A stretch of DNA of 64,000 nucleotides, from assembly GCF_004565475.1 (NCBI RefSeq), contig NZ_SRHX01000002.1, forward strand, positions 248,001 through 312,000, read 5' to 3'. Origin of the DNA: Lonepinella koalarum. GTDB taxonomy: Bacteria; Pseudomonadota; Gammaproteobacteria; Enterobacterales; Pasteurellaceae. This document shows positions 1 through 64,000 of this stretch, piece by piece. The notes under the pieces were generated by a model. The model searched no databases and was not told where the DNA came from. It was given only the letters and a program-made list of their open reading frames with translations. The number at the start of each line of letters is the position of its first letter. Positions within the stretch are counted from its first letter, which is position 1. The translations under genes were made by a program, and so were the position numbers.

Positions 1-666
1 GGCTTAGGTATCACTATTTTCCAACAGGGGGTACAGAATCCTGATGATTTCGCTAAGGCGTTGGAAATTGCGTTTCGGGAAGATAAAGAAGTCATGGTGG
101 AAGATTATTTGGTTGGTACGGAATATCGTTTCTTTGTGTTAGGTGATGAAACATTGGCGGTATTATTGCGCGTGCCAGCCAATGTAGTCGGTGATGGCGA
201 GCGTACTGTTGCGGAATTAGTGGCACATAAAAATAATCATCCCTTGCGTGGTGATGGTAGCCGTACACCGCTAAAACGTATTGCGTTGGGCGAAATTGAA
301 CAGTTGCAATTAAAAGAGCAAGGCATGGATATTTTCAGTACACCAGCTCAAGGTCAGATTGTACAATTGCGTGCTAATTCTAATATCAGTACGGGGGGGG
401 ATAGCATTGATGTGACCGATGAAATGCACCCTAGTTACAAGGCGTTAGCGGTTGGCATAGCTAAAGCAATGGGCGCATCTGTATGCGGTGTGGATTTAAT
501 TATTCCCGATTTAACCAAACCTGCCGAGCTGAATTTGCAATCATGGGGTGTGATTGAAGCGAATTTTAATCCGATGATGATGATGCACATTTTCCCTTAT
601 CAAGGAAAGTCTAGACGCTTGACCTTAAATGTGATTAAAATGTTGTTTCCAGAGTTGAAAATCTAG
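1..666 (+). CDS. gshF: Bifunctional glutathione synthase GshF, C-terminal part (partial at left edge)
   Basis: The reading frame is open from base 1, so the gene begins outside the window; 221 codons of the C-terminus are present. This part is the ATP-grasp glutathione synthetase-like domain of the fused GshA-GshB enzyme, which makes glutathione from glutamate, cysteine and glycine in the cytosol. Visible markers are the strand MVEDYLVGTEYRFFVLGDE, the NVVGDGERTVAEL segment and the metal/ATP-binding end CGVDLIIPD followed by GVIEANFNPMMMMH. Residues near the end (GKSRRLTLNVIKMLFPEL) match the usual GshF tail. GshF is typical of Pasteurella-like species and is absent from H. influenzae, so it helps place the organism. 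The first in-frame start-like codon (TTG, position 61) is internal and not the true start. Confidence 0.93.
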   Translation, partial: GLGITIFQQGVQNPDDFAKALEIAFREDKEVMVEDYLVGTEYRFFVLGDETLAVLLRVPANVVGDGERTVAELVAHKNNHPLRGDGSRTPLKRIALGEIEQLQLKEQGMDIFSTPAQGQIVQLRANSNISTGGDSIDVTDEMHPSYKALAVGIAKAMGASVCGVDLIIPDLTKPAELNLQSWGVIEANFNPMMMMHIFPYQGKSRRLTLNVIKMLFPELKI

Positions 667-724
667 CATTAACACCATAATCTTGATAGGATCTAGGCAA
701 CTAGATCCTATTTTATATAAAACT

Positions 725-1816
725 ATGACCGAAAAATTAACCCAATACTTAACCTTATCTCCAACAGATAATGCTCGTTTGCAATCTTTGTGTGGTGCAT
801 TTGATGACAATTTAAAACTGATTGAAAAAGAATTTAATCTTTCTATTGCTCGCCGTGATTTCGACTTTACCATCCAATCTAATGATGAACAAGCTAAACC
901 ACATCACGCTAGTCTTCTCCAACGTGCGGGGCAATTAATTCAAAATTTATATCTGGAAACGGCTCCGATCAAAGGTAAAATCAAAGAGCTAGATTTAGAA
1001 GATGTGCATCTTGCGATTCAAGAAAGCCGAATGTTATCTCAAAGGGATCCGGATGAACGAATGGAAAGTAAGGTGTATGCGACCACGATTAAAACTAAAA
1101 GAGGTTTAATTAAACCCCGTGGAAAAAATCAAACGGAATATTTGCATCATATTTTAACTCACGATATTAGTTTTGGCATTGGACCCGCAGGCACAGGGAA
1201 AACCTTTTTAGCGGTTGCCGCGGCAGTGGAAGCCCTTGAACGACAAGAAATTCGCCGTATTTTACTTACTCGCCCTGCCGTGGAAGCCGGGGAAAAATTG
1301 GGCTTTTTACCCGGTGATCTGGGGTCGAAAATTGAGCCATATTTACGCCCACTTTATGATGCGCTATACGAAATGCTCGGCTTTGAGCGAGTAGAAAAAT
1401 TGATGGAACGCAATGTGATTGAAATTGCACCGTTGGCTTATATGCGTGGACGGACGTTAAACGATAGCTTTATTATTTTAGACGAAAGTCAAAATACGAC
1501 GGTTGAACAGATGAAAATGTTTTTAACGCGCATTGGTTTTAATTCTAAAGCAGTAATTACAGGCGATGTAACTCAAGTGGATTTACCACATTCGCAAAAG
1601 TCAGGCTTAAAACATGCCATTGAAGTATTATCTGGCGTACCTGAATTGAGCTTTAACTATTTTGATAGCCAAGATATTGTGCGACACCCAGTAGTGGCAA
1701 AAGTCGTACAGGCTTATGAAAAATGGGAAGCAGAAGATGAAATTCGTAAACAAAAATTCGCTGAACAAAAACGTTTAGCACGTGAACAATTAAAAACGAG
1801 TGTAGAAAATGAATAA
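725..1816 (+). CDS. ybeZ: PhoH-like ATPase YbeZ
   Basis: A 363-residue PhoH-family ATPase. Walker A is GPAGTGKT at about residues 153-160 and the Walker B-like ILDESQN lies near residue 252. The N-terminal segment before the ATPase is the usual YbeZ extension. YbeZ is the partner of the RNase YbeY in ribosomal RNA processing and quality control in gamma-proteobacteria. I chose the ATG at 725 because the protein then begins MTEKLTQYL. The frame stays open back to a TTG at 683, but that stretch lies in a short palindromic spacer (GGATCTAG / CTAGATCC). The 3' end overlaps ybeY by 8 bases, so the two are translationally coupled. Confidence 0.94.
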
Positions 1817-2276
1817 TGTGATCCTTGATTTACAAATTGCCAGTGAAAATCAAGATAATTTACCCACCTTAGCGCAATTTACTCATTGGGCAACCTGTGC
1901 CGTGCGAGCCGAAAGCCTTGAGCCAGAAATGACAATTCGCATTGTCGATGAAGCGGAAAGTCACGAGCTAAATTTGCGTTATCGTGGCAAAGACCGCCCG
2001 ACTAATGTGTTGTCCTTTCCTTTTGAATGTCCTGATGAAGTAGAACTGCCGTTATTGGGCGATTTGGTGATTTGTCGTCAGGTGGTAGAAAAAGAAGCAG
2101 TTGAGCAAGGTAAACCACTGATCGCACATTGGGCACATCTGGTCGTGCATGGTAGCTTGCATTTGTTAGGTTATGACCATATTGAACAAGATGAAGCCGA
2201 GGAAATGGAAAGCCTAGAAACGGAAATTATGCTCGGACTAGGTTTTGAAGATCCATATTCTTATGATGAAGAATAA
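1809..2276 (+). CDS. ybeY: Endoribonuclease YbeY (rRNA maturation factor)
   Basis: A 155-residue metal-dependent endoribonuclease of the UPF0054 family, acting in 16S rRNA 3'-end maturation and 70S quality control. The zinc signature H-x3-H-x5-H is intact at His114, His118 and His124 in [11 protein letters not shown], and the family's conserved Arg lies in [19 protein letters not shown] (about residue 59). It overlaps ybeZ upstream. Its stop codon shares one base with the start of tmcA downstream (TAATG), so ybeZ-ybeY-tmcA looks like one RNA-maturation operon. Confidence 0.96.
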
Positions 2277-4171
2277 TGCGTGAACGTCAGTTAATTCCTT
2301 ATTTTGACAAAGAAAAACCGTTTTTCCTATTCCAAAACCGTGGAAGCGGGCTTATGTGTCCGTCCGAAAATACACCATTAATATTAAATTCACAAAATTT
2401 TTTGCATGCAAGAAACTTACTCGGGCAAGAATTTGAGCACATTCTTTTTGATGCAAGAACCACATTAAATTTAGATGCGTTAGCCATTGCTATTGGCACA
2501 TTAAAGGCTGGTGGTACTTTAGTTTTATGGTTAGATTCTAAGGATCATATTGATTTAGATAGTCGTCGCTGGTCAGGGGTGGAAAAGGGGATTATAACCC
2601 CTAATTTTAATCGACATTTTTATCGATTATTGCAATCCTTTTTATTTCTATCTGAACATTCTACTCCGTCTTTTATAGGCGGACGCATCGGTCCGCCACT
2701 ACGTAACCATCATCAATCCCCTACAATAGAACAACAAAATATCATTCAAAAAATACTGACATCACCTGCCGATGTAGCCATTCTCACAGCCAAGCGTGGG
2801 CGGGGAAAATCTGCTTTATTAGGCATGTTGAGTGATGAAATTAAACACAAAAAATGTTGGTTGACTGCACCGAATAAAAGTGCGGTGAAAACCTTGCAAG
2901 ATTTTGCCAAACAACCCATAATTTTTATCGCGCCAGATGATCTTTGCCAACAAATTCAACAAGATCCAACACAATATCAACAAGATTGGCTTTTAATTGA
3001 CGAAGCCGCAATGTTACCCTTGCCTGTATTGCATCAGTTAGTTAGCACTTTCGAGCGTATTGTGATTAGCACTACCATGCATAGCTATGAAGGCACTGGT
3101 CGGGGATTTTTACTTAAATTTTTAGCTAATTTACACCGCACTTTTCAACAGTTTGAATTAATTGAACCTCTACGTTGGGCGAAAGGGGATAAGCTTGAGA
3201 AATTTATTGAAGCATTGTTATTGCTGGAAGCGGAAGATAATTTTATTCAACCTGAATATGATCCACAAACTGCAATGCAAATTCGTCAAATTTCGCAAAG
3301 TGAAATTGTAAAAAAGATTGTTGATTTTTACGGCTTACTTAGTTTAGCACATTACCGCACAACCCCTCTTGATTTACGCCGTTTATTTGATGCACCACAA
3401 CAGCGTTTTTATCTTGCTGAGAATGAAGAATATTTGCTGGGTGGACTATGGTTAATGCAAGAAGGTGGTTTTCAATCAATGGCGTTAATTGAAAAAATTT
3501 GCCGTGGCGAACGTCGTCCACAAGGTAATCTTGTGGTGCAATCTTTGGCTTTTCAGGCAAATTTACCACAGGCTTGTCAATTGCACTCCTTACGGATTTC
3601 GCGTATTGCGGTGCAGCCTAAATGGCAACAGCATGGTTTAGGGCAACAATTAATTCAGACCTTAATTGAGCAAAATGATGTGGATTTTATTTCAGTAAGT
3701 TTTGGTTACACCGAAGCATTATTTCATTTTTGGCGAAAGTGCGGTTTTGTGTTGGTGCAAATAAGCAGTTATAAAGAAGCCAGTAGTGGTTGTTATTCGA
3801 TGATAATGTTACGCCCGATTTCTGTCGCAGGGGAATGCGTAGTTAAAAAAGCTCAAGTCTATTTTCAGCGAAATTTTCCGTTTTCTTTTCATCCTTTAAA
3901 GAAAAAATTTACTTTTCCATTAGATTGTCAATTAACCGATGATGATATACATATTTTGAAAAATTTTGCTTTTTTTCACCGCACTTTATTTTCAAGTATA
4001 GGGGCAATTCGGCGTTTAATGGCAATTTCTGATGTGCAGCATTGTCCATTGTTAATGGATTATTGCCAACGCAAAGAAAAAGATGTCCAATTAATGGGGG
4101 GGAAAAAAAATTGGTTAAAGCAGTGCCGTTTAGAGGTGGCTCATTTGCTTACTCAAAATAATATCGTTTAG
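2276..4171 (+). CDS. tmcA: tRNA(Met) cytidine acetyltransferase TmcA
   Basis: A 631-residue RNA helicase/acetyltransferase fusion that makes N4-acetylcytidine at the wobble base of elongator tRNA-Met using acetyl-CoA and ATP. The order seen is: an N-terminal DUF1726-type domain (FEHILFDARTTLNLDALAI), a P-loop AKRGRGKSALLG near residue 175, a Walker B-like DWLLIDEAAMLPLP, the YEGTGRGFLLKFL motif, then a GNAT acetyltransferase domain with SRIAVQPKWQQHGLGQQL and SVSFGYTEALFHFWRKCGF. It is about 40 residues shorter than the E. coli protein, mostly at the start. The ATG at 2276 overlaps the ybeY stop; a Met at codon 27 is an alternative start. A USS lies inside the gene at 3737-3745. Confidence 0.94.
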   Translation: MRERQLIPYFDKEKPFFLFQNRGSGLMCPSENTPLILNSQNFLHARNLLGQEFEHILFDARTTLNLDALAIAIGTLKAGGTLVLWLDSKDHIDLDSRRWSGVEKGIITPNFNRHFYRLLQSFLFLSEHSTPSFIGGRIGPPLRNHHQSPTIEQQNIIQKILTSPADVAILTAKRGRGKSALLGMLSDEIKHKKCWLTAPNKSAVKTLQDFAKQPIIFIAPDDLCQQIQQDPTQYQQDWLLIDEAAMLPLPVLHQLVSTFERIVISTTMHSYEGTGRGFLLKFLANLHRTFQQFELIEPLRWAKGDKLEKFIEALLLLEAEDNFIQPEYDPQTAMQIRQISQSEIVKKIVDFYGLLSLAHYRTTPLDLRRLFDAPQQRFYLAENEEYLLGGLWLMQEGGFQSMALIEKICRGERRPQGNLVVQSLAFQANLPQACQLHSLRISRIAVQPKWQQHGLGQQLIQTLIEQNDVDFISVSFGYTEALFHFWRKCGFVLVQISSYKEASSGCYSMIMLRPISVAGECVVKKAQVYFQRNFPFSFHPLKKKFTFPLDCQLTDDDIHILKNFAFFHRTLFSSIGAIRRLMAISDVQHCPLLMDYCQRKEKDVQLMGGKKNWLKQCRLEVAHLLTQNNIV

Positions 4172-4286
4172 TTAGAATGTTGTGTAGATATCATGTTATT
4201 CCTATGTAATAAAATATTTGCTTTATTGTTGAATTATGGTTTAATCAGGCAGAGTTTAATTATATATCGATCTAAAGGGGATATTT
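4172..4286. other. Spacer between tmcA and the AbgT-type gene
   Basis: A 115-base AT-rich gap, the likely promoter region for the transporter gene that follows. A purine-rich ribosome binding site (AAAGGGG) sits 9 bases before the ATG. No convincing operator was seen. Confidence 0.5.
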
Positions 4287-5873
4287 ATGCAAAATAACCA
4301 ATATCAACCTATTATCAAAGGTAATAAGATGCAACGCTTTTTAAAAGGTGTTGAATGGCTAGGTAATCTGTTACCGCATCCCGTGATGTTATTTATTTGG
4401 ATGTGCGTATTGTTATTGATTTTATCGGCAGTATTATCTTATTTTAATGTATCAGTGATTGATCCACGTCCTGAAGGCGCGAAAGGACGTAGTGCTGAAG
4501 GTATGATTTATGTCGTTAATTTATTAAACGGTGAAGGACTTGCTCGTATCGTTGATAATTTAGTGAAAAATTTCACGAGTTTTGTGCCTTTAGGTACTGT
4601 GTTAGTCGCCTTATTAGGGGTAGGTATTGCAGAGCATTCAGGTATGATTTCTGCTGGTTTACGTGGTTTGGTGATAAATGCCCCACGCAAATTAGTTACG
4701 TTAGTTGTTGTATTTGCAGGTATTATGTCAAACACCGCAGCAGAGCTTGGGTATGTAGTGTTGATTCCTTTAGCCGCCATGGTTTTTCATTCTTTAGGTC
4801 GTCATCCCTTAGCTGGGCTAGCGGCAGCCTTTGCTGGTGTTTCGGGCGGTTATAGTGCAAATTTATTATTAGGTACAGTAGATCCGCTATTATCTGGGAT
4901 TAGTCAAGAAGCAGCTCGTATTATTTCACCTGATTATGTAGTAGGGGCGGAAGCAAACTGGTATTTCATGTTTGTGAGTACGTTCTTGATTAGTGGATTA
5001 GGTTATTTTGTTACCGAAAAAATTGTCGAACCAAATTTAGGTAAATATAATCCAAATGATGCCGATGATTCGACAGTGTTAGAATCCAAAATTGAACCTT
5101 TAACGGCTCTTGAGAAAAAAGGCTTGCTTTGGGCGGGTATTAGCATGTTAATTTTCTGTTTATTGCTTGCTTGGACTATTGTGCCTGAAAGTGGTATTCT
5201 ACGTAACCCGAAAACGGGTGAGGTGGCAGGTTCACCTTTTTTGCACGGTATTGTGGTATTTATTTTTGTATTTTTCTCTGTACCTGGTTATATTTATGGG
5301 CGCATTACAGGTTCAATGAAAGAGAGTAAAGATGCGATTAATGCTATGAGTAAAGCGATGTCATCTCTTTCTATGTATGTCGTATTGGTCTTCTTTGCAG
5401 CACAATTTGTAGCTTTTTTTAACTGGACAAACCTAGGCTCTGTCACCGCAGTAAAAGGGGCGGAGTTCTTACAACATATCGGTTTAACTGGTCCATTGCT
5501 ATTAGTTGGGTTTATTTTTGTCTGTGCATTTATTAATCTTATGTTAGGTTCTGCATCAGCACAATGGGCAATTACAGCACCTATTTTTGTGCCTATGCTC
5601 ATGTTAACTGGCTATGCACCAGAAATGATCCAAGCTGCTTATCGAATTGGAGACAGTACCACGAATATTATTACACCAATGATGAGTTATTTTGGTTTAA
5701 TTATGGCAATGGCAATTCGTTATAAACGAGATACAGGTATCGGAACCTTAATGGCAATGATGTTACCGTATTCCATTATTTTTTTAGTGGGTTGGATATT
5801 GCTGTTTTATATTTGGGTGTTTGTATTCGGTTTGCCTGTAGGTCCTGGTTCTGCTACTTTCTATACGCCTTAA
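4287..5873 (+). CDS. AbgT-family transporter
   Basis: A 528-residue polytopic inner-membrane protein of the AbgT family (p-aminobenzoyl-glutamate uptake; some members export sulfonamides). Family signatures visible are EWLGNLLPHPVMLFIW near the N-terminus, NLVKNFTSFVPLGTVLVALLG, the loop GIMSNTAAELGYVVLIPLAAM, and YRIGDSTTNIITPMMSYFG in the C-terminal half. There are roughly a dozen hydrophobic segments. The substrate cannot be read from sequence; folate precursor transport is inferred from family membership only. No abgAB peptidase genes are adjacent. A hairpin terminator follows. Confidence 0.88.
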   Translation: MQNNQYQPIIKGNKMQRFLKGVEWLGNLLPHPVMLFIWMCVLLLILSAVLSYFNVSVIDPRPEGAKGRSAEGMIYVVNLLNGEGLARIVDNLVKNFTSFVPLGTVLVALLGVGIAEHSGMISAGLRGLVINAPRKLVTLVVVFAGIMSNTAAELGYVVLIPLAAMVFHSLGRHPLAGLAAAFAGVSGGYSANLLLGTVDPLLSGISQEAARIISPDYVVGAEANWYFMFVSTFLISGLGYFVTEKIVEPNLGKYNPNDADDSTVLESKIEPLTALEKKGLLWAGISMLIFCLLLAWTIVPESGILRNPKTGEVAGSPFLHGIVVFIFVFFSVPGYIYGRITGSMKESKDAINAMSKAMSSLSMYVVLVFFAAQFVAFFNWTNLGSVTAVKGAEFLQHIGLTGPLLLVGFIFVCAFINLMLGSASAQWAITAPIFVPMLMLTGYAPEMIQAAYRIGDSTTNIITPMMSYFGLIMAMAIRYKRDTGIGTLMAMMLPYSIIFLVGWILLFYIWVFVFGLPVGPGSATFYTP

Positions 5874-5890
5874 TTCGTTATACAATAAAA

Positions 5891-5913
5891 AACAGCTTGC
5901 AGGCTGTTTTTTT
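5891..5913 (+). terminator. Rho-independent terminator after the AbgT-type gene
   Basis: AACAGC pairs with GCTGTT around a 6-base loop (TTGCAG), followed by a run of seven T. It starts 18 bases after the transporter stop codon. Confidence 0.8.
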
Positions 5914-5949
5914 ATTTATGGTAACAAACAGAGAAAAAGGGAGTAAAGT

Positions 5950-6120
5950 ATGACCGAACAAACAAAACCCAAAAGTTGGTTGCGTAACGCCTTAGATAAA
6001 TATAATAAATTTTGCGATGAATTAGGAGTTAATCAAGGTACCTGCCGTGGTTGTGTGCCGGTGGTAAAATTTGATCCAGAGCCTGAACAAAAAAAGCAAA
6101 ATAATAACGAAAAAGTGTGA
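5950..6120 (+). CDS. Small cysteine-containing protein (56 aa), unknown function
   Basis: An open frame of 56 codons starting MTEQTKPKSWLRNALDKY and ending before a TGA that lies inside a terminator stem. It has three cysteines in the middle (CDELGVNQGTCRGC, including CRGC), followed by VPVVKFD and a polar Gln/Asn/Lys tail. A ribosome binding-like GGGAG lies 9 bases upstream (5939-5943), after the preceding terminator, so it is probably its own short unit. I associate this composition with small Pasteurellaceae proteins of unknown function (DUF5363-like), from memory only. The C-x2-C arrangement could bind a metal, but only one such pair is present. The coding signal is its dense, motif-like sequence and tight fit between two terminators. 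Confidence 0.62.
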   Translation: MTEQTKPKSWLRNALDKYNKFCDELGVNQGTCRGCVPVVKFDPEPEQKKQNNNEKV

Positions 6121-6136
6121 TCATTATCACACTTTT
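6111..6136 (+). terminator. Terminator of the 56-codon gene
   Basis: An 11-bp perfect stem, AAAAGTGTGAT with ATCACACTTTT, around the loop CATT. The stop codon of the small gene lies within the left arm, and the right arm ends in four T. The stem is symmetric enough to work in both directions. Confidence 0.75.
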
Positions 6137-6242
6137 AGTATATTTTTAAGGGTAATATGAAATCTTAGTTTACTTTATTTTAACAACTCCCTACAATCCG
6201 CACACTGACTATTTAATTTCATTTTTGTTGAGGGTTTTTCCT

Positions 6243-7832
6243 ATGTTGTGGTTCTTTTTCTGTGTAGCCATTTTAGTATTTGGCTATTTTACTTATGGCA
6301 AATTTATTGAAAAAATTTTTGTTATCAATCCAAATCGTACTACGCCGGCTTATTCTGATCAAGATGGCGTGGATTATATGCCGATGTCAAAAACCAAGAT
6401 CTGGTTAATTCAATTATTAAATATTGCGGGTACAGGTCCTATTTTTGGTCCGATTCTAGGGGCATTATATGGGCCAGTAGCAATGCTTTGGATTGTGATT
6501 GGTTGTATTTTTGCCGGGGCGGTACATGATTATTTTTGTGGTATGTTGAGTATTCGTAATGGCGGAGCAACCATGCCGTATTTAGCGGGTAAATTTTTAG
6601 GAAAACCCGTTAAAGTATTTATTAATGTGATGGCATTGATACTCTTGTTGTTGGTGGGGGTGGTATTTGTGGCAAGTCCCGCACAATTATTGAGTACAAT
6701 TACTTTTGATGTGCTAGGTTCAAGTTCGTCTGCAATCAATTTAGGTAATCCGGAAGAAATTCATCGCGTCGTGGAAACAGCAAAAGATCTCACTGTTTGG
6801 GGGATGGATAAAGCTACGGTAATTTCAGTTTGGACGCTCATTATTTTTGCATATTATATTTTTGCGACCTTATTACCGATTGATAAAATTATTGGTCGTG
6901 TATATCCATTATTTGGAGCGTTGTTACTCTTTATGTCAGTGGGGATGGTTTATGGGTTAGTGAGTTCACATTTGAGTGCTGCCGATCCTATTGAATTTTT
7001 CCGCACGGTAAACGCTGATGGAGCGGGGTTAACTTGGGAAAAATTCACCCAGAATTTCCAAGTGAAAGGTGATGTGCCGATTTGGCCATTATTATTCTTA
7101 ACCATTTCTTGTGGTGCACTATCTGGTTTCCACGCTACACAAACCCCATTAATGGCACGTTGTGCAGAAAATGAAAAAGAAGGTCGTTTTATTTTCTACG
7201 GTGCGATGATTGCTGAAGGGGTGATTGCCTTAGTGTGGTGTATGGTAGGATTAGCTTTCTATGAAAATCCACAAGCCTTACAAGATGCGATTTCTGCCGG
7301 TTCACCGTCTAAAGTGGTGTATGACAGTTCATTACATTTCTTAGGCTTTATCGGCGGTATTTTCGCCGTGCTAGGTGTGGTGGTGTTGCCGATTACTTCT
7401 GGTGATACCGCATTCCGGGCTGCGCGTTTACAAATAGCAGAAATTTTCAAACTTGAACAGCATTCATTAACCAAACGGTTGATAATTGCAGTGCCGTTAT
7501 TTGCACTTGGTTTTGTGGTGTCTAAATTAGACTTTAGCGTATTATGGCGTTATTTCACTTGGGCGAACCAAATGACAGCTATGGTAATGTTATGGACAGC
7601 AGCGGGTTATTTGTATCGTTACAATAAATTCCATTGGGTTGCCTCCATTCCTGCTTGGTTCATGAGTAGTGTTTGTTTTACCTATTTAGCCTATAATAAA
7701 ATTGGTTTCGGTTTAGATTATGAACTCTCTTGTTATATTGGTTTAGGTTTAACCGTGTTTTGTGTGATCTTGTTCTTTGCATTCCTTAAACCGTTAGGTG
7801 ATGGTGATCCAGAAGCATTAGTGACTGAATAG
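6243..7832 (+). CDS. cstA: CstA-family carrier (carbon starvation protein A / pyruvate transporter type)
   Basis: A 529-residue polytopic membrane protein of the CstA/BtsT family, which carries pyruvate and possibly peptides. Signatures are NIAGTGPIFGPILGALYGP near residue 70, VHDYFCGMLSIRNGG, and GALSGFHATQTPLMARC past the middle. It is shorter than E. coli CstA (about 700 residues), closer to the compact family members. The ATG at 6243 follows GAGGG with 9-base spacing; the frame is open back to a TTG at 6225 that lacks such a site. No ybdD-type partner gene follows, unlike E. coli. A paired-USS terminator lies 21 bases past the stop. Confidence 0.85.
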   Translation: MLWFFFCVAILVFGYFTYGKFIEKIFVINPNRTTPAYSDQDGVDYMPMSKTKIWLIQLLNIAGTGPIFGPILGALYGPVAMLWIVIGCIFAGAVHDYFCGMLSIRNGGATMPYLAGKFLGKPVKVFINVMALILLLLVGVVFVASPAQLLSTITFDVLGSSSSAINLGNPEEIHRVVETAKDLTVWGMDKATVISVWTLIIFAYYIFATLLPIDKIIGRVYPLFGALLLFMSVGMVYGLVSSHLSAADPIEFFRTVNADGAGLTWEKFTQNFQVKGDVPIWPLLFLTISCGALSGFHATQTPLMARCAENEKEGRFIFYGAMIAEGVIALVWCMVGLAFYENPQALQDAISAGSPSKVVYDSSLHFLGFIGGIFAVLGVVVLPITSGDTAFRAARLQIAEIFKLEQHSLTKRLIIAVPLFALGFVVSKLDFSVLWRYFTWANQMTAMVMLWTAAGYLYRYNKFHWVASIPAWFMSSVCFTYLAYNKIGFGLDYELSCYIGLGLTVFCVILFFAFLKPLGDGDPEALVTE

Positions 7833-7853
7833 CACAGCAAATTTATCAAATTT

Positions 7854-7892
7854 AACCGCACTTTGATTGAAAAATCAAAGTGCGGTTTTTTG
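7854..7892 (+). terminator. Terminator built from two inverted DNA uptake sequences
   Basis: A 15-bp perfect stem: AACCGCACTTTGATT (7854-7868) pairs with AATCAAAGTGCGGTT (7873-7887) around GAAA, followed by a run of T. The arms carry the Haemophilus uptake word in opposite orientations (ACCGCACTT at 7855-7863, AAGTGCGGT at 7878-7886). Inverted USS pairs acting as terminators are well known in this family. Confidence 0.9.
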
Positions 7893-7923
7893 TAAGAAAA
7901 ATTTATTTTACTGTATAAAGCGC

Positions 7924-7988
7924 TTGTCAATTAATCTATCTAAGTATAGAATTGGAAAAAATGTGGGAAAAAGTGGAGTTTTGTGTTG
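7924..7988 (+). promoter_or_regulatory. Candidate mraZ promoter with MraZ-type operator repeats
   Basis: A TTGTCA (7924-7929) and a TATAGA (7945-7950) form a possible promoter, though the 15-base spacing is short. Just downstream are three direct repeats with exact 10-base period: TGGGA (7964), TGGAG (7974) and TGTTG (7984). This matches the known MraZ operator layout of TGGGN boxes separated by 5 bases, by which MraZ represses its own dcw operon. The third box is degenerate. Confidence 0.62.
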
Positions 7989-8045
7989 AATAATTTCACT
8001 TGATACGGCATTATTAATGAAATAAGGCTTATGTAAAGGCAAAAT

Positions 8046-8504
8046 ATGTTTCGTGGTGCATCAGCGGTTAATTTAGATACAAAGGGACGCCTTGCGATCC
8101 CAACTCGCTATCGTGCCGAAATTATTGAGCAAAACCAAGGACAATTAGTCTGTACGGTAGATATTCGCCAGCCTTGTTTATTGTTATATCCTTTGAGCGA
8201 ATGGGAGATCATTGAGCAAAAGTTATTGGCGTTGTCAAATTTTGATCCAGTTCAACGCAGTTTGCAACGTGTCATGTTAGGGTATGCCACGGAATGTGAA
8301 TTAGACAATGCAGGAAGAATTTTAGTTAGTGCGCCATTACGTCAACATGCAAAATTGGAAAAAAATATTATGTTGGTAGGACAGCTTAATAAATTTGAGA
8401 TTTGGTCTGAAACGGAATGGAATGCACAAATTGAACAAGACATTGCATTAGGTTCAAGCGGACAATTTGCCTTGTCAGAAGCATTAAAAATGCTCTCTTT
8501 ATAA
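8046..8504 (+). CDS. mraZ: Transcriptional regulator MraZ
   Basis: A 152-residue protein with the two SpoVT/AbrB-like halves of Mra[22 protein letters not shown] at the N-terminus and [19 protein letters not shown] in the second half. MraZ is the first gene of the division and cell wall (dcw) cluster and a DNA-binding repressor of it. TGGGN-like repeats about 60 bases upstream are its expected target. Length is exactly that of the E. coli protein. The 189-base gap that follows before rsmH is structured and is described separately. Confidence 0.96.
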
Positions 8505-8519
8505 AATTATAAAAATAGT

Positions 8520-8621
8520 AGCACTAGCAAACTCGTATAAACGACAAAGATCGTATAGCGAGATAATAAAAAGGTAAGCGAGCTAGGATGCTAATTTCGG
8601 TTTTTTAGCTCTGCAAACCTT
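8520..8621 (+). ncRNA. Candidate structured leader between mraZ and rsmH (mutually exclusive hairpins)
   Basis: This transcribed 102-base stretch can form at least three competing stems. (a) CTCG-TATA-CGA (8532-8544) pairs with TCG-TATA-CGAG (8551-8562), closing on CAAAGA. (b) AGCA-CTAG (8520-8527) and CTCG (8532-8535) pair with CGAG-CTAG (8579-8586) and TGCT (8589-8592). (c) AAGG, GC and GAGCT (8571-8584) pair with AGCTC, GC and CCTT (8607-8621). Stems a and b share the CTCG strand; b and c share the 8579-8586 strand. A T6 run at 8601-8606 lies in the loop of stem c. I know no described element here, so the function is a guess (attenuator or ribosomal protein/MraZ-type feedback). Confidence 0.4.
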
Positions 8622-8693
8622 AACTTAAAGAGAAACAGTCCCTAGCGAATTCCTTTCTTTTTGTAATTAATTTTAATTTTTGGGATAATTTTT

Positions 8694-9656
8694 ATGAACT
8701 CGCAAAATACCTTATGTCCAGCCCATACCACTGTTTTACTTCATGAAGCAGTGGACGGTTTGGCATTAAAAGAAAAAGGTATTTATATTGACGGTACATT
8801 TGGTCGTGGTGGTCATTCTCGTTTAATCCTTTCTCAACTGGCAAACAATGGTCGCTTAATTGCGATTGATCGTGATCCGCAAGCTATTGCCGAAGCTAAT
8901 AAAATTCAAGATGCTCGTTTTCAGATTGAACATAACAGTTTTTCTGCGATGCCTAACATTTGCGAAAAATTAGGTTTAGTTGGCAAGATTGACGGTATTT
9001 TACTCGATCTTGGCGTATCCTCCCCACAGCTAGATGACGCTGAACGGGGTTTTAGCTTTATGAAAGACGGTCCATTAGATATGCGAATGGATACCAGTAA
9101 AGGACAATCAGCTACAGAATGGTTGGCTAACGTCAGTGAAAGCGATTTAGCTTGGGTGCTGAAGACCTTTGGCGAAGAACGTTTTGCCAAACGGATTGCT
9201 GGTGCTATTGTGAATTACAACAAAAACGCGATACAAAATAATCAACCAATTTTACACCGCACTTTGCAATTAGCGGAACTTATTGCGAGTGCTGTGCCAT
9301 TTAAAGATAAATATAAACATCCAGCTACACGTAGTTTTCAAGCGATTCGGATTTTTATTAATGCGGAATTAGATGAACTGGAAAGCGTGCTAAACTCAGC
9401 AGTGAAATTGCTCGCACCACAAGGACGTTTATCCATTATTAGTTTCCATTCCCTTGAAGATAGAATGGTTAAACATTTTATGCGTAAGCAAAGCAAGGGT
9501 GAAGATATTCCAAAAGGCTTGCCGTTGCGTGAAGATCAGATTCAGCGTAATCAAACTTTAAAAACTATCGGTAAGGCGATTCAAGCCAGTGAACAAGAAA
9601 TTGCATTAAATCCACGTTCACGTAGTGCAGTATTACGTATAGCGGAGAAACTGTAA
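8694..9656 (+). CDS. rsmH: 16S rRNA (cytosine-1402-N4)-methyltransferase RsmH
   Basis: A 320-residue SAM-dependent methyltransferase (MraW) that N4-methylates C1402 of 16S rRNA. The SAM-binding motif is [16 protein letters not shown] near residue 33. The family blocks [20 protein letters not shown] and DGPLDMRMD follow, then [15 protein letters not shown] and [19 protein letters not shown]. It is the second gene of the dcw cluster, and its stop abuts the ftsL start directly (TAA then ATG). A USS lies inside at 9256-9264. Confidence 0.97.
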
Positions 9657-9992
9657 ATGAATGTGAATGAGCCATTACTAAATAGTCAACGCTATCCATT
9701 ACAACATATTTTAATTCAGGATATTTTTGCTGCGAATAAATTCGCTTTTTGTTTATTGTTCGCCATTGTGATTACGGCCATTGGTACGGTGTGGATTACT
9801 TACCAAACTCGAGCCTTAATTTCTCAGAAAAGTGCGTTAACAGTACAAAAAGAAGATCTTGAGAATGAATATGTGAATTTAAGATTAGAAGAAACCACCT
9901 TAAGTAATAATAGTCGCATTGAATCCATTGCCATTAATAGCTTAGGGATGAATCGTGTTAAACCAGAACAAGAAGTGGTGATTTTAGAATGA
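9657..9992 (+). CDS. ftsL: Cell division protein FtsL
   Basis: A 111-residue bitopic inner-membrane protein. A short cytoplasmic N-terminus precedes one membrane segment ([19 protein letters not shown], about residues 37-55). A periplasmic coiled-coil stretch rich in Leu and Glu follows ([20 protein letters not shown]), as in the FtsL leucine zipper that pairs with FtsB and FtsQ in the divisome. Its position between rsmH and ftsI is diagnostic, because FtsL diverges strongly in sequence. It overlaps ftsI by 4 bases (ATGA). Confidence 0.93.
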
Positions 9993-11824
9993 AAGTGAAA
10001 TTTAATTCAACACGCCATCAAGCGAAATCAAAAAGTGCGGTGAAAAAATCCGTTAATTCTACCCGTGTCAAGTCTAACAAGCCAGTGAACATTTATGAAA
10101 AAAGTTTCTTAAAAGGGCGTTATCGTTGGGCGATGGGTTTTGTCTGTTTTGGATTGTTTGCTTTAGTCGCTCGTGCTGCGTTTGTGCAAACCATTAATGT
10201 GGAAACCTTTAATGATGAAGCGGATAAACGCTCTTTGCGTGAGCAAAAAGTGTTATCCGCTCGTGGTTCTATTTTAGATCGTAATGGACAAATGTTGTCG
10301 GTCAGTGTGCCGATGTATAACATTAAAGCGGATCCGAAATTTATTTTAGAAGGCAATTATTTAGCCGATCAAGAACGTTGGAAAGCTTTAGCCTCGTCAC
10401 TTAATATGAAATATCAAGATTTGGTGGCAAAAATTGAGAATAAACCGAAATCTCGAGATATTATTTTAGGTCGCCAAGTGACAAAAAATGTGGCGGATTA
10501 TGTGCATCAATTAAAAATCCCCGGTATTGTGTTTGAAAATGATTTCCGTCGTTTTTATCCAAGAGCGGAAGAAACGGCGCATTTAATCGGTTTTACTGAT
10601 ATTGATAATAATGGCATTGAAGGGATTGAGAAAAGTTTAAATAACGATTTAATCGGTAAAGCTGGTTTGCGATCTTATCGTAAAGATAAAAAAGGCAATA
10701 TTGTGGAAGAAATTGCCGATGTGAAAAAATATGCAGCGCATGATGTGGTGTTGAGTATTGATGAAAAATTACAATCCATGGTGTATCGTGAAATTGCTAA
10801 AGCCGTAGAAGAAAATAAGGCGAATTCCGGTACGGCCGTGTTAGTTGATGTGCGTACTGGCGAAGTATTAGCTATGGCTAACGCACCATCTTATAATCCA
10901 AATAAACGTGCGGGCATCTCTAATGAGTTAATGCGTAACCGTGCGGTAACTGATACTTTTGAACCGGGTTCAACAGTAAAACCTTTTGTGGTGTTAACCG
11001 CATTGCAACGGGGAGCTGTGAAACGTAATGAAATTATTAATACTGGACCTTTAGTATTAAATGGTAAAGAGGTCAGAGACGTGGCTCCACGTAATCAACA
11101 AACTTTAGATGAAATTTTAGAAAATTCATCTAACCGTGGGGTAAGTCGTCTTGCCTTGCGTATGCCACCATCAGCCTTAATGGAAACCTATCAAAATGCA
11201 GGTTTAGGTAAATTAACCAATTTAGGTTTAGGGGGAGAACAGGCAGGTATGCTAGGTGCGAATCGTCAACGTTGGTCTGAGATTGAACGTGCTAACGTGG
11301 CGTTTGGTTATGGTATCAATGCCACACCCTTACAAATTGCTCGAGCTTATATTACGCTAGGTAGTTTTGGTATTTATCGTCCATTATCAATTACTAAAGT
11401 GGATCCACCGGTAATTGGCAATCGTGTTTTTTCCGAAAAAATTACCAAAGATGTGGTGCATATGATGGAAAAAGTGGCGATTAAAAATAAACGAGCCATG
11501 GTAGAAGGCTATCGGGTCGCGATTAAAACAGGGACGGCGAAAAAATTAGAAAAAGGGCATTATGTGGATAAATATATGGCCTATACCGCAGGGCTTGCAC
11601 CCGTGACGGATCCACGTTTTGCTTTAGTGATTTTAATTGATGATCCTAAGGCGGGACAATATTATGGTGGTGCTATCTCTGCACCTGTATTCTCAAGTAT
11701 TATGGGCTATGCGTTACGTACTTATAATGTTACGCCAGATTCCGAAGAAAGTACGGCAAATATCAGAAATATTAAACGTGTGGTACGATTAACCGATAAA
11801 ATAGACAGAAAACAAACAAATTAA
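9989..11824 (+). CDS. ftsI: Peptidoglycan D,D-transpeptidase FtsI (PBP3)
   Basis: A 611-residue class B penicillin-binding protein, the septal transpeptidase. A basic cytoplasmic tail precedes one membrane anchor (about residues 48-65), then the pedestal domain ([11 protein letters not shown] near residue 90) and the transpeptidase. Active-site motifs are all present: S328-T-V-K331, S380-S-N382 and K513-T-G515. By alignment with H. influenzae PBP3 (numbering offset of one), the position of Asn526 is Asp527 here and Arg517 is Lys518; those positions are linked to beta-lactam resistance there. It overlaps ftsL by 4 bases, and murE follows after 10 bases. Confidence 0.96.
10033..10041 (+). repeat. 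DNA uptake signal sequence (USS), representative copy
   Basis: AAGTGCGGT is the core of the Haemophilus-type uptake word. Further copies that I located exactly include 3737-3745, 13190-13198 and, in reverse orientation, 9256-9264, 11847-11855, 16561-16569 and 55685-55693. Many more are scattered through genes and gaps on both strands. This density indicates a naturally transformable Pasteurellaceae of the Hin-type clade rather than the Apl-type (ACAAGCGGT) clade. Confidence 0.95.
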
Positions 11825-11834
11825 GTGAGAAAAA

Positions 11835-13310
11835 ATGAAAAAATTGACCGCACTTTTGGGGAATTGTTTATTATCTGGTGAAATTTTAGACATTTTAGTG
11901 GAAGATATGACCCTAGACAGTCGTTCTGTAAAGAGCGGCTGTCTTTTCGTTGCGATAAAAGGGCATACTGTTGATGGTCGTCGTTTTATTCCACAAGCCA
12001 TTGAAAACGGAGCCGTTGCTGTATTGGCAGATGCCGACCACTTAAACGAACATTTAACCGTTCGTTTTGAAAATAATGTCTCTATTATTGCGTATTTTGA
12101 TTTATCCGCTCATCTTTCTGAAATTGCTGATATTTTCTACGATAGTCCATCGCAAGAATTAACTTTAGTTGGGGTAACAGGCACCAATGGTAAAACCACT
12201 ATTGCTCAATTATTGGCTCAATGGACGCAAATTTTAGGGCATAACCCAGCAGTGATGGGAACCATTGGTAATGGGTTATTAGGTCAGGTTAAACCAGCCG
12301 AAAATACCACAGGTTCAGCTCTAGAAGTACAATCATCTTTAGCCAATTTTGTGGCTCAAGGGGCGGATTTTGCCGCGATTGAAGTATCTTCCCATGGATT
12401 AGTGCAAAAACGAATTGAGGCTTTGCATTTTGCGGTAGCGATTTTTACTAATTTAAGCCGTGATCATTTGGATTATCATGGTAGCATGCAAGAATATGCC
12501 AATGCCAAAAAACGCTTATTTACTGAATTAGTCACGCAACAACAAGTGATTAATGCCGATGATCAGATTGGTGCAGGTTGGTTAAAAGCATTGCCAAACG
12601 CAGTGGCAGTGAGTTGTCAAGCTGATTTCCAGCCAATGCAAAAAAATTGGTTAAAATGCACCGCAGTTTCTTTTAATAACAAAGGGGCGAGCATTGAATT
12701 TTGTTCTAGTTGGGGCAATGGTAAATTAGAAAGCCATTTAATTGGGGCATTTAATGTGAGCAATTTATTGCTGGTATTAGCTACTTTATTATCCTTAGGT
12801 TACTGCCTTACGGATTTGGTTAAAACCGTTTCACAATTAACGGGAGTGTGTGGTCGCATGGAAATGTTGCATACGCCACATAAACCAACAGCAATTGTGG
12901 ACTATGCTCATACCCCAGATGCCTTAGAAAAAGCACTACAAGCAGCACGTATTCATTGTAACGGTAAATTGTGGTGTATTTTTGGTTGTGGTGGCGACAG
13001 AGATAATGGTAAACGTCCACTGATGGCAAAAATAGCAGAACAGTTTGCAGATGTAGTAATTGCCACTGATGATAATCCACGCACGGAAGAGCCAACAAAA
13101 ATTATGGCAGATATTGTGGCAGGATTTGAACACGCCAATGCTGTGCAAATTATCCATGACCGTGAGCAAGCAATTAAAACTGCCATACAAAGTGCGGTGG
13201 AAAATGATGTGATTTTGATTGCGGGTAAGGGGCATGAAGATTATCAGATTATTCGGAAAGTAAAACATCATTTTTCGGATCAGGAAGTGGTAAGGAAATA
13301 TATTGATTAA
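11835..13310 (+). CDS. murE: UDP-MurNAc-L-Ala-D-Glu:meso-diaminopimelate ligase MurE
   Basis: A 491-residue Mur ligase adding meso-DAP to the peptidoglycan precursor in the cytosol. The order is: N-terminal UDP-binding domain with [20 protein letters not shown]-binding [10 protein letters not shown] near residue 113, a central domain with [13 protein letters not shown], and a C-terminal domain containing DDNPRTEEP. The DNPR motif marks DAP rather than lysine specificity, as expected for a Gram-negative. It follows ftsI by 10 bases. Unusually for a dcw cluster, murF does not follow directly: a 487-base hairpin element intervenes. Confidence 0.97.
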
Positions 13311-13479
13311 TTTAAATCGGGTTTCGCCCGATGGGCGACCATACTTTCTTTTACTCGCTACGCTCGCACTTCGTGCCGTTGGCAAAGCCAACGTTCAAAA
13401 TTCTACGAATTTTGTGCTTGTGCAAAAGAAAGTAGGCAAAGAAAAGCACACCCCGACTTCACCGCTTATCTTTGCTTAG

Positions 13480-13550
13480 TTGAAATTTTTTTCACGGTAA
13501 AATCGCAACTCGCTACGCTCAGACAAGGCGATTTTGCCTAAAAATTTCAA
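13480..13550 (-). repeat. Hairpin module L1 (inverted relative of R1)
   Basis: Outer arms TTGAAATTTTT (13480-13490) and AAAAATTTCAA (13540-13550) enclose inner arms AAAATCGC (13499-13506) and GCGATTTT (13528-13535). The loop starts AACTCGCTACGCTCAGACA (13507-13525). That loop is the exact reverse complement of the loop in module R1, and the nested architecture is the same, but the stem sequences are different. Confidence 0.8.
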
Positions 13551-13588
13551 GTCGCAAAGGCGGTTTAGACGGGGACCCATGTTTGCCG

Positions 13589-13680
13589 CCTGAAAATGCT
13601 TTAATTTGTAGGAAAATGGCGTCTGTCTGAGCGTAGCGAGTTCAGCCATTTTCTGTTAAGCAAATTAAAGCATTTTCAGG
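13589..13680 (+). repeat. Hairpin module R1
   Basis: A perfect 20-bp outer stem (13589-13608 with 13661-13680) encloses a 9-bp inner stem GAAAATGGC (13612-13620) with GCCATTTTC (13645-13653). The loop contains TGTCTGAGCGTAGCGAGTT (13624-13642). Beyond the outer stem, TTTGCC (13582-13587) can pair with GGCAAA (13687-13692) across a bulge AAACAA. The module R2 near yebC has the same layout with three compensated base-pair changes. Confidence 0.88.
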
Positions 13681-13712
13681 AAACAAGGCAAAGTTGGGGT
13701 GTGTTTCTTTTG

Positions 13713-13744
13713 TTACTTTTCTTTGCACAAGCAAAGAAAAGTAA
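13713..13744. repeat. Perfect 14-bp hairpin at the right of the murE-murF element
   Basis: TTACTTTTCTTTGC (13713-13726) and GCAAAGAAAAGTAA (13731-13744) pair perfectly around ACAA. A homologous hairpin with different stem sequence follows module R2 at 55852-55881, at nearly the same distance from the main hairpin (32 against 30 bases). Confidence 0.85.
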
Positions 13745-13797
13745 AGAACGTGGCGAAACCCGATCTCAAAAATCACAATTTGAAATTAAAAACCAAA

Positions 13798-15204
13798 ATG
13801 ATAAAACTAACAACAAAAAAAATCGCTGAAATTTTAAACGGCAAACTCATCGGAAATGCTGAAACGCAAATTGAAAACATCAGCACCGATACCCGCCAAC
13901 AAACGCAAAACGGCTTATTCTTTGCCTTAAAAGGTGAACGTTTTGATGCTCATTATTATCTTGAACAAGCCATGGCACAAGGCAATGTCGCCGTTATTGT
14001 TGATCATGAATGTACTGTCAACATACCACAAATTATAGTCCCTGATACCCGTTTAGCCTTAGGACAATTAGCACAATGGCTTAAAGCCAAATTAAATCCA
14101 TTAACCGTGGCAATGACAGGATCTTCGGGCAAAACCACGGTGAAAGAGATGACAGCTTCTATTTTAGCTCAAACTGCCAGCCGAATGACAACGGAAAGTG
14201 CGGTGGAAAAAAATCAAGTTTTATTTACCCATGGCAATTTTAATAATGATATTGGCGTGCCTTTAACTTTATTACGTTTAACCGAGAAACATCAATTTGC
14301 GGTGATTGAGCTTGGAGCGAATCATCAAGGCGAAATTGATTATACAACGCATTTGGTGAAACCAAATGTAGCATTGATCAATAATATCGCACCAGCTCAT
14401 TTAGAGGGATTTGGTTCTATTGAGGGGGTGGCTCAAGCCAAAGGCGAGATTTTTCGTGGTTTGAGTGAAAAGGGGGTCGCTATTGTGAATTTAGATTGTC
14501 ATTATTTAGATATGTGGAAAAAAGAAATTGGGACACATAAATTACAATCTTTTTCCGCTCATAATAAGCAAGCGGATTTTTATGCTAGCAATGTCAAGGC
14601 AACAGAAACGGGTTCGATCTTTATTTTACATAGTCCACAGGGTGAAATTGAGATTAATTTACCCTATTTAGGCGAACATAATGTAGCCAATGCGTTAGCA
14701 GCGACAGCCTTGGCGGTAAATGTCGGAGCCACATTACAAGAGGTAAAATTAGGACTTGAGCAACCATCTTTGGTGAAAGGACGTTTATTTCCGATTCAGC
14801 CTTGTGAAAACCTTTTATTGTTAGACGATACTTATAATGCCAATGTGGGATCATTAAAGTCTGCCATTGATGTTTTGCAAAAATATGCTGCATTTCGCAT
14901 TTTTGTTGTTGGAGATATGGCAGAATTAGGCGAAAATACACAACTTTGTCATCAGCAAATTGCCGATTATACGGCACAAGCACAATTAGAATGTGTGGTT
15001 AGCTTTGGTTTGCATAGTGCGGTGATTTCGCATCAATCCGCAGGTCAGCATTTTACTGATAAAGCAGTGATGGCAAATTATTTAACACCAATAATTAAAC
15101 AAAAATTAGCAAATAATCAACCTGTTGTGTTATTAGCAAAAGGATCACGCAGTCAAAAAATGGAAGACGTGATCGATATTTTAACAGAAAATTTCAAAGG
15201 GTAA
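13798..15204 (+). CDS. murF: UDP-MurNAc-tripeptide:D-Ala-D-Ala ligase MurF
   Basis: A 468-residue Mur ligase adding D-Ala-D-Ala to the lipid II precursor. It shows STDTRQQTQNGLFFALKGERFDAH at the N-terminus, ATP-binding MTGSSGKTTVKEM near residue 107, and central motifs HGNFNNDIGVPLTLL and INNIAPAHLEGFGS. The ATG at 13798 gives the expected start MIKLTTKKIAEIL. The frame is open upstream to 13699, but that part translates the hairpin element. The ribosome binding site before this ATG is weak (an A-rich stretch), and murE lies 487 bases upstream, so coupling to murE is lost. mraY follows after 6 bases. Confidence 0.95.
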   Translation: MIKLTTKKIAEILNGKLIGNAETQIENISTDTRQQTQNGLFFALKGERFDAHYYLEQAMAQGNVAVIVDHECTVNIPQIIVPDTRLALGQLAQWLKAKLNPLTVAMTGSSGKTTVKEMTASILAQTASRMTTESAVEKNQVLFTHGNFNNDIGVPLTLLRLTEKHQFAVIELGANHQGEIDYTTHLVKPNVALINNIAPAHLEGFGSIEGVAQAKGEIFRGLSEKGVAIVNLDCHYLDMWKKEIGTHKLQSFSAHNKQADFYASNVKATETGSIFILHSPQGEIEINLPYLGEHNVANALAATALAVNVGATLQEVKLGLEQPSLVKGRLFPIQPCENLLLLDDTYNANVGSLKSAIDVLQKYAAFRIFVVGDMAELGENTQLCHQQIADYTAQAQLECVVSFGLHSAVISHQSAGQHFTDKAVMANYLTPIIKQKLANNQPVVLLAKGSRSQKMEDVIDILTENFKG

Positions 15205-15210
15205 TATTTC

Positions 15211-16293
15211 ATGTTAGTTTGGCTTGCATCTTATTTACAGCAATATTTTAGCGATTTTCACGTTATTTCTTATCTTACCGTTCGCTCAATTTTTGCGTTA
15301 TTAACGGCGTTGTTGTTGTCTTTATGGATTGGACCGAAAATGATCCGTCGTTTACAAATCTTTAAATTCGGGCAAGAAGTCCGTAATGATGGACCTGAAA
15401 GTCATTTCCAAAAACGTGGCACGCCAACCATGGGCGGTATTATGATTTTATTCACGATTACCGTGAGTACCTTGTTGTGGGGCGATTTATCTAATCCGTA
15501 TATTTGGTTCAGTTTATTCGTATTACTCGGTTATGGTGCAGTTGGTTTTGTGGATGATTATCGTAAAATTAAATATAAAAATAGCGATGGTTTAATTGCT
15601 CGTTGGAAGTATTTCTGGTTATCTGCTATTGCCTTAATTGCGGTCGTGGGAATGTATTTAATCGGTAAAGATACGGATGCTACTCGTTTAGTGGTACCAT
15701 TTTTCAAAAATATTATGCCACAATTGGGTGTGTTCTATATTATTTTGGCTTATTTCGTGATTGTAGGAACCAGTAATGCGGTGAATTTAACCGATGGTTT
15801 AGATGGTTTAGCGATCATGCCAACCGTGTTTGTGGCAGGAGCATTTGCATTAATTGCATGGGCGACAGGGAATATTGAATGGTCAAAATATTTGTATATT
15901 CCCTATGTAAAATACAGTGCTGAACTGGTGATTTTCTGTACTGCTATTGTGGGGGCTGGTTTAGGTTTCCTTTGGTTTAACACTTACCCTGCTCAGGTAT
16001 TTATGGGGGATGTGGGTTCTCTTGCATTAGGCGGTGCATTAGGCGTGATTGCAGTGTTAGTGCGTCAAGAATTTTTATTAGTGATTATGGGTGGTGTATT
16101 TGTGATGGAAACCATTTCGGTGATTTTACAAGTGGGTTCCTATAAATTACGCAAAAAACGGATTTTCCGTATGGCACCGATTCATCATCACTACGAACTT
16201 AAAGGTTGGCCCGAACCCCGTGTGATTATCCGCTTTTGGATTATTTCGTTGATGTTGGTATTGATGGGCTTAGTGACCTTGAAGCTACGTTAG
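15211..16293 (+). CDS. mraY: Phospho-MurNAc-pentapeptide transferase MraY
   Basis: A 360-residue polytopic membrane enzyme that transfers phospho-MurNAc-pentapeptide to undecaprenyl phosphate, making lipid I. Conserved loops are [15 protein letters not shown] near residue 70, the aspartate-rich GFVDDYRK near 115, [14 protein letters not shown] near 190, [16 protein letters not shown] near 265, and the C-terminal [18 protein letters not shown]. Length equals the E. coli enzyme (360). It lies directly between murF and murD, as in other dcw clusters. Confidence 0.97.
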
Positions 16294-16311
16294 ATAAAAA
16301 AGGATTATGCT

Positions 16312-17625
16312 ATGACAGATTATAAAAATAAAAACGTCACCGTGATCGGCTTAGGTAAAACGGGTCTATCCTGCGTAGATTTTTTAGTCAGAAAACAAGC
16401 TCAAGTACGTGTGATCGATACGCGTGCTAACCCTACAGGTGCGGAACAATTAGGGGCGGATATTCCGTTACATAAGGGCGGATTAAATCAACAATGGTTA
16501 TTAGACAGTGATTTAATTGTGATTAGTCCAGGATTAGCGGTAAAAACCCCTGAAATTCAGACCGCACTTTCTGCTGGGGTCGAAGTGGTGGGAGATATTG
16601 AATTATTCTGCCGTGAAGCCAAGAAACCGATTATTGCGATTACCGGTTCAAACGGTAAAAGCACGGTGACGACACTGGTAGCAGAAATGGCAAAAGCTGA
16701 TGGTTTGCGAGTAGGTATGGGAGGCAATATTGGGATTCCGGCGTTATCGTTGTTAGATGATGATTATGATCTTTATGTATTGGAACTTTCCAGTTTCCAA
16801 TTAGAAACCACTTACAGCCTAAAAGCGGCGGCAGCGACCGTGTTAAATGTCACCGAAGATCACATGAACCGTTATGTGGATTTAGAAGATTATCGCCAAG
16901 CAAAATTGAAGATTTATGTGAATGCCGAAACGGCGGTGATAAATGGTGAAGATTTGTTGTCTAAAGAAGACGGTAAGCAAAGTGCGAAACAACAAGTCAG
17001 TTTTGCGGAACATAATGCAGATTATTGGTTAAAAACCGAAAACGGTAAACAATATTTAATGGCGGGTGATGAAGTGATTTTACCTTGTGATGACGTGAAA
17101 ATCAGCGGTCGTCATAATTATATGAATGCCTTGGCATCCATTGCTTTGGCGCGTGCGGTAGGCGTAAAAAATCAGGGAATTTGCACCGCACTTCGTACTT
17201 TCACTGGACTCGATCACCGTTTCCAATTAGCCCATTTTGCCCATGGTGTGCGTTGGATTAATGATAGCAAAGCGACCAATGTCGGTAGTACGGTGGCGGC
17301 GTTAACGGGATTACATTTAAAGGGTAAATTGCATTTATTATTAGGTGGTGACGGCAAAGGGGCGGATTTTAGCGAGTTAGAAAAGCTGATTAATAAGCCT
17401 GAAATTTTATGTTATTGCTTTGGTCAAGACGGTGCCGAATTAGCCAAATTATCGGTGCAAAGTCAATTATTTGATACCATGGAACAAGCTATTCAAGCCT
17501 TGCGTCCATTGTTAAAGTCAGGTGATATGGTGTTATTATCACCCGCTTGTGCGAGCCTAGATCAATTTAGTTCCTTTGAACAACGGGGTGAACAATTTAC
17601 CCGTCTAGCACAGTCAGTTGAATAG
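16312..17625 (+). CDS. murD: UDP-MurNAc-L-alanine:D-glutamate ligase MurD
   Basis: A 437-residue cytosolic Mur ligase adding D-glutamate. The N-terminal Rossmann-like segment is VTVIGLGKTGLSCVDFL. ATP-binding ITGSNGKSTVTTL follows near residue 110, then LNVTEDHMNRY in the central domain and GLDHRFQLAHFAHGVRWINDSKATN in the C-terminal part. The end carries LSPACASLDQFSSFEQRGEQF, a strong MurD marker. It sits 18 bases after mraY and 8 before ftsW. A USS in reverse orientation lies at 16561-16569. Confidence 0.97.
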   Translation: MTDYKNKNVTVIGLGKTGLSCVDFLVRKQAQVRVIDTRANPTGAEQLGADIPLHKGGLNQQWLLDSDLIVISPGLAVKTPEIQTALSAGVEVVGDIELFCREAKKPIIAITGSNGKSTVTTLVAEMAKADGLRVGMGGNIGIPALSLLDDDYDLYVLELSSFQLETTYSLKAAAATVLNVTEDHMNRYVDLEDYRQAKLKIYVNAETAVINGEDLLSKEDGKQSAKQQVSFAEHNADYWLKTENGKQYLMAGDEVILPCDDVKISGRHNYMNALASIALARAVGVKNQGICTALRTFTGLDHRFQLAHFAHGVRWINDSKATNVGSTVAALTGLHLKGKLHLLLGGDGKGADFSELEKLINKPEILCYCFGQDGAELAKLSVQSQLFDTMEQAIQALRPLLKSGDMVLLSPACASLDQFSSFEQRGEQFTRLAQSVE

Positions 17626-17633
17626 GATATGTC

Positions 17634-18824
17634 ATGGGGTTTTGGAGTAATTTAAAAGAGAGTTATCAACGCTGGACAACCATTACGCCAAGTAATGTAC
17701 TGTATGACCGCACACTGTTGTGGTTATTTGTGATCTTGCTGTTTATTGGTTTTATTATGGTTACATCAGCATCTATTCCAGTGGGTACTCGTAATGAATT
17801 AGATCCTTTTTATTATGCTAAACGTGATGCCATGAATGTGGTATTGTCTTTTATTGTCTGTTATTTTTTCTTAAAAATTCCGATGGATAAATGGGAAAAA
17901 TACTATATGTGGGTTTTCTTTATTTCCATTATTTTATTGGTGGCGGTGGCGATTCCCGGTATTGGTAAATCAGTCAATGGAGCTAGACGTTGGCTGCCTT
18001 TTCCTTTATTTAGTTTCCAGCCTGCGGAATTTGCTAAGTTAGCTTTAATTTGTTTTTTAGCCAGCTATTTTACTCGCCGTTACGATGAAGTGCGTAGTCG
18101 TAAACTCAGTGCGGTAAAACCTTTCCTTGTAGTGGGGGTAATGGGGGCGTTTTTATTATTACAACCCGATTTAGGTAGTACGGTGGTATTATTCGTGATT
18201 ACCTTTGGATTGTTGTTTATTGTCGGGGCGCATTTTTTACAATTCGTGTTATTAATGGGCTTAGGGGTCGTATTATTTGTGTGGTTAGTATTAACTTCCG
18301 CCTATCGTTTAAAACGTTTAACGGGGTTTATGGATCCTTTCCAAGACCCTTACGGTACAGGGTTTCAGCTGTCTAACTCATTAATGGCATTTGGACGGGG
18401 TGAATTTTTTGGTGAGGGCTTAGGCAATTCTATTCAAAAATTAGAATATTTACCCGAAGCACATACTGACTTTGTGATGGCGGTAATGGGCGAAGAATTT
18501 GGCTTTTTAGGCATATTGTTAATGGTTTTCCTATTAGCTGCTTTGGTTTTCCGAGCCATGAAAATTGGTAAAGAGTCTTTATTATTAGAACAACGTTTTA
18601 AAGGCTTTTTTGCGTTTGGCATTAGCTTTTGGATTTTCTTCCAAGGTTTTGTGAATTTAGGTATGGCGTTAGGCTTATTACCGACCAAAGGGTTAACCTT
18701 TCCGTTAGTCAGTTATGGTGGTTCGAGTGTGATTATTATGTCCATTAGTATTGCCATTTTATTACGGATTGATCATGAAAATAGGCTTATGCGTGGTGGT
18801 CATGCGAGATTACGAGATGATTAA
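17634..18824 (+). CDS. ftsW: Septal peptidoglycan glycosyltransferase FtsW
   Basis: A 396-residue SEDS-family membrane protein that polymerises lipid II at the septum together with FtsI. Markers are about ten hydrophobic segments, NGARRWLPFPLFSFQPAEFAK near residue 120, FLLLQPDLGSTVVL, the large periplasmic loop with QLSNSLMAFGRGEFFGEG and YLPEAHTDFVMAVMGEEFGF, and the C-terminal GLTFPLVSYGGSS. Conserved Asp in the DFVMAVMGEE region matches the SEDS catalytic loop. It sits between murD and murG as usual. Confidence 0.96.
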   Translation: MGFWSNLKESYQRWTTITPSNVLYDRTLLWLFVILLFIGFIMVTSASIPVGTRNELDPFYYAKRDAMNVVLSFIVCYFFLKIPMDKWEKYYMWVFFISIILLVAVAIPGIGKSVNGARRWLPFPLFSFQPAEFAKLALICFLASYFTRRYDEVRSRKLSAVKPFLVVGVMGAFLLLQPDLGSTVVLFVITFGLLFIVGAHFLQFVLLMGLGVVLFVWLVLTSAYRLKRLTGFMDPFQDPYGTGFQLSNSLMAFGRGEFFGEGLGNSIQKLEYLPEAHTDFVMAVMGEEFGFLGILLMVFLLAALVFRAMKIGKESLLLEQRFKGFFAFGISFWIFFQGFVNLGMALGLLPTKGLTFPLVSYGGSSVIIMSISIAILLRIDHENRLMRGGHARLRDD

Positions 18825-18844
18825 AAATTTCGGGGATAAATTAG

Positions 18845-19933
18845 GTGCAACAGAATAGAGAAAAAAAACGATTATTAGTGATGGCAGGTGGCACTGGCGG
18901 TCATGTTTTTCCAGCCATTGCAGTAGCACAATATTTACAGCAACAAGGTTGGCAAATTTGCTGGTTAGGCACCGCTGACCGTATGGAAGCCCAACTTGTC
19001 CCTAAACATGGTATTTCAATTAAATTTATTCAAATTTCTGGCTTGCGTGGTAAAGGTATCGCAGCGTTATTGAAAGCACCTTTTTCGATCACCAAAGCGA
19101 TATTGCAAGCTCGTAAAATTATCCAACAGTATCAACCCCATGCGGTGTTAGGTATGGGCGGTTATGTGTCGGGTCCAGGTGGTATTGCGGCTAAACTTTG
19201 TGGTGTGCCAGTGATTTTACATGAACAAAATGCCGTGGCAGGACTCACCAATAAATGGTTAGCTAAAATTGCCAGAGCGGTATTGCAAGCCTTTCCAACC
19301 GCTTTTCCTGATGCCGAAGTGGTGGGTAATCCAGTACGTGCGGATTTGTTTCAAATGGCAAGTCCAGAACAACGTTTTACGCAACGTTTAGCCCATAATA
19401 ATGGTAAATTAAGAATCCTTGTGGTGGGGGGAAGCCAAGGGGCGAGAGTGTTAAATCAAACCATTCCGCAAGTGGTGGCTCGGTTAGCTGATAAATTGGA
19501 TGTTCGTCATCAAGTTGGGGCAGGTTCGGTAGAAAATGTTACTGCACTTTATCCAGAAAATGTGCGAAGTGCGGTGAAAATTAGTGAATTTATTGATAAT
19601 ATGGCAGAAGCCTACGCTTGGGCGGATTTAGTGATTTGTCGTTCGGGTGCGTTGACAGTATGTGAATTAGCCGCAGTGGGAACGCCAGCGATTTTTGTGC
19701 CGTTCCAACATAAGGATCGTCAACAATATTTAAATGCGAAATATTTGGCAGATGCAAAGGCTGCTTATATCGTTGAGCAAGCAGATTTGAATGTGGATGT
19801 TTTGGTGAAGTTAATCAATGAATTAGATTTAAATAAATTACAGCAAATGGCAATTAATGCAAAATCCATGGCAACGCCGTTGTCTGCTCAACGTGTAGCA
19901 GAAGTGATTATACAAAACGCGAATGAAAAATAA
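18845..19933 (+). CDS. murG: UDP-GlcNAc:lipid I N-acetylglucosaminyltransferase MurG
   Basis: A 362-residue GT-B glycosyltransferase making lipid II at the inner face of the membrane. The N-terminal [17 protein letters not shown] is the classical G-loop. [14 protein letters not shown] and [16 protein letters not shown] follow, then [13 protein letters not shown] in the second domain and [17 protein letters not shown] with [21 protein letters not shown] at the nucleotide-sugar site. I take the GTG at 18845 as start, since the ATG at codon 13 would cut off the first beta strand (KRLLV). A GGGG 7-10 bases before the GTG could serve as ribosome binding site. Confidence 0.95.
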
Positions 19934-19951
19934 GGAAGTGAGTTAATAAAA

Positions 19952-21394
19952 ATGACGCAATCACAAGAAGCAATTAGACAAGCAAAAATTAGACAATCCG
20001 TGCCAAGTATGCGACGAGTAAAACAAATTCATTTTGTTGGTATTGGTGGTGCCGGTATGGGCGGTATTGCGGAAGTATTGTTAAATGAGGGCTATGCTGT
20101 CACAGGATCCGATATTGCAGAAAGTGCGGTGACAAATCGCTTAATTTCTTTAGGGGCAAAAATTTATTTTTCTCATCAAGCAGAAAATGTGCAAGATGCC
20201 AGCGTGGTGGTAGTTTCCAGTGCGATTAAGTCAGATAATGTGGAAGTGGTGGCTGCCCATGAAAAACGGATTCCAGTGATTCAACGGGCGCAAATGTTAG
20301 CTGAAATTATGCGTTTCCGTCATGGTATTGCGATTGCAGGAACGCACGGAAAAACCACTACAACGGCGATGATTTCGATGATTTATACGCAAGCAGGTTT
20401 AGATCCGACCTTTGTTAATGGAGGATTAGTGAAATCTGCTGGTACCAATGCCTATTTAGGGGCAAGCCGTTATTTAATTGCCGAGGCAGATGAAAGTGAT
20501 GCTTCATTTTTACATTTACAACCTATGGTATCGGTGGTGACAAATATTGAACCAGACCACATGGAAACCTATCATGGTGATTTTGAAGAAATGAAACGGA
20601 CGTATGTGAATTTCTTACACAATTTACCGTTCTATGGTTTAGCCGTGATGTGTGCGGACGATGCTGTGCTAATGGAATTAGTCCCGCAAGTGGGTCGCCA
20701 AGTGATGACTTATGGTTTTAGTGAAAAAGCGGATTATCGTATTGAAAATTATGAGCAAACGGGTTTTCAAGGACATTATGATGTGATTACCCCAACGGGT
20801 GAGCGAATTAATGTGCTATTAAATGTACCGGGTAAACACAATGCATTAAATGCCACTGCCGCTTTAGTGGTTGCCAAAGAAGAAAGTATTAACAATGATG
20901 CGATTTTAGCCGCCCTTGCCGATTTTCAAGGGGCTGGTCGTCGTTTCGATCAACTGGGTGAGTTTATTCGTCCGAATGGTAAAGTGATGTTGATAGATGA
21001 TTATGGTCATCATCCTACTGAAGTCGGCGTGACCATTCAAGCGGCTCGTTCAGGCTGGCAAAATAAACGGGTCGTGATGATTTTCCAACCGCACCGCTAT
21101 TCTCGTACGCGGGATTTATTTGATGATTTTGTGCAGGTATTGTCGCAAGTAGATGTATTAGTCTTACTTGATGTGTACGCCGCAGGAGAACAACCGATTG
21201 CTGGAGCAGATAGCCGTTCGTTAGCGCGTTCTATTCGTAATTTGGGTAAAGTTGACCCGATTTTTGTGGCGGATCATAGTCAGTTACCTGAAATTATGGA
21301 TCAAATCCTACAAGATGGTGATTTAATTTTGGCACAAGGGGCGGGCAATGTGAGTAAACTTTCTCGCAATCTTGTGGAATTGTGGACGAAATAA
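19952..21394 (+). CDS. murC: UDP-N-acetylmuramate:L-alanine ligase MurC
   Basis: A 480-residue Mur ligase adding the first amino acid, L-alanine. Markers are [18 protein letters not shown] near residue 26, ATP-binding [15 protein letters not shown] near residue 125, [30 protein letters not shown] and the C-terminal [16 protein letters not shown] plus [19 protein letters not shown]. It follows murG by 18 bases; ddl begins 27 bases downstream. Confidence 0.97.
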
Positions 21395-21421
21395 GCAGAA
21401 TAAAAGTAAAGAGATAATTCA

Positions 21422-22345
21422 ATGAAACCATTAAAACAACAAAAAATCGCCGTATTATTAGGTGGCACATCAGCAGAACGTGAAGTTTCCTTAAATTCAG
21501 GGGCTGCTGTACTGCAAGCGTTACGCTCACAAGGCTATGATGCTCACCCACTCGATCCAAAAGAAATTAGCGTAGCTGAATTAAGCGAACAAGGCTTTGA
21601 TCGTGCCTTTAATATTTTGCACGGACGGGGTGGCGAAGACGGTGTGATTCAAGGTGTATTGGAACAAATTGGTTTGCCATATACGGGTTGTGGCGTCATG
21701 ACATCTGCATTAACCATGGATAAAATGCGAACTAAAATGTTATGGAAAGGCTTTGGTTTACCGATTGCTGATATGGAAATTGTCACTAAAAACACCGCAC
21801 TTTCACTCGATCCACAAGCGGTGGTAGCGCGCTTAGGCTTGCCATTAATGGTAAAACCTTCACGTGAAGGCTCCAGCGTTGGGTTGACTAAAGTCAAAGC
21901 GGCAGAAGATTTAAAAGCCGCAGTAGAGTTAGCCCTACAACATGATGATACGGTATTAATTGAAGAATGGTTGTCTGGTGATGAATTAACCGTGCCAGTC
22001 TTAGGTGATGAAGTGTTGCCAGCGGTACAAATTGTCCCCGAGGGGGAATTTTATGATTATGAGGCGAAATATATTTCCGATAATACACAATATATTTGTC
22101 CGATGCCATTAAGTGATGAACGTTGGCAAGAGTTGCGTAGTTTGGTGAAACGTGCTTATGACGTGGTTGGCTGTCGTGGTTGGAGCCGGATTGATGTGAT
22201 GACCGATAGCAAAGGGAATTTCCGTTTAGTAGAAGTGAATACCACACCAGGGATGACGAGCCATAGTTTATTTCCAAAATCAGCTAAAACGGTGGGTTAT
22301 TCTTTTGCGCAGTTAGTAGAAAAAATCTTGGAGTTAAGTGTTTAA
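21422..22345 (+). CDS. ddlB: D-alanine:D-alanine ligase
   Basis: A 307-residue ATP-grasp enzyme making D-Ala-D-Ala, the substrate of MurF. Markers are [17 protein letters not shown] at the N-terminus, [15 protein letters not shown] near residue 62, [19 protein letters not shown] near residue 140, and the catalytic end [21 protein letters not shown]. The DdlB name is given from its location inside the dcw cluster. Its stop overlaps the ftsQ start by one base (TAATG). Confidence 0.95.
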
Positions 22346-23118
22346 TGTCCGTGATTAAACGTAAATCGAAGCAGAAAACAGCCAAAATGCCAGAGTTTGA
22401 TCTGAAAAGTTTAATTCAGATCAAACCATTGCTTTTGCTATTGTGCTTAGGTTTGCTATATTATACTTATACCAACTGGCAAGCATGGTTAGAGAAATTG
22501 GATGACAAACCGATTAGTGCTTTTGCGTTGTTAGGTTCGCCACAATATACAACCTATTCAGATGTACGCGATCAAATTTTACAAATGGGTGAATTAAAAG
22601 GTTTTTTCGGGCAAGATGTGAATGCGGTGCGAGACCAAATTCAGAGTATGCCTTGGATAAAAGGAGCGCTAGTTCGTAAAATTTGGCCTGATCGGTTAAG
22701 TATTTTAGTTATAGAATATACGCCAGTAGCTTATTGGAATGAGAATGAATTTGTTGCCAGTGATGGTACCGTGTTTAGCTTACCCTTTGATAAACTAAAA
22801 AATACTGATATGCCACGGTTATTTGGCTTAGATTACCAAAGTAAGGAAGTACTAGAAGCGTGGTATAAAATTTATAAAGACTTAAAAGCAAAAAATTTAA
22901 GCCTAAAAACCTTAGCAGTAAACGAACGAGGTTCTTGGGAGATTATGTTAGATAACGACATTACCTTAAAATTAGGACGTGGTGAGTGGAAAAGCAAAAT
23001 TGATCGTTTTGTGACGATTTATCCACAAATTGAAGTGCCGGAAAATAAAAAAATTAATTATGTTGATCTAAGATATAAAGTGGGTGCGGCAGTGAATTTC
23101 ACTGATATTATTAAATAA
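22345..23118 (+). CDS. ftsQ: Cell division protein FtsQ
   Basis: A 257-residue bitopic divisome protein. A basic cytoplasmic tail precedes one membrane segment ([17 protein letters not shown], about residues 33-49). A POTRA domain follows ([21 protein letters not shown], with [20 protein letters not shown]), then the FtsQ/DivIB region. The segment [19 protein letters not shown] near the end matches the conserved FtsQ block that contacts FtsB. It overlaps ddl by one base; ftsA begins 17 bases after it. Confidence 0.94.
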
Positions 23119-23135
23119 ATAGCGAAGTGATGAAT

Positions 23136-24428
23136 ATGGCAAAAATTGTAGAATCAAAAACCATTGTAGGATTAGAAGTCGGCACATCAAAAGTGGTGGC
23201 GGTGGTAGGCGAGATATTACCTGATGGCGTAGTGAATGTGCTGGGTTATGGCAGTTGTCCATCTAAAGGCATTGATAAAGGTAGCATTACAGATTTATCT
23301 GCGGTGGTGAAATCTATTCAACGAGCCATTGAAAGTGCGGAAGCAGTCGCAGATTGTCAAATTATATCCGTCACCCTTGCAATTACTGGAAAACATATTC
23401 AAAGCCTAAATGATAGCGGTCTTGAACCCATTGCCAACAACGAAGTGACGCAAGATGAAATAGATGCCGCCATGCACACTGCGAGTTCGGTTAAATTGCC
23501 CGAAGGCTTGTCTTTATTACACGTTATTCCACAAGAATATGCCGTCGATCAGCAACAAAATATTAAGAATCCATTAGGTTTACAAGGCATGCGTTTAAAA
23601 GCACAGGCGCATTTAATTGGTTGTCATCAAGCTTGGTTAAGTAATCTACAAAAAGCGGTAGAGCAGTGTGGTTTAAAAGTAGATAAAGTCGTCTTTTCTG
23701 GCTTGGCATCAAGTTATTCGGTGTTAACTGAAGATGAGAAAGATTTAGGCGTTTGCTTGGTGGATTTTGGGGCAGGTTCCATGGATATTATGGTATATAC
23801 CAATGGAGCATTACGTTACAGCAAGGTGATCCCTTATGGGGGGAATGATATTACTGATTTTGTGGCTCAGAGTTTAACCACATCTCGTCATGAAGCCGAA
23901 AATATTAAAATTAACTACGGAAGTGCGGTGAATCCTAGCCAAGATTTAATTGAACATTTTGCCAAGAAAAAGGTCGAAGTAGCAGGACTTGGCGGAACGA
24001 CTGCACGTACCTTTAGCAAAGCGCAAATTGTAGATGTGACATCAAAATGTTATGCTGATTTGTTGTTTGTGGTAAAAAATGAGTTAGATAATTTACGCCA
24101 AGAGCTAATTAAGAAAGATATTAAAGCGGATTTAATTGCAGGTGTTGTGTTAACTGGTGGTGGGGCAAATATGGAAGATATTGCAAAATGTGCCACGGAA
24201 ATTTTTGGCTTTCATGTTCGTGTTGGTCATCCATTGAATATCACAGGATTAACGGATTATGTGAATAAACCACAATATGCGACTGTACTCGGTTTGTTAC
24301 AATATAGTCATCATAATGATGAAGAAAATACTCGATTAATAGAAAGTTTTACATCCGAAGGCAGTTTTTTAGGCTCAATTTGGGGTGGAATGAAAGAAAT
24401 TTTGAAGAAAGTTGGCTCTGAGTTTTGA
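23136..24428 (+). CDS. ftsA: Cell division protein FtsA
   Basis: A 430-residue actin-like ATPase that ties FtsZ to the membrane. Markers are [20 protein letters not shown] (phosphate 1), the 1C domain with [36 protein letters not shown] (phosphate 2), and [20 protein letters not shown] (adenosine). The C-terminal [18 protein letters not shown] is the amphipathic membrane-targeting helix. GTG 23127, ATG 23130 and ATG 23136 are all in frame. I prefer 23136 because it has GAAG at 8-base spacing and matches the E. coli N-terminal length. Confidence 0.95.
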
Positions 24429-24477
24429 TAATTTTGCATTTTTCATCTACAATAGGAAGAATTTTAGAATAATTTAT

Positions 24478-24500
24478 GTGCTAGGCTCTTTTGGTAGCAC
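24478..24500 (+). other. Small hairpin just before the ftsZ ribosome binding site
   Basis: GTGCTA (24478-24483) pairs with TAGCAC (24495-24500) around an 11-base loop, ending just before CGGAGAA and 15 bases before the ftsZ ATG. It may tune ftsZ translation or mark RNA processing; this is inference. Confidence 0.4.
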
Positions 24501-24515
24501 CCACGGAGAATATAA

Positions 24516-25712
24516 ATGTTTGACCCGGTACAATATGATTTTGATGATGAAGTCGGTCGCACGCTGATTAAAGTAGTTGGTGTTGGTGGCGGTGGAGGTA
24601 ATGCCGTCAACCATATGGTAGATAGTTTACTGAATAATGGTGGCTCACTTGTGGGAGAAGATTCTCTTGCGAGTGATGAACATGGTGAGATTATCTTCTA
24701 TGCAGTAAATACGGATGCGCAGGCTTTACGCAAAAGTAAGGTTCAGCAAACAGTACAAATCGGTGCAGAAACCACTCGTGGTTTAGGGGCTGGCGCGAAT
24801 CCAAATGTAGGGCGTAAAGCTGCCGAAGACGATCAAGAAGCGATTCGAGCGATGCTTGAGGGCGCGGATATGGTGTTTATTGCAGCAGGTATGGGAGGTG
24901 GTACCGGTACTGGTGCTGCGCCTATTGTTGCACAAGTCGCAAAAGAGTTAGGCATTCTTACCGTTGCGGTGGTGACTAAACCATTTTCTTTTGAAGGTAA
25001 AAAACGCATGGCGTTTGCGGAATTGGGTATTAAAGAGCTATCCAAGCATGTGGATTCTTTAATTAGTATTCCGAATGAAAAATTATTAAAGGTATTAGGT
25101 AAAAATACTACTTTAGTTCAAGCATTTTCTACGGTAAATGATATTCTTCGTAATGCTGTGACGGGTATTTCTGATATGATTACTGCACCGGGATTAATTA
25201 ACGTTGACTTTGCTGATGTGCGTACTGTTATGTCAGAAATGGGACGTGCTATGATGGGTTCTGGTATCGCCAAAGGTGCATCAAGTGATGGACGTGCTGA
25301 AAAAGCTGCTCAAGATGCTGTGGCCAGTCCATTGTTAGAAGATGTTGATTTATCTGGTGCTAAAGGGGTATTAGTTAATATTACCGCTGGTTTAGATTTG
25401 GGTTTAGATGAATTTTATGCGGTAGGTGATATTATTCGTTCTTTCGCTTCGGATGAGGCAACCGTAGTGGTGGGTACCAGCTTAGTACCAGAAATGTCAG
25501 ATGAAATTCGTGTGACCATTGTTGCTACGGGGATTGGTGATGTGGAAGAGCCTGTGGCGGCAGTCACACAAACAGTTGGTCAGGTAAGACAACCGTCTGG
25601 ATTACCAGAGCAACAAACTTCAACATATCAAAAGCCACTTGAAACAACACGACCAACACCATTAAATAATGATGTGTTTAAGCCTGCTTTTTTACGTGGT
25701 AATAATAGCTAA
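24516..25712 (+). CDS. ftsZ: Cell division GTPase FtsZ
   Basis: A 398-residue tubulin-like GTPase forming the Z ring. The GTP-binding [14 protein letters not shown] is near residue 22 and the tubulin signature [10 protein letters not shown] near residue 130. The synergy loop [20 protein letters not shown] is intact. The C-terminal conserved peptide ends [12 protein letters not shown] and would bind FtsA and ZipA. Between HMV and FYAVNTDAQ there are about 16 more residues than in E. coli. I recall H. influenzae FtsZ having a similar insertion, so this is probably a family trait. Confidence 0.96.
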
Positions 25713-25752
25713 AATAAAATGTTAATCATTTTGTAAAAAGTTGAGAAAAAAT

Positions 25753-26670
25753 ATGATTAAACAAAGAACATTAAAACAAAGCATTAAAGTGACCGGTGTG
25801 GGATTGCACAGCGGTAATAAAGTGACTTTGCATTTACGCCCAGCTGCAGTGAATACAGGGGTGATTTATTGTCGTACCGATCTTAATCCGCCCGTCAGTT
25901 TCTCTGCAGAGGCAAAAGCTGTACGTGATACCATGCTTTGTACTTGTTTAGTGAATGATCAAGGTGTGCGTATTTCTACCGTTGAACATCTTAATGCCGC
26001 GTTAGCAGGCTTAGGCATTGATAATGTAATTATTGAAGTAGATGCGCCGGAAATTCCGATTATGGATGGTAGTGCTAGCCCGTTTATTTATTTATTGCTT
26101 GATGCGGGCATTGAAGAACAAGATGCGGCGAAAAAATTTATTCGTGTGAAGAAAACTGTACGAGTAGAAGACGGTGATAAATGGGCAGAAATTAAGCCTT
26201 ATAGCGGTTTCCGTTTAAATTTCACGATTGATTTTAATCATCCAGCGATTCCTAAAAAATTAAGCCATTACAAATTGGATTTTTCTGCACAAAATTTTGT
26301 ACAACAAATTAGCCGTGCAAGAACCTTTGCGTTTATGAAAGATATTGAATATCTCCAGTCACAAGGATTGGCTTTAGGTGGTAGTTTGGATAATGCTATC
26401 GTATTAGATAATTACCGTGTGCTCAACGAAGATGGACTACGTTTTAAAGATGAATTAGTTCGCCATAAAATGTTGGATTCTATCGGTGATTTATATATGT
26501 GTGGTTACAACCTTATTGGTGAGTTTAGTGCATATAAATCTGGTCACGGCTTAAATAACAAATTGTTACGAGCCTTATTAGATAATCAAGAAGCATGGGA
26601 ATTCGTCACCTTTGGAGATAAACAAGCTGTACCAAAAGGTTATGTAATAACACAGCAAGTGTTAATTTAA
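25753..26670 (+). CDS. lpxC: UDP-3-O-acyl-N-acetylglucosamine deacetylase LpxC
   Basis: A 305-residue zinc amidase, the first committed step of lipid A synthesis. [21 protein letters not shown] at the start is nearly identical to E. coli. Zinc ligands are His79 ([12 protein letters not shown]) and the His and Asp of [10 protein letters not shown]. Length equals the E. coli enzyme (305). The ATG at 25753 is preferred over an in-frame TTG at 25741. It closes the dcw cluster and is followed by a hairpin terminator. Confidence 0.97.
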
Positions 26671-26683
26671 TAAAATTTATCAA

Positions 26684-26715
26684 AAAGCTATACTTTTCTG
26701 AGTGTGGCTTTTTTT
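26684..26715 (+). terminator. Terminator after lpxC (end of dcw cluster)
   Basis: AAAGCTATACT pairs with AGTGTGGCTTT (11 bp, two G-U pairs) around TTTCTG, followed by a T run. It starts 13 bases after the lpxC stop. Confidence 0.82.
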
Positions 26716-26746
26716 GTCTTTATCATTCCATCTAGAAGGACTTATT

Positions 26747-28393
26747 ATGAAAATTTTACCAAAAATGACCGCGCTTTCTATGGCATTACTCACTGCTTCT
26801 GCCATGGCATACCAACAAGATAAGGTTTACCATTTTACTGTATTACATACTAATGATTTACATGGACACTTTGCCCCAAATGATAAAGGCGAATTTGGTT
26901 TAGCCGCACAAAAAACATTAGTTGATCAGATCAAAACAGAAGTTGAAAAACAAGGTGGATCAGTGATCTTGTTAAATGCTGGGGATGTTAATACTGGTGT
27001 ACCTGAGTCAGATTCTCAGAATGCCGAGCCTGATTTTAAGACGATGAATATGGTCGGTTATGAAGCGATGACATTAGGTAATCATGAATTTGATAATCCA
27101 TTGCAATTGTTGGATATGCAAGAAAAATGGGCGGAATTCCCGTTCTTATCAGCGAATATTTATTTGAAAAAAAGCGGTAAACATTTGGTAAAACCTTATA
27201 CTATTTTGAATAAGCAGGATTTAAAAATTGCGGTGGTAGGATTAACCACAGAAGACACGGCAATATTAGGTAATCCTGAATATATGAATTTGATTCGTTT
27301 TGATGATCCAACAGAAACTGCTAAAAAAGTGTTGGCGGAGTTAGCGCAAAATGAAAAGCCAGATGTGAAAATTGCTCTGACCCATATGGGTTATTACTAT
27401 GATGGTAAATTTGGTTCAAATGCTCCGGGTGATGTATCCATGGCTCGTAAATTGGATAAGGGGGCGTTTGATATGATTATTGGGGCACATACCCATGATC
27501 CTGTTTGTGTGGATGAAAAGGGAGTATGGATTGAGGACTACAAACCAACAGATCCTTGTAAACCAGATTACCAAAATGGTAGTTGGATTATGCAAGCTCA
27601 TGAATGGGGTAAATATGTTGGGCGTGCAGATTTCAGTTTTAAAAATGGTGAATTAAAACTTGAACATTATCAATTAATTCCAGTAAATTTAAAGAAAAAA
27701 GTACAAACGGCAGATGGTAAAACCGAATATCAATTTTATACAGAAGAAATTCCACAAGATCCAGAAGTAGCAAAATTAGTTGAATCTTACCAAGCAAAAG
27801 GTAATGAATTATTGGGTGAAAAAGTCGGTACTGTCAAAGGTAAATTAGAAGGGGAACGTTCGGTGGTTCGCTTTAAACAAACTAATTTAGGGCGTTTAGT
27901 GGCAGAAGTTGAGCGTGACAAAGTGAATGCAGATATTGGGTTGGTCAATTCCGGTATAGTACGTGATTCAATTAATGAAGGCGAAGTGACTTATCGTGAT
28001 GTGTTGAAAGTATTACCTTTTGGTAATGCAGTAAGTTACGCTGATTTAACGGGACAAGAACTACAAGACTACTTAAACGTGGTGGCATTAAAAGAAACTG
28101 ATTCTGGTGGCTATCCGCAATTTGTTGGAATTTCCATGGTGGTAGATTATGCCAATAAAACTGTTACGGAGATTAAAGTCAAAGGCGAGCCATTAGATTT
28201 GAGCAAAAAATATCGTTTATCTTTGCCAAATTATAGTGCCTCAGGTGGTGACGGCTATCCAGTATTGAAAAATCATCCAACCTATGTGGATTCTGGCTTT
28301 ATTGATGCAGATGTAATGAAACAATATTTACAAAAGCATTCACCATTGGATGCCAGCAAATTTGAGCCAAAAGGCGAGATTATTTATCGTTAA
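26747..28393 (+). CDS. ushA: UshA-type periplasmic 5'-nucleotidase / UDP-sugar hydrolase
   Basis: A 548-residue exported metallophosphoesterase. A signal peptide (MKILPKMTALSMALLTASA, cut near MAY) precedes the catalytic domain with metal motifs HTNDLHGHF, GDVNTGVPESD, GNHEFD, THMG and GAHTHD. A C-terminal substrate-specificity domain follows (GTVKGKLEGERSVVRFKQTN, NSGIVRDSINEG, SGGDGYPVL). It would degrade extracellular nucleotides or UDP-sugars. The match runs end to end with E. coli UshA (QNGSWIMQAHEWGKYVGRAD), so I prefer UshA over the NAD-utilising NadN paralog, but NAD breakdown cannot be excluded. The ATG at 26747 has AGAAGGA 6 bases upstream. Confidence 0.9.
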   Translation: MKILPKMTALSMALLTASAMAYQQDKVYHFTVLHTNDLHGHFAPNDKGEFGLAAQKTLVDQIKTEVEKQGGSVILLNAGDVNTGVPESDSQNAEPDFKTMNMVGYEAMTLGNHEFDNPLQLLDMQEKWAEFPFLSANIYLKKSGKHLVKPYTILNKQDLKIAVVGLTTEDTAILGNPEYMNLIRFDDPTETAKKVLAELAQNEKPDVKIALTHMGYYYDGKFGSNAPGDVSMARKLDKGAFDMIIGAHTHDPVCVDEKGVWIEDYKPTDPCKPDYQNGSWIMQAHEWGKYVGRADFSFKNGELKLEHYQLIPVNLKKKVQTADGKTEYQFYTEEIPQDPEVAKLVESYQAKGNELLGEKVGTVKGKLEGERSVVRFKQTNLGRLVAEVERDKVNADIGLVNSGIVRDSINEGEVTYRDVLKVLPFGNAVSYADLTGQELQDYLNVVALKETDSGGYPQFVGISMVVDYANKTVTEIKVKGEPLDLSKKYRLSLPNYSASGGDGYPVLKNHPTYVDSGFIDADVMKQYLQKHSPLDASKFEPKGEIIYR

Positions 28394-28407
28394 TGTTAGC
28401 CCTATGC

Positions 28408-28440
28408 TATAATCGGGTCTGTTGAAAGTTCATCAGACCC
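28408..28440 (+). promoter_or_regulatory. Extended -10 promoter and 5' hairpin of pheA
   Basis: TATGCTATAAT (TATAAT at 28408-28413, preceded by an extended TGC) forms a strong-looking -10 just after the ushA stop. A hairpin follows at once, GGGTCTG (28415-28421) with CAGACCC (28434-28440), then TCATTTTTATT. It could be a 5' stabilising hairpin, the ushA terminator, or an attenuator stem. I see no Phe-rich leader peptide between promoter and hairpin, so classical pheA attenuation is not supported. Confidence 0.5.
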
Positions 28441-28469
28441 TCATTTTTATTACAGGATATTTTTATTTT

Positions 28470-29627
28470 ATGGCACAGGATTTAACTGAAATTCGTCAGC
28501 AAATTACTCAAATTGACCGCAGTTTACTAAAATTATTATCTGAACGTCATCGTTTGGCGTTTGATGTGGTGCGGAGCAAAGAAATTACCCAAAAACCCTT
28601 ACGTGATGAAGAACGTGAGCAAATCTTATTACAAGAATTAGTCAATTTTGCAGAAAGCCAGAATTATCAACTTGAACCACAATATATTACCCAAATTTTT
28701 CAACGGATTATTGAAGATTCGGTAGTAACACAACAGGTTTATTTACAGAAAAAACTCAACCAACAACGTGAACAGAATATTCATATTGCCTTTTTAGGCA
28801 AACGAGGCTCTTATTCGCATTTAGCCGCTCGTAATTATGCCACACGTTATCAAGAACAATTAGTAGAATTAAGTTGTAGTTCCTTTGAACAAATTTTTGA
28901 CAAAGTCAAATCGGGTGAAGCGGATGTTGGGGTGGTGCCGTTAGAAAATACCACGTCAGGTTCTATTAATGATGTATATGATTTATTACAACATACCGAT
29001 CTCTCTTTGGTGGGGGAATTAGCTTATCCCATTAAACATTGTGTGCTAGTCAACCAACAGCAGGATCTTGGTCAAATTGATACGTTGTATAGTCATCCCC
29101 AAGTCATTCAACAATGTAGCCAATTCATTCGTAGTTTGGATCGCGTGCATATTGAATACTGTGAAAGTAGCTCGCATGCCATGGAATTAGTCGCCAGTTT
29201 GAATAAACCGAATATTGCCGCCTTAGGTAATGAAGATGGTGGTCATTTATATGGTTTGCGAGTATTAAAAACGGATATTGCCAATCAACCCAATAATATC
29301 ACCCGTTTTATTGTTCTTGCGAAAGAACCTTTATCTGTTTCACCGCAAATAGCCAGTAAAACCCTGTTATTAATGACTACTCGACAACAGGCCGGTGCGT
29401 TGGTTGATGCGTTGTATGTGTTTAAGAAACATCAAATTAATATGACCAAACTCGAATCTCGCCCGATTTATGGTACGCCGTGGGAAGAAATGTTTTATTT
29501 GGAAATCGAAGCCAATATTCATCATCCCAATACCCAACAGGTCTTGCAAGAATTAAAAGAGTATAGTACTTTTTTGAAAGTGTTAGGGTGTTACCCAAGT
29601 GAGATCATTAAGCCTACCAAGGCATAG
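28470..29627 (+). CDS. pheA: Chorismate mutase / prephenate dehydratase (P-protein)
   Basis: A 385-residue bifunctional enzyme converting chorismate to phenylpyruvate. The N-terminal AroQ chorismate mutase has [26 protein letters not shown] with the usual Arg and Lys ligands. The prephenate dehydratase begins [16 protein letters not shown] and carries [22 protein letters not shown]-terminal ACT domain ([21 protein letters not shown]) is the phenylalanine feedback site. The ATG at 28470 gives the expected MAQDLTEIR start; the open frame upstream covers the leader hairpin only. Confidence 0.95.
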
Positions 29628-29638
29628 ATTCGTATGCG

Positions 29639-29686
29639 CTGCCCCTATGGATACTAAATCTAACTTACACTGGGGCAGACTTTTTA
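29639..29686 (+). terminator. Terminator between convergent pheA and rnb
   Basis: CTGCCCC (29639-29645) pairs with GGGGCAG (29672-29678) across a 26-base loop, followed by ACTTTTTATTT. The T run favours rightward termination of pheA. Confidence 0.65.
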
Positions 29687-29687
29687 T

Positions 29688-31682
29688 TTAAATCACCACT
29701 TCTCCGATCAAACTTCGAGTTTCAAGTTTGACTTCATTTAACTGAATTTTAACAATATCACCGATTTTATAACAGCGTTCACCCTTGATATATAACGCAA
29801 TTTCATCAGAATTCAGTTCTACTTCGTCTTTATTCGGGTGAATGGTAGATGCTGGAATAAATACGCTTGCTCCATTTTCTAACAGTTGCACACGTAAACC
29901 GCCACGCATCACATCTTGTATTTCCGCCTCAAATTGTGGTTTTTCGGCTACCTTTTCGTTCAGATAACGGCAATATAACCAGTCGGCAATATCTCGTTCC
30001 ACTAAGCGATTTTGACGGCGTGATTCTTGCAGGCGTGCTAAAATGTCATCTGATGGTTTAATGAAAGGTAAGTTCGCTCCATGTTGGTTGGCTATCGCGG
30101 TTTTGATTAAGCGATGATTGACCATATCGGAATATTTGCGAATGGGTGATGTCCATGTGGCATAACCTGTTAATCCTAAACCAAAGTGCGGTGCTAATTC
30201 TGCTTTAAATTCGGCAAAGGTTAAGAAACGGCGTAGGCGAAATTCGTAATAATCGCCTGCAAATGGCTCAATGTCGTGTCGCATTTGGCAATAGCCGTTG
30301 AGGGTAGTTAAGTTTTCTACGGAATAACGTTGTGCTAATTCTGCTCGATTATCATCATTAGCAAAATTCGCCATTAAGAAATGGTGAGCGTTAGTCAGAA
30401 ATTTATTATCAAAACCTTTATGGACGTTGAAAATACCTGTTTTAGCTTGTTCATCAAGATAATGTGCCGCACAAATATTGGCGATAATCATAGATTCTTC
30501 CACGATTTGATTAGCAATACGGCGATGTTCGGCTTTGATGTCTAAAATATGACCATTTTCTGCAAGCACAAAACTATAATCTGGTTTTTCTTTAAATAAT
30601 AAACCGTGAGTTTTACGCCATTGCATACGAGCCAACGCAAATTGGTGTAAATTATTGACCTGCTCAGCTATTTCCGTTGTTTCAGGTTGCCACGCATTAG
30701 GTTGTTGCTCCAAATAATCGGACACCTTGTTATAAGCCAGTTTCGCTTTGGATTGCACATAAGCGGAAACAAAATAAGGTTGGTTAGTGATTTCTCCTTT
30801 GAGATCGGTTTCAATATAACAAACTAAGGCTGGGCGAATTTTATTTGGCATTAAAGAACAAAGATCGTCTGATAATTCCCGTGGCAGCATGGGAATGTTA
30901 AAGCCCGGTAAATAATTGGTGAAACAGCGTTGTTTGGCATCTTGTTCAATTTGTGAATGAATATCAATATAAGCAGTCGGATCAGCAATCGCCACCACTA
31001 AACGCCAACCTGTTTGCTCGCCGTTTTGCTCGATTTTCTCAATATATAATGCATCGTCCATATCCTGCGTGCTTTCGCTGTCAATGGTGACAAAATGAAG
31101 TGCGGTTAAATCTTCACGAGTTTGTTGATCGAGCATAGCATAGCTATCCTGTCCTTGCACGGGATAGCGAGATTGTTGATGACGAGCCAAAGTAACCCAC
31201 CATGGCGCAAATTCATCCTCTGCACGGCAAATAAATTCGCTGACCTGAGCAAATAAAAAACGATCATCACGTAGTGGGTGTGTTTTAAGGGTTGCCACTA
31301 CCCAGTCGCCTTCTTTTAATTGTTCGGGTACAGTTTTTAATTGAACGGCACCGATCGGCTGATTAATATTAGGGTGATCCACTAACACTTGTAATTTATT
31401 GTCTTTATTAAACCGCACTTTAGCGATAAAACGGGTTAACAGGGTTTCGACTAATTCTTCGGGAACGGCTTGTTTTTTGTCACCCACTTCTTCGATCACG
31501 GCTTTAATCTTGTCGCCGTGTACCACTTTTTTCATATCTGGTGGAGAGATAAAAAAGGTTTCTTTATCAGTTTCGAGGAAACCATAGGCTTTATCTGTAC
31601 CTTTTACCGTGCCTTCCACACGTACTTTGCTATCGTGCAGTTGTTGTTTGAGTTGAGAGAGTAGAGGATTGTTTTGAAACAT
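29688..31682 (-). CDS. rnb: Exoribonuclease II
   Basis: A 664-residue 3'-5' exoribonuclease degrading single-stranded RNA. Two N-terminal cold-shock domains (GTDKAYGFLETDKETFFI) come first. The RNB catalytic domain carries FVTIDSESTQDMDDALYIE with the metal-binding Asp cluster, then FNIPMLPRELSDDLCSLMPN and HFGLGLTGYATWTSPIRKY. A C-terminal S1 domain is rich in GGLRVQLLENGASVFIP. The ATG at 31682 (MFQNNPLLSQLKQQL) matches E. coli RNase II exactly. The open frame upstream reads through the hairpin behind fabI. Confidence 0.96.
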   Translation of the reverse strand: MFQNNPLLSQLKQQLHDSKVRVEGTVKGTDKAYGFLETDKETFFISPPDMKKVVHGDKIKAVIEEVGDKKQAVPEELVETLLTRFIAKVRFNKDNKLQVLVDHPNINQPIGAVQLKTVPEQLKEGDWVVATLKTHPLRDDRFLFAQVSEFICRAEDEFAPWWVTLARHQQSRYPVQGQDSYAMLDQQTREDLTALHFVTIDSESTQDMDDALYIEKIEQNGEQTGWRLVVAIADPTAYIDIHSQIEQDAKQRCFTNYLPGFNIPMLPRELSDDLCSLMPNKIRPALVCYIETDLKGEITNQPYFVSAYVQSKAKLAYNKVSDYLEQQPNAWQPETTEIAEQVNNLHQFALARMQWRKTHGLLFKEKPDYSFVLAENGHILDIKAEHRRIANQIVEESMIIANICAAHYLDEQAKTGIFNVHKGFDNKFLTNAHHFLMANFANDDNRAELAQRYSVENLTTLNGYCQMRHDIEPFAGDYYEFRLRRFLTFAEFKAELAPHFGLGLTGYATWTSPIRKYSDMVNHRLIKTAIANQHGANLPFIKPSDDILARLQESRRQNRLVERDIADWLYCRYLNEKVAEKPQFEAEIQDVMRGGLRVQLLENGASVFIPASTIHPNKDEVELNSDEIALYIKGERCYKIGDIVKIQLNEVKLETRSLIGEVVI

Positions 31683-31708
31683 TTTTATTGTCTTATAAAA
31701 TAATATAC

Positions 31709-31730
31709 GGGCGAACACATCGGTTCGCCC
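31709..31730 (-). terminator. Hairpin between fabI and rnb
   Basis: GGGCGAAC (31709-31716) pairs perfectly with GTTCGCCC (31723-31730) around a 6-base loop. On the minus strand it lies 25 bases past the fabI stop, and an AT-rich but not pure T stretch follows, so it is a probable partial terminator of fabI. Confidence 0.6.
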
Positions 31731-31754
31731 ATACAAAAATACGAAAAACTAGGT

Positions 31755-32543
31755 TTATTCTTCGCCTAATTCGCCCATTGCGGTGATACTAAAGCCTGCA
31801 TCAACGTGCAAGATTTCGCCTGTTACGCCAGAGGCTAAATCAGAACATAAGAATGCCGCAGAATTGCCTACGTCATCAATGGTCACGGTACGACGTAATG
31901 CGGCAGTGTTTTCAAATGTCGCTAACATTTTCTTGAAGTTTTTAATACCAGATGCTGCAAGCGTACGGATTGGACCTGCGGAAATAGCGTTTACACGAAT
32001 ACCGTCTTTACCTAAATCTGCTGCCATGACACGTGTTGCGGCTTCAAGCGAGGCTTTGGCTAAACACATGACGTTATAATTTGGAATCGCACGTTCCGCC
32101 CCTAAATAAGATAGGGTTAAAAGAGCGGCATTTTTATTTAACAAAGGACGAGCCGCTTGTGCCATTGCTACAAAGCTGTATGCACTAATGTCATGAGCAA
32201 TGCGATAGCCTTCACGAGTAGCAGCATTCACATAGTCACCATCTAATTGGTCACCCGGTGCGAAAGCAATAGCATGCACAAAACCGTCAAATTTCTCCCA
32301 ACTTTTACTCAACTCAGCAAAACAGTGTTGAATACTTTCATCGGTCGCTACGTCTAATGGTAGAACGATACTTGAACCAAATTCTTTGGCAAATTCTTCC
32401 ACCCGTGGTTGTAATTTATCGTTTAAATAAGTGAAAGCTAATTCAGCACCTTGCGCTTTCATCGCTTTTGCAATACCGTAAGCAATGGAGCGGTTGCTAG
32501 CAAGACCAGTGACTAAAATTCGTTTACCTGTTAAGAAACTCAT
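31755..32543 (-). CDS. fabI: Enoyl-[acyl-carrier-protein] reductase (NADH) FabI
   Basis: A 262-residue short-chain dehydrogenase, the last step of the fatty acid elongation cycle and the triclosan target. The N-terminal [21 protein letters not shown] binds NADH. The catalytic Tyr156 and Lys163 lie in NYNVMCLAK, with the first FabI Tyr at 146 (SYLGAE). [21 protein letters not shown] and [11 protein letters not shown] complete the match. The residue at E. coli Gly93, linked to triclosan sensitivity, is Ala93 here ([11 protein letters not shown]). Confidence 0.96.
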
Positions 32544-32630
32544 AATCTATCCTAATTGATGTTTAAAATGTGATTGAAAAACTTGTCTAGTATAAGACAA
32601 AAACACAAGAACGCAAAGCTGACCTGAATA

Positions 32631-32897
32631 TTATTTCTTTTTATTTAATAGATATAAGGTGCTTAATCCTAGGGCGGAGTAAGTTAACCCTTTTATGGAT
32701 AACAGTTTTCGATTGAGTAACGAAAGAAATAAGGCCCGGATTGCAGGTTGTGCTAGTGTGGAGCCCATATGTTTAATTTGAGCGAGAGGATAGACGATAT
32801 TTTGCTGAGTACGTTGCCCCTGCGCTAATAATTTCATTCTCAATGCGTCGCCTTTTATGATGAGCAGTTCTTTTTCTTCGGTTAATTGATCTTTCAT
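32631..32897 (-). CDS. YqjK-like small protein
   Basis: An 88-residue protein, MKDQLTEEKELLIIKGDALRMKL onward, with a basic end (LSTLYLLNKKK) and one moderately hydrophobic C-terminal stretch. It is the last gene of a three-gene set matching the order yqjD-yqjE-yqjK of E. coli and resembles YqjK in size and place more than in sequence. The upstream gene's stop codon is followed directly by a GTG (start 32906), but I prefer the ATG at 32897, which has GGTGG upstream. Function is unknown. Confidence 0.65.
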   Translation of the reverse strand: MKDQLTEEKELLIIKGDALRMKLLAQGQRTQQNIVYPLAQIKHMGSTLAQPAIRALFLSLLNRKLLSIKGLTYSALGLSTLYLLNKKK

Positions 32898-32906
32898 TTT
32901 TCCCAC

Positions 32907-33308
32907 CTATTGATTTGAATTAGAATGGTTTGCTAGTTGTTTAAGGGTGGCAATATCTAATTTCACTTCTTTAAGCGTGCTTTGCATAAAACTACGTTGT
33001 TTTTTTAGTCCATTAAAAATCACAAAAATAGAGATAATAATAAATAATAACGCAATTCCACTAATACTAGAAAAGGCAATCAGGCGTTGGCTAGGGTCAT
33101 CGAAATAGGTATTGATCGCAAATAGTCCACTCATTAATGCTATAAATAATAATACGATCAATATTAATACTGAGATCAGCACCGACACTAAGTGTCGAGT
33201 ATGTTGGCTTAGTTCGATACGTGCCATCTCTAAGCGAACTTGAGCTAATTCAAGCATCGTAATGAAAATATTCTTTACACCGGTTTTGATATTTTGAATG
33301 GCTTGCAT
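32907..33308 (-). CDS. YqjE-like phage-holin-family membrane protein
   Basis: A 133-residue protein with two strong hydrophobic segments (LISVLILIVLLFIALMSGLFAI and ISGIALLFIIISIFVIF) separated by a short loop, typical of the holin-like superfamily 3.6 that includes YqjE. The N-terminal helix ELAQVRLEMARIELSQHTRHL precedes them and a charged tail follows. It has a good ribosome binding site (AAGGAGATCTG before ATG). Its role with YqjD is inferred as a stress or stationary-phase membrane component. No lysis genes are nearby, so a phage origin is not implied. Confidence 0.78.
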   Translation of the reverse strand: MQAIQNIKTGVKNIFITMLELAQVRLEMARIELSQHTRHLVSVLISVLILIVLLFIALMSGLFAINTYFDDPSQRLIAFSSISGIALLFIIISIFVIFNGLKKQRSFMQSTLKEVKLDIATLKQLANHSNSNQ

Positions 33309-33336
33309 CAGATCTCCTTAGAAAATAATATAAATT

Positions 33337-33360
33337 GAGTTGCTTGAAGCCAAGCAACTC
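33337..33360 (-). terminator. Hairpin between yqjD-like and yqjE-like genes
   Basis: GAGTTGCTTG pairs perfectly with CAAGCAACTC around a 4-base loop. On the minus strand it is followed by AATTTATATT, a weak U tract, so it probably reduces rather than stops read-through from the yqjD-like gene. Confidence 0.65.
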
Positions 33361-33384
33361 AGATCTAATGATAACATCTCGTGA

Positions 33385-33714
33385 TTATTTTTTGCTAACT
33401 AAAACGCCAAGTAATAATCCGATCACCCCCGCTACACCAATCGCTTTATATGGATTGTCTTGTACGATAGAATCGGTTTGTTTTACTACTTGTTTTGCAC
33501 TTGCCACTGCATCTTTAGCACTGGCAATAGCATCTTCTTGTAAACTCGCAAATTTTTCTTTTGCATTACTAACACGAGAATTTAACTTCTCTTTTAGTTT
33601 TTTCAACTCAGCTTCGCCAGATTTACTTTTTTCGTCAAACAGTTCTTCCGCATTAATTAAAATATCGCGGATTTCATCTAATAACTCTTCACGTTTTTTA
33701 TCGAATTGACTCAC
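33385..33714 (-). CDS. DUF883-family protein, YqjD/ElaB-like
   Basis: A 109-residue protein. A long charged helix (KKREELLDEIRDILINAEELF and KLKEKLNSRVSNAKEKFASL) is followed by a C-terminal glycine-rich membrane anchor GVAGVIGLLLGVLVSKK. This matches the YqjD/ElaB/YgaM family, inner-membrane proteins that can bind ribosomes in stationary phase in E. coli. The start is a GTG at 33714 with AAGGAG 7 bases ahead; an ATT just before it is a less likely alternative. It is the first gene of the yqjDEK-like set. Confidence 0.85.
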   Translation of the reverse strand: MSQFDKKREELLDEIRDILINAEELFDEKSKSGEAELKKLKEKLNSRVSNAKEKFASLQEDAIASAKDAVASAKQVVKQTDSIVQDNPYKAIGVAGVIGLLLGVLVSKK

Positions 33715-34010
33715 AATGCTCTCCTTATTTTTTATTTTTTCTGTATAGTTTATTGTTTATTGAAATATAACTACCTAGAAATTAGCTTATTAATTACTAG
33801 ATGTTTTCATAATAAACATACTTTTATCCGAAAGTCAAATTTTATCGAGAAATAATATTTTGATTTATCAGGGAAATTTCTTTAAGTTAATACTCAATAG
33901 ATTGAATATTATACGTTTTTTGTGACATAAAACAGAGTTGCCAAATCATTGTATTTGACATCGGTATCGGTAAGTGCGGTTGATAGAATTTACTGATCAG
34001 ATAGATTGTG
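33715..34010 (-). other. Intergenic region upstream of the yqjD-like gene
   Basis: A 296-base AT-rich gap. It holds the ribosome binding site of the yqjD-like gene and one USS (AAGTGCGGT near 33972). I see no clear promoter hexamers, operator or hairpin and no conserved open frame. Confidence 0.5.
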
Positions 34011-34781
34011 TTAAGCCGGATTATCAATATCTATAAATTCCACATCAAAACCATATTCGTTTGCAAGCCATTCGCCTAAAGCTTTAATACCGTAACGTTC
34101 GGTGACATGATGTCCACAAGCGAAATAATGAATCCCTTGTTCTCGAGCAGAATGGGTGGTTTGTTCGGAAATTTCACCGCTGATAAAGGCATCACAGCCT
34201 TGCGAGTAGGCGAGATCAATATAGCCTTGACCACCACCAGTACAAATCCCAACTTTGTGAATTAACCGCGGTGCGTTTGGGTTAAATTTTTCTACATCAC
34301 AGGTTATCGGTGTTTTGCCTAATACTTGTGCAATTTGTTGACTAAAATCCTGCGCAGCAACAGATTCTCTCAACATTCCCCACATCGGAATACTGTTTGA
34401 GCCTTGTTCCAATGGTTGTAAATTTTCAATACCGAGCAATTGAGCGAGTAGGGCATTGTTACCCAGTTCAGGATGAATATCCAACGGTAAATGATAGCCG
34501 TATAAATTAATATCATTGACTAGCAAACGTTTAATTCGTTCACCTTTCATACCCCGAATACAAGGATTTTCGCTTTTCCAAAAATAACCATGATGAACTA
34601 AAATAGCGTCGGCTTTTTGTTGAATAGCGTGATCGATCAAAGCAAGACTTGCGGTTACGCCAGTGATCATTTTTTTTATCTCGCTTTTGCCTTCCACTTG
34701 TAAGCCATTTGGTGCATAGTCGGAAATGGCTTGAGCATTAAGTTTTTGATTAATGAGTTGTTCGAGTTGAAAATTTTGCAT
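34011..34781 (-). CDS. Nif3-like dinuclear metal-centre protein (YbgI family)
   Basis: A 256-residue member of the Nif3/YbgI family, hexameric proteins with a two-metal site. Metal-binding motifs are VHHGYFWKSE near residue 63, YGYHLPLDIHPELGNN near residue 95, and the C-terminal FACGHHVTERYGI. ICTGGGQGYIDLA and DAFISGEISEQTTH belong to the conserved core. The family is sometimes annotated GTP cyclohydrolase 1 type 2, but a physiological reaction is not settled. It starts 3 bases after the importer gene upstream of it, so it is probably cotranscribed with the metal transporter. Confidence 0.88.
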   Translation of the reverse strand: MQNFQLEQLINQKLNAQAISDYAPNGLQVEGKSEIKKMITGVTASLALIDHAIQQKADAILVHHGYFWKSENPCIRGMKGERIKRLLVNDINLYGYHLPLDIHPELGNNALLAQLLGIENLQPLEQGSNSIPMWGMLRESVAAQDFSQQIAQVLGKTPITCDVEKFNPNAPRLIHKVGICTGGGQGYIDLAYSQGCDAFISGEISEQTTHSAREQGIHYFACGHHVTERYGIKALGEWLANEYGFDVEFIDIDNPA

Positions 34782-34784
34782 TTT

Positions 34785-35645
34785 TTACACCGCACTTTTT
34801 AGCTTTTTCAGAGGTTGAATTTGTTGTATTTTAAATTTGGAATACAACAATGCTAACACAAAAATAACCGCTTGTAACAGGATTATACAAGGACCAATAT
34901 CTGCATTAAGATGAAAGCTAATTAAGGTGCCTAAGAAGCTTGATAATACTGAACTGAGCATGGCAATCGCAATCATCGTGTCAAATTTTTTGGTCAGCAT
35001 AAAGGCGGTGATACCCGGCGAAATTAACATGGCGACCACTAAAATGACGCCGACTACTTGCATGGCGGCAACAATAGTGAGTGCTAATAAAATAAGTAAG
35101 CCATAATGTAAAACACGTGGTGATAAACCAACTACTCGAGCATGGCTTGGATCGAAACAGAAAAGTAAAAAATCACGGCGTTTTAACAGCATAATCATGA
35201 AGATCATAATTGAAATAATCATAATTTGTAGAAAGTCATTAAATCCAACACCGAGTAAATTACCAAATAAAACATGGGTTAAATGTTGATCACTTTCGAC
35301 TTTCACAAATAACACTAAACCAAAGGCAAACATTCCCGAAAACACAATACCCATCACGGTATCTTCTTTAATTCGGCTGTTTTCTTTTAAATAACCAATG
35401 GCTAAAGAACAAAATAAGCCAGAGAGAAACGCACCAAACATTAATGGCAAACCACTTATATAGGCGACAACAATACCCGGCAAGACGGCATGGGAAATGG
35501 CATCGCCCATTAATGACCAACCTTTTAATACCAAATAACAAGATAAAATAGCACACACAATAGCCACTATAATAGCGGTGAATAATGCCATTTGCATAAA
35601 AGGGTAAGAAAGAGGTTCAGCAAACCAGTTGATAAGCATATCCAT
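34785..35645 (-). CDS. sitD: Metal ABC transporter permease (SitD/YfeD type)
   Basis: A 286-residue permease of the ABC-3 (manganese/iron/zinc) family with about eight hydrophobic segments. The conserved loop LVLKGWSLMGDAISHAVLPG is near residue 38, and MQVVGVILVVAMLISPGITA is in the second half. It heterodimerises with the adjacent permease. It shares one base with that gene (TAATG-like junction). A USS overlaps its last codons (KLKKLKSAV). Confidence 0.88.
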   Translation of the reverse strand: MDMLINWFAEPLSYPFMQMALFTAIIVAIVCAILSCYLVLKGWSLMGDAISHAVLPGIVVAYISGLPLMFGAFLSGLFCSLAIGYLKENSRIKEDTVMGIVFSGMFAFGLVLFVKVESDQHLTHVLFGNLLGVGFNDFLQIMIISIMIFMIMLLKRRDFLLFCFDPSHARVVGLSPRVLHYGLLILLALTIVAAMQVVGVILVVAMLISPGITAFMLTKKFDTMIAIAMLSSVLSSFLGTLISFHLNADIGPCIILLQAVIFVLALLYSKFKIQQIQPLKKLKSAV

Positions 35646-36499
35646 TAGGCATTCTCCTGTATATTTGGTCGTTTATTTCGCATCAATACGCCGTATTTTG
35701 GTGAGAAAAAGAACGCTAATAAAAATAACAACGTTTGTAAGCAAATAATGATGCCACCAGTAGCACCATCTAAGAAATAGCTAATATAGGCGCCAATGAT
35801 ACTGGTACTAATGCCTAGGCAAACGGCAATAATAATCAGTTTATGGAATTTATCCGTGAGTAAGTAAGCCGTTGCACCGGGTGTTACCACCATTGCAATC
35901 ACCAAAATTGCGCCAACGGTTTGTAATGCCGCCACAATACACGCACTTAACAAACTGAAAAATAATACTTTATAACGATAAGGGGATAAGCCTACCGAAA
36001 TAGCTTGGATTTCATCAAAGAAAACCAACAATAGATTTTTCCAAAATAACAGTAATAAGATCGTGCTAATCACTGTAATGATCGCGATTTGTACTGCATC
36101 TTCATCCGAAATGCCTAAAATATTACCTAACACAATACTTTCTACATTCACAGAAGTCGGGTTGAGTGAAACAATTAATAAGCCTATGGCAAAAAACGTA
36201 GTAAATATAAAGCCGATAATCGCATCTTCTTTTAATTTGGTAATGGATTTGACCCAAAGAATCGAAAGTGCGGCTAAAATACCGGAAAAAAATGCGCCAA
36301 CTGAATAAGGTAAAGATAAAGAATAGGCAATCGCCACCCCGGGAACCACTGAGTGAGAAAGTGCATCACCGATCAATGACCAACCTTTTAGCATTAAATA
36401 AGCGGACAAAAATGCACAGATTCCTCCGACACCCGCACTGACCCAAATGGCTTTCACCATATAATTATAGCTAAAGGGTTCAAGTAATATTTCTAACAT
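35645..36499 (-). CDS. sitC: Metal ABC transporter permease (SitC/YfeC type)
   Basis: A 284-residue ABC-3 family permease paralogous to its neighbour. Conserved loop [20 protein letters not shown] is near residue 36, and [24 protein letters not shown] in the second half. About eight hydrophobic segments are visible. Its start overlaps the ATPase gene by 7 bases, and it overlaps the next permease gene by one base, so the four genes form one tight operon. Confidence 0.88.
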
Positions 36500-37386
36500 G
36501 ATGGTGGTTCCTGTTTGTCTTTCTTGCGAATCGGTGCAGGGGGATCAATTTTAGTTTGGCCATAGAACACGGCAGGACGTTCATCATCAGTTAATACGGT
36601 AACCGCCCGTTCATCTTCATCATCATGTAAATCTTGGTTAGCTAATTTAACGTGACGTAGTACACCACCAAATAATGTTTCTAAATTGTGCTGATTGAAA
36701 GTACTTTCGGTGGAACCGGCAGCGATTACCGTCCGGTTAATCATCACCACCTGATCACAGAAATCAGGCACGGATCCTAAATTGTGGGTAGACACTAAAA
36801 TGAGATGCCCTTCTTGACGCAATTGACCGAGTAAATCCACAATGGCATTTTCGGTTTTAACATCCACGCCGGTAAAGGGTTCATCAAGCAAAATCACCTT
36901 ACTTTGTTGGGCTAAGGCACGGGCTAAAAAGACCCGTTTTTTCTGACCGCCGGACAGTTCACCGATTTGGCGATCTGCCAAATGTTGAATATCCACACGT
37001 TCCATCGCTTGCTGGACTTTTTGTTTATCAAGGGCGGTGGGAATGCGTAGAAAATTCATATAACCATAGCGACCTTGCATTACCACATCATACACTGACA
37101 CCGGAAATTGCCAATCCACATCTTCACTTTGTGGCACATAGGAAATCAAGTTTTGTTTGAGGGCTTTTTCTACCGGCAAATGGCAAAGTTGAATATTACC
37201 TTGTTGATAGCGGATCAAGCCCATGATACTTTTAAACAACGTGGATTTACCGCCCCCATTAACGCCGAGTAAGGCACAGATCGTCCCACCCTCCAGTTGG
37301 AACGATACATTTTGAATCGCAATATGTCCATTATTATAACGAACGGTGACATCTTCAACATGAATAGCAGCGGTAATATTTTGCAT
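36493..37386 (-). CDS. sitB: Metal ABC transporter ATP-binding protein (SitB/YfeB type)
   Basis: A 297-residue ABC ATPase. Walker A is [10 protein letters not shown] near residue 40, the Q-loop sits in [11 protein letters not shown], the signature is [15 protein letters not shown] near 145, and Walker B is [13 protein letters not shown]. The [23 protein letters not shown] segment is typical of Mn/Fe importers of the Yfe/Sit group. A charged tail of about 45 residues extends beyond the core. It overlaps the binding-protein gene by one to four bases (TAATG). Confidence 0.9.
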
Positions 37387-38267
37387 TATTTTTCAAATCC
37401 TTGTACAACGGTGGATACTGTTGTTTTTAATAAATCAATATAAGTTGGTACAGGACCATCAGCGGTGGAAAGGGAATCCACATAAAGTACACCACCGTAT
37501 TTTGCCCCTGTTTCTTTGGCTACTTGTTTCATTGGTTTATCTGAAATCGTGCTTTCACTAAAAACTACAGGGATATTATGTTGGCGTACTTCATCAATCA
37601 CTTTACGCACCTGTTTTGGTGTGCCTTGTTGTTCTGCATTAACTGCCCAAAGATAAAGTTCATTATAACCATAATCTTTTGCGAGATAACTAAATGCCCC
37701 CTCACTCGTAACGAGCCAACGTTTTTCGGCGGGCACTTGCATTAATTTCTCACGTAACGGCGCATCTAAAGCTTTAATTTTTTCCATATATGTAGCTGCA
37801 TTTTTATTGTAGGTCTCGGCGTTTGCGGGGTCATATTTAATCAACGCATTTTTAATATTTTCAATATAAATTAACGCATTAGATGTGGACATCCAAGAAT
37901 GAGGATTAGGCTTGCCTTGATATTCTCCCTCATAAATGGAAAGAGGAGTAATGCCCTCTGTCACTACCACAGCCGGGACATTTTTCATATTCTGAAAAAA
38001 TTTCTCAAACCAACGTTCAAGATTTAACCCATTCCATAGGATCAAATCCGCCGATTGTGCTTGAGCCAAATCTTTTGGGGTGGGCTGATATTCATGAATT
38101 TCCGCTCCTGGTTTGGTGATAGAATACACCTCTGCGGCATCTCCAGCAACATTTTGCGCAATATCTTGAATCACCGTAAAGGTGGTGGCTACTTTAAATT
38201 TCGCATAGCTACTTGTTGCAGCCGCGGTAAGTAGGGTAACTAACATCAGTTTGGCAAGTTTTTTCAT
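37386..38267 (-). CDS. sitA: Metal ABC transporter substrate-binding protein (SitA/YfeA type)
   Basis: A 293-residue periplasmic metal-binding protein of cluster A-I. A signal peptide ([20 protein letters not shown], cut near YA) is present. The four expected ligands are His58 (EIHEYQPTP), His123 (NPHSWMS), Glu189 (TSEGAFSYL) and Asp264 (YVDSLS), the His-His-Glu-Asp set of manganese/iron binders. There is no His-rich loop as in zinc-type ZnuA. First gene of the operon sitABCD, behind a Fur-like box and a strong promoter. Confidence 0.9.
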
Positions 38268-38319
38268 AGCTTCTCCTTAAATAAATGAAATTAAACTTTT
38301 GCATGATTTATGTACAACA

Positions 38320-38335
38320 TGGTTCCATAGAACCA
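38320..38335 (-). promoter_or_regulatory. Palindrome in the sitA leader
   Basis: TGGTTCCATAGAACCA is a 6-bp inverted repeat around CATA, located between the predicted transcription start (~38341) and the sitA ATG. As DNA it could be an operator for a second metal regulator; as RNA it would be a small hairpin. No known consensus was recognised. Confidence 0.4.
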
Positions 38336-38348
38336 AATTGCCCTACGA

Positions 38349-38397
38349 ATTATAAGTATATATTTTATATTGTCAAGCGATAATCATTCTCATTATC
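38349..38397 (-). promoter_or_regulatory. sitABCD promoter with Fur-like box
   Basis: On the minus strand TTGACA (38371-38376) and TATAAT (38349-38354) are consensus hexamers with 16-base spacing. Directly upstream of the -35, GATAATCATTCTCATTATC (38379-38397) matches the 19-bp Fur consensus at 16 positions. This supports iron- or manganese-dependent control through Fur. Confidence 0.78.
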
Positions 38398-38431
38398 ATA
38401 TTGATTCTCATTTAACTAATAGCCGTTTAGC

Positions 38432-38761
38432 TTATAAGCATTTTGCTGGCTTGGGCAAACCAGCTAATTTAGTCGCTTGTTTAGCCGGACCGTCAGGAAA
38501 TAAACGCTGTAAGTAGCGGCTATTACCCTTGTCTATCCCGAGTTTTTCCGCCATCGCTTTGACTAACATGCGGATGGCGGGGGAGGTTTTATATTCTTGA
38601 TAAAAAGACCGCACAAAGTAAATAACTTCCCAGTGAGCATCGGTGAGCAATAAATTTTCTTGTTTTGCTAGTGCCATCGCCACATCTTCATTCCACTGAT
38701 TTAAGTCTAATAGATAACCCGCTGAATCGGTTTCAATTTGAATTTGGTTTACTTCAAGCAT
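38432..38761 (-). CDS. tusE: Sulfur relay protein TusE/DsrC
   Basis: A 109-residue DsrC-family protein that accepts sulfur from TusBCD and passes it to MnmA for 2-thiouridine at the tRNA wobble base. Core segments are [38 protein letters not shown] and [19 protein letters not shown]. The essential C-terminal cysteine is Cys108, penultimate in KPAKCL. It lies next to yccA, as in E. coli. Confidence 0.95.
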
Positions 38762-38792
38762 ACTATTTCCCTACTTTTTTTGTGATTATAAC

Positions 38793-38819
38793 AAAAAAAC
38801 GCCCCACAATAGGGACGTT
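38793..38819 (-). terminator. Terminator between yccA and tusE
   Basis: AACG-CCC (38798-38804) pairs with GGG-CGTT (38812-38819) with one internal mismatch and a short loop. On the minus strand a T7 tract follows directly, giving a good terminator for yccA. Confidence 0.72.
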
Positions 38820-38846
38820 TCATCATTATTTTACCAATTGGTTAAA

Positions 38847-39521
38847 CTAATCATCACCACGGAAAATACCAAGTAAATTTAATAGACTAATGAATAAGTT
38901 ATAAATTGAAACGAATAAGCTCACTGTTGCACGAATATAATTGGTTTCGCCACCGTGAATAATATTGCTGGTTTCAAATAAAATTCCTGCTGCCGAGAAC
39001 AACACAAATAAACCACTCATCGCTACTTGCAATGCGGGCATTTTTAGGAAAATGTTAGCTACCATACCGATTAATAACACGATAAATAAAGCAAACATCA
39101 TACCCGATAAGAAAGACATATCTTTCTTAGTTGTTAACACATAAGCTGAGCAAGCAAAGAAAGTGGCAGCTGTTCCGCCTAGTGCTAACACAATCGCATC
39201 CCCTAAACCTGCACCCACATAGGCATTAAGAATAGGTCCAATGGTATAGCCTAAAAATCCTGTAAAGGCAAAAACTGCCAAAATTCCCGCCGCACTATTG
39301 GCTAGCGCATTAGTTAAGAATAATAAACCATAAAAGCCCACTAACATCACAATAATACCCGGATAGGGTAAATTTAATGACATGGAAATATAAGCCACTA
39401 CCGCAGAAAAGGCTAAGGTTAGGCTTAATAAAAAGTAAGTGTTGCGTAACACTTTATGCGTCTGAAGTAGTGATTCGCTTTGCTCGCGACCACCTAAAAC
39501 AATTTGGGATTGCTGTTGCAT
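38847..39521 (-). CDS. yccA: Bax inhibitor-1 family membrane protein YccA
   Basis: A 224-residue protein with seven hydrophobic segments, of the BI-1/YccA group. [23 protein letters not shown] near the start, [15 protein letters not shown], and the C-terminal [21 protein letters not shown] are nearly identical to E. coli YccA, a modulator of the FtsH protease. The ATG at 39521 has an aspartate-free Gln-rich beginning ([11 protein letters not shown]); the open frame further upstream has no supporting similarity. Neighbour of tusE, as in E. coli. Confidence 0.93.
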
Positions 39522-39716
39522 AGGCTGTTTTCCTTCTAAAGTAATAAAAATAACTACCGTTAAATTAATGTTAAATGAATGAAAAGTCAAAGTATTTCGA
39601 TCTTATCAATCTATAATATGGGGTGTTTGTATAAAATATCAACGGTTAGAACTAAAATAAGGGAATCTACAGCATGATAATTTTATCTACTATGACTAAA
39701 ATATCCAGCTATACGC

Positions 39717-40907
39717 TTATCTAAGCACTACCCAACCATCATCTACCCAATTACAAATACTATCTAACAGCAAATCCATATCAATATCTTCATCTACCAA
39801 CTGTTGAATAGCAGACAAGTCAAGACTTTCGCCGTCAGAAAGTGCTTTCAGTATTGATTTTTCCAACGGATTTAACTCATCTAACCATTCACCATTGGCG
39901 TAAATTTCAAGTTCTGGTTGTTCTAGATAAGCCAGTTTACAATTATTATCTTGTGTCAGTACTACACTTTCATTTTGCAATAAATCCAAAATTTCATCTG
40001 GATCCGCCATATCATCAGACACCAACATTTCATAACGGCGTGACGTGACGGTTTGAGCCAGTGCCTGTTGGAATAAACGATCAAATTCTAGCGACTGGGT
40101 GAATTTTTCAATGAATTGTGCTTTTATGGCTTGAATTTCAGGCTGTCCAAGTTTACCCGTAGATTGTGGCATTTGAGCTAAACGTAACGGCAATAAAAAC
40201 GCGGACAAATCAATATCAGGATTGTTATGGCAAAAGCCTTTGTTCACATTGTCTAAAATATCGCTTAAATTGGGGTAACGTAAGCCGAAAGAAAAAGTTA
40301 AACAATCGCTTTCTGCTACGCCAAAATGTGACATTCTGGCTGGCACATAAAGAATATCGCCGGGGTTCATCACTTCATCAATCACCAACTCGCCCATATC
40401 ATCAAAAATACGGATCGGCTGATTGGGCTTAAATTCGGTACTCGGATTGCACCATTTCCCCAATTGCCAACGGCGCTGCCCGTAACCTTGCACCAGAAAC
40501 ACATCATATTCATCATAATGTTTCCCTACTGATCCACCTTTTGGGGCGTAAGATACCATAATATCGTCCCGTTGCCATTGGGGAATAAAGCCAAAGGCAT
40601 TCCAAAGATCACCGAGTTCCGTTGACCATTGTTCTAAATTTTGCACTAGCACTGACCAGCGTGCAGGCAAATTGTCAAAATCCTGTTCTGAAAGCGGACT
40701 AAAACTCACTTTCCAATCATCATCGGCATAAGTTTTCACCAGCCGTGCCGTGGCATCTTCATTTTGTGCCAATTCAATAATATCATCTGGCTCAAATTGC
40801 CCCACAATTTGTGGCAAGCCATTACGAATAATTAACGGTTTTTTCTGCCAATAATCCCGTAGGAAAATCTCGGGCGTGATGTCTTTTGGTAAGCAATAGT
40901 TAGTCAT
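39717..40907 (-). CDS. roxA: Ribosomal protein uL16 arginine hydroxylase RoxA (YcfD)
   Basis: A 396-residue JmjC-fold 2-oxoglutarate/Fe(II) oxygenase. The iron triad is His130-x-Asp132 (GKHYDEYDVFLVQ) and His194 (ARMSHFGV). The segment SYAPKGGSVGKH and MNPGDILYVPARMSHFGVAE match E. coli YcfD, which hydroxylates Arg81 of ribosomal protein L16. The C-terminal half holds the dimerisation and winged-helix-like domains. It is about 20 residues longer than the E. coli protein. Confidence 0.92.
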   Translation of the reverse strand: MTNYCLPKDITPEIFLRDYWQKKPLIIRNGLPQIVGQFEPDDIIELAQNEDATARLVKTYADDDWKVSFSPLSEQDFDNLPARWSVLVQNLEQWSTELGDLWNAFGFIPQWQRDDIMVSYAPKGGSVGKHYDEYDVFLVQGYGQRRWQLGKWCNPSTEFKPNQPIRIFDDMGELVIDEVMNPGDILYVPARMSHFGVAESDCLTFSFGLRYPNLSDILDNVNKGFCHNNPDIDLSAFLLPLRLAQMPQSTGKLGQPEIQAIKAQFIEKFTQSLEFDRLFQQALAQTVTSRRYEMLVSDDMADPDEILDLLQNESVVLTQDNNCKLAYLEQPELEIYANGEWLDELNPLEKSILKALSDGESLDLSAIQQLVDEDIDMDLLLDSICNWVDDGWVVLR

Positions 40908-41210
40908 TTTGTCTTTCCTTAATTTTATGTTAGTTAAGAATGTTACTTTTTTTAGACTGGGCTTGCAACAGGCTGGTTATAAAATTGGAAATTATTCAAC
41001 AATCACAATCAGAGACTATATAAATTAATACTTAAATTTAACTAAATCCTCTGCTTTTTAGTTGTTTTATGCATTGGGCTATTTACATTCGTAAAATACA
41101 GTGTTTCGTAAAAGTTGTTATTGGGTCAAAATTTGTAGTGCGATTGCCCTGAAGAAAATGGTAATATTCTCATTATGTTATGTAAAGCTAACAACATTTG
41201 TAAATTAAAT
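40908..41210 (+). other. Region between divergent roxA and bioA
   Basis: About 300 bases of AT-rich sequence that must carry both promoters. A TTGTAAA half-site lies just before the bioA ATG, but I find no partner TTTACAA at BirA spacing. No other gene, hairpin or repeat was recognised. The bioA frame is open back to an ATG at 41175. Confidence 0.4.
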
Positions 41211-42524
41211 ATGATAGAAAATGAATTACTTGCTATTGATCATCAACATATTTGGCATCCTTATGCGACTATTTATAGTGATATGCCAATGTATGCGGTA
41301 GAAAAGGCGAACGGTGTGATGATTCAATTAAAAAATGGCAAACAATTAATTGATGGCATGTCTTCTTGGTGGGCAGCATTGCACGGTTATAATCACCCGC
41401 AACTCAATCAGGTGGCACAAGCACAATTAGCGAAAATGAGCCATATTATGTTTGGTGGATTTACGCACGATGCGGCGGGCGAACTTACGCAACGTTTATT
41501 AAAAATTTTACCCAAAAATCCCAATTATCCTGCGTTAGATAAGATTTTCTTTGCGGATAGTGGCTCAGTAGCGGTGGAAGTCGCCATGAAAATGGCGGTG
41601 CAATATCAACATGCTAAGGGTGAGAAAACTCGCCATAAATTTGCGACTATTCGTTCAGGTTATCATGGCGACACTTGGCATGCGATGTCTGTTTGTGATC
41701 CCGTTACGGGGATGCATGGCTTATTTGCGAACAGTTTGCCATTGCAGTATTTTCTGCCACAACCTAAAACGGCTTTTAATGAGATTTGGGATGAAACGGA
41801 TATTCAACCTTTAGCGGATTTATTGTCTGAAAAGCATAGTGAAATTGCGGGCTTAATTTTAGAACCCGTGGTACAAGGCGCAGGAGGGATGTATTTTTAT
41901 TCGCCGACTTATTTAGAGCGTGCCCGTGAATTGTGTGATCAATATGGCGTTGTGCTGATTTTTGATGAGATTGCGACAGGTTTTGGACGAACAGGTAAGT
42001 TATTCGCGACCGAATATACGCAGATTTTACCCGATATTATTTGTTTAGGCAAAGCACTCACAGGCGGCTACTTGACTTTATCGGCAACCATTACGACAGA
42101 ACATATCGCGCAAACCATTTGCCAAGGTGAAGCCCGTTGTTTTATGCACGGTCCAACCTTTATGGCAAATCCTTTGGCTTGTGCTATTGCGAGTGCTTCA
42201 ATCGATCTCTTGTTAGCCAATGATTGGCAGACAAAGATTCAGCAAATTGAGCAGCAATTATCTCGTGAACTGGCTCCAGCGGCTGATTTTGCTAGTGTTC
42301 AACAAGTCCGAGTATTAGGTGCGATAGGAGTGATTGAAATGAAACAGCCTGTTGATTTGGCTAAATTACAGCCTAAATTGGTCGAAAAAGGCATTTGGGT
42401 GCGTCCTTTTGGTCGCTTGGTTTACATTATGCCGCCTTTTATTATCAGTTCATCACAGCTATCCCAATTAACCAGTGCATTATTAGATACACTCAGAGAA
42501 ATTTATCATGAATCCGGCCATTAG
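41211..42524 (+). CDS. bioA: Adenosylmethionine-8-amino-7-oxononanoate transaminase BioA
   Basis: A 437-residue PLP-dependent class III aminotransferase converting KAPA to DAPA in biotin synthesis. Markers are DQ-like [67 protein letters not shown], the PLP aspartate segment [16 protein letters not shown] and the lysine in [10 protein letters not shown] prefer the ATG at 41211 ([15 protein letters not shown]), which gives the E. coli length; ATG 41175 would add 12 unsupported residues. Only bioD follows; bioF, bioC and bioG are not between them. Confidence 0.94.
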
Positions 42525-42643
42525 TGATATTGAACCATACTTTGATAATCAGTTACAGTAACAAGCATTTTGTGAATCTTATCAGCAATATTTTAGTTTA
42601 GAAAACGGCGAAGTGAAATTAAGCTATCAGCCGATTTTATGAT
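42509..42643 (+). pseudogene. Decayed open frame between bioA and bioD
   Basis: An ATG overlapping the end of bioA opens a frame [17 protein letters not shown] that stops at 42560-42562. The same frame then continues for 26 sense codons (QAFCESYQQYFSLENGEVKL and beyond) to a TGA at 42641-42643. The uninterrupted, protein-like character on both sides of one stop suggests a gene remnant of about 44 codons. I do not recognise its family. It sits where bioF, bioG or bioC stand in relatives, but does not resemble their N-termini as I know them. Confidence 0.45.
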
Positions 42644-42667
42644 TAGTGATGAAAAAAGGAAATAAAA

Positions 42668-43309
42668 ATGACCGCTAAAATTTTATTTGTCACAGGCATT
42701 GATACCGATGTGGGTAAAACTATCGCAACGGGTTGGTATGCTAAAAAATTAGCAGCGCAAGGTTTTCGAGTTATTACGCAAAAAATGATTCAAACAGGTT
42801 GTGAAAAAATCGCAGATGATATTGTGCAACATCGAAAAATCCAAGGTATTGATTTAACTGAAGATGATTTGGTTGGTACGACTTGCCCCTACTTATTTGC
42901 TTATCCTTGCTCCCCTCACTTGGCGGCTGAATTAGAAAATTGTCAAATTTCTACCGCACTTATTCAGCAAGCCACCGAAAAATTGGCACAAAAATATGAT
43001 TATGTGTTGTTAGAAGGCGCGGGTGGGTTATGTGTACCTTATAATCAAAGCGAGACAACATTGGATTATATTCAGCAACAAAATTATCCGCTGTTATTAG
43101 TGACATCAGGTAAACTAGGCAGTATTAATCATACTTTATTAAATTTAATGGTGTGTCGGCAATATCATATTCAGTTGCAAGGGCTTATTTATAATCGTTA
43201 TCCGCTCGGCGATGAAATGATTAATCGAGAAACAGAACGTTATTTACAGCAATATTTACAACAGCATTTTCCTACGGCAACCTTTGAAGTGTTGGATAAA
43301 ATGGTTTAA
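42668..43309 (+). CDS. bioD: Dethiobiotin synthetase BioD
   Basis: A 213-residue P-loop ligase closing the ureido ring of dethiobiotin. The P-loop is FVTGIDTDVGKTIAT near residue 8. The conserved Lys and Thr of QKMIQTG, the LLEGAGGLCVPY acid-Gly segment and VTSGKLGSINHTLLNL complete the match. It is followed by degraded sequence and then a transposase. A ribosome binding site (AAAAGGAAATAAA) precedes the ATG. Confidence 0.93.
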   Translation: MTAKILFVTGIDTDVGKTIATGWYAKKLAAQGFRVITQKMIQTGCEKIADDIVQHRKIQGIDLTEDDLVGTTCPYLFAYPCSPHLAAELENCQISTALIQQATEKLAQKYDYVLLEGAGGLCVPYNQSETTLDYIQQQNYPLLLVTSGKLGSINHTLLNLMVCRQYHIQLQGLIYNRYPLGDEMINRETERYLQQYLQQHFPTATFEVLDKMV

Positions 43310-43311
43310 GA

Positions 43312-43454
43312 CGAATCGATGAACAACCAACAAAACGGCGTAATTTTATCCCCATTATGGAAGATGAAATTCGGGAAAGTGTCAGCTACTATTGGATCAT
43401 TTAACAGCGGATAAACGGCGTAGTTTGCTGGTATTTTTGGATAGTTTTGCTTAG
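43312..43454 (+). pseudogene. Frameshifted gene fragment after bioD
   Basis: Starting at 43312 one frame reads RIDEQPTKRRNFIPIMEDEI and on to ESVSYYW, stopping at 43402. From 43395, one frame back, translation continues DHLTADKRRSLLVFLDSFA to a TAG at 43452-43454. The join suggests a frameshift near 43394. The peptide looks like the C-terminus of a real protein without its body. I cannot name the family. Confidence 0.45.
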
Positions 43455-43464
43455 ACGGGGATTT

Positions 43465-43977
43465 TTATCGTTCAATGTAAAAACAATCTTTTTTCCAGAA
43501 TATAGGATTACAGATGATGTATTCTTCAATTTGGTTATAGGATTGTTCATTTCTGATGATATGCTCATGATAATTCCGCTGCCATACGGAATAGCCTAGT
43601 CCAATTTTACTGCTAACGCTGGATTTATAACCACGGATGATTGAACCTAGATTATTTTTAGGGCTATTAAATCGTGGTTTGATCATATCATCAAATTCTG
43701 ATAATTCATTGATAAAATTTAATATGCCGTGCATATGGTTAGGCATAATGATAAACTCACCAATTTCAATACCTTTCCTTTTATTGACTGTATTTAACCA
43801 TTCTTGCTGTGCAATTTTTCCATTTTCATTGAGTATCATTTCGCCATTAATGATTTTGCCAAAGATAGGTTGGTTTTCAAAACAACAAATAGTGATGAAA
43901 TATGAACCAGCAGCAGCGTAATTATAATGTTGTAATCTAATGGTTTTTCGGTGATGGATATTGGGGTTGTATTGCAT
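43465..43977 (-). CDS. REP-associated tyrosine transposase (RAYT, Y1/HUH family)
   Basis: A 170-residue single-domain HUH nuclease related to IS200/IS605 TnpA. The HUH motif is His81-Met82-His83 in EFIIMPNHMHGIL. The RAYT N-terminus RKTIRLQHYNYAAAGSYFITI and the C-terminal VWQRNYHEHIIRNEQSYNQI, with candidate catalytic tyrosines, are present. No frameshift is seen, so it may be active. Twenty bases upstream of its start begins a tandem array of REP palindromes carrying the GTAG tetranucleotide on the gene's own strand. RAYTs are domesticated transposases that bind and cut REP hairpins; they rarely move themselves. Confidence 0.92.
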   Translation of the reverse strand: MQYNPNIHHRKTIRLQHYNYAAAGSYFITICCFENQPIFGKIINGEMILNENGKIAQQEWLNTVNKRKGIEIGEFIIMPNHMHGILNFINELSEFDDMIKPRFNSPKNNLGSIIRGYKSSVSSKIGLGYSVWQRNYHEHIIRNEQSYNQIEEYIICNPIFWKKDCFYIER

Positions 43978-43996
43978 ATTGTTCTCCGTAGTTTTT

Positions 43997-44460
43997 GGGC
44001 GTATGCAATACGCCCCTACGTTTTTGTGATTTCATTGTGTTTTAGGGCGTATGCAATATACGCCCTACGTTTTTGTAGTTTAATTGCGTTTTTAGGGCGT
44101 ATGTAATATGTCCCTATGTTTTTATGATTTAATTGTGTTTTTTGGGCGTATGCAATACGCCCCTACGTTTTTTATGGTTTAATTGTGTTTTTGGGGTGTA
44201 TGCAATATGTCCCTACGTTTTTGTAGTTTAATTGCGTTTTTGGGCGTATGCAATACACCCTTACGTTTTTTATGGTTTAATTGTGTTTTTGGGGTGTATG
44301 TAATACCGTCCCTACGTTTTTATGATTTAATTGTGTTTTTGGGGTGTATGTAATACCGTCCCTACGTTTTTATGATTTAATTGTGTTTTTGGGCGTATGC
44401 AATACGCCCCTACGTTTTTTATGGTTTAATTGTGTTTTTGGAGTGTATGCAATGTACCGT
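43997..44460 (-). repeat. Tandem array of ten REP palindrome units (~49 bp each)
   Basis: Units begin at 43997, 44045, 44095, 44144, 44194, 44242, 44292, 44342, 44391 and 44441, spaced 48-50 bases. Each has the core GGGCGTATGCAATACGCCC followed by CTAC (GTAG on the minus strand), then ACG, a T run, and a spacer like TATGGTTTAATTGTG. Units 1, 4 and 9 keep perfect 8-bp stems; units 3, 5, 6 and 10 have decayed arms; units 7 and 8 are identical over 50 bases. The stretch 43978-44555 holds no gene; a 73-codon frame inside it is an artefact of the repeat. Confidence 0.92.
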
Positions 44461-44505
44461 TATATTTTTGTTATTTTTACCGTTGATGTTTATGGTAATA
44501 AAATT

Positions 44506-44528
44506 GTAGGGGCGTATTGCATACGCCC
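44506..44528 (+). repeat. Single REP palindrome in opposite orientation to the array
   Basis: GTAG at 44506-44509 is followed by GGGCGTATTGCATACGCCC (44510-44528), an 8-bp perfect stem. It lies between the array and the rnfH stop codon, so the array is bounded by inverted copies. Confidence 0.9.
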
Positions 44529-44555
44529 TTTACTCGATCTTGCTATTTTCACAAA

Positions 44556-44915
44556 TCATAAATAATGCTCATTACTATTGGCTGCTTTTGCTTCTTTCTC
44601 CAATTTCTTCTTCTCCGCTGCCTCTTTCGCCTGTTCTTCTGCCCGTTTACGGCGGATTTCTTTTGGATCGGCGAGTAAGGGGCGGTAGATTTCAATGCGG
44701 TCGCCAGCGTTGACGGGGTCGGTTAGTTTGACGGGGCGGGCGAATACGCCCACTTTGTTTTCACGCAAATCAATGTCGGTGTATTGTTGCAAAATACCGG
44801 ATTGCAAAATGGCGGCTTGTACGGTGGTGCCTTTTTCTACCTGTAATTTTTTTAAAAAATAGGATTTCGGGTAGGCGTAGGCGATTTCAATTTCTATTTG
44901 TTCGGTGGTTGTCAT
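44556..44915 (-). CDS. rnfH: RnfH-family ubiquitin-like protein
   Basis: A 119-residue protein of the RnfH (UPF0125) family, a beta-grasp fold of unclear biochemical role found with rnf genes or with ratA/smpB. Markers are [61 protein letters not shown] and the RRKRAEEQA start of a charged C-terminal tail rich in Ala, Glu and Lys. Here it is coupled to glnE by a 4-base overlap, not to ratA. A REP palindrome follows its stop and may end transcription. Confidence 0.9.
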
Positions 44916-47803
44916 TGTTTAAATAGTTCTTTCCAAATCTGTTGAATAAATAACCGCACTTCGCTAAATTCACTGCCATCTACAACAGTTTTCTCGCCAA
45001 GTAAATTGAGATGATGAATACGGTTACGTAAGCTAGTATAGCAATGTTTGAGCTGTTCCGCCGTTTCTAGGCTGATAACCTGAAATTCTGCCATGCGTTC
45101 AAAAATTCGTACATTATCCGACCAATAAGCTAATGCTGCATTGTTTGGAGCATTGGCTAACACCAAATATTGGGCGATAAATTCAATATCGGTAATACCA
45201 CCTTGATCGGTTTTAATACTAAATTTCGCTGGATTATGATTGGCTAAATGTTGATACATTTTAGCACGCATTTCCAATACATCGGTTTTTAATTTTTGCA
45301 AATCTCTTGGGGTGGCAAGAATGTCCGTACGAATTTGCTCAAATTGTTGGCGCAGTTTCGGCTCGCCATACACGGCTCTGGTGCGCACTAAAGATTGATG
45401 TTCCCACGTCCAAGCATCGTTTTGTTGGTATTTCTTGAACGCAGCGAAAGAGTTACACAATAGACCCGCATCGCCGGACGGACGTAAGCGTAGATCCACT
45501 TCATACAATACGCCAGCACTGGTGTTCATACTGAAAATACTGACAATTTTCTGCGCAAGGCGTAAATAAAATTGGAAATTATCCACGGATTTTTTGCCGC
45601 CTTCCGTTTGCCCTTGTATGCCGTCATACAGGAATACCAAATCTAAATCGGATTTATAGCCTAATTCAATACCGCCTAATTTGCCGTAGCCCACCACGAT
45701 AAAGCCTTTTTCATTGTCACTTAAATGAGCTGGACGACCAAAGCGAGCCGTCACTTGTTGCCACGCTAAATTTACCACTGCGGTGATAATGGCTTCGGCT
45801 AAATAGGTGAGATGATCGCTCACTTTCATAATTGGCAATACGCCTAAAATATCTGCTGCCGCAATGCGGAGTAAGGTGGCTTGCTTAAATTGGCGTAGGG
45901 CGTAAATAATTTGTTCTTCGTCATCAGGTGGTAAACGGAGCAAATATTGCTGTAATTCTGTTGGATATTGCTCAAAGTGCGGTGGATTTTGCAGACTTTT
46001 TTGATCGAGTAATTCATCCAGTAAAATCGGATGACGAGCCACTTGTTCGGCGATCATATTTGATTGTGAACAGAGTGTCAGTAGTTGAGTTAGTACTTGC
46101 GGATTTTCTAATAATAGTTCTAAATAAGTGGTGCGCGACAGAATTTGCTCCACAATGTTTAACATACGTGGTAACAGAGTTAAATAAGCCGAATGAGCGA
46201 AAATTTGACTAAATAATTGTGGTAATAACTGATTCAGTGTTTCTTGTCCCCGGGTGCCAATGACACGATGTTGAAGCTCGTGACGGAATTTGTGTAAGTG
46301 GTCTAAAATTTCGTCAAAATGGGATTCGGGAATTTGTTGTTCCGTCAATAATTTTTCAATTTCCGCATCACTCATTTCGAGCAAATCTTGCCAACCATTT
46401 TCATTGGATTGTGGTTTATTTTCTTTGCTATCGCCGATTAATTCATCAAAAACACACCGCACTTTTTGTTGATGTTGTTGTAAAACTGTATAAAAACTGT
46501 TCCAGTCATAAATTGGGTAGTAAATAGTTTGCGCTTGTTGAGTACTATTAAATTGTGTAAATTTTGCACAGGCAGAGACTAAGCGTTGACGATCTTCTGA
46601 TACGGTTGGTAATAACTGAGTTTGTTTGTCATTAATCGCTTGTAGTACATTTTCCACACGGCGTAAAAACAAATAGGCTTGAGTTAAATCTTGTCGTTGT
46701 TGTGTCGGTAGCAGTTTTAGTCGTTCTAGCTCGGGTAATAGGTTAAGTAAAGAATGTTGTTGTAAACTAATTTCTCGTCCGCCACGAATGAGCTGAAACA
46801 CTTGCACAATAAATTCTATTTCACGGATGCCTCCTGCTCCGAGCTTAATATTATCCACTAAACCACGACGACGAACTTCACGCTCAATTTTACCTTTCAT
46901 TTCACGTAAAGACTGAATGACGCTAAAATCAATATAGCGGCGATAAACAAAAGGACGGAGTAGTTGGCGTAAGGCAATTATATTGGGATCTTGTGGATCG
47001 TACCCTAAAATTCGTCCTTTAATCATGGCATAGCGTTCCCAGTCTCGCCCTTGTTCTTGATAATAACTTTCCATAGCGGAAAAACTTAAAGCTAATGCAC
47101 CGCTATCACCAAAAGGGCGGAGTCGCATATCTGTGCGATAGACAAAGCCGTCGGCGGTGAATTGATCTAACGCATTGACTAAACGTTGCCCCAGTCGCAC
47201 GAAGAATTGTTGATTATCAATAGCTTTGCGTCCACCAACGGTCTCGCCCGACGCTGGGTAAGTGAAAATAAGATCAATATCGGAAGAAAAATTCAGCTCA
47301 AAACCACCAAGTTTACCCATACCTAAAATATAAAGCAATTGTGGGTTACCTTGAGCATCTGTGGGTGTGCCCATTTCATCACAGGCTTGTTGATAAAGCC
47401 AGTTTCTCGCACCGATAATGAGACTTTCTGCCAATTGCGAAAGGAGGATAAAAATTTGTTCCACGGTGCCTAAATTCAGGCTTTGGCAAATACTCAACAG
47501 CGCCATTTCACGGTTGCGGAATTGACGCAAAATTTGATAACACCGTTCTTGGTTATTCGTTTGATTTAATTCATGATTTAAGCGGGAGAAATATTGATTG
47601 CCATCAGGTAATTCAGGCACTTTTTCTAAACAATCTGCCAAAAACTGCGGTTGTTTTTGAAAAACATCTAATACAAAATCTGACATAGCTACCGCATAGC
47701 TTAATTCTTTAAAAACTGCGGTGTTTTTGGGGGCGTTTTTGACGGGAAAATGGGTTTGTACTAGATCTTGTAGTTTTTCTTGAGCTTGCGTCGTTATTAT
47801 CAT
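44912..47803 (-). CDS. glnE: Glutamine synthetase adenylyltransferase GlnE
   Basis: A 963-residue bifunctional enzyme that adenylylates and de-adenylylates glutamine synthetase according to nitrogen status. Two nucleotidyltransferase domains are visible: [20 protein letters not shown] near residue 165 and [20 protein letters not shown] near residue 690. Each is followed by an [11 protein letters not shown]- or [10 protein letters not shown]-type block. The central regulatory region lies between. Length is close to the E. coli protein (946). The ATG directly abuts a four-hairpin repeat whose arm provides the only Shine-Dalgarno-like sequence. Confidence 0.96.
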
Positions 47804-47807
47804 ATTT

Positions 47808-47916
47808 CCCCCGCACTGCGTACGGGGTTACGCATGGTATTGCTACACCGTAGCTTGATAGATCGAAGAGAGATGCAGAGCATCGTTATTGATTAGCCCT
47901 ACACGAGAATGCAGGG
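47808..47916 (-). repeat. Four-hairpin repeat, copy A (upstream of glnE)
   Basis: On the plus strand: CCCCGCACTGCGTACGGGG (47809-47827), GCTAC-ACC-GTAGC (47842-47854), GATGC-AGA-GCATC (47872-47884), and CCCT..GCAGGG (47897-47916). Read on the minus strand it aligns along its length with copy B at 51639-51744, with the same four hairpins in the same order. The end nearest glnE gives GGGGG 4 bases before the glnE ATG. Confidence 0.88.
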
Positions 47917-47921
47917 TAAAA

Positions 47922-48242
47922 TTAATTTACATTTTCTTCCGTTGGTTTATGTAACTGGCTGAGTTTTGCTAAACCTTGATCACAACTTTTGATTTGAGTA
48001 GCAATTTCCATTTCTAGAATTTGTTTCTTGCTTTGATTCAGTTTATTTTGAATTTTGTTTAACTGAGTGTGTGTACCCGGTTGACGTTGTGCTTCGTTAA
48101 ACAATTTTTCAGTTTCTTGAAAAAGTTTTTCACACTGTTCTGGTATTTTATTGCCATCAGCAGCGGAAACGGGAAAACTAGATATTAAGGCGACTGTAAG
48201 CACTAAGCATAGGCTAGCTAATTTTGTTGTTATTGTAATCAT
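47922..48242 (-). CDS. Small exported protein, unknown function
   Basis: A 106-residue protein with a clear signal peptide (MITITTKLASLCLVLTVALI then SSFPVSA, cut before ADG). The mature part is about 80 residues of charged helix with two cysteines (PEQCEKLF and IKSCDQGL), which could form one disulfide, and KLNQSKKQILEMEIA between them. It resembles small periplasmic helical proteins of Pasteurellaceae annotated DUF5339, by memory only. An upstream ATG at 48266 would add eight residues; the one at 48242 has AAGGA 11 bases ahead, rather distant. Confidence 0.65.
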   Translation of the reverse strand: MITITTKLASLCLVLTVALISSFPVSAADGNKIPEQCEKLFQETEKLFNEAQRQPGTHTQLNKIQNKLNQSKKQILEMEIATQIKSCDQGLAKLSQLHKPTEENVN

Positions 48243-48266
48243 ACTATGGTTGATCCTTTGATTCAT

Positions 48267-48754
48267 TAAGTCAGCGTAGGTGTAAATTAGTACGCGATAC
48301 CCACAATTGCGGTGAAAATATCAGAGATTGAGAGAAAAGTCTATCTTTTTTTCGGCAATAATTTATTTATTTTTATCTTTTATTTTTTTACGTTATTTCT
48401 ACGATTTCATATGTTAAATTCTTGTTAAGAATAAATCTACTTTGCGATAGATCAATTGTATAATATCAAATAAATTTGCTATTTTTTTGATTTAGATCTA
48501 GAAATGTGATCTACATAACATTTTTCCTATTTTTTATCCGCATAAAAAGTAGTAGAATAGCTCGCGATCTTGGATTATTTTAGTGGCTTTTTTATGGTAA
48601 ATGAAAGAACGTTGTTAAAATAATTGGTATAAAAGGTTGCTTTTAGTGTGAGCCGTGTGGGGATCGTTAAAAGAAAAATCGGGGTGATTACTTATTTTGT
48701 TGGTAAAGTAATCTATAAATATAATCTTGTAGCATATTTACAAGGAGTTGTGAG
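48267..48754 (+). promoter_or_regulatory. cydABX promoter region
   Basis: A 488-base gene-free AT-rich region. TGTGATCTACATAACA (48505-48520), within a 22-base stretch that matches the CRP consensus at 20 positions, is the strongest site. Just upstream TTGAT-TTAG-ATCTA (48487-48500) fits the FNR consensus at 8 of 10. A TAGAAT (48553-48558) could be the -10. The remaining ~180 bases before cydA form a long leader in which I see no gene. Oxygen and carbon control of cytochrome bd is expected by family knowledge. Confidence 0.6.
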
Positions 48755-50317
48755 ATGTTAGACATTGTTGAACTCTCTCGTTTGCAGTTTGCGTTAACTG
48801 CGTTATATCACTTCTTGTTTGTTCCTTTAACATTAGGGCTTTCCTTTATTCTTGTCATTATGGAAACGACTTATGTGGTAACAGGCAAAGAAGTTTATAA
48901 AGATATGACTAAATTCTGGGGTAAGTTATTTGCCATTAACTTCGCTCTTGGGGTTACCACTGGTATCACCATGGAATTCCAATTTGGTACTAACTGGTCA
49001 TATTATTCTCATTATGTGGGCGATATCTTCGGTGCTCCTTTAGCTATCGAGGCATTATTAGCCTTTTTCTTAGAGTCAACCTTTGTAGGTTTATTTCTAT
49101 TTGGTTGGGATCGTTTATCTAAAAAACAACACTTAATTGCTACTTATTGCGTAGCCTTTGGTTCAAACCTTTCTGCAATGTGGATTTTGGTGGCAAATGG
49201 TTGGATGCAATTTCCTACAGGATCAGAATTTAATTTTGAAACCATGCGTATGGAAATGACCAGCTTTTTAGATTTATGGTTAAACCCAGCGGCACAAAAT
49301 AAATTATTACACACATTATCTGCAGGCTATGTAGCTGGGGCGATGTTTGTATTATCAATTAGTGCATTCTACATCTTAAAAGGTCGTGATCTTGCCTTTG
49401 CTAAACGTTCTTTCGTTATTGCTGCTACATTTGGTTTGATTTCAACTGCAGGTGTTATTATCATGGGTGATGAATCGGGCTATGAAGTGGGTCAAACTCA
49501 GCCAGTTAAATTAGCAGCAATGGAGGCAGATTGGGAAACCCAACCAGCACCAGCATCTTGGCATTTATTTGCAATTCCAAATCAAGCTGAACGTAAAAAT
49601 GATTTTGAAATTTCTATTCCTTTTATGGGTGGTATGATTGCAACCCGTTCACTGGATGGCACTTATCCTGGTTTGAGAGAGTTAGAAGCTCGCAATATTG
49701 AACGTGTGCGTAAAGGTATTGTGGCTTATGGCTTGCTTGAAGAATTACGTGCTCAGAAAAAAACAGGTCAAGTTGACGAGGCGACTAAAGCACAATTCCT
49801 CGAAGTGCGTGATGACTTAGGTTATGGTTTATTATTAAAACGCTATACTGATAAAGTGGTTGATGCTACTGAAAGTCAAATTAGAGCCGCTGCTCAAGAT
49901 ACTATTCCTAATGTTGCACCAGTATTCTGGTCATTCCGTGTGATGGGTGGTGTCGCTGGTTTAATTGCCTTATTGATTTTTGGTGCCTTTGTACAAAGTT
50001 TACGCAACAAAGTTCAACAAAGTCCATGGTTGCTTAAAGGTATCTTGTGGGGATTACCATTACCTTGGATTGGCATTGAATGTGGTTGGTTCTTGGCTGA
50101 ATACGGACGTCAACCTTGGGCGATCCAAGATGTATTACCTGTTGGCGTGGCAAATTCTTCGTTAACCACAGGCGATCTTTGGTTCTCCATTGGCTTACTC
50201 TGTGCCTTATATACAATATTCTTAGTAGCAGAAATGTATTTAATGTTTAAATATGGTCGGCTTGGACCAAGCGCATTAAAAACAGGTCGCTATTATTTCG
50301 AGCAATCAACTAAATAA
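48755..50317 (+). CDS. cydA: Cytochrome bd ubiquinol oxidase subunit I CydA
   Basis: A 520-residue polytopic subunit carrying haems b558, b595 and d, which oxidises ubiquinol and reduces oxygen at high affinity. [22 protein letters not shown] contains the first haem histidine (His18/19 region). [19 protein letters not shown] and [17 protein letters not shown] are conserved core segments. The long periplasmic Q-loop (about residues 255-385) matches the E. coli long form. A strong ribosome binding site (AAGGAG) precedes the ATG. Confidence 0.97.
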
Positions 50318-50331
50318 GTAGGAGTTAGACT

Positions 50332-51468
50332 ATGATTGATTATGAAATTCTACGCTTTATTTGGTGGATTCTAGTTCTTGTCTTGTTAATCGGTTTCTGT
50401 GTAACAGACGGTTTTGATATGGGCGTATTAACGTTATTACCTTTTGCGGGTAAGAAAGAAGTTGAAAAACGTGTCATGCTCAACACCATCGCGCCACACT
50501 GGGACGGTAACCAAGTATGGCTATTAACCGCTGGTGGTGCAATGTTTGCCGCATGGCCGATTGTTTATGCGGTATCTTTCTCTGGCTTTTATATTGCCAT
50601 GATTTTAGTTTTAGCTGCATTATTTTTCCGTCCAGTAGGTTTGGAATATCGTGCTAAAATTGAAGATGCAACTTGGCGTAAAGCATGGGATATTGGTTTG
50701 TTCATTGGTGGCTTTGTGCCGTCATTAGTATTTGGTGTCGCATTTGGTAACTTATTACAAGGCGTACCATTTGAATTCAACGATATTATGCAAATCAAAT
50801 ATACAGGTGGATTCTTTGAATTATTAAATCCATTTGGGTTACTTTGTGGTTTAATTAGCTTATCTATGTTAACCACACAAGGTGCGACATGGTTACAAAT
50901 GAAAACGACTGCAGAATTACGTAATCGTGCCAGAACTATTTCACAAGTGGGGGCATTTGCAACCTTAGTAACTTTTGTGCTTGCTGGCGTATGGTTATTA
51001 TTTAAAGATGGTTTTGTAGTCACTAGCGTTGTTGATCATCACGCTGTATCTTCACCACTAGGTAAAACGGTAATACTTGAAACGGGCGCCTGGTTTAATA
51101 ATTATAATGACATTCCGTTGTTATATATTTTCCCTGCATTAGCCGTGATTGGTGCGTTATTAAATATCGCAGCATCTAAAGCGAACCGTTCCGGTTTTGC
51201 ATTCTTTTTCTCATCATTAACCATGTTGGGTATTATCGTAACTTGTGGTGTATCCATGTTCCCATTTGTTATGCCATCAATTACACACCCTGATATGAGT
51301 TTATTAATGTGGGATGCGACTTCAAGTCAATTAACTTTACAAATAATGTTGTTCTGTGCATTAGTATTTGTCGTGATTGCCTTGTCTTATACAATTTGGT
51401 CATACTACAAAATGTTTGGTCGAATCGATGCTAAATACATCGAAGAAAACAAAACGACAGCATACTAA
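50332..51468 (+). CDS. cydB: Cytochrome bd ubiquinol oxidase subunit II CydB
   Basis: A 378-residue membrane subunit with about eight or nine hydrophobic segments. The N-terminal YEILRFIWWILVLVLLIGF, the motif DGFDMGVLTLLPF, NTIAPHWDGNQVWLLTAGGA and FEWR-like RPVGLEYRAKI are CydB hallmarks. It lies 14 bases after cydA with its own GGAG site and is followed 14 bases later by cydX. Confidence 0.97.
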   Translation: MIDYEILRFIWWILVLVLLIGFCVTDGFDMGVLTLLPFAGKKEVEKRVMLNTIAPHWDGNQVWLLTAGGAMFAAWPIVYAVSFSGFYIAMILVLAALFFRPVGLEYRAKIEDATWRKAWDIGLFIGGFVPSLVFGVAFGNLLQGVPFEFNDIMQIKYTGGFFELLNPFGLLCGLISLSMLTTQGATWLQMKTTAELRNRARTISQVGAFATLVTFVLAGVWLLFKDGFVVTSVVDHHAVSSPLGKTVILETGAWFNNYNDIPLLYIFPALAVIGALLNIAASKANRSGFAFFFSSLTMLGIIVTCGVSMFPFVMPSITHPDMSLLMWDATSSQLTLQIMLFCALVFVVIALSYTIWSYYKMFGRIDAKYIEENKTTAY

Positions 51469-51482
51469 GAAGGAGAATTACT

Positions 51483-51581
51483 ATGGTATATGTAGCTTGG
51501 GTAGTTGGCGTTTTATTCGCGGTTTGGCTGAGTGTCAAAATAGTGATTAAACTTGAAAATAAAGGTTCATTTGACGAATAG
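51483..51581 (+). CDS. cydX: Cytochrome bd small subunit CydX
   Basis: A 32-residue open frame, MVYVAWVVGVLFAVWLSVKI followed by VIKLENKGSFDE. One membrane helix with the Trp of (Y)xAW and a Glu after the helix match CydX (YbgT), which stabilises the haem site of the bd oxidase. AAGGAG lies 6-11 bases before the ATG (51470-51475). Position directly after cydB, ahead of a terminator, is the standard arrangement. Confidence 0.92.
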   Translation: MVYVAWVVGVLFAVWLSVKIVIKLENKGSFDE

Positions 51582-51600
51582 TCAATGTCGATAAATAAGA

Positions 51601-51637
51601 AAAACGCTGAATAATTGGTTATTCGGCGTTTTTGTTT
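51601..51637 (+). terminator. Terminator of cydABX
   Basis: AAAACGCTGAATAA (51601-51614) pairs with TTATTCGGCGTTTT (51619-51632), 14 bp including one T-G pair, around TTGG, then more T. It starts 20 bases after the cydX stop. Confidence 0.88.
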
Positions 51638-51638
51638 G

Positions 51639-51744
51639 CCCTGCACTGACGTACAGGGCTACGATTGTGACGATGCTCCGCATCTTATCTAGCATTAGCC
51701 ACGGAGTGGCGTGACTATGCTTAGCCCCGTACGTTAGTGCGGGG
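51639..51744 (+). repeat. Four-hairpin repeat, copy B (after cmoA and cydABX)
   Basis: Hairpins in order: CCCTGCACTGACGTACAGGG (51639-51658), GATGC-TCC-GCATC (51672-51684), CCAC-GGA-GTGG (51699-51709), CCCCGTACGTTAGTGCGGGG (51725-51744). It directly abuts the stop codon of cmoA. Copy A near glnE has the same order, with CTAC/GTAG replacing CCAC/GTGG, a compensated change. Confidence 0.88.
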
Positions 51745-52506
<762 letters not shown>

Positions 52507-52540
52507 TTAGAAGAAGTTTTATCCCACTACAAATAAATTG

Positions 52541-53056
52541 TTATTTTTTTAGCAGATGTGCCATGGCGTTTTCTTCTTGTTTAATACGTATCACTAAAAT
52601 AATAAGATAAATTGGTAAACCGATAAGGGCAGTAACGGATGCCTGACAAAATAAAGCTAATCCGACTAATTCAGGCACAATATTTAAGAAATAATTTGGG
52701 TGGCGGATATATTTAAACAAAAATGACCTATTGATTTTATGATTTGGCAGAATATAGATTTTAACCGTCCAAATCTCTTTTAATTCGTAAATGATGTAAA
52801 ACAACATTGCAATGGCAGTGATAAGGATCATTAAACCGATGAGTGACGTTGTATTGAATACTATATGGCGGTAATTTGCTTCTATAATTGCTGAAGCATA
52901 ATACAGGATATGAGCAGCAGAAAGCAAGCTAGAGTTAGCTTTACCATATTGAATGGCACCTTGAGCTATCAATGCTTTTTCATTACGAATGGAAATGGAT
53001 AGGCTATAAAAACGAATAGCCAGAATAACTGTAAATATAATATTGATAAATAACAT
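52541..53056 (-). CDS. ICMT-like membrane protein (isoprenylcysteine methyltransferase family fold)
   Basis: A 171-residue protein with about five hydrophobic segments. The second half carries LFKYIRHPNYFLNIVPELVG, where RHPNY is the signature of the ICMT/phospholipid methyltransferase-like family (SAM-binding membrane methyltransferases such as YpbQ-type proteins), and a charged C-terminus IRIKQEENAMAHLLKK with the conserved Glu pair. The substrate is unknown. The ATG at 53056 is preferred (MLFINIIFTVILAIRFYSL). A frame-compatible start at 53110 would add 18 residues, but the TTG-rich upstream part looks like leader. Confidence 0.75.
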   Translation of the reverse strand: MLFINIIFTVILAIRFYSLSISIRNEKALIAQGAIQYGKANSSLLSAAHILYYASAIIEANYRHIVFNTTSLIGLMILITAIAMLFYIIYELKEIWTVKIYILPNHKINRSFLFKYIRHPNYFLNIVPELVGLALFCQASVTALIGLPIYLIILVIRIKQEENAMAHLLKK

Positions 53057-53228
53057 GACAATCCTTTGACTTGTATTAAATCCATAAAATAAGGTTGCAC
53101 AATATAACAAAAATGAATTTGTAATGCACTAACTTTTGATCTAATATCATAAAAATGAATAGGTTAATAGCTAAATTCTATTGTGTTATTAGATTTAAAT
53201 AATCTTTTTCTCCGCAGACATTTTCCGC

Positions 53229-53234
53229 TATAAT
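53229..53234 (+). promoter_or_regulatory. Candidate -10 of aspS
   Basis: TTTTCCGCTATAAT ends with TATAAT at 53229-53234, 45 bases before the aspS ATG. The same 14-base string occurs before pth (TATAAT at 62895-62900). The -35 region (TTTTCT) is weak. Confidence 0.45.
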
Positions 53235-53279
53235 TGACACAATTTTTTTCTCATACTTTATAGAACAAAGGATTTTAAT

Positions 53280-55046
53280 ATGATGCGAACTCATTATTGC
53301 GGAGCATTAAACCGTGAAAATATCGGACAGCAAGTAATATTAAGCGGTTGGGTGAATAAACGCCGTGATTTAGGTGGATTGATTTTTATTGATATGCGTG
53401 ATGTGAAAGGCATTGTGCAAGTGTGCTTTGACCCGAAATATCCGCAAGCCTTAGAGCAAGCCGCAAGTCTGCGTAACGAATTTTGTATTCAAATCAAAGG
53501 CGAAGTGATTGCTCGCCCTGATAATCAAGTTAATAAAAATATGGCAACGGGTGAAGTGGAAATTTTGGCACACGAATTGGCGATTTACAATGCCTCTGAC
53601 GTGTTGCCGTTAGATTTCAACCAAAACAACACCGAAGAACAACGCTTAAAATACCGTTATTTAGACTTACGCCGCCCTGAAATGGCGGAACGTTTAAAAA
53701 CTCGTGCCAAGATTACTAGTTTTGTGCGTCGTTTTATGGATGAACACGGCTTTTTGGATATTGAAACCCCAATGCTCACCAAAGCGACACCAGAAGGGGC
53801 AAGGGATTATCTCGTGCCAAGCCGTGTGCATAAAGGCAAATTCTATGCGTTGCCACAATCACCGCAATTATTCAAACAGTTACTGATGATGTCAGGGTTT
53901 GACCGTTATTATCAAATTGTGAAATGTTTCCGTGATGAAGATTTGCGTGCTGATCGTCAACCTGAATTTACCCAAATCGATGTGGAAACCAGCTTTTTAA
54001 CAGCACCAGAAGTGCGTGCCATTATGGAAGAGTTGATCCATGGTTTATGGCTTAACACCATCAATGTGGATTTAGGCAAATTCCCTGTGATGACGTGGGC
54101 TGAAGCCATGGAACGTTTCGGTTCAGACAAACCTGATTTGCGTAACCCATTAGAAATGGTCACCATTTCTGACCTTGTGCGTGAGGTGGAATTTAGCGTA
54201 TTCAAAACTCCAGCCAATGACAAAGGCGGACGTGTGGCAGCAATTCGTGTACCAAACGGATCCACCATTACTCGCAAACAAATTGACGAATACACCCAAT
54301 TTGTCGGCATTTATGGTGCGAAAGGCTTGGCGTGGTTAAAAGTCAATGATGTGAACGGAGGACTTGACGGCGTACAAAGCCCGATTGCCAAATTTTTATC
54401 GGAAGACGTGTTAAAAGCGATTCTTGAGAGAGTCAAAGCCGAAACAGGCGATATTATTTTCTTTGGTGCCGACAAATGGCAAACCACCACTGACGCATTG
54501 GGTGCGTTACGCTTAAAACTCGGTCGTGATCTCGGTTTAACTCGCCTAAACGAGTGGCAACCGCTATGGGTGATCGATTTCCCAATGTTTGAGCGTGATG
54601 ATGAGGGCAATTTAGCCGCCATGCACCACCCATTCACCTCACCAAAAGATTTCAGCCCAGAACAGCTTGAAGCCGATCCAACCAGTGCCGTAGCAAACGC
54701 TTATGATATGGTGATCAACGGTTACGAAGTGGGCGGCGGCTCGGTACGGATTTTCGACCCGAAAATGCAACAAACTGTGTTCCGTATTTTAGGTATTAAT
54801 GAACAAGATCAACGTGAAAAATTCGGCTTCTTACTCGACGCCTTAAAATTCGGCACCCCACCACACGCAGGTCTTGCGTTCGGTTTAGACCGTTTAACCA
54901 TGTTATTGACAGGCACCGAAAATATCCGTGATGTGATTGCATTCCCGAAAACCACTGCAGCAGCTTGCTTGATGACGGATGCCCCTAGTTTTGCCAATCC
55001 GCAGGCGTTGGCGGAATTAGCGGTGGCTGTGGTGAAAGCAGAGTAG
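53280..55046 (+). CDS. aspS: Aspartyl-tRNA synthetase
   Basis: A 588-residue class IIb synthetase. The N-terminal OB-fold anticodon-binding domain ([21 protein letters not shown]) is followed by class II motif 1 ([18 protein letters not shown]), motif 2 ([20 protein letters not shown]), the bacterial GAD insertion domain, and motif 3 ([19 protein letters not shown]). Length equals the E. coli enzyme within two residues. Two adjacent ATGs at 53280 and 53283 are possible; AAGGA at 7 bases favours the first. A REP palindrome forms its terminator. Confidence 0.97.
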
Positions 55047-55050
55047 ATTT

Positions 55051-55078
55051 GTAGGGGCGTATTGCATACGCCCTTTTT
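55051..55078 (+). terminator. REP palindrome serving as aspS terminator
   Basis: GTAG at 55051-55054 is followed by GGGCGTATTGCATACGCCC (55055-55073), then TTTTT. It is the same REP unit as in the array near 44 kb and is identical to the copy at 44506-44528. It begins 5 bases after the aspS stop and ends 7 bases before nudB. Confidence 0.88.
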
Positions 55079-55084
55079 ATCAAG

Positions 55085-55522
55085 ATGAAATATAAAAATC
55101 CTAACTCCGTTTTAGTGGTCATCTATGCCAAAAACAGTAATAAAGTCTTAATGCTCCAACGGCAAGACGACATAGATTTTTGGCAATCGGTAACGGGATC
55201 TTTAGCTAAAGACGAAACGCCCGAACAAACGGCTACACGAGAAGTTTTAGAAGAAATCGGCATCGATATAAAAACGGAAAATTTAGCACTTTTTGACTGC
55301 AATGAATGGATAACATTTGAAATTTTCCCGCATTTTCGGTATAAATATGCCCCGAATGTAACACATTGCAAAGAACATTGGTTTTTGTTGGCATTGCCAG
55401 ATGAGCGAGTTCCCCAATTAACGGAACATCTTGCTTATCAATGGTTAGAACCTAAACAAGCGGCAATGCTAACAAAATCGCCGAATAATCGACAGGCGAT
55501 AGAAAAATATTTAATAAAATAA
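55085..55522 (+). CDS. nudB: Dihydroneopterin triphosphate diphosphatase NudB
   Basis: A 145-residue Nudix hydrolase in the folate pathway, converting dihydroneopterin triphosphate to the monophosphate. The Nudix box is complete: G-x5-E-x7-RE-x2-EE-x-G in GSLAKDETPEQTATREVLEE and IGI, starting near residue 38. Preceding DFWQSVTG and the later CKEHWFLLALPDE agree with NudB. The order aspS-nudB-yebC-ruvCAB is the one found in E. coli and relatives. Confidence 0.93.
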   Translation: MKYKNPNSVLVVIYAKNSNKVLMLQRQDDIDFWQSVTGSLAKDETPEQTATREVLEEIGIDIKTENLALFDCNEWITFEIFPHFRYKYAPNVTHCKEHWFLLALPDERVPQLTEHLAYQWLEPKQAAMLTKSPNNRQAIEKYLIK

Positions 55523-55721
55523 AACTCACCCCCAAACCTATCCCAACGGGATGGGGAGGGCAACTGAAAAACATTCAAAGTGCGATAAAAAACCCCAAAA
55601 ATTTTACTCACAATCCTTGATAGGATTGTTCGGAGCTTTGCTCCCGTTGCTACGCAACGTTGAAAATTCCTACGGAATTTTTTCACCGCACTTTTAACAA
55701 CGCAAAGAAAGGTTTCCCCTT

Positions 55722-55834
55722 CTTTGCCGCCTAAAAATCCTTTCATTTGTAGGAAAATGGCGTCTGTCTGAGCGAAGCGAGTTCAGCCATTTTCCGTCAA
55801 GCAAATGAAAGGATTTTTAGGAAACAAGGCAAAG
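55722..55834 (+). repeat. Hairpin module R2
   Basis: A perfect 20-bp outer stem (55730-55749 with 55802-55821) encloses GGAAAATGGC (55752-55761) with GCCATTTTCC (55786-55795). The loop contains TGTCTGAGCGAAGCGAGTT (55765-55783). CTTTGCC (55722-55728) pairs with GGCAAAG (55828-55834) across the bulge AAACAA. Compared with R1, three positions in the left outer arm and the three facing positions in the right arm are changed together, keeping all 20 pairs. The loop span is 52 bases in both. Confidence 0.9.
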
Positions 55835-55851
55835 CAGGGTCGCCTTTTTTG

Positions 55852-55881
55852 GTTACTTTTTTGGCGAAGCAAAAAAGTAAC
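55852..55881. repeat. Hairpin following module R2
   Basis: GTTACTTTTTTG (55852-55863) pairs perfectly with CAAAAAAGTAAC (55870-55881) around GCGAAG. It is the counterpart of the 13713-13744 hairpin beside module R1, with a different but again perfectly paired stem. Confidence 0.85.
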
Positions 55882-55956
55882 AAGAACATTGGCGAAGAAA
55901 AAAGTAATAAATAAACCAAATTTAAAATTAAACAAAAAAGAGAAAGGAAAAACAAC

Positions 55957-56697
55957 ATGGCAGGACACAGTAAATGGGCTAACATCAAACACCGCAAAGC
56001 CGCACAAGATGCACAACGTGGCAAAGTTTTTACCAAATTAATCCGTGAGTTAGTCACCGCTGCAAAAATCGGCGGCGGCGATGTCGGCACTAATCCGCGT
56101 TTGCGTGCGGCAGTGGACAAAGCCCTTTCCAGCAATATGACCCGTGATACCATCAATCGTGCGATTGAGCGTGGTGTGGGCGGTGGCGATGACACCAATA
56201 TGGAAACTCGTGTTTACGAAGGCTACGGACCGGGTGGCACCGCGGTGATGGTGGAATGTTTAAGTGACAACGCCAATCGTACGATTTCACAAGTTCGCCC
56301 GAGTTTTACCAAATGTGGCGGTAACTTAGGGACTGAGGGTTCGGTCGGTTATTTATTCAGTAAAAAAGGCTTAATTTTAATTCTTGAAGCCGATGAAGAT
56401 GCTTTGACCGAAGCGGCAATCGAAGCGGGGGCAGACGATATTCAACCGCAAGAAGATGGTTCATTTGAAATCTATACCGCATGGGAAGATTTAAGCGATG
56501 TGCGAGAAGCGATTGAAAAAGCGGGTTTCAAAATTGAAAGTGCAGAAGTGACGATGATCCCATCAACCAGTGTCGATCTTGATGCAGAAAATGCACCAAA
56601 ACTATTACGTTTAATTGATATGCTGGAAGATTGTGATGACGTGCAAAACGTCTATCACAACGGCGAAATCAGTGACGAAGTGGCTGCCTTACTTTAA
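55957..56697 (+). CDS. yebC: YebC/TACO1-family protein
   Basis: A 246-residue protein of the YebC/TACO1 family. [22 protein letters not shown] at the start, [27 protein letters not shown] and the [23 protein letters not shown] core are the classic signature. Recent work on the family links members to translation of difficult peptide stretches on the ribosome, while older annotation calls it a transcriptional regulator. Its AAAGGAAA ribosome binding site lies right after the hairpin region. Length equals the E. coli protein (246). Confidence 0.95.
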
Positions 56698-56783
56698 TAT
56701 AATTTGTATTCTAAGTTTTGTTATGCTAGGATGAAATTGTCTTTTTGACCAGACCTACTTTTATCTTTATTAAGGAGATTTTT

Positions 56784-57326
56784 ATGAAATTAGTCAAATT
56801 TATTCCTGCAATCTGTGCCACAGTAGTATTGGCTGCTTGTTCTTCTGCTCCTAGCAAGCAAGAAATAGCTGCTGCGCAAGCTGAAAAACAAGCTCAAGTT
56901 ATGGAGCAAGCTGCTAATACAGCGAATGTGCAAGCGACTGAAATGGCAAAAAATATTGACGGTACAGCGCAAGTAAAAGTACAAAAAGTACCAACTGTAA
57001 ATAAATCGGTAGTTTATCGTTGTCAATCAGGCAAAGTGGTCACAGCAACCTATGCTTTCGAAAATAATGATCCGCGTGCGGCTAATGTGCGTTTAGGTAA
57101 AGGTCAAAAAGCGTTAAACATTTTATTGGCGCGTGATGATAACAGCAAAGATACCGTTTCATTTGTGTCTGATAAATACGAATGGAATGTAGATACAGGT
57201 TTAACCTTAGATAACTTTAATGGTGTTGATGCCATTCATTTAGTGGAAAAAGGTACTGAATCCGATCAAATCTTAGCGAAACTTTGTAATGTTAATAAAA
57301 CAGCGACAAAACGATTAAATAAATAA
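56784..57326 (+). CDS. Lipoprotein with possible MliC-like domain
   Basis: A 180-residue lipoprotein. The signal MKLVKFIPAICATVVLAACSS has a clear lipobox LAAC, with Cys at residue 19. An Ala/Gln-rich helical linker follows (QEIAAAQAEKQAQVMEQAAN), then a C-terminal domain starting VVYRCQSGKVVTATYAF and containing TVSFVSDKYEWNVDTGL and ILAKLCNVN. The YxC...FVSxxYxW...C layout resembles MliC, the inhibitor of c-type lysozyme, but this is tentative. SxEP after the lipobox Cys is Ser-Ser, predicting outer-membrane sorting. The ATG at 56784 has AAGGAG 8 bases upstream. It is inserted between yebC and ruvC, which are neighbours in E. coli. Confidence 0.75.
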   Translation: MKLVKFIPAICATVVLAACSSAPSKQEIAAAQAEKQAQVMEQAANTANVQATEMAKNIDGTAQVKVQKVPTVNKSVVYRCQSGKVVTATYAFENNDPRAANVRLGKGQKALNILLARDDNSKDTVSFVSDKYEWNVDTGLTLDNFNGVDAIHLVEKGTESDQILAKLCNVNKTATKRLNK

Positions 57327-57346
57327 TTAAAATCAGTTATGATGAT

Positions 57347-57380
57347 TGGGTGGAGATAGAGCTCCACCCATTTTATTTTT
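57347..57380 (+). terminator. Terminator of the lipoprotein gene
   Basis: GGGTGGAG (57348-57355) pairs with CTCCACCC (57362-57369) plus one outer T-A pair, around a 6-base loop, followed by ATTTTATTTTT. It separates the lipoprotein gene from ruvC. Confidence 0.82.
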
Positions 57381-57398
57381 GTAGAGTTGTAGGGCAAC

Positions 57399-57971
57399 AT
57401 GGCAATCATTTTAGGAATAGACCCCGGATCAAGAGTGACTGGTTATGGGGTTATTCGTCAAACAGGACGTACATTAGCATATCTCGGCAGTGGTGCCATT
57501 CGTACCCAAGTAGAGGATATGCCTACACGTTTAAAGCGGATTTATGCTGGTGTAACGGAAATTATCATGCAATTTCAGCCTGATATGTTTGCTATTGAAG
57601 AAGTATTTTTAGCCAAAAACCCAAGTTCCGCTTTAAAACTCGGACAAGCTCGTGGTACAGCCATTGTAGCAGCGGTAAATAGTGATTTACCCGTGTTTGA
57701 ATATGCTGCTCGTTTGGTGAAACAAACGGTGACAGGCATTGGCTCGGCGGATAAAATACAAGTACAAGATATGGTTACTCGTATTCTTAAACTCTCTGAT
57801 AAACCCCAAGCTGATGCAGCAGATGCCTTAGCGATTGCGATTACTCATGCTCACACCATTCAACATAGTTTGCAGGTTTCTCACACGGCAATTCCAACAG
57901 AAACTCGAGAAAAATACACCGCACTTTTACGCACTCGTTATAGTCGTGGGCGTTTTCGCTTAAAAATTTAA
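57399..57971 (+). CDS. ruvC: Holliday junction resolvase RuvC
   Basis: A 190-residue endonuclease resolving Holliday junctions as a dimer. The acidic catalytic set is visible: Asp8 in [16 protein letters not shown], the Glu in [23 protein letters not shown], and the two Asp in [14 protein letters not shown]. The basic C-terminal tail [13 protein letters not shown] is somewhat longer than in E. coli. It is followed by ruvA and ruvB, completing the resolvasome genes. Confidence 0.96.
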
Positions 57972-58034
57972 CTGGATTTTTGTTCAGTCTTTGGTTATAG
58001 TAAGCAAAAATTTTTGCAAGGATAATTTAACGCT

Positions 58035-58649
58035 ATGATCGGTCGCTTACAAGGTAAACTTATCGAAAAACACCCGCCTGAAATTTTGCTTGATGTACAA
58101 GGTGTGGGCTATGAATTGTTATTACCTATGACAAGTTTTTATAATCTACCTGAAATTGAGCAAGACTGTACTTTATTTACCCATTTGGTGGTACGAGAAG
58201 ATGCACATTTACTGTTTGGATTTTCCCATAAACAAGATCGCAGTTTATTCCGTGAGTTAATCAAAACCAATGGGGTAGGACCCAAATTAGCCTTAGCGAT
58301 TTTATCCGCCATGTCAGTATCGGAATTTGCTTATGCGATTGAACACGAAGAATTATCTAAGTTAGTGAAAATTCCAGGTGTGGGTAAGAAAACGGCGGAG
58401 CGGTTGTTGGTCGAATTAAAAGGCAAATTCAAAGGTGTGGGGCAAGGGGATTTCTTTGTGAAAAGTAACCATTTGCCAGCGGTTGAACGGATATCTGCAA
58501 CGGAAAATGTAGCTACAGATGATGCAGTTTCAGCCTTGATTGCTTTAGGTTATAAACCGATGGATGCAGAGAAAATGGTGAAGAAAGTGGCAAAACAAGA
58601 TCTGTCTTCTGAACAACTAATTCGAGCAGCCTTAAAAGCAGCTTTATAA
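58035..58649 (+). CDS. ruvA: Holliday junction DNA helicase subunit RuvA
   Basis: A 204-residue junction-binding protein. The N-terminal OB domain begins [21 protein letters not shown]. The two helix-hairpin-helix motifs are [17 protein letters not shown] and [20 protein letters not shown]. The C-terminal third domain ([20 protein letters not shown]) binds RuvB. It begins 63 bases after ruvC and ends 11 bases before ruvB. Confidence 0.96.
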
Positions 58650-58660
58650 GTGAGATAAAA

Positions 58661-59668
58661 ATGATTGAAGCAGATCGCATTATTAGTGCTACGGCAAAAT
58701 TAGATGATGAAATCGTTGATCGTGCTATTCGCCCTAAATTATTGGCGGATTATGTGGGACAACCACAAGTGCGGTCGCAAATGGAGATTTTTATTCAAGC
58801 GGCGAAATTACGTCAAGATGCCTTGGATCATCTACTGGTTTTCGGTCCCCCTGGATTGGGTAAAACCACTTTAGCCAATATTGTGGCGAATGAAATGGGG
58901 GTGAATATTCGCACCACTTCAGGTCCAGTGTTAGAAAAAGCTGGGGATCTTGCGGCTATGCTGACCAATCTTGAACCCCATGATGTGTTGTTTATAGATG
59001 AAATTCATCGTCTTTCGCCCGCTATTGAAGAAGTGCTTTATCCTGCGATGGAAGATTATCAACTGGATATTATGATTGGCGAAGGTCCAGCCGCTCGCTC
59101 GATTAAACTCGATCTGCCACCATTTACTTTAATCGGAGCAACCACAAGGGCAGGTTCACTAACTTCACCGTTACGCGATCGTTTTGGTATTGTACAACGC
59201 CTAGAATTTTATTCGGTGGATGATTTAACGTTCATTGTTTCACGTAGTGCCAACTGCTTAAATTTACAATTATCTGAAGCGGCTGCCATTGAAATTGCTC
59301 GCCGTTCTCGTGGCACACCACGGATTGCCAACCGATTATTACGCCGTGTACGTGATTATGCAGATGTGAAAAACCGCGGTGTGATTTCCGCACAAATTGC
59401 CAATGCGGCATTGTCTATGTTAGATATTGATCAGGCTGGTTTTGATTATTTAGATCGCAAATTCCTAACATCGATTATTGAACGGTTTGACGGTGGCCCC
59501 GTGGGGTTAGATAATATTGCGGCTGCCATCGGGGAAGAACGGGATACCATTGAAGATGTGCTAGAACCTTATTTGATCCAACAAGGCTTTTTACAACGTA
59601 CTCCAAGAGGACGAATCGCGACCAATCATACTTATCGGCATTTTGGCTTGGAAAAGTTGATGAAATAG
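58661..59668 (+). CDS. ruvB: Holliday junction branch migration ATPase RuvB
   Basis: A 335-residue AAA+ motor driving branch migration with RuvA. Walker A is [19 protein letters not shown] near residue 61, Walker [11 protein letters not shown] near 110, sensor 1 IGATTRAG near 160, and the arginine-finger region [14 protein letters not shown]. The C-terminal winged helix ends [21 protein letters not shown]. The N-terminus [18 protein letters not shown] is standard. Its stop codon lies inside a bidirectional terminator. Confidence 0.97.
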
Positions 59669-59700
59669 ATAAGGAAATGGCATAAGCCACTTCCTTATCT
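59667..59700. terminator. Bidirectional terminator between ruvB and the YdgA-like gene
   Basis: AGATAAGGAA-A-TGGC (59667-59681) pairs with GCCA-C-TTCCTTATCT (59686-59700), 14 pairs with one mismatch, around ATAA. It overlaps the stop codons of both convergent genes. Confidence 0.8.
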
Positions 59701-61684
59701 ATTCTTGATGGTTTGGTTCTGATTGGTTCTGTAATGGGGTCTCCGATGCTGGCGCAAAAGATTCACCATTTAAAATTAACTTACCTTGATGGATATTGGC
59801 ATCAAGCTGATATTTATCTTCTTTTTCAGCAAAAAACATTTTCACAGCAAGTACGGCAGATTGCCAAAATTCAGTGTTTGGTTTCTCTGCTTTAACAAAA
59901 TCAAGCGGTACTGTCCCATTAATTTGGAGAGTGCCTTGTTCAAGAGTGTTATTCGCTTGTTCTAAAATATCATCTATTGATATATTATCATTATTATTCG
60001 GTATTTCGGCAGTTAAATCTAGGCTAATTGGCAATGCTTGAGTTGCGCTGGGATAGGTGTCCACATTAGCAACTAGCGTAGCTTTAGGAATGGTTATTGG
60101 TGTACTGGAATATTGTTTAATCGCAAGATTGATATAACTATCTGCCATTAAATTTGTGCTGCAAATGGCATGATATAATTTACATAAATAGGCTTGGTAA
60201 AATCGTCCTTGAGAAGATGAGTATTCTAGTGGAAAATCCCATTTTAATTGACCAAATTGCATTTGTTGTTGATTGATAGCTATTTTATCCAAAGAAAGAT
60301 TATTTTTGCTGTAAAAAACATCTTTTGTTGGTTGACCGACATAATTCCACTGCACATTTTCTGCTAGCCCTTTGTCTTCGATAGAAACTTTCTGAATTTT
60401 CACCGCACTTTCTAGGCGGGTTTGGAAATTTTCGGCGAGTTTTTCTAAATCGGCTAAGAATGTTGGTGTATCTTTTTGTGGAACTTCTTTCGTCTGTAAG
60501 CTTTTTGGTAAATAAGTTGTTAAAAAAGCCAAATGATTTTCTAAATTTAAATGTGAAATCTTATTTTCGCCAGAGACATCCGTAAATGCATATTCATCAT
60601 CTTGCTTGAATAGGATATTTTTGGCTTTTAGATTAAGCGTTTGCGCTGCATTTTTTCTATCTTGATGATTTGACGAAAACACAATCTGTATATTTTGTGC
60701 ATCAATAAGGTTTGTTTCATCCTTAGGATAAACAACATGGTTTATCGAAAGCTCGGTTTCAATTTGCTGATTATTAAACACAAAATCAATAAACTGTTTA
60801 ATCATCTCGGTTAAATTAAATTGCTCGGCTTGCAATTTTCTTAATTGTTCAGGAAAGGTAACATGGGACGGTATGTTTTGTCGTTTTAAGGTTAACTTTA
60901 CATCTTCCGCTCTAGGTTTATCTTGATCGGATTTGGTATTTTTATTCGACACATAAATCCCTTGTTGATTAATTTGCTGATTTAAATCATATTGTTGATC
61001 ATTGATTTTTTTATCCAGCATATAATGTCCTTTAACCAAACCAAAATGCGTATCGTCACCATCAAGTAAATTTATATCAATTTTCTTGGTTTTAAAATCC
61101 GCTTTAATTAAATCATATAAATTATCTCCCACCGTGGTTAATAAAAATTCACCTTTTAATTCGCTGATTTTTAATAATTTATCGTAGTTAAAAGCAGAAA
61201 GCTCGGTTTGTAATTCAATGGATTTGGATTGAGTATGGTAAGACAATTGGCTTTCTAAAGTTTGCGATTGATTTGTGCTATCACGAAATTCGGTAAGTAC
61301 ACGAGAACTTAAACTATCACTAAAGACAGAAAATTGACTAGTAATGGTATTTTTGTCAATAGTGATATTAAGTTGTTCATTGAGCTGCTTAATTAAATTT
61401 GAATTAAATATAGATTCCGCACTAATCATTAACGGAAGTGCGGTTAATTTTGTGTGCATAAAATCCGTGTTATCGCCATTTTGTTCTTCTATGCTAAAAG
61501 TGAGATCGCGAGTAAAAAAATCGCTATTTTTTTCTGTAATAGTGATATTAAATTGATCCTTTAATTGATAAGGAAATTTACTAATAGTCTGATCGATTTG
61601 ATAGTTGGTATAAAACTGGGCCGCAACCCCCGCGACTAAAGCGAGTGCCGAAAGACGTAATAAGAATTTAAATTTTTTGTTCAT
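59699..61684 (-). CDS. Large exported or membrane-anchored protein, DUF945/YdgA-like
   Basis: A 661-residue protein with an N-terminal membrane segment or uncleaved signal (FKFLLRLSALALVAGVAAQF after a lysine-rich start). The rest is a long, repetitive beta-rich, Asn/Gln-rich polypeptide without catalytic motifs I recognise. Short pieces such as YGLVKGHYML-type strands, a TELSAFNYDKLLKISELKGEF segment and a C-terminal LEQGTLQINGTVPLDFV fit the general look of the DUF945/YdgA family of gamma-proteobacterial periplasmic proteins. Assignment is by overall character and weak. Two cysteines near residue 505-515 (YLCKLYHAIC) may form a disulfide. Confidence 0.6.
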   Translation of the reverse strand: MNKKFKFLLRLSALALVAGVAAQFYTNYQIDQTISKFPYQLKDQFNITITEKNSDFFTRDLTFSIEEQNGDNTDFMHTKLTALPLMISAESIFNSNLIKQLNEQLNITIDKNTITSQFSVFSDSLSSRVLTEFRDSTNQSQTLESQLSYHTQSKSIELQTELSAFNYDKLLKISELKGEFLLTTVGDNLYDLIKADFKTKKIDINLLDGDDTHFGLVKGHYMLDKKINDQQYDLNQQINQQGIYVSNKNTKSDQDKPRAEDVKLTLKRQNIPSHVTFPEQLRKLQAEQFNLTEMIKQFIDFVFNNQQIETELSINHVVYPKDETNLIDAQNIQIVFSSNHQDRKNAAQTLNLKAKNILFKQDDEYAFTDVSGENKISHLNLENHLAFLTTYLPKSLQTKEVPQKDTPTFLADLEKLAENFQTRLESAVKIQKVSIEDKGLAENVQWNYVGQPTKDVFYSKNNLSLDKIAINQQQMQFGQLKWDFPLEYSSSQGRFYQAYLCKLYHAICSTNLMADSYINLAIKQYSSTPITIPKATLVANVDTYPSATQALPISLDLTAEIPNNNDNISIDDILEQANNTLEQGTLQINGTVPLDFVKAEKPNTEFWQSAVLAVKMFFAEKEDKYQLDANIHQGKLILNGESFAPASETPLQNQSEPNHQE

Positions 61685-61759
61685 TATTTCCCCAAAATGT
61701 ACGGATAATTAGGTAAAAGTATAGCGAATTTACCAGATGACTACAAATATGACTTTTTA

Positions 61760-61772
61760 TGAATTTAATTCA
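61760..61772 (+). promoter_or_regulatory. Candidate MetR box upstream of metF
   Basis: TGAATTTAATTCA fits the MetR consensus TGAA-N5-TTCA exactly and is extended by one pair to ATGAAT/ATTCAT. It lies about 100 bases before the metF ATG, in the gap between divergent genes. MetR activation of methionine genes is known in enteric bacteria; here it is inference. I saw no MetJ-type AGACGTCT boxes. Confidence 0.5.
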
Positions 61773-61849
61773 TGAAAAATGTGAATTTTTTGAAATTGAC
61801 GCATAATCGTGATTGCTTTAATTTATCTTTAACTCAATACATTAATTGA

Positions 61850-62761
<912 letters not shown>

Positions 62762-62799
62762 CAGATCGCGAGATTCTAAATTAAGTATAATATGAGGGT

Positions 62800-62830
62800 C
62801 CCTAGAAATGAATATTTTTAGGGGCTTTCA
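62800..62830 (+). terminator. Terminator of metF
   Basis: CCCTAGAAAT (62800-62809) pairs with ATTTTTAGGG (62814-62823), 10 bp with one G-T pair, around GAAT. The T content after it is modest (GCTTTCATC). A TATAAT string lies just before it. Confidence 0.6.
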
Positions 62831-62894
62831 TCATATCGGGTCAGGCTTTTTGTTAAGGCAAATAGAATACCGTGTAAAAACGTAAATTTTCCGC

Positions 62895-62900
62895 TATAAT
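62895..62900 (+). promoter_or_regulatory. Candidate -10 of pth
   Basis: TATAAT preceded by TTTTCCGC, the same 14-base context as at aspS (53221-53234), lies 31 bases before the pth ATG. The -35 is weak. Confidence 0.45.
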
Positions 62901-62931
62901 ATGCCCTTATTTTTGACTAATGGAATCATCT

Positions 62932-63519
62932 ATGTCTGAAATCAAATTAATTGTTGGATTAGGCAATCCCGGGGCAAAATATGAGGGAACTCGTCATAAC
63001 GCTGGGGAATGGCTGGTCAATGAAATTGCCCGTTCATATAATGTCAGCCTGAAAGACGACCACAAATATTTTGGTAAAACTGCCAAGATTTCCACCGCAC
63101 TTGGTGATGTCTGGTTGCTTGTGCCAACCACGTTTATGAATTTAAGCGGTAAAGCGGTGGGGGCGTTGGCGAATTTTTTTCGGATTAAGCCTGAAGAAAT
63201 TCTCGTGGCACACGATGAGCTAGATTTGCCTTGTGGCGTGGCGAAAATCAAGCAAGGCGGCGGACATGGGGGGCATAACGGGCTGAAAGATATTATTGCG
63301 GTATTAGGTAATAACAAAAATTTCTATCGGATTCGCATTGGCATTGATCACCCAGGCAGTAAAGAATTGGTGGCAGGTTATGTATTAAGCAAAGCCGCCT
63401 CTAAAGATCAGGAAAAAATCAACACCGCCATTGACGAAGCCAGTCGTTGTGTGGATGTATTATTCAAAGACGGTGTGGTAAAAGCCACTAACCGATTAAA
63501 CAGTTTTAAAGCAGAGTAA
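62932..63519 (+). CDS. pth: Peptidyl-tRNA hydrolase
   Basis: A 195-residue enzyme releasing peptides from stalled peptidyl-tRNA. [20 protein letters not shown] contains the catalytic His (TRHNAG) near residue 22, and [36 protein letters not shown] and [10 protein letters not shown] are the substrate-binding blocks. The ATG at 62932 is preferred over the one at 62920 because GGA lies 7 bases upstream and the start [14 protein letters not shown] fits relatives. It is followed after 10 bases by ychF, the same pair as in E. coli. Confidence 0.95.
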
Positions 63520-63529
63520 GGAATAAAAA

Positions 63530-64000
63530 ATGGGATTTAAATGTGGTATCGTGGGTTTACCCAATGTTGGAAAATCAACCCTTTTCAACGCATTAACCAA
63601 AGCAGGTATTGAAGCGGCAAACTATCCGTTTTGTACTATTGAACCGAATACGGGCGTAGTACCCATGCCTGATCCACGTTTAGATGTGTTGGCAGAAATT
63701 GTTAAACCTGAACGGGTGTTACCGACTACTATGGAATTTGTGGATATTGCTGGTTTAGTGGCAGGTGCAAGTAAAGGCGAAGGCTTAGGCAATAAATTCT
63801 TAGCCAATATCCGTGAAACCGATGCGATCGGACATGTTGTACGTTGTTTTGAGAATGATGATATTGTTCACGTGGCAGGTAAAATCAACCCTGCGGACGA
63901 TATTGAGATTATCAATACGGAATTGGCGTTAGCGGATTTAGACAGCTGTGAACGTGCCATTCAACGCTTGCAAAAACGCGCCAAAGGCGGTGATAAAGAG
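63530..64000 (+). CDS. ychF: Redox-regulated ATPase YchF (OLA1 family), partial at right edge
   Basis: The first 157 codons run to the window end. [20 protein letters not shown] carries the G1 loop, [18 protein letters not shown] the G2 region, and [21 protein letters not shown] the G3. The Obg-related YchF/OLA1 group prefers ATP and binds ribosomes. The pth-ychF pair is conserved in gamma-proteobacteria. A ribosome binding site (AAGGAATAAAAA) overlaps the pth stop region. Confidence 0.96.

Follow-up and report, generated by a model that had tools for sequence, protein, structure and literature searches.

A dispersed family of folded intergenic repeats with a predicted triple-helix pseudoknot in Lonepinella koalarum and other bacteria

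The Locus and the Layout of the Element

The window, that is, the whole stretch of 64,000 nucleotides of Lonepinella koalarum analyzed here, holds two hairpin modules in intergenic gaps: R1 at 13589-13680, between what we take to be murE and murF, and R2 at 55730-55821, between what are presumably nudB and yebC (the gene names follow an earlier note on this DNA or are presumed). Both modules lie where the earlier note had placed them. Its 20-bp outer stem was recovered as 21 pairs in each copy (20 Watson-Crick and one U·G), and positions 4, 10 and 15 of the left arm do differ between R1 and R2 as it had reported (G-C/A-T, G-C/C-G and A-T/C-G, respectively), each difference being compensated in the right arm. 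Three right-arm changes placed at random would hit just these partners and bases with a probability of about 3e-5. A fourth compensated pair (A-T/T-A, element positions 6 and 122), absent from the earlier note, was found in the basal stem. The enclosed span had been described as 52 identical bases, which is wrong, as 3 of the 50 enclosed bases differ between the copies. The fold energies of R1 and R2 are far below those of dinucleotide shuffles on both strands (z of -6.7 and -8.4 on the plus strand and of -5.8 and -6.2 on the minus strand).

Alignment of the copies revealed that conservation extends well beyond the hairpin. The module first described is the 5' half of an element of about 190 nt, the 3' half of which is also conserved (R1 13700-13764; R2 55840-55881). 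From 5' to 3', the element consists of a basal stem, the long stem P2, an internal loop, the inner stem P3, an apical region and a 3' domain (Table 1). The letters of P2 are largely free and the asymmetric internal loop is fixed; the apical region carries GTYTGAGCGNAGCGAGTT, and KTAG is present at the P2/P3 junction of the copies. R1 is joined to an inverted relative, L1, in a head-to-head unit whose ends, ATCGGGTTTCGCC and GGCGAAACCCGAT, are inverted repeats. No partner copy was found for R2. Judged from these comparisons, R1 and R2 are copies of a dispersed non-coding repeat family. By eye, the copies at two other loci (L037 and L049) likewise stop just before a yebC-like start.

Table 1. 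Features of the repeat copies in the window (window coordinates; gene names as assumed in the text).
Feature	Position	Strand	Evidence
Head-to-head unit (inverted L1 + R1), murE-murF gap	13316..13764	.	Sequence; sister-species gap of 91 nt without unit
R1, whole element: 5' hairpin, predicted 3' triplex-pseudoknot domain and tail	13574..13764	+	3' domain 63 bits, E 9e-15
R1 basal stem, 5' strand (CCC and TTTGCC)	13576..13587	+	Fold, pair counts
R1 basal stem, 3' strand (GGCAAA and GGGG)	13687..13699	+	Fold, pair counts
R1 outer stem P2, 21-nt left arm with largely free sequence	13589..13609	+	Fold, pair counts
R1 outer stem P2, right arm	13660..13680	+	Fold, pair counts
R1 inner stem P3, left arm	13611..13620	+	Fold, pair counts
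R1 inner stem P3, right arm	13645..13654	+	Fold, pair counts
R1 asymmetric internal loop GTTAA, facing A13610, conserved	13655..13659	+	Alignments
R1 apical region, conserved GTCTGAGCGNAGCGAGTTCA	13621..13644	+	Alignments; present in genomes of other families too
R1 pseudoknot strand S1 (TGTG)	13700..13703	+	Pairs with loop CACA 13726-13729; family test
R1 predicted third strand of triplex, linker (TTTCTTTT), parallel to purine strand 13733-13740	13704..13711	+	Register test
R1 stem S2, pyrimidine arm	13713..13725	+	3'-domain model
R1 S2-loop pseudoknot partner (CACA)	13726..13729	+	Pseudoknot pairing test
R1 stem S2, purine arm	13732..13744	+	3'-domain model
Copy L1, in inverted orientation to its relative R1, which its 5' end abuts	13315..13575	-	56.9 bits, E 3.8e-13
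RF02902 (AaHKsRNA22) element within the 3' hairpin of L1	13338..13423	-	49.9 bits, gathering 39.8
Copy R2 (hairpin 55730-55821 + 3' domain), nudB-yebC gap	55715..55881	+	53.2 bits, E 3.7e-12
R2 pseudoknot strand TCGCC, pairs with GGCGA 55863-55867	55840..55844	+	Pseudoknot pairing test
R2 predicted third strand TTTTTT, parallel to AAAAAA 55871-55876	55845..55850	+	Sequence
R2 stem-loop S2 TTACTTTTTTGGCGAAGCAAAAAAGTAAC	55853..55881	+	Sequence

Distribution of the Family

A query of 134 bases around R1 retrieved 13 near-full-length copies from the window's own genome. A covariance model of the 3' domain gave three strong matches in the window (R1, R2 and the inverted L1 at 13314-13455) and, in the whole genome, 24 strong matches (E<=1.5e-10), three interrupted by another repeat, and one weak match. 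Beyond this genome, the R1 query matched 53 of 140 genomes of the family, and the 3' model had matches in 72 of the 272 genera sampled in the class (89 of 369 genomes) and in 31 of 249 genomes of a phylum sample; copy numbers in these large searches are lower bounds, because only the best candidates per genome were scored. The matches listed in the pattern scan included Paraburkholderia, Stutzerimonas, Methylomonas, Lysobacter, Dyella, Acidovorax and Desulfobacterales, and one genome of another family (G678, family f161) carries at least 18 related units. Also among the matches listed, a rumen Selenomonadaceae metagenome-assembled genome has two 3'-domain copies outside Proteobacteria, which may be genuine or a binning error. 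The R1 region had no match in phage records, viral contigs had no exact match to the pattern, and complete E. coli genomes had no match with one Methylomonas query. For the Paraburkholderia copies, a coding reading was rejected because the open frames differ between copies.

Arrangement, Neighbors and History of the Copies

Across loci L079-L198, 57 of 59 neighboring 3' domains less than 1000 nt apart are head-to-head with their 3' ends outward, and so are all seven pairs within this distance in the window's genome. The flanking genes of 48 pair units could be called, and they are convergent for 24 units, co-directional for 21 and divergent for 3, the flanks having been assigned by a crude choice of open reading frames and loci L079-L158 not being independent, since by their listed names they come mostly from Burkholderiaceae. 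The 22 single copies comprise 8 in sense and 10 in antisense to co-directional genes, 4 between convergent genes and none between divergent genes. As the parser behind the pair, single, pseudoknot and murE-murF-gap counts requires the third strand described below, copies that have none are missed and single copies may have unseen partners. The placement fits tolerated insertion and is without sense bias, and the lack of such a bias among single copies argues against a simple cis role in the 3' untranslated region.

The gap between the presumed murE and murF measures 487 nt with the unit here and 91 nt in the sister species, where the absence of the unit was judged from gap length and the same parser. 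On this comparison, the unit was gained or lost between the sister species. In five other family members the gap measures 3, 13, 43, 62 and 104 nt, and G132 reads as an overlap. A 3' domain also occupies this gap in G085, and none was detected by the parser in the 679-nt gap of G098. The gap may be a tolerant insertion site. It holds different repeats by species (L315, L319, L322), including the palindrome GTAGGGGCGGA in G033.

Mean copy identity is 0.87 and 0.90 within two genomes, from two species of the genus, versus 0.82 between them, and three copies of the window's genome cluster with copies of G001. The copy in the yebC gap of the window is 0.90 identical to the best copies of its own genome and 0.84 to those that G001 and G032 carry at yebC. 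The yebC copy of G001, in turn, is 0.91 identical to that of G032, which belongs to another genus, and at most 0.84 to its own paralogues, which indicates that part of the family was inherited in place. The history of the family is, as far as these identities tell, mixed.

Like a MITE of a DDE transposon, the units have terminal inverted repeats, of 13 nt in the window unit. In G678, both ends could be located in 14 of 18 units; these are 814-979 nt long and bear 19-nt terminal inverted repeats on either side with at most 5 mismatches, and no target-site duplication is evident by eye. In some of them (L299, L303, L311, L312), the left and right terminal repeats sometimes share one change, as if the ends were pairing or converting, and in other units the ends differ (by eye). 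Neighboring genes were surveyed at 33 chosen loci, where 92 of 101 open reading frames were scanned. Two proteins each had a match to 18 of the Pfam families, and among the 25 of 139 families listed no transposase or reverse transcriptase recurred in these 92 proteins.

Other repeats were observed near the copies. REP-like palindromes GTAGGGGCGTATTGCATACGCCC occur in the window at 43992-44528 and 55044-55076 and include an array of seven copies spaced mostly 49-50 nt apart; the same palindrome adjoins some copies between their two halves (L003, L011, L012). A further repeat, CCTAGTACTGGCRTACTAGG, lies on the 5' side of copies L004, L005 and L008.

Covariation of the Hairpin and the Strand that Folds

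In an alignment of 35 copies, drawn from 48 extracted copies with near-duplicates and copies with inserts left out, 98.1% of pair cells hold standard pairs, and pairing falls to 57% when the partner is slid by one column. Changes on both sides were observed at 22 of the 46 pairs, in 202 cells versus 62 after shuffling. Against a tree-based null, 56 copies gave 11 column pairs at E<=0.05, so that the covariation proposed earlier from two copies extends, in the collected copies, beyond what the tree accounts for. Nine of the 11 lie in helices as defined in the analysis, one of these pairs (49-70) in an extension of P3 paired in some copies only; the remaining two adjoin P3 at its apical end. The tree-aware set retained 56 of 95 distinct hairpins, the 39 dropped being about 18 of L-type, 6 of R-type with shifted register and 15 from other families. 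Loops and internal loops remain fixed in the alignments while the stems drift.

The mispairs are informative as to which strand folds. With the conserved U·G excluded, 1096 of 1176 cells in the inner part of P2 and in P3 are Watson-Crick. Of the remaining cells, 33 hold G·T or T·G, only 4 hold A·C or C·A, and 43 hold other mispairs, these being counts of related copies rather than of events. Counted by position over 21 pairs, G·T was seen at 9 and T·G at 7 of them, against 2 for A·C and 1 for C·A. Such a bias of G·T over A·C names the folding strand and argues against a cruciform in duplex DNA, while it would fit RNA and single-stranded DNA alike and cannot separate the two. A function of double-stranded DNA, as a cruciform or as a palindrome bound by protein, for example an intergenic nucleoid or terminator site, is highly improbable on this account; it would suit the placement of the pair units (24 of 48 between convergent and 3 of 48 between divergent genes), but the letters of the palindrome themselves vary, the bias singles out one strand, and the pseudoknot and triplex predicted below use that strand only.

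Orthologous sites in Paraburkholderia, where the consensus fold is poor, speak against a simply conserved fold: compensatory and broken cells number 5/15, 12/9, 2/19 and 7/17, so that broken pairs exceed compensated pairs in three of four alignments. At one of these sites (L249, L254, L255), the element is 73-75% identical and its flanks about 91%, and there is no clear consensus fold upstream of the 3' domain.

A Pseudoknot and a Predicted Triple Helix in the 3' Domain

In our reading, the 3' domain forms an H-type pseudoknot, in which a triple helix is predicted. Strand S1 pairs with the loop of stem S2, as TGTG with CACA in R1 and as TCGCC with GGCGA in R2, and the pairing score is at least 4 in 157 of 175 distinct 3' domains. 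Over 82 distinct combinations the S1 pairing scores 4.27, versus 2.49±0.12 when partners are swapped, and thus covaries; the domains in this test came from the parser that requires the third strand and puts no constraint on the pseudoknot letters.

Between the pseudoknot strand and the S2 hairpin sits a pyrimidine linker that matches the purine arm of S2 in the same direction, with T for A and C for G (TTTCTTTT with AAAGAAAA in R1, TTTTTT with AAAAAA in R2, and TTTTCTTT with AAAAGAAA in others). A parallel linker in the order S1-L1-S2-S1'-S2' (L1 here being the linker, not the copy) corresponds to the major-groove triplex of an H-type pseudoknot, and a major-groove triple helix of this kind occurs in telomerase RNA. 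In Pasteurellaceae copies, which were fetched with the 5' hairpin and parsed with the linker letters ignored, the linker is in register with the purine strand in 44 of 46 scorable copies versus 16.2±3.0 after shuffling (maximum 26 in 5000 shuffles; 50 hairpins parsed). Over all loci to L198, minus the copies fitting the search pattern, 71 of 73 are in register (91 parsed) versus 30.4±3.5. A first test over all loci gave 186 of 196 and was set aside as inflated, because loci L079-L198 had been fetched by a pattern that fixes both strands. The register of the predicted C·G-C and U·A-U triples shifts between copies.

In the tail after this domain (L005, L012, L097, L113, L132), two mutually exclusive hairpins or a second pseudoknot seem possible by eye, for example TCGCC-ATC-GGCGA versus ATCGG..CCGAT.

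The parallel match bears directly on a second proposal of the earlier note, that an intrastrand repair or template-switch process keeps the arms matched. Polymerases copy antiparallel, so copy-repair between the arms is excluded as the sole cause of a parallel match, and the third strand is left unexplained. We regard as barely tenable the general form of this idea, in which template-switch repair or gene conversion between arms or between copies maintains the pairing and the fold is not selected. Conversion among copies may occur, as most copies of the two genomes are nearer to those of their own genome than to those of the other, and the matched changes seen by eye in some G678 terminal repeats would agree with it. 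No copying process, however, gives a parallel third strand, which already contradicts this reading, nor does it agree with loops and internal loops that stay fixed as stems drift or with strand-biased mispairs.

The earlier note's other proposal, selection on the folded form, is strengthened by the tree-aware covariation, the changes on both sides of 22 of 46 pairs, the covarying pseudoknot and the in-register third strand. In its basic layout, as the alignments and tests establish it, the element is a long hairpin with free stems and fixed loops, followed by an H-type pseudoknot with a parallel linker match. Taken together, these results favor a single folded strand as the target of selection, with RNA its likeliest form.

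Mobility and Possible Role

Given that one strand folds, that strand could also be DNA, with a transposase moving a single-stranded hairpin and the fold serving as the transposition signal. REP and REPIN elements are recognized by RAYT (Y1) enzymes, and the inverted doublets, the many related copies in one genome, the absence of any gene that recurs beside the copies and the same-strand tolerance of G·T would all be expected of such a system. The Y1 transposase domain PF01797 was found in 7 of 10 carriers, the window's genome included. We nevertheless consider this reading unlikely, as G001, G694 and G437 (the last 91% complete) have no PF01797 at E<=1e-5, and the REP-like signature of GTAG with a short hairpin belongs to a different repeat in the window.

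A SINE-like retroelement, in which a reverse transcriptase supplied in trans would recognize the triplex-pseudoknot 3' end and start copying the RNA there, would account for an RNA-type fold and a widely conserved 3' end, and the predicted triplex pseudoknot resembles that of telomerase RNA. This reading is very unlikely in view of the distribution of the reverse transcriptase domain PF00078, which was detected in just 4 of 10 carriers and is missing from both genomes of the genus (G001, G694 and G437 lack it, too, at E<=1e-5), and of the head-to-head doublets, which are not expected from target-primed reverse transcription.

The explanation we prefer, as probable though by no means certain, is a non-autonomous interspersed repeat of which R1 and R2 are two copies. 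Selection would act on it as a folded single strand, in the likeliest case RNA carried within the transcripts of neighboring genes. The fold and its strand are supported by the sequences themselves; transcription, protection and any benefit to the host are inferred. Possibly, the triplex-pseudoknot acts as a 3' block against 3'-to-5' exonucleases, which would shield the element and an mRNA ending there. It is also conceivable that inverted doubling lets any transcript through the unit, in either direction, receive one sense copy, and a sense copy for each direction might, equally speculatively, keep insertions harmless or useful. The unit itself would be mobilized passively or indirectly and would survive by means of its compact, exonuclease-resistant transcript end. 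In relatives with a TwoAYGGAY head (see below), the RNA could also bind CsrA/RsmA.

More broadly, and as a tentative proposal with less than even prospects, the family may represent a bacterial class of interspersed RNAs built around a telomerase-like triple-helix pseudoknot. Such a class would be present in about a quarter of the sampled genomes of the class, with outliers beyond the phylum, and would spread without resident PF00078 reverse transcriptases or Y1 transposases; the inverted doubling would provide an RNA function independent of direction, and TwoAYGGAY would be one of several exchangeable heads on a common 3' module. Structured repeats scattered through genomes tend to be regarded as DNA litter. 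In this family, a complex fold of one strand is preserved across many genera (175 distinct 3' domains), together with a predicted triple helix whose register shifts in step on both sides, which makes an RNA action of such repeats directly testable.

Comparison with Known Repeats and RNAs

The earlier note knew of no described element of this kind. For the window copies this holds as far as searched, as no Rfam family matched R1 or R2 at gathering; for the family as a whole it was too strong, since some relatives match TwoAYGGAY (RF01731, clan CL00106). The family is partly known, through this one of its heads. RF01731 was detected in the hairpin part of 3 of 7 sources tested, with L075 (Pseudoalteromonas) at 51.3 bits and L264 at 43.7 bits above the gathering score of 43 and L261 at 41.7 bits below it. 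In G678, where the hairpin part carries the motif as it does in Pseudoalteromonas, 96 matches were found at E<=1e-3, 34 of them over the cut-off, and by eye 13 of the 18 listed 3' domains have a same-strand match no more than about 150 nt upstream. A full-length match to the model (G678:C1:1618075-1618177) ends before the 3' domain, so the Rfam model leaves the pseudoknot and the doublet uncovered. RF01731, an RNA to which no role has been assigned, thus gains a context as the head of a larger dispersed unit in some genomes. In 2010, it was described as "probably" an RNA and probably not cis-regulatory, with a range covering human gut, gammaproteobacteria and Clostridiales in the account given there (PMC2864571).

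On the strength of motif matches, TwoAYGGAY was subsequently proposed to bind CsrA (PMC4333381), and on this basis dispersed copies might act jointly in trans as an RNA that titrates CsrA/RsmA or another RNA-binding protein. We think this distinctly unlikely. RF01731 was not detected in the window at gathering, in the 13 copies at E<=1 or in the window's genome at E<=1e-3; it was absent from 11 of 12 carriers searched and had no match at gathering in 18 loci of other genera. Rfam matches to Yfr17 and to microRNAs were below gathering and not credible.

AaHKsRNA22 (RF02902) occurs together with the element in the window; it is a distinct string of small hairpins that lies next to or within some copies. 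R1 and R2 themselves have no RF02902 match; matches lie inside L1 and beside R2, the latter at 55593-55691 on the minus strand. By eye, the 3' hairpins of L039, L041, L048 and L059 are likewise broken up by a string of small hairpins much like it, which suggests that a second repeat was inserted in nested fashion.

As for repeats in the literature, a search of open-licence main texts turned up no account of the 3' triplex-pseudoknot, of the inverted doublets or of the Pasteurellaceae head, though one may still exist. MRSC motifs (PMC11109978) and SLS families (PMC2267715) are also multi-copy and structured with no set gene orientation, and MRSC-65-2 differs in being a single long stem with UYCCGG (PMC11109978). 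Ppu-1 of P. putida, given there as 617 bp in 39 copies (PMC2267715), could be a pair unit of this kind. The BRE of Bordetella, described as a G+C-rich tandem repeat of about 90 bp, differs in size and in tandem layout (PMC3110155).

The arrangement of the element resembles that of REP/REPIN and BIME repeats. REP repeats are interspersed and intergenic, form inverted doublets and are rarely found between divergent genes, and the element shares all of these features. The doublets fit, whereas the short GTAG-foot hairpin of REP/REPIN does not fit the long variable hairpin of the element, the unit is larger (about 450 nt here and, as noted, longer in G678) and its stem letters vary while the fold is kept. 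We know of no REP, REPIN or BIME counterpart of the pseudoknot and triplex.

Triple-helix pseudoknots are known from telomerase RNA and from the SAM-II and preQ1-II riboswitches. In these RNAs the strands follow the order S1-L1-S2-S1'-S2', with L1 parallel to the purine strand of S2, as predicted for the 3' domain of the element. Unlike them, the predicted triple helix described here belongs to a dispersed bacterial repeat, and its register moves from copy to copy.
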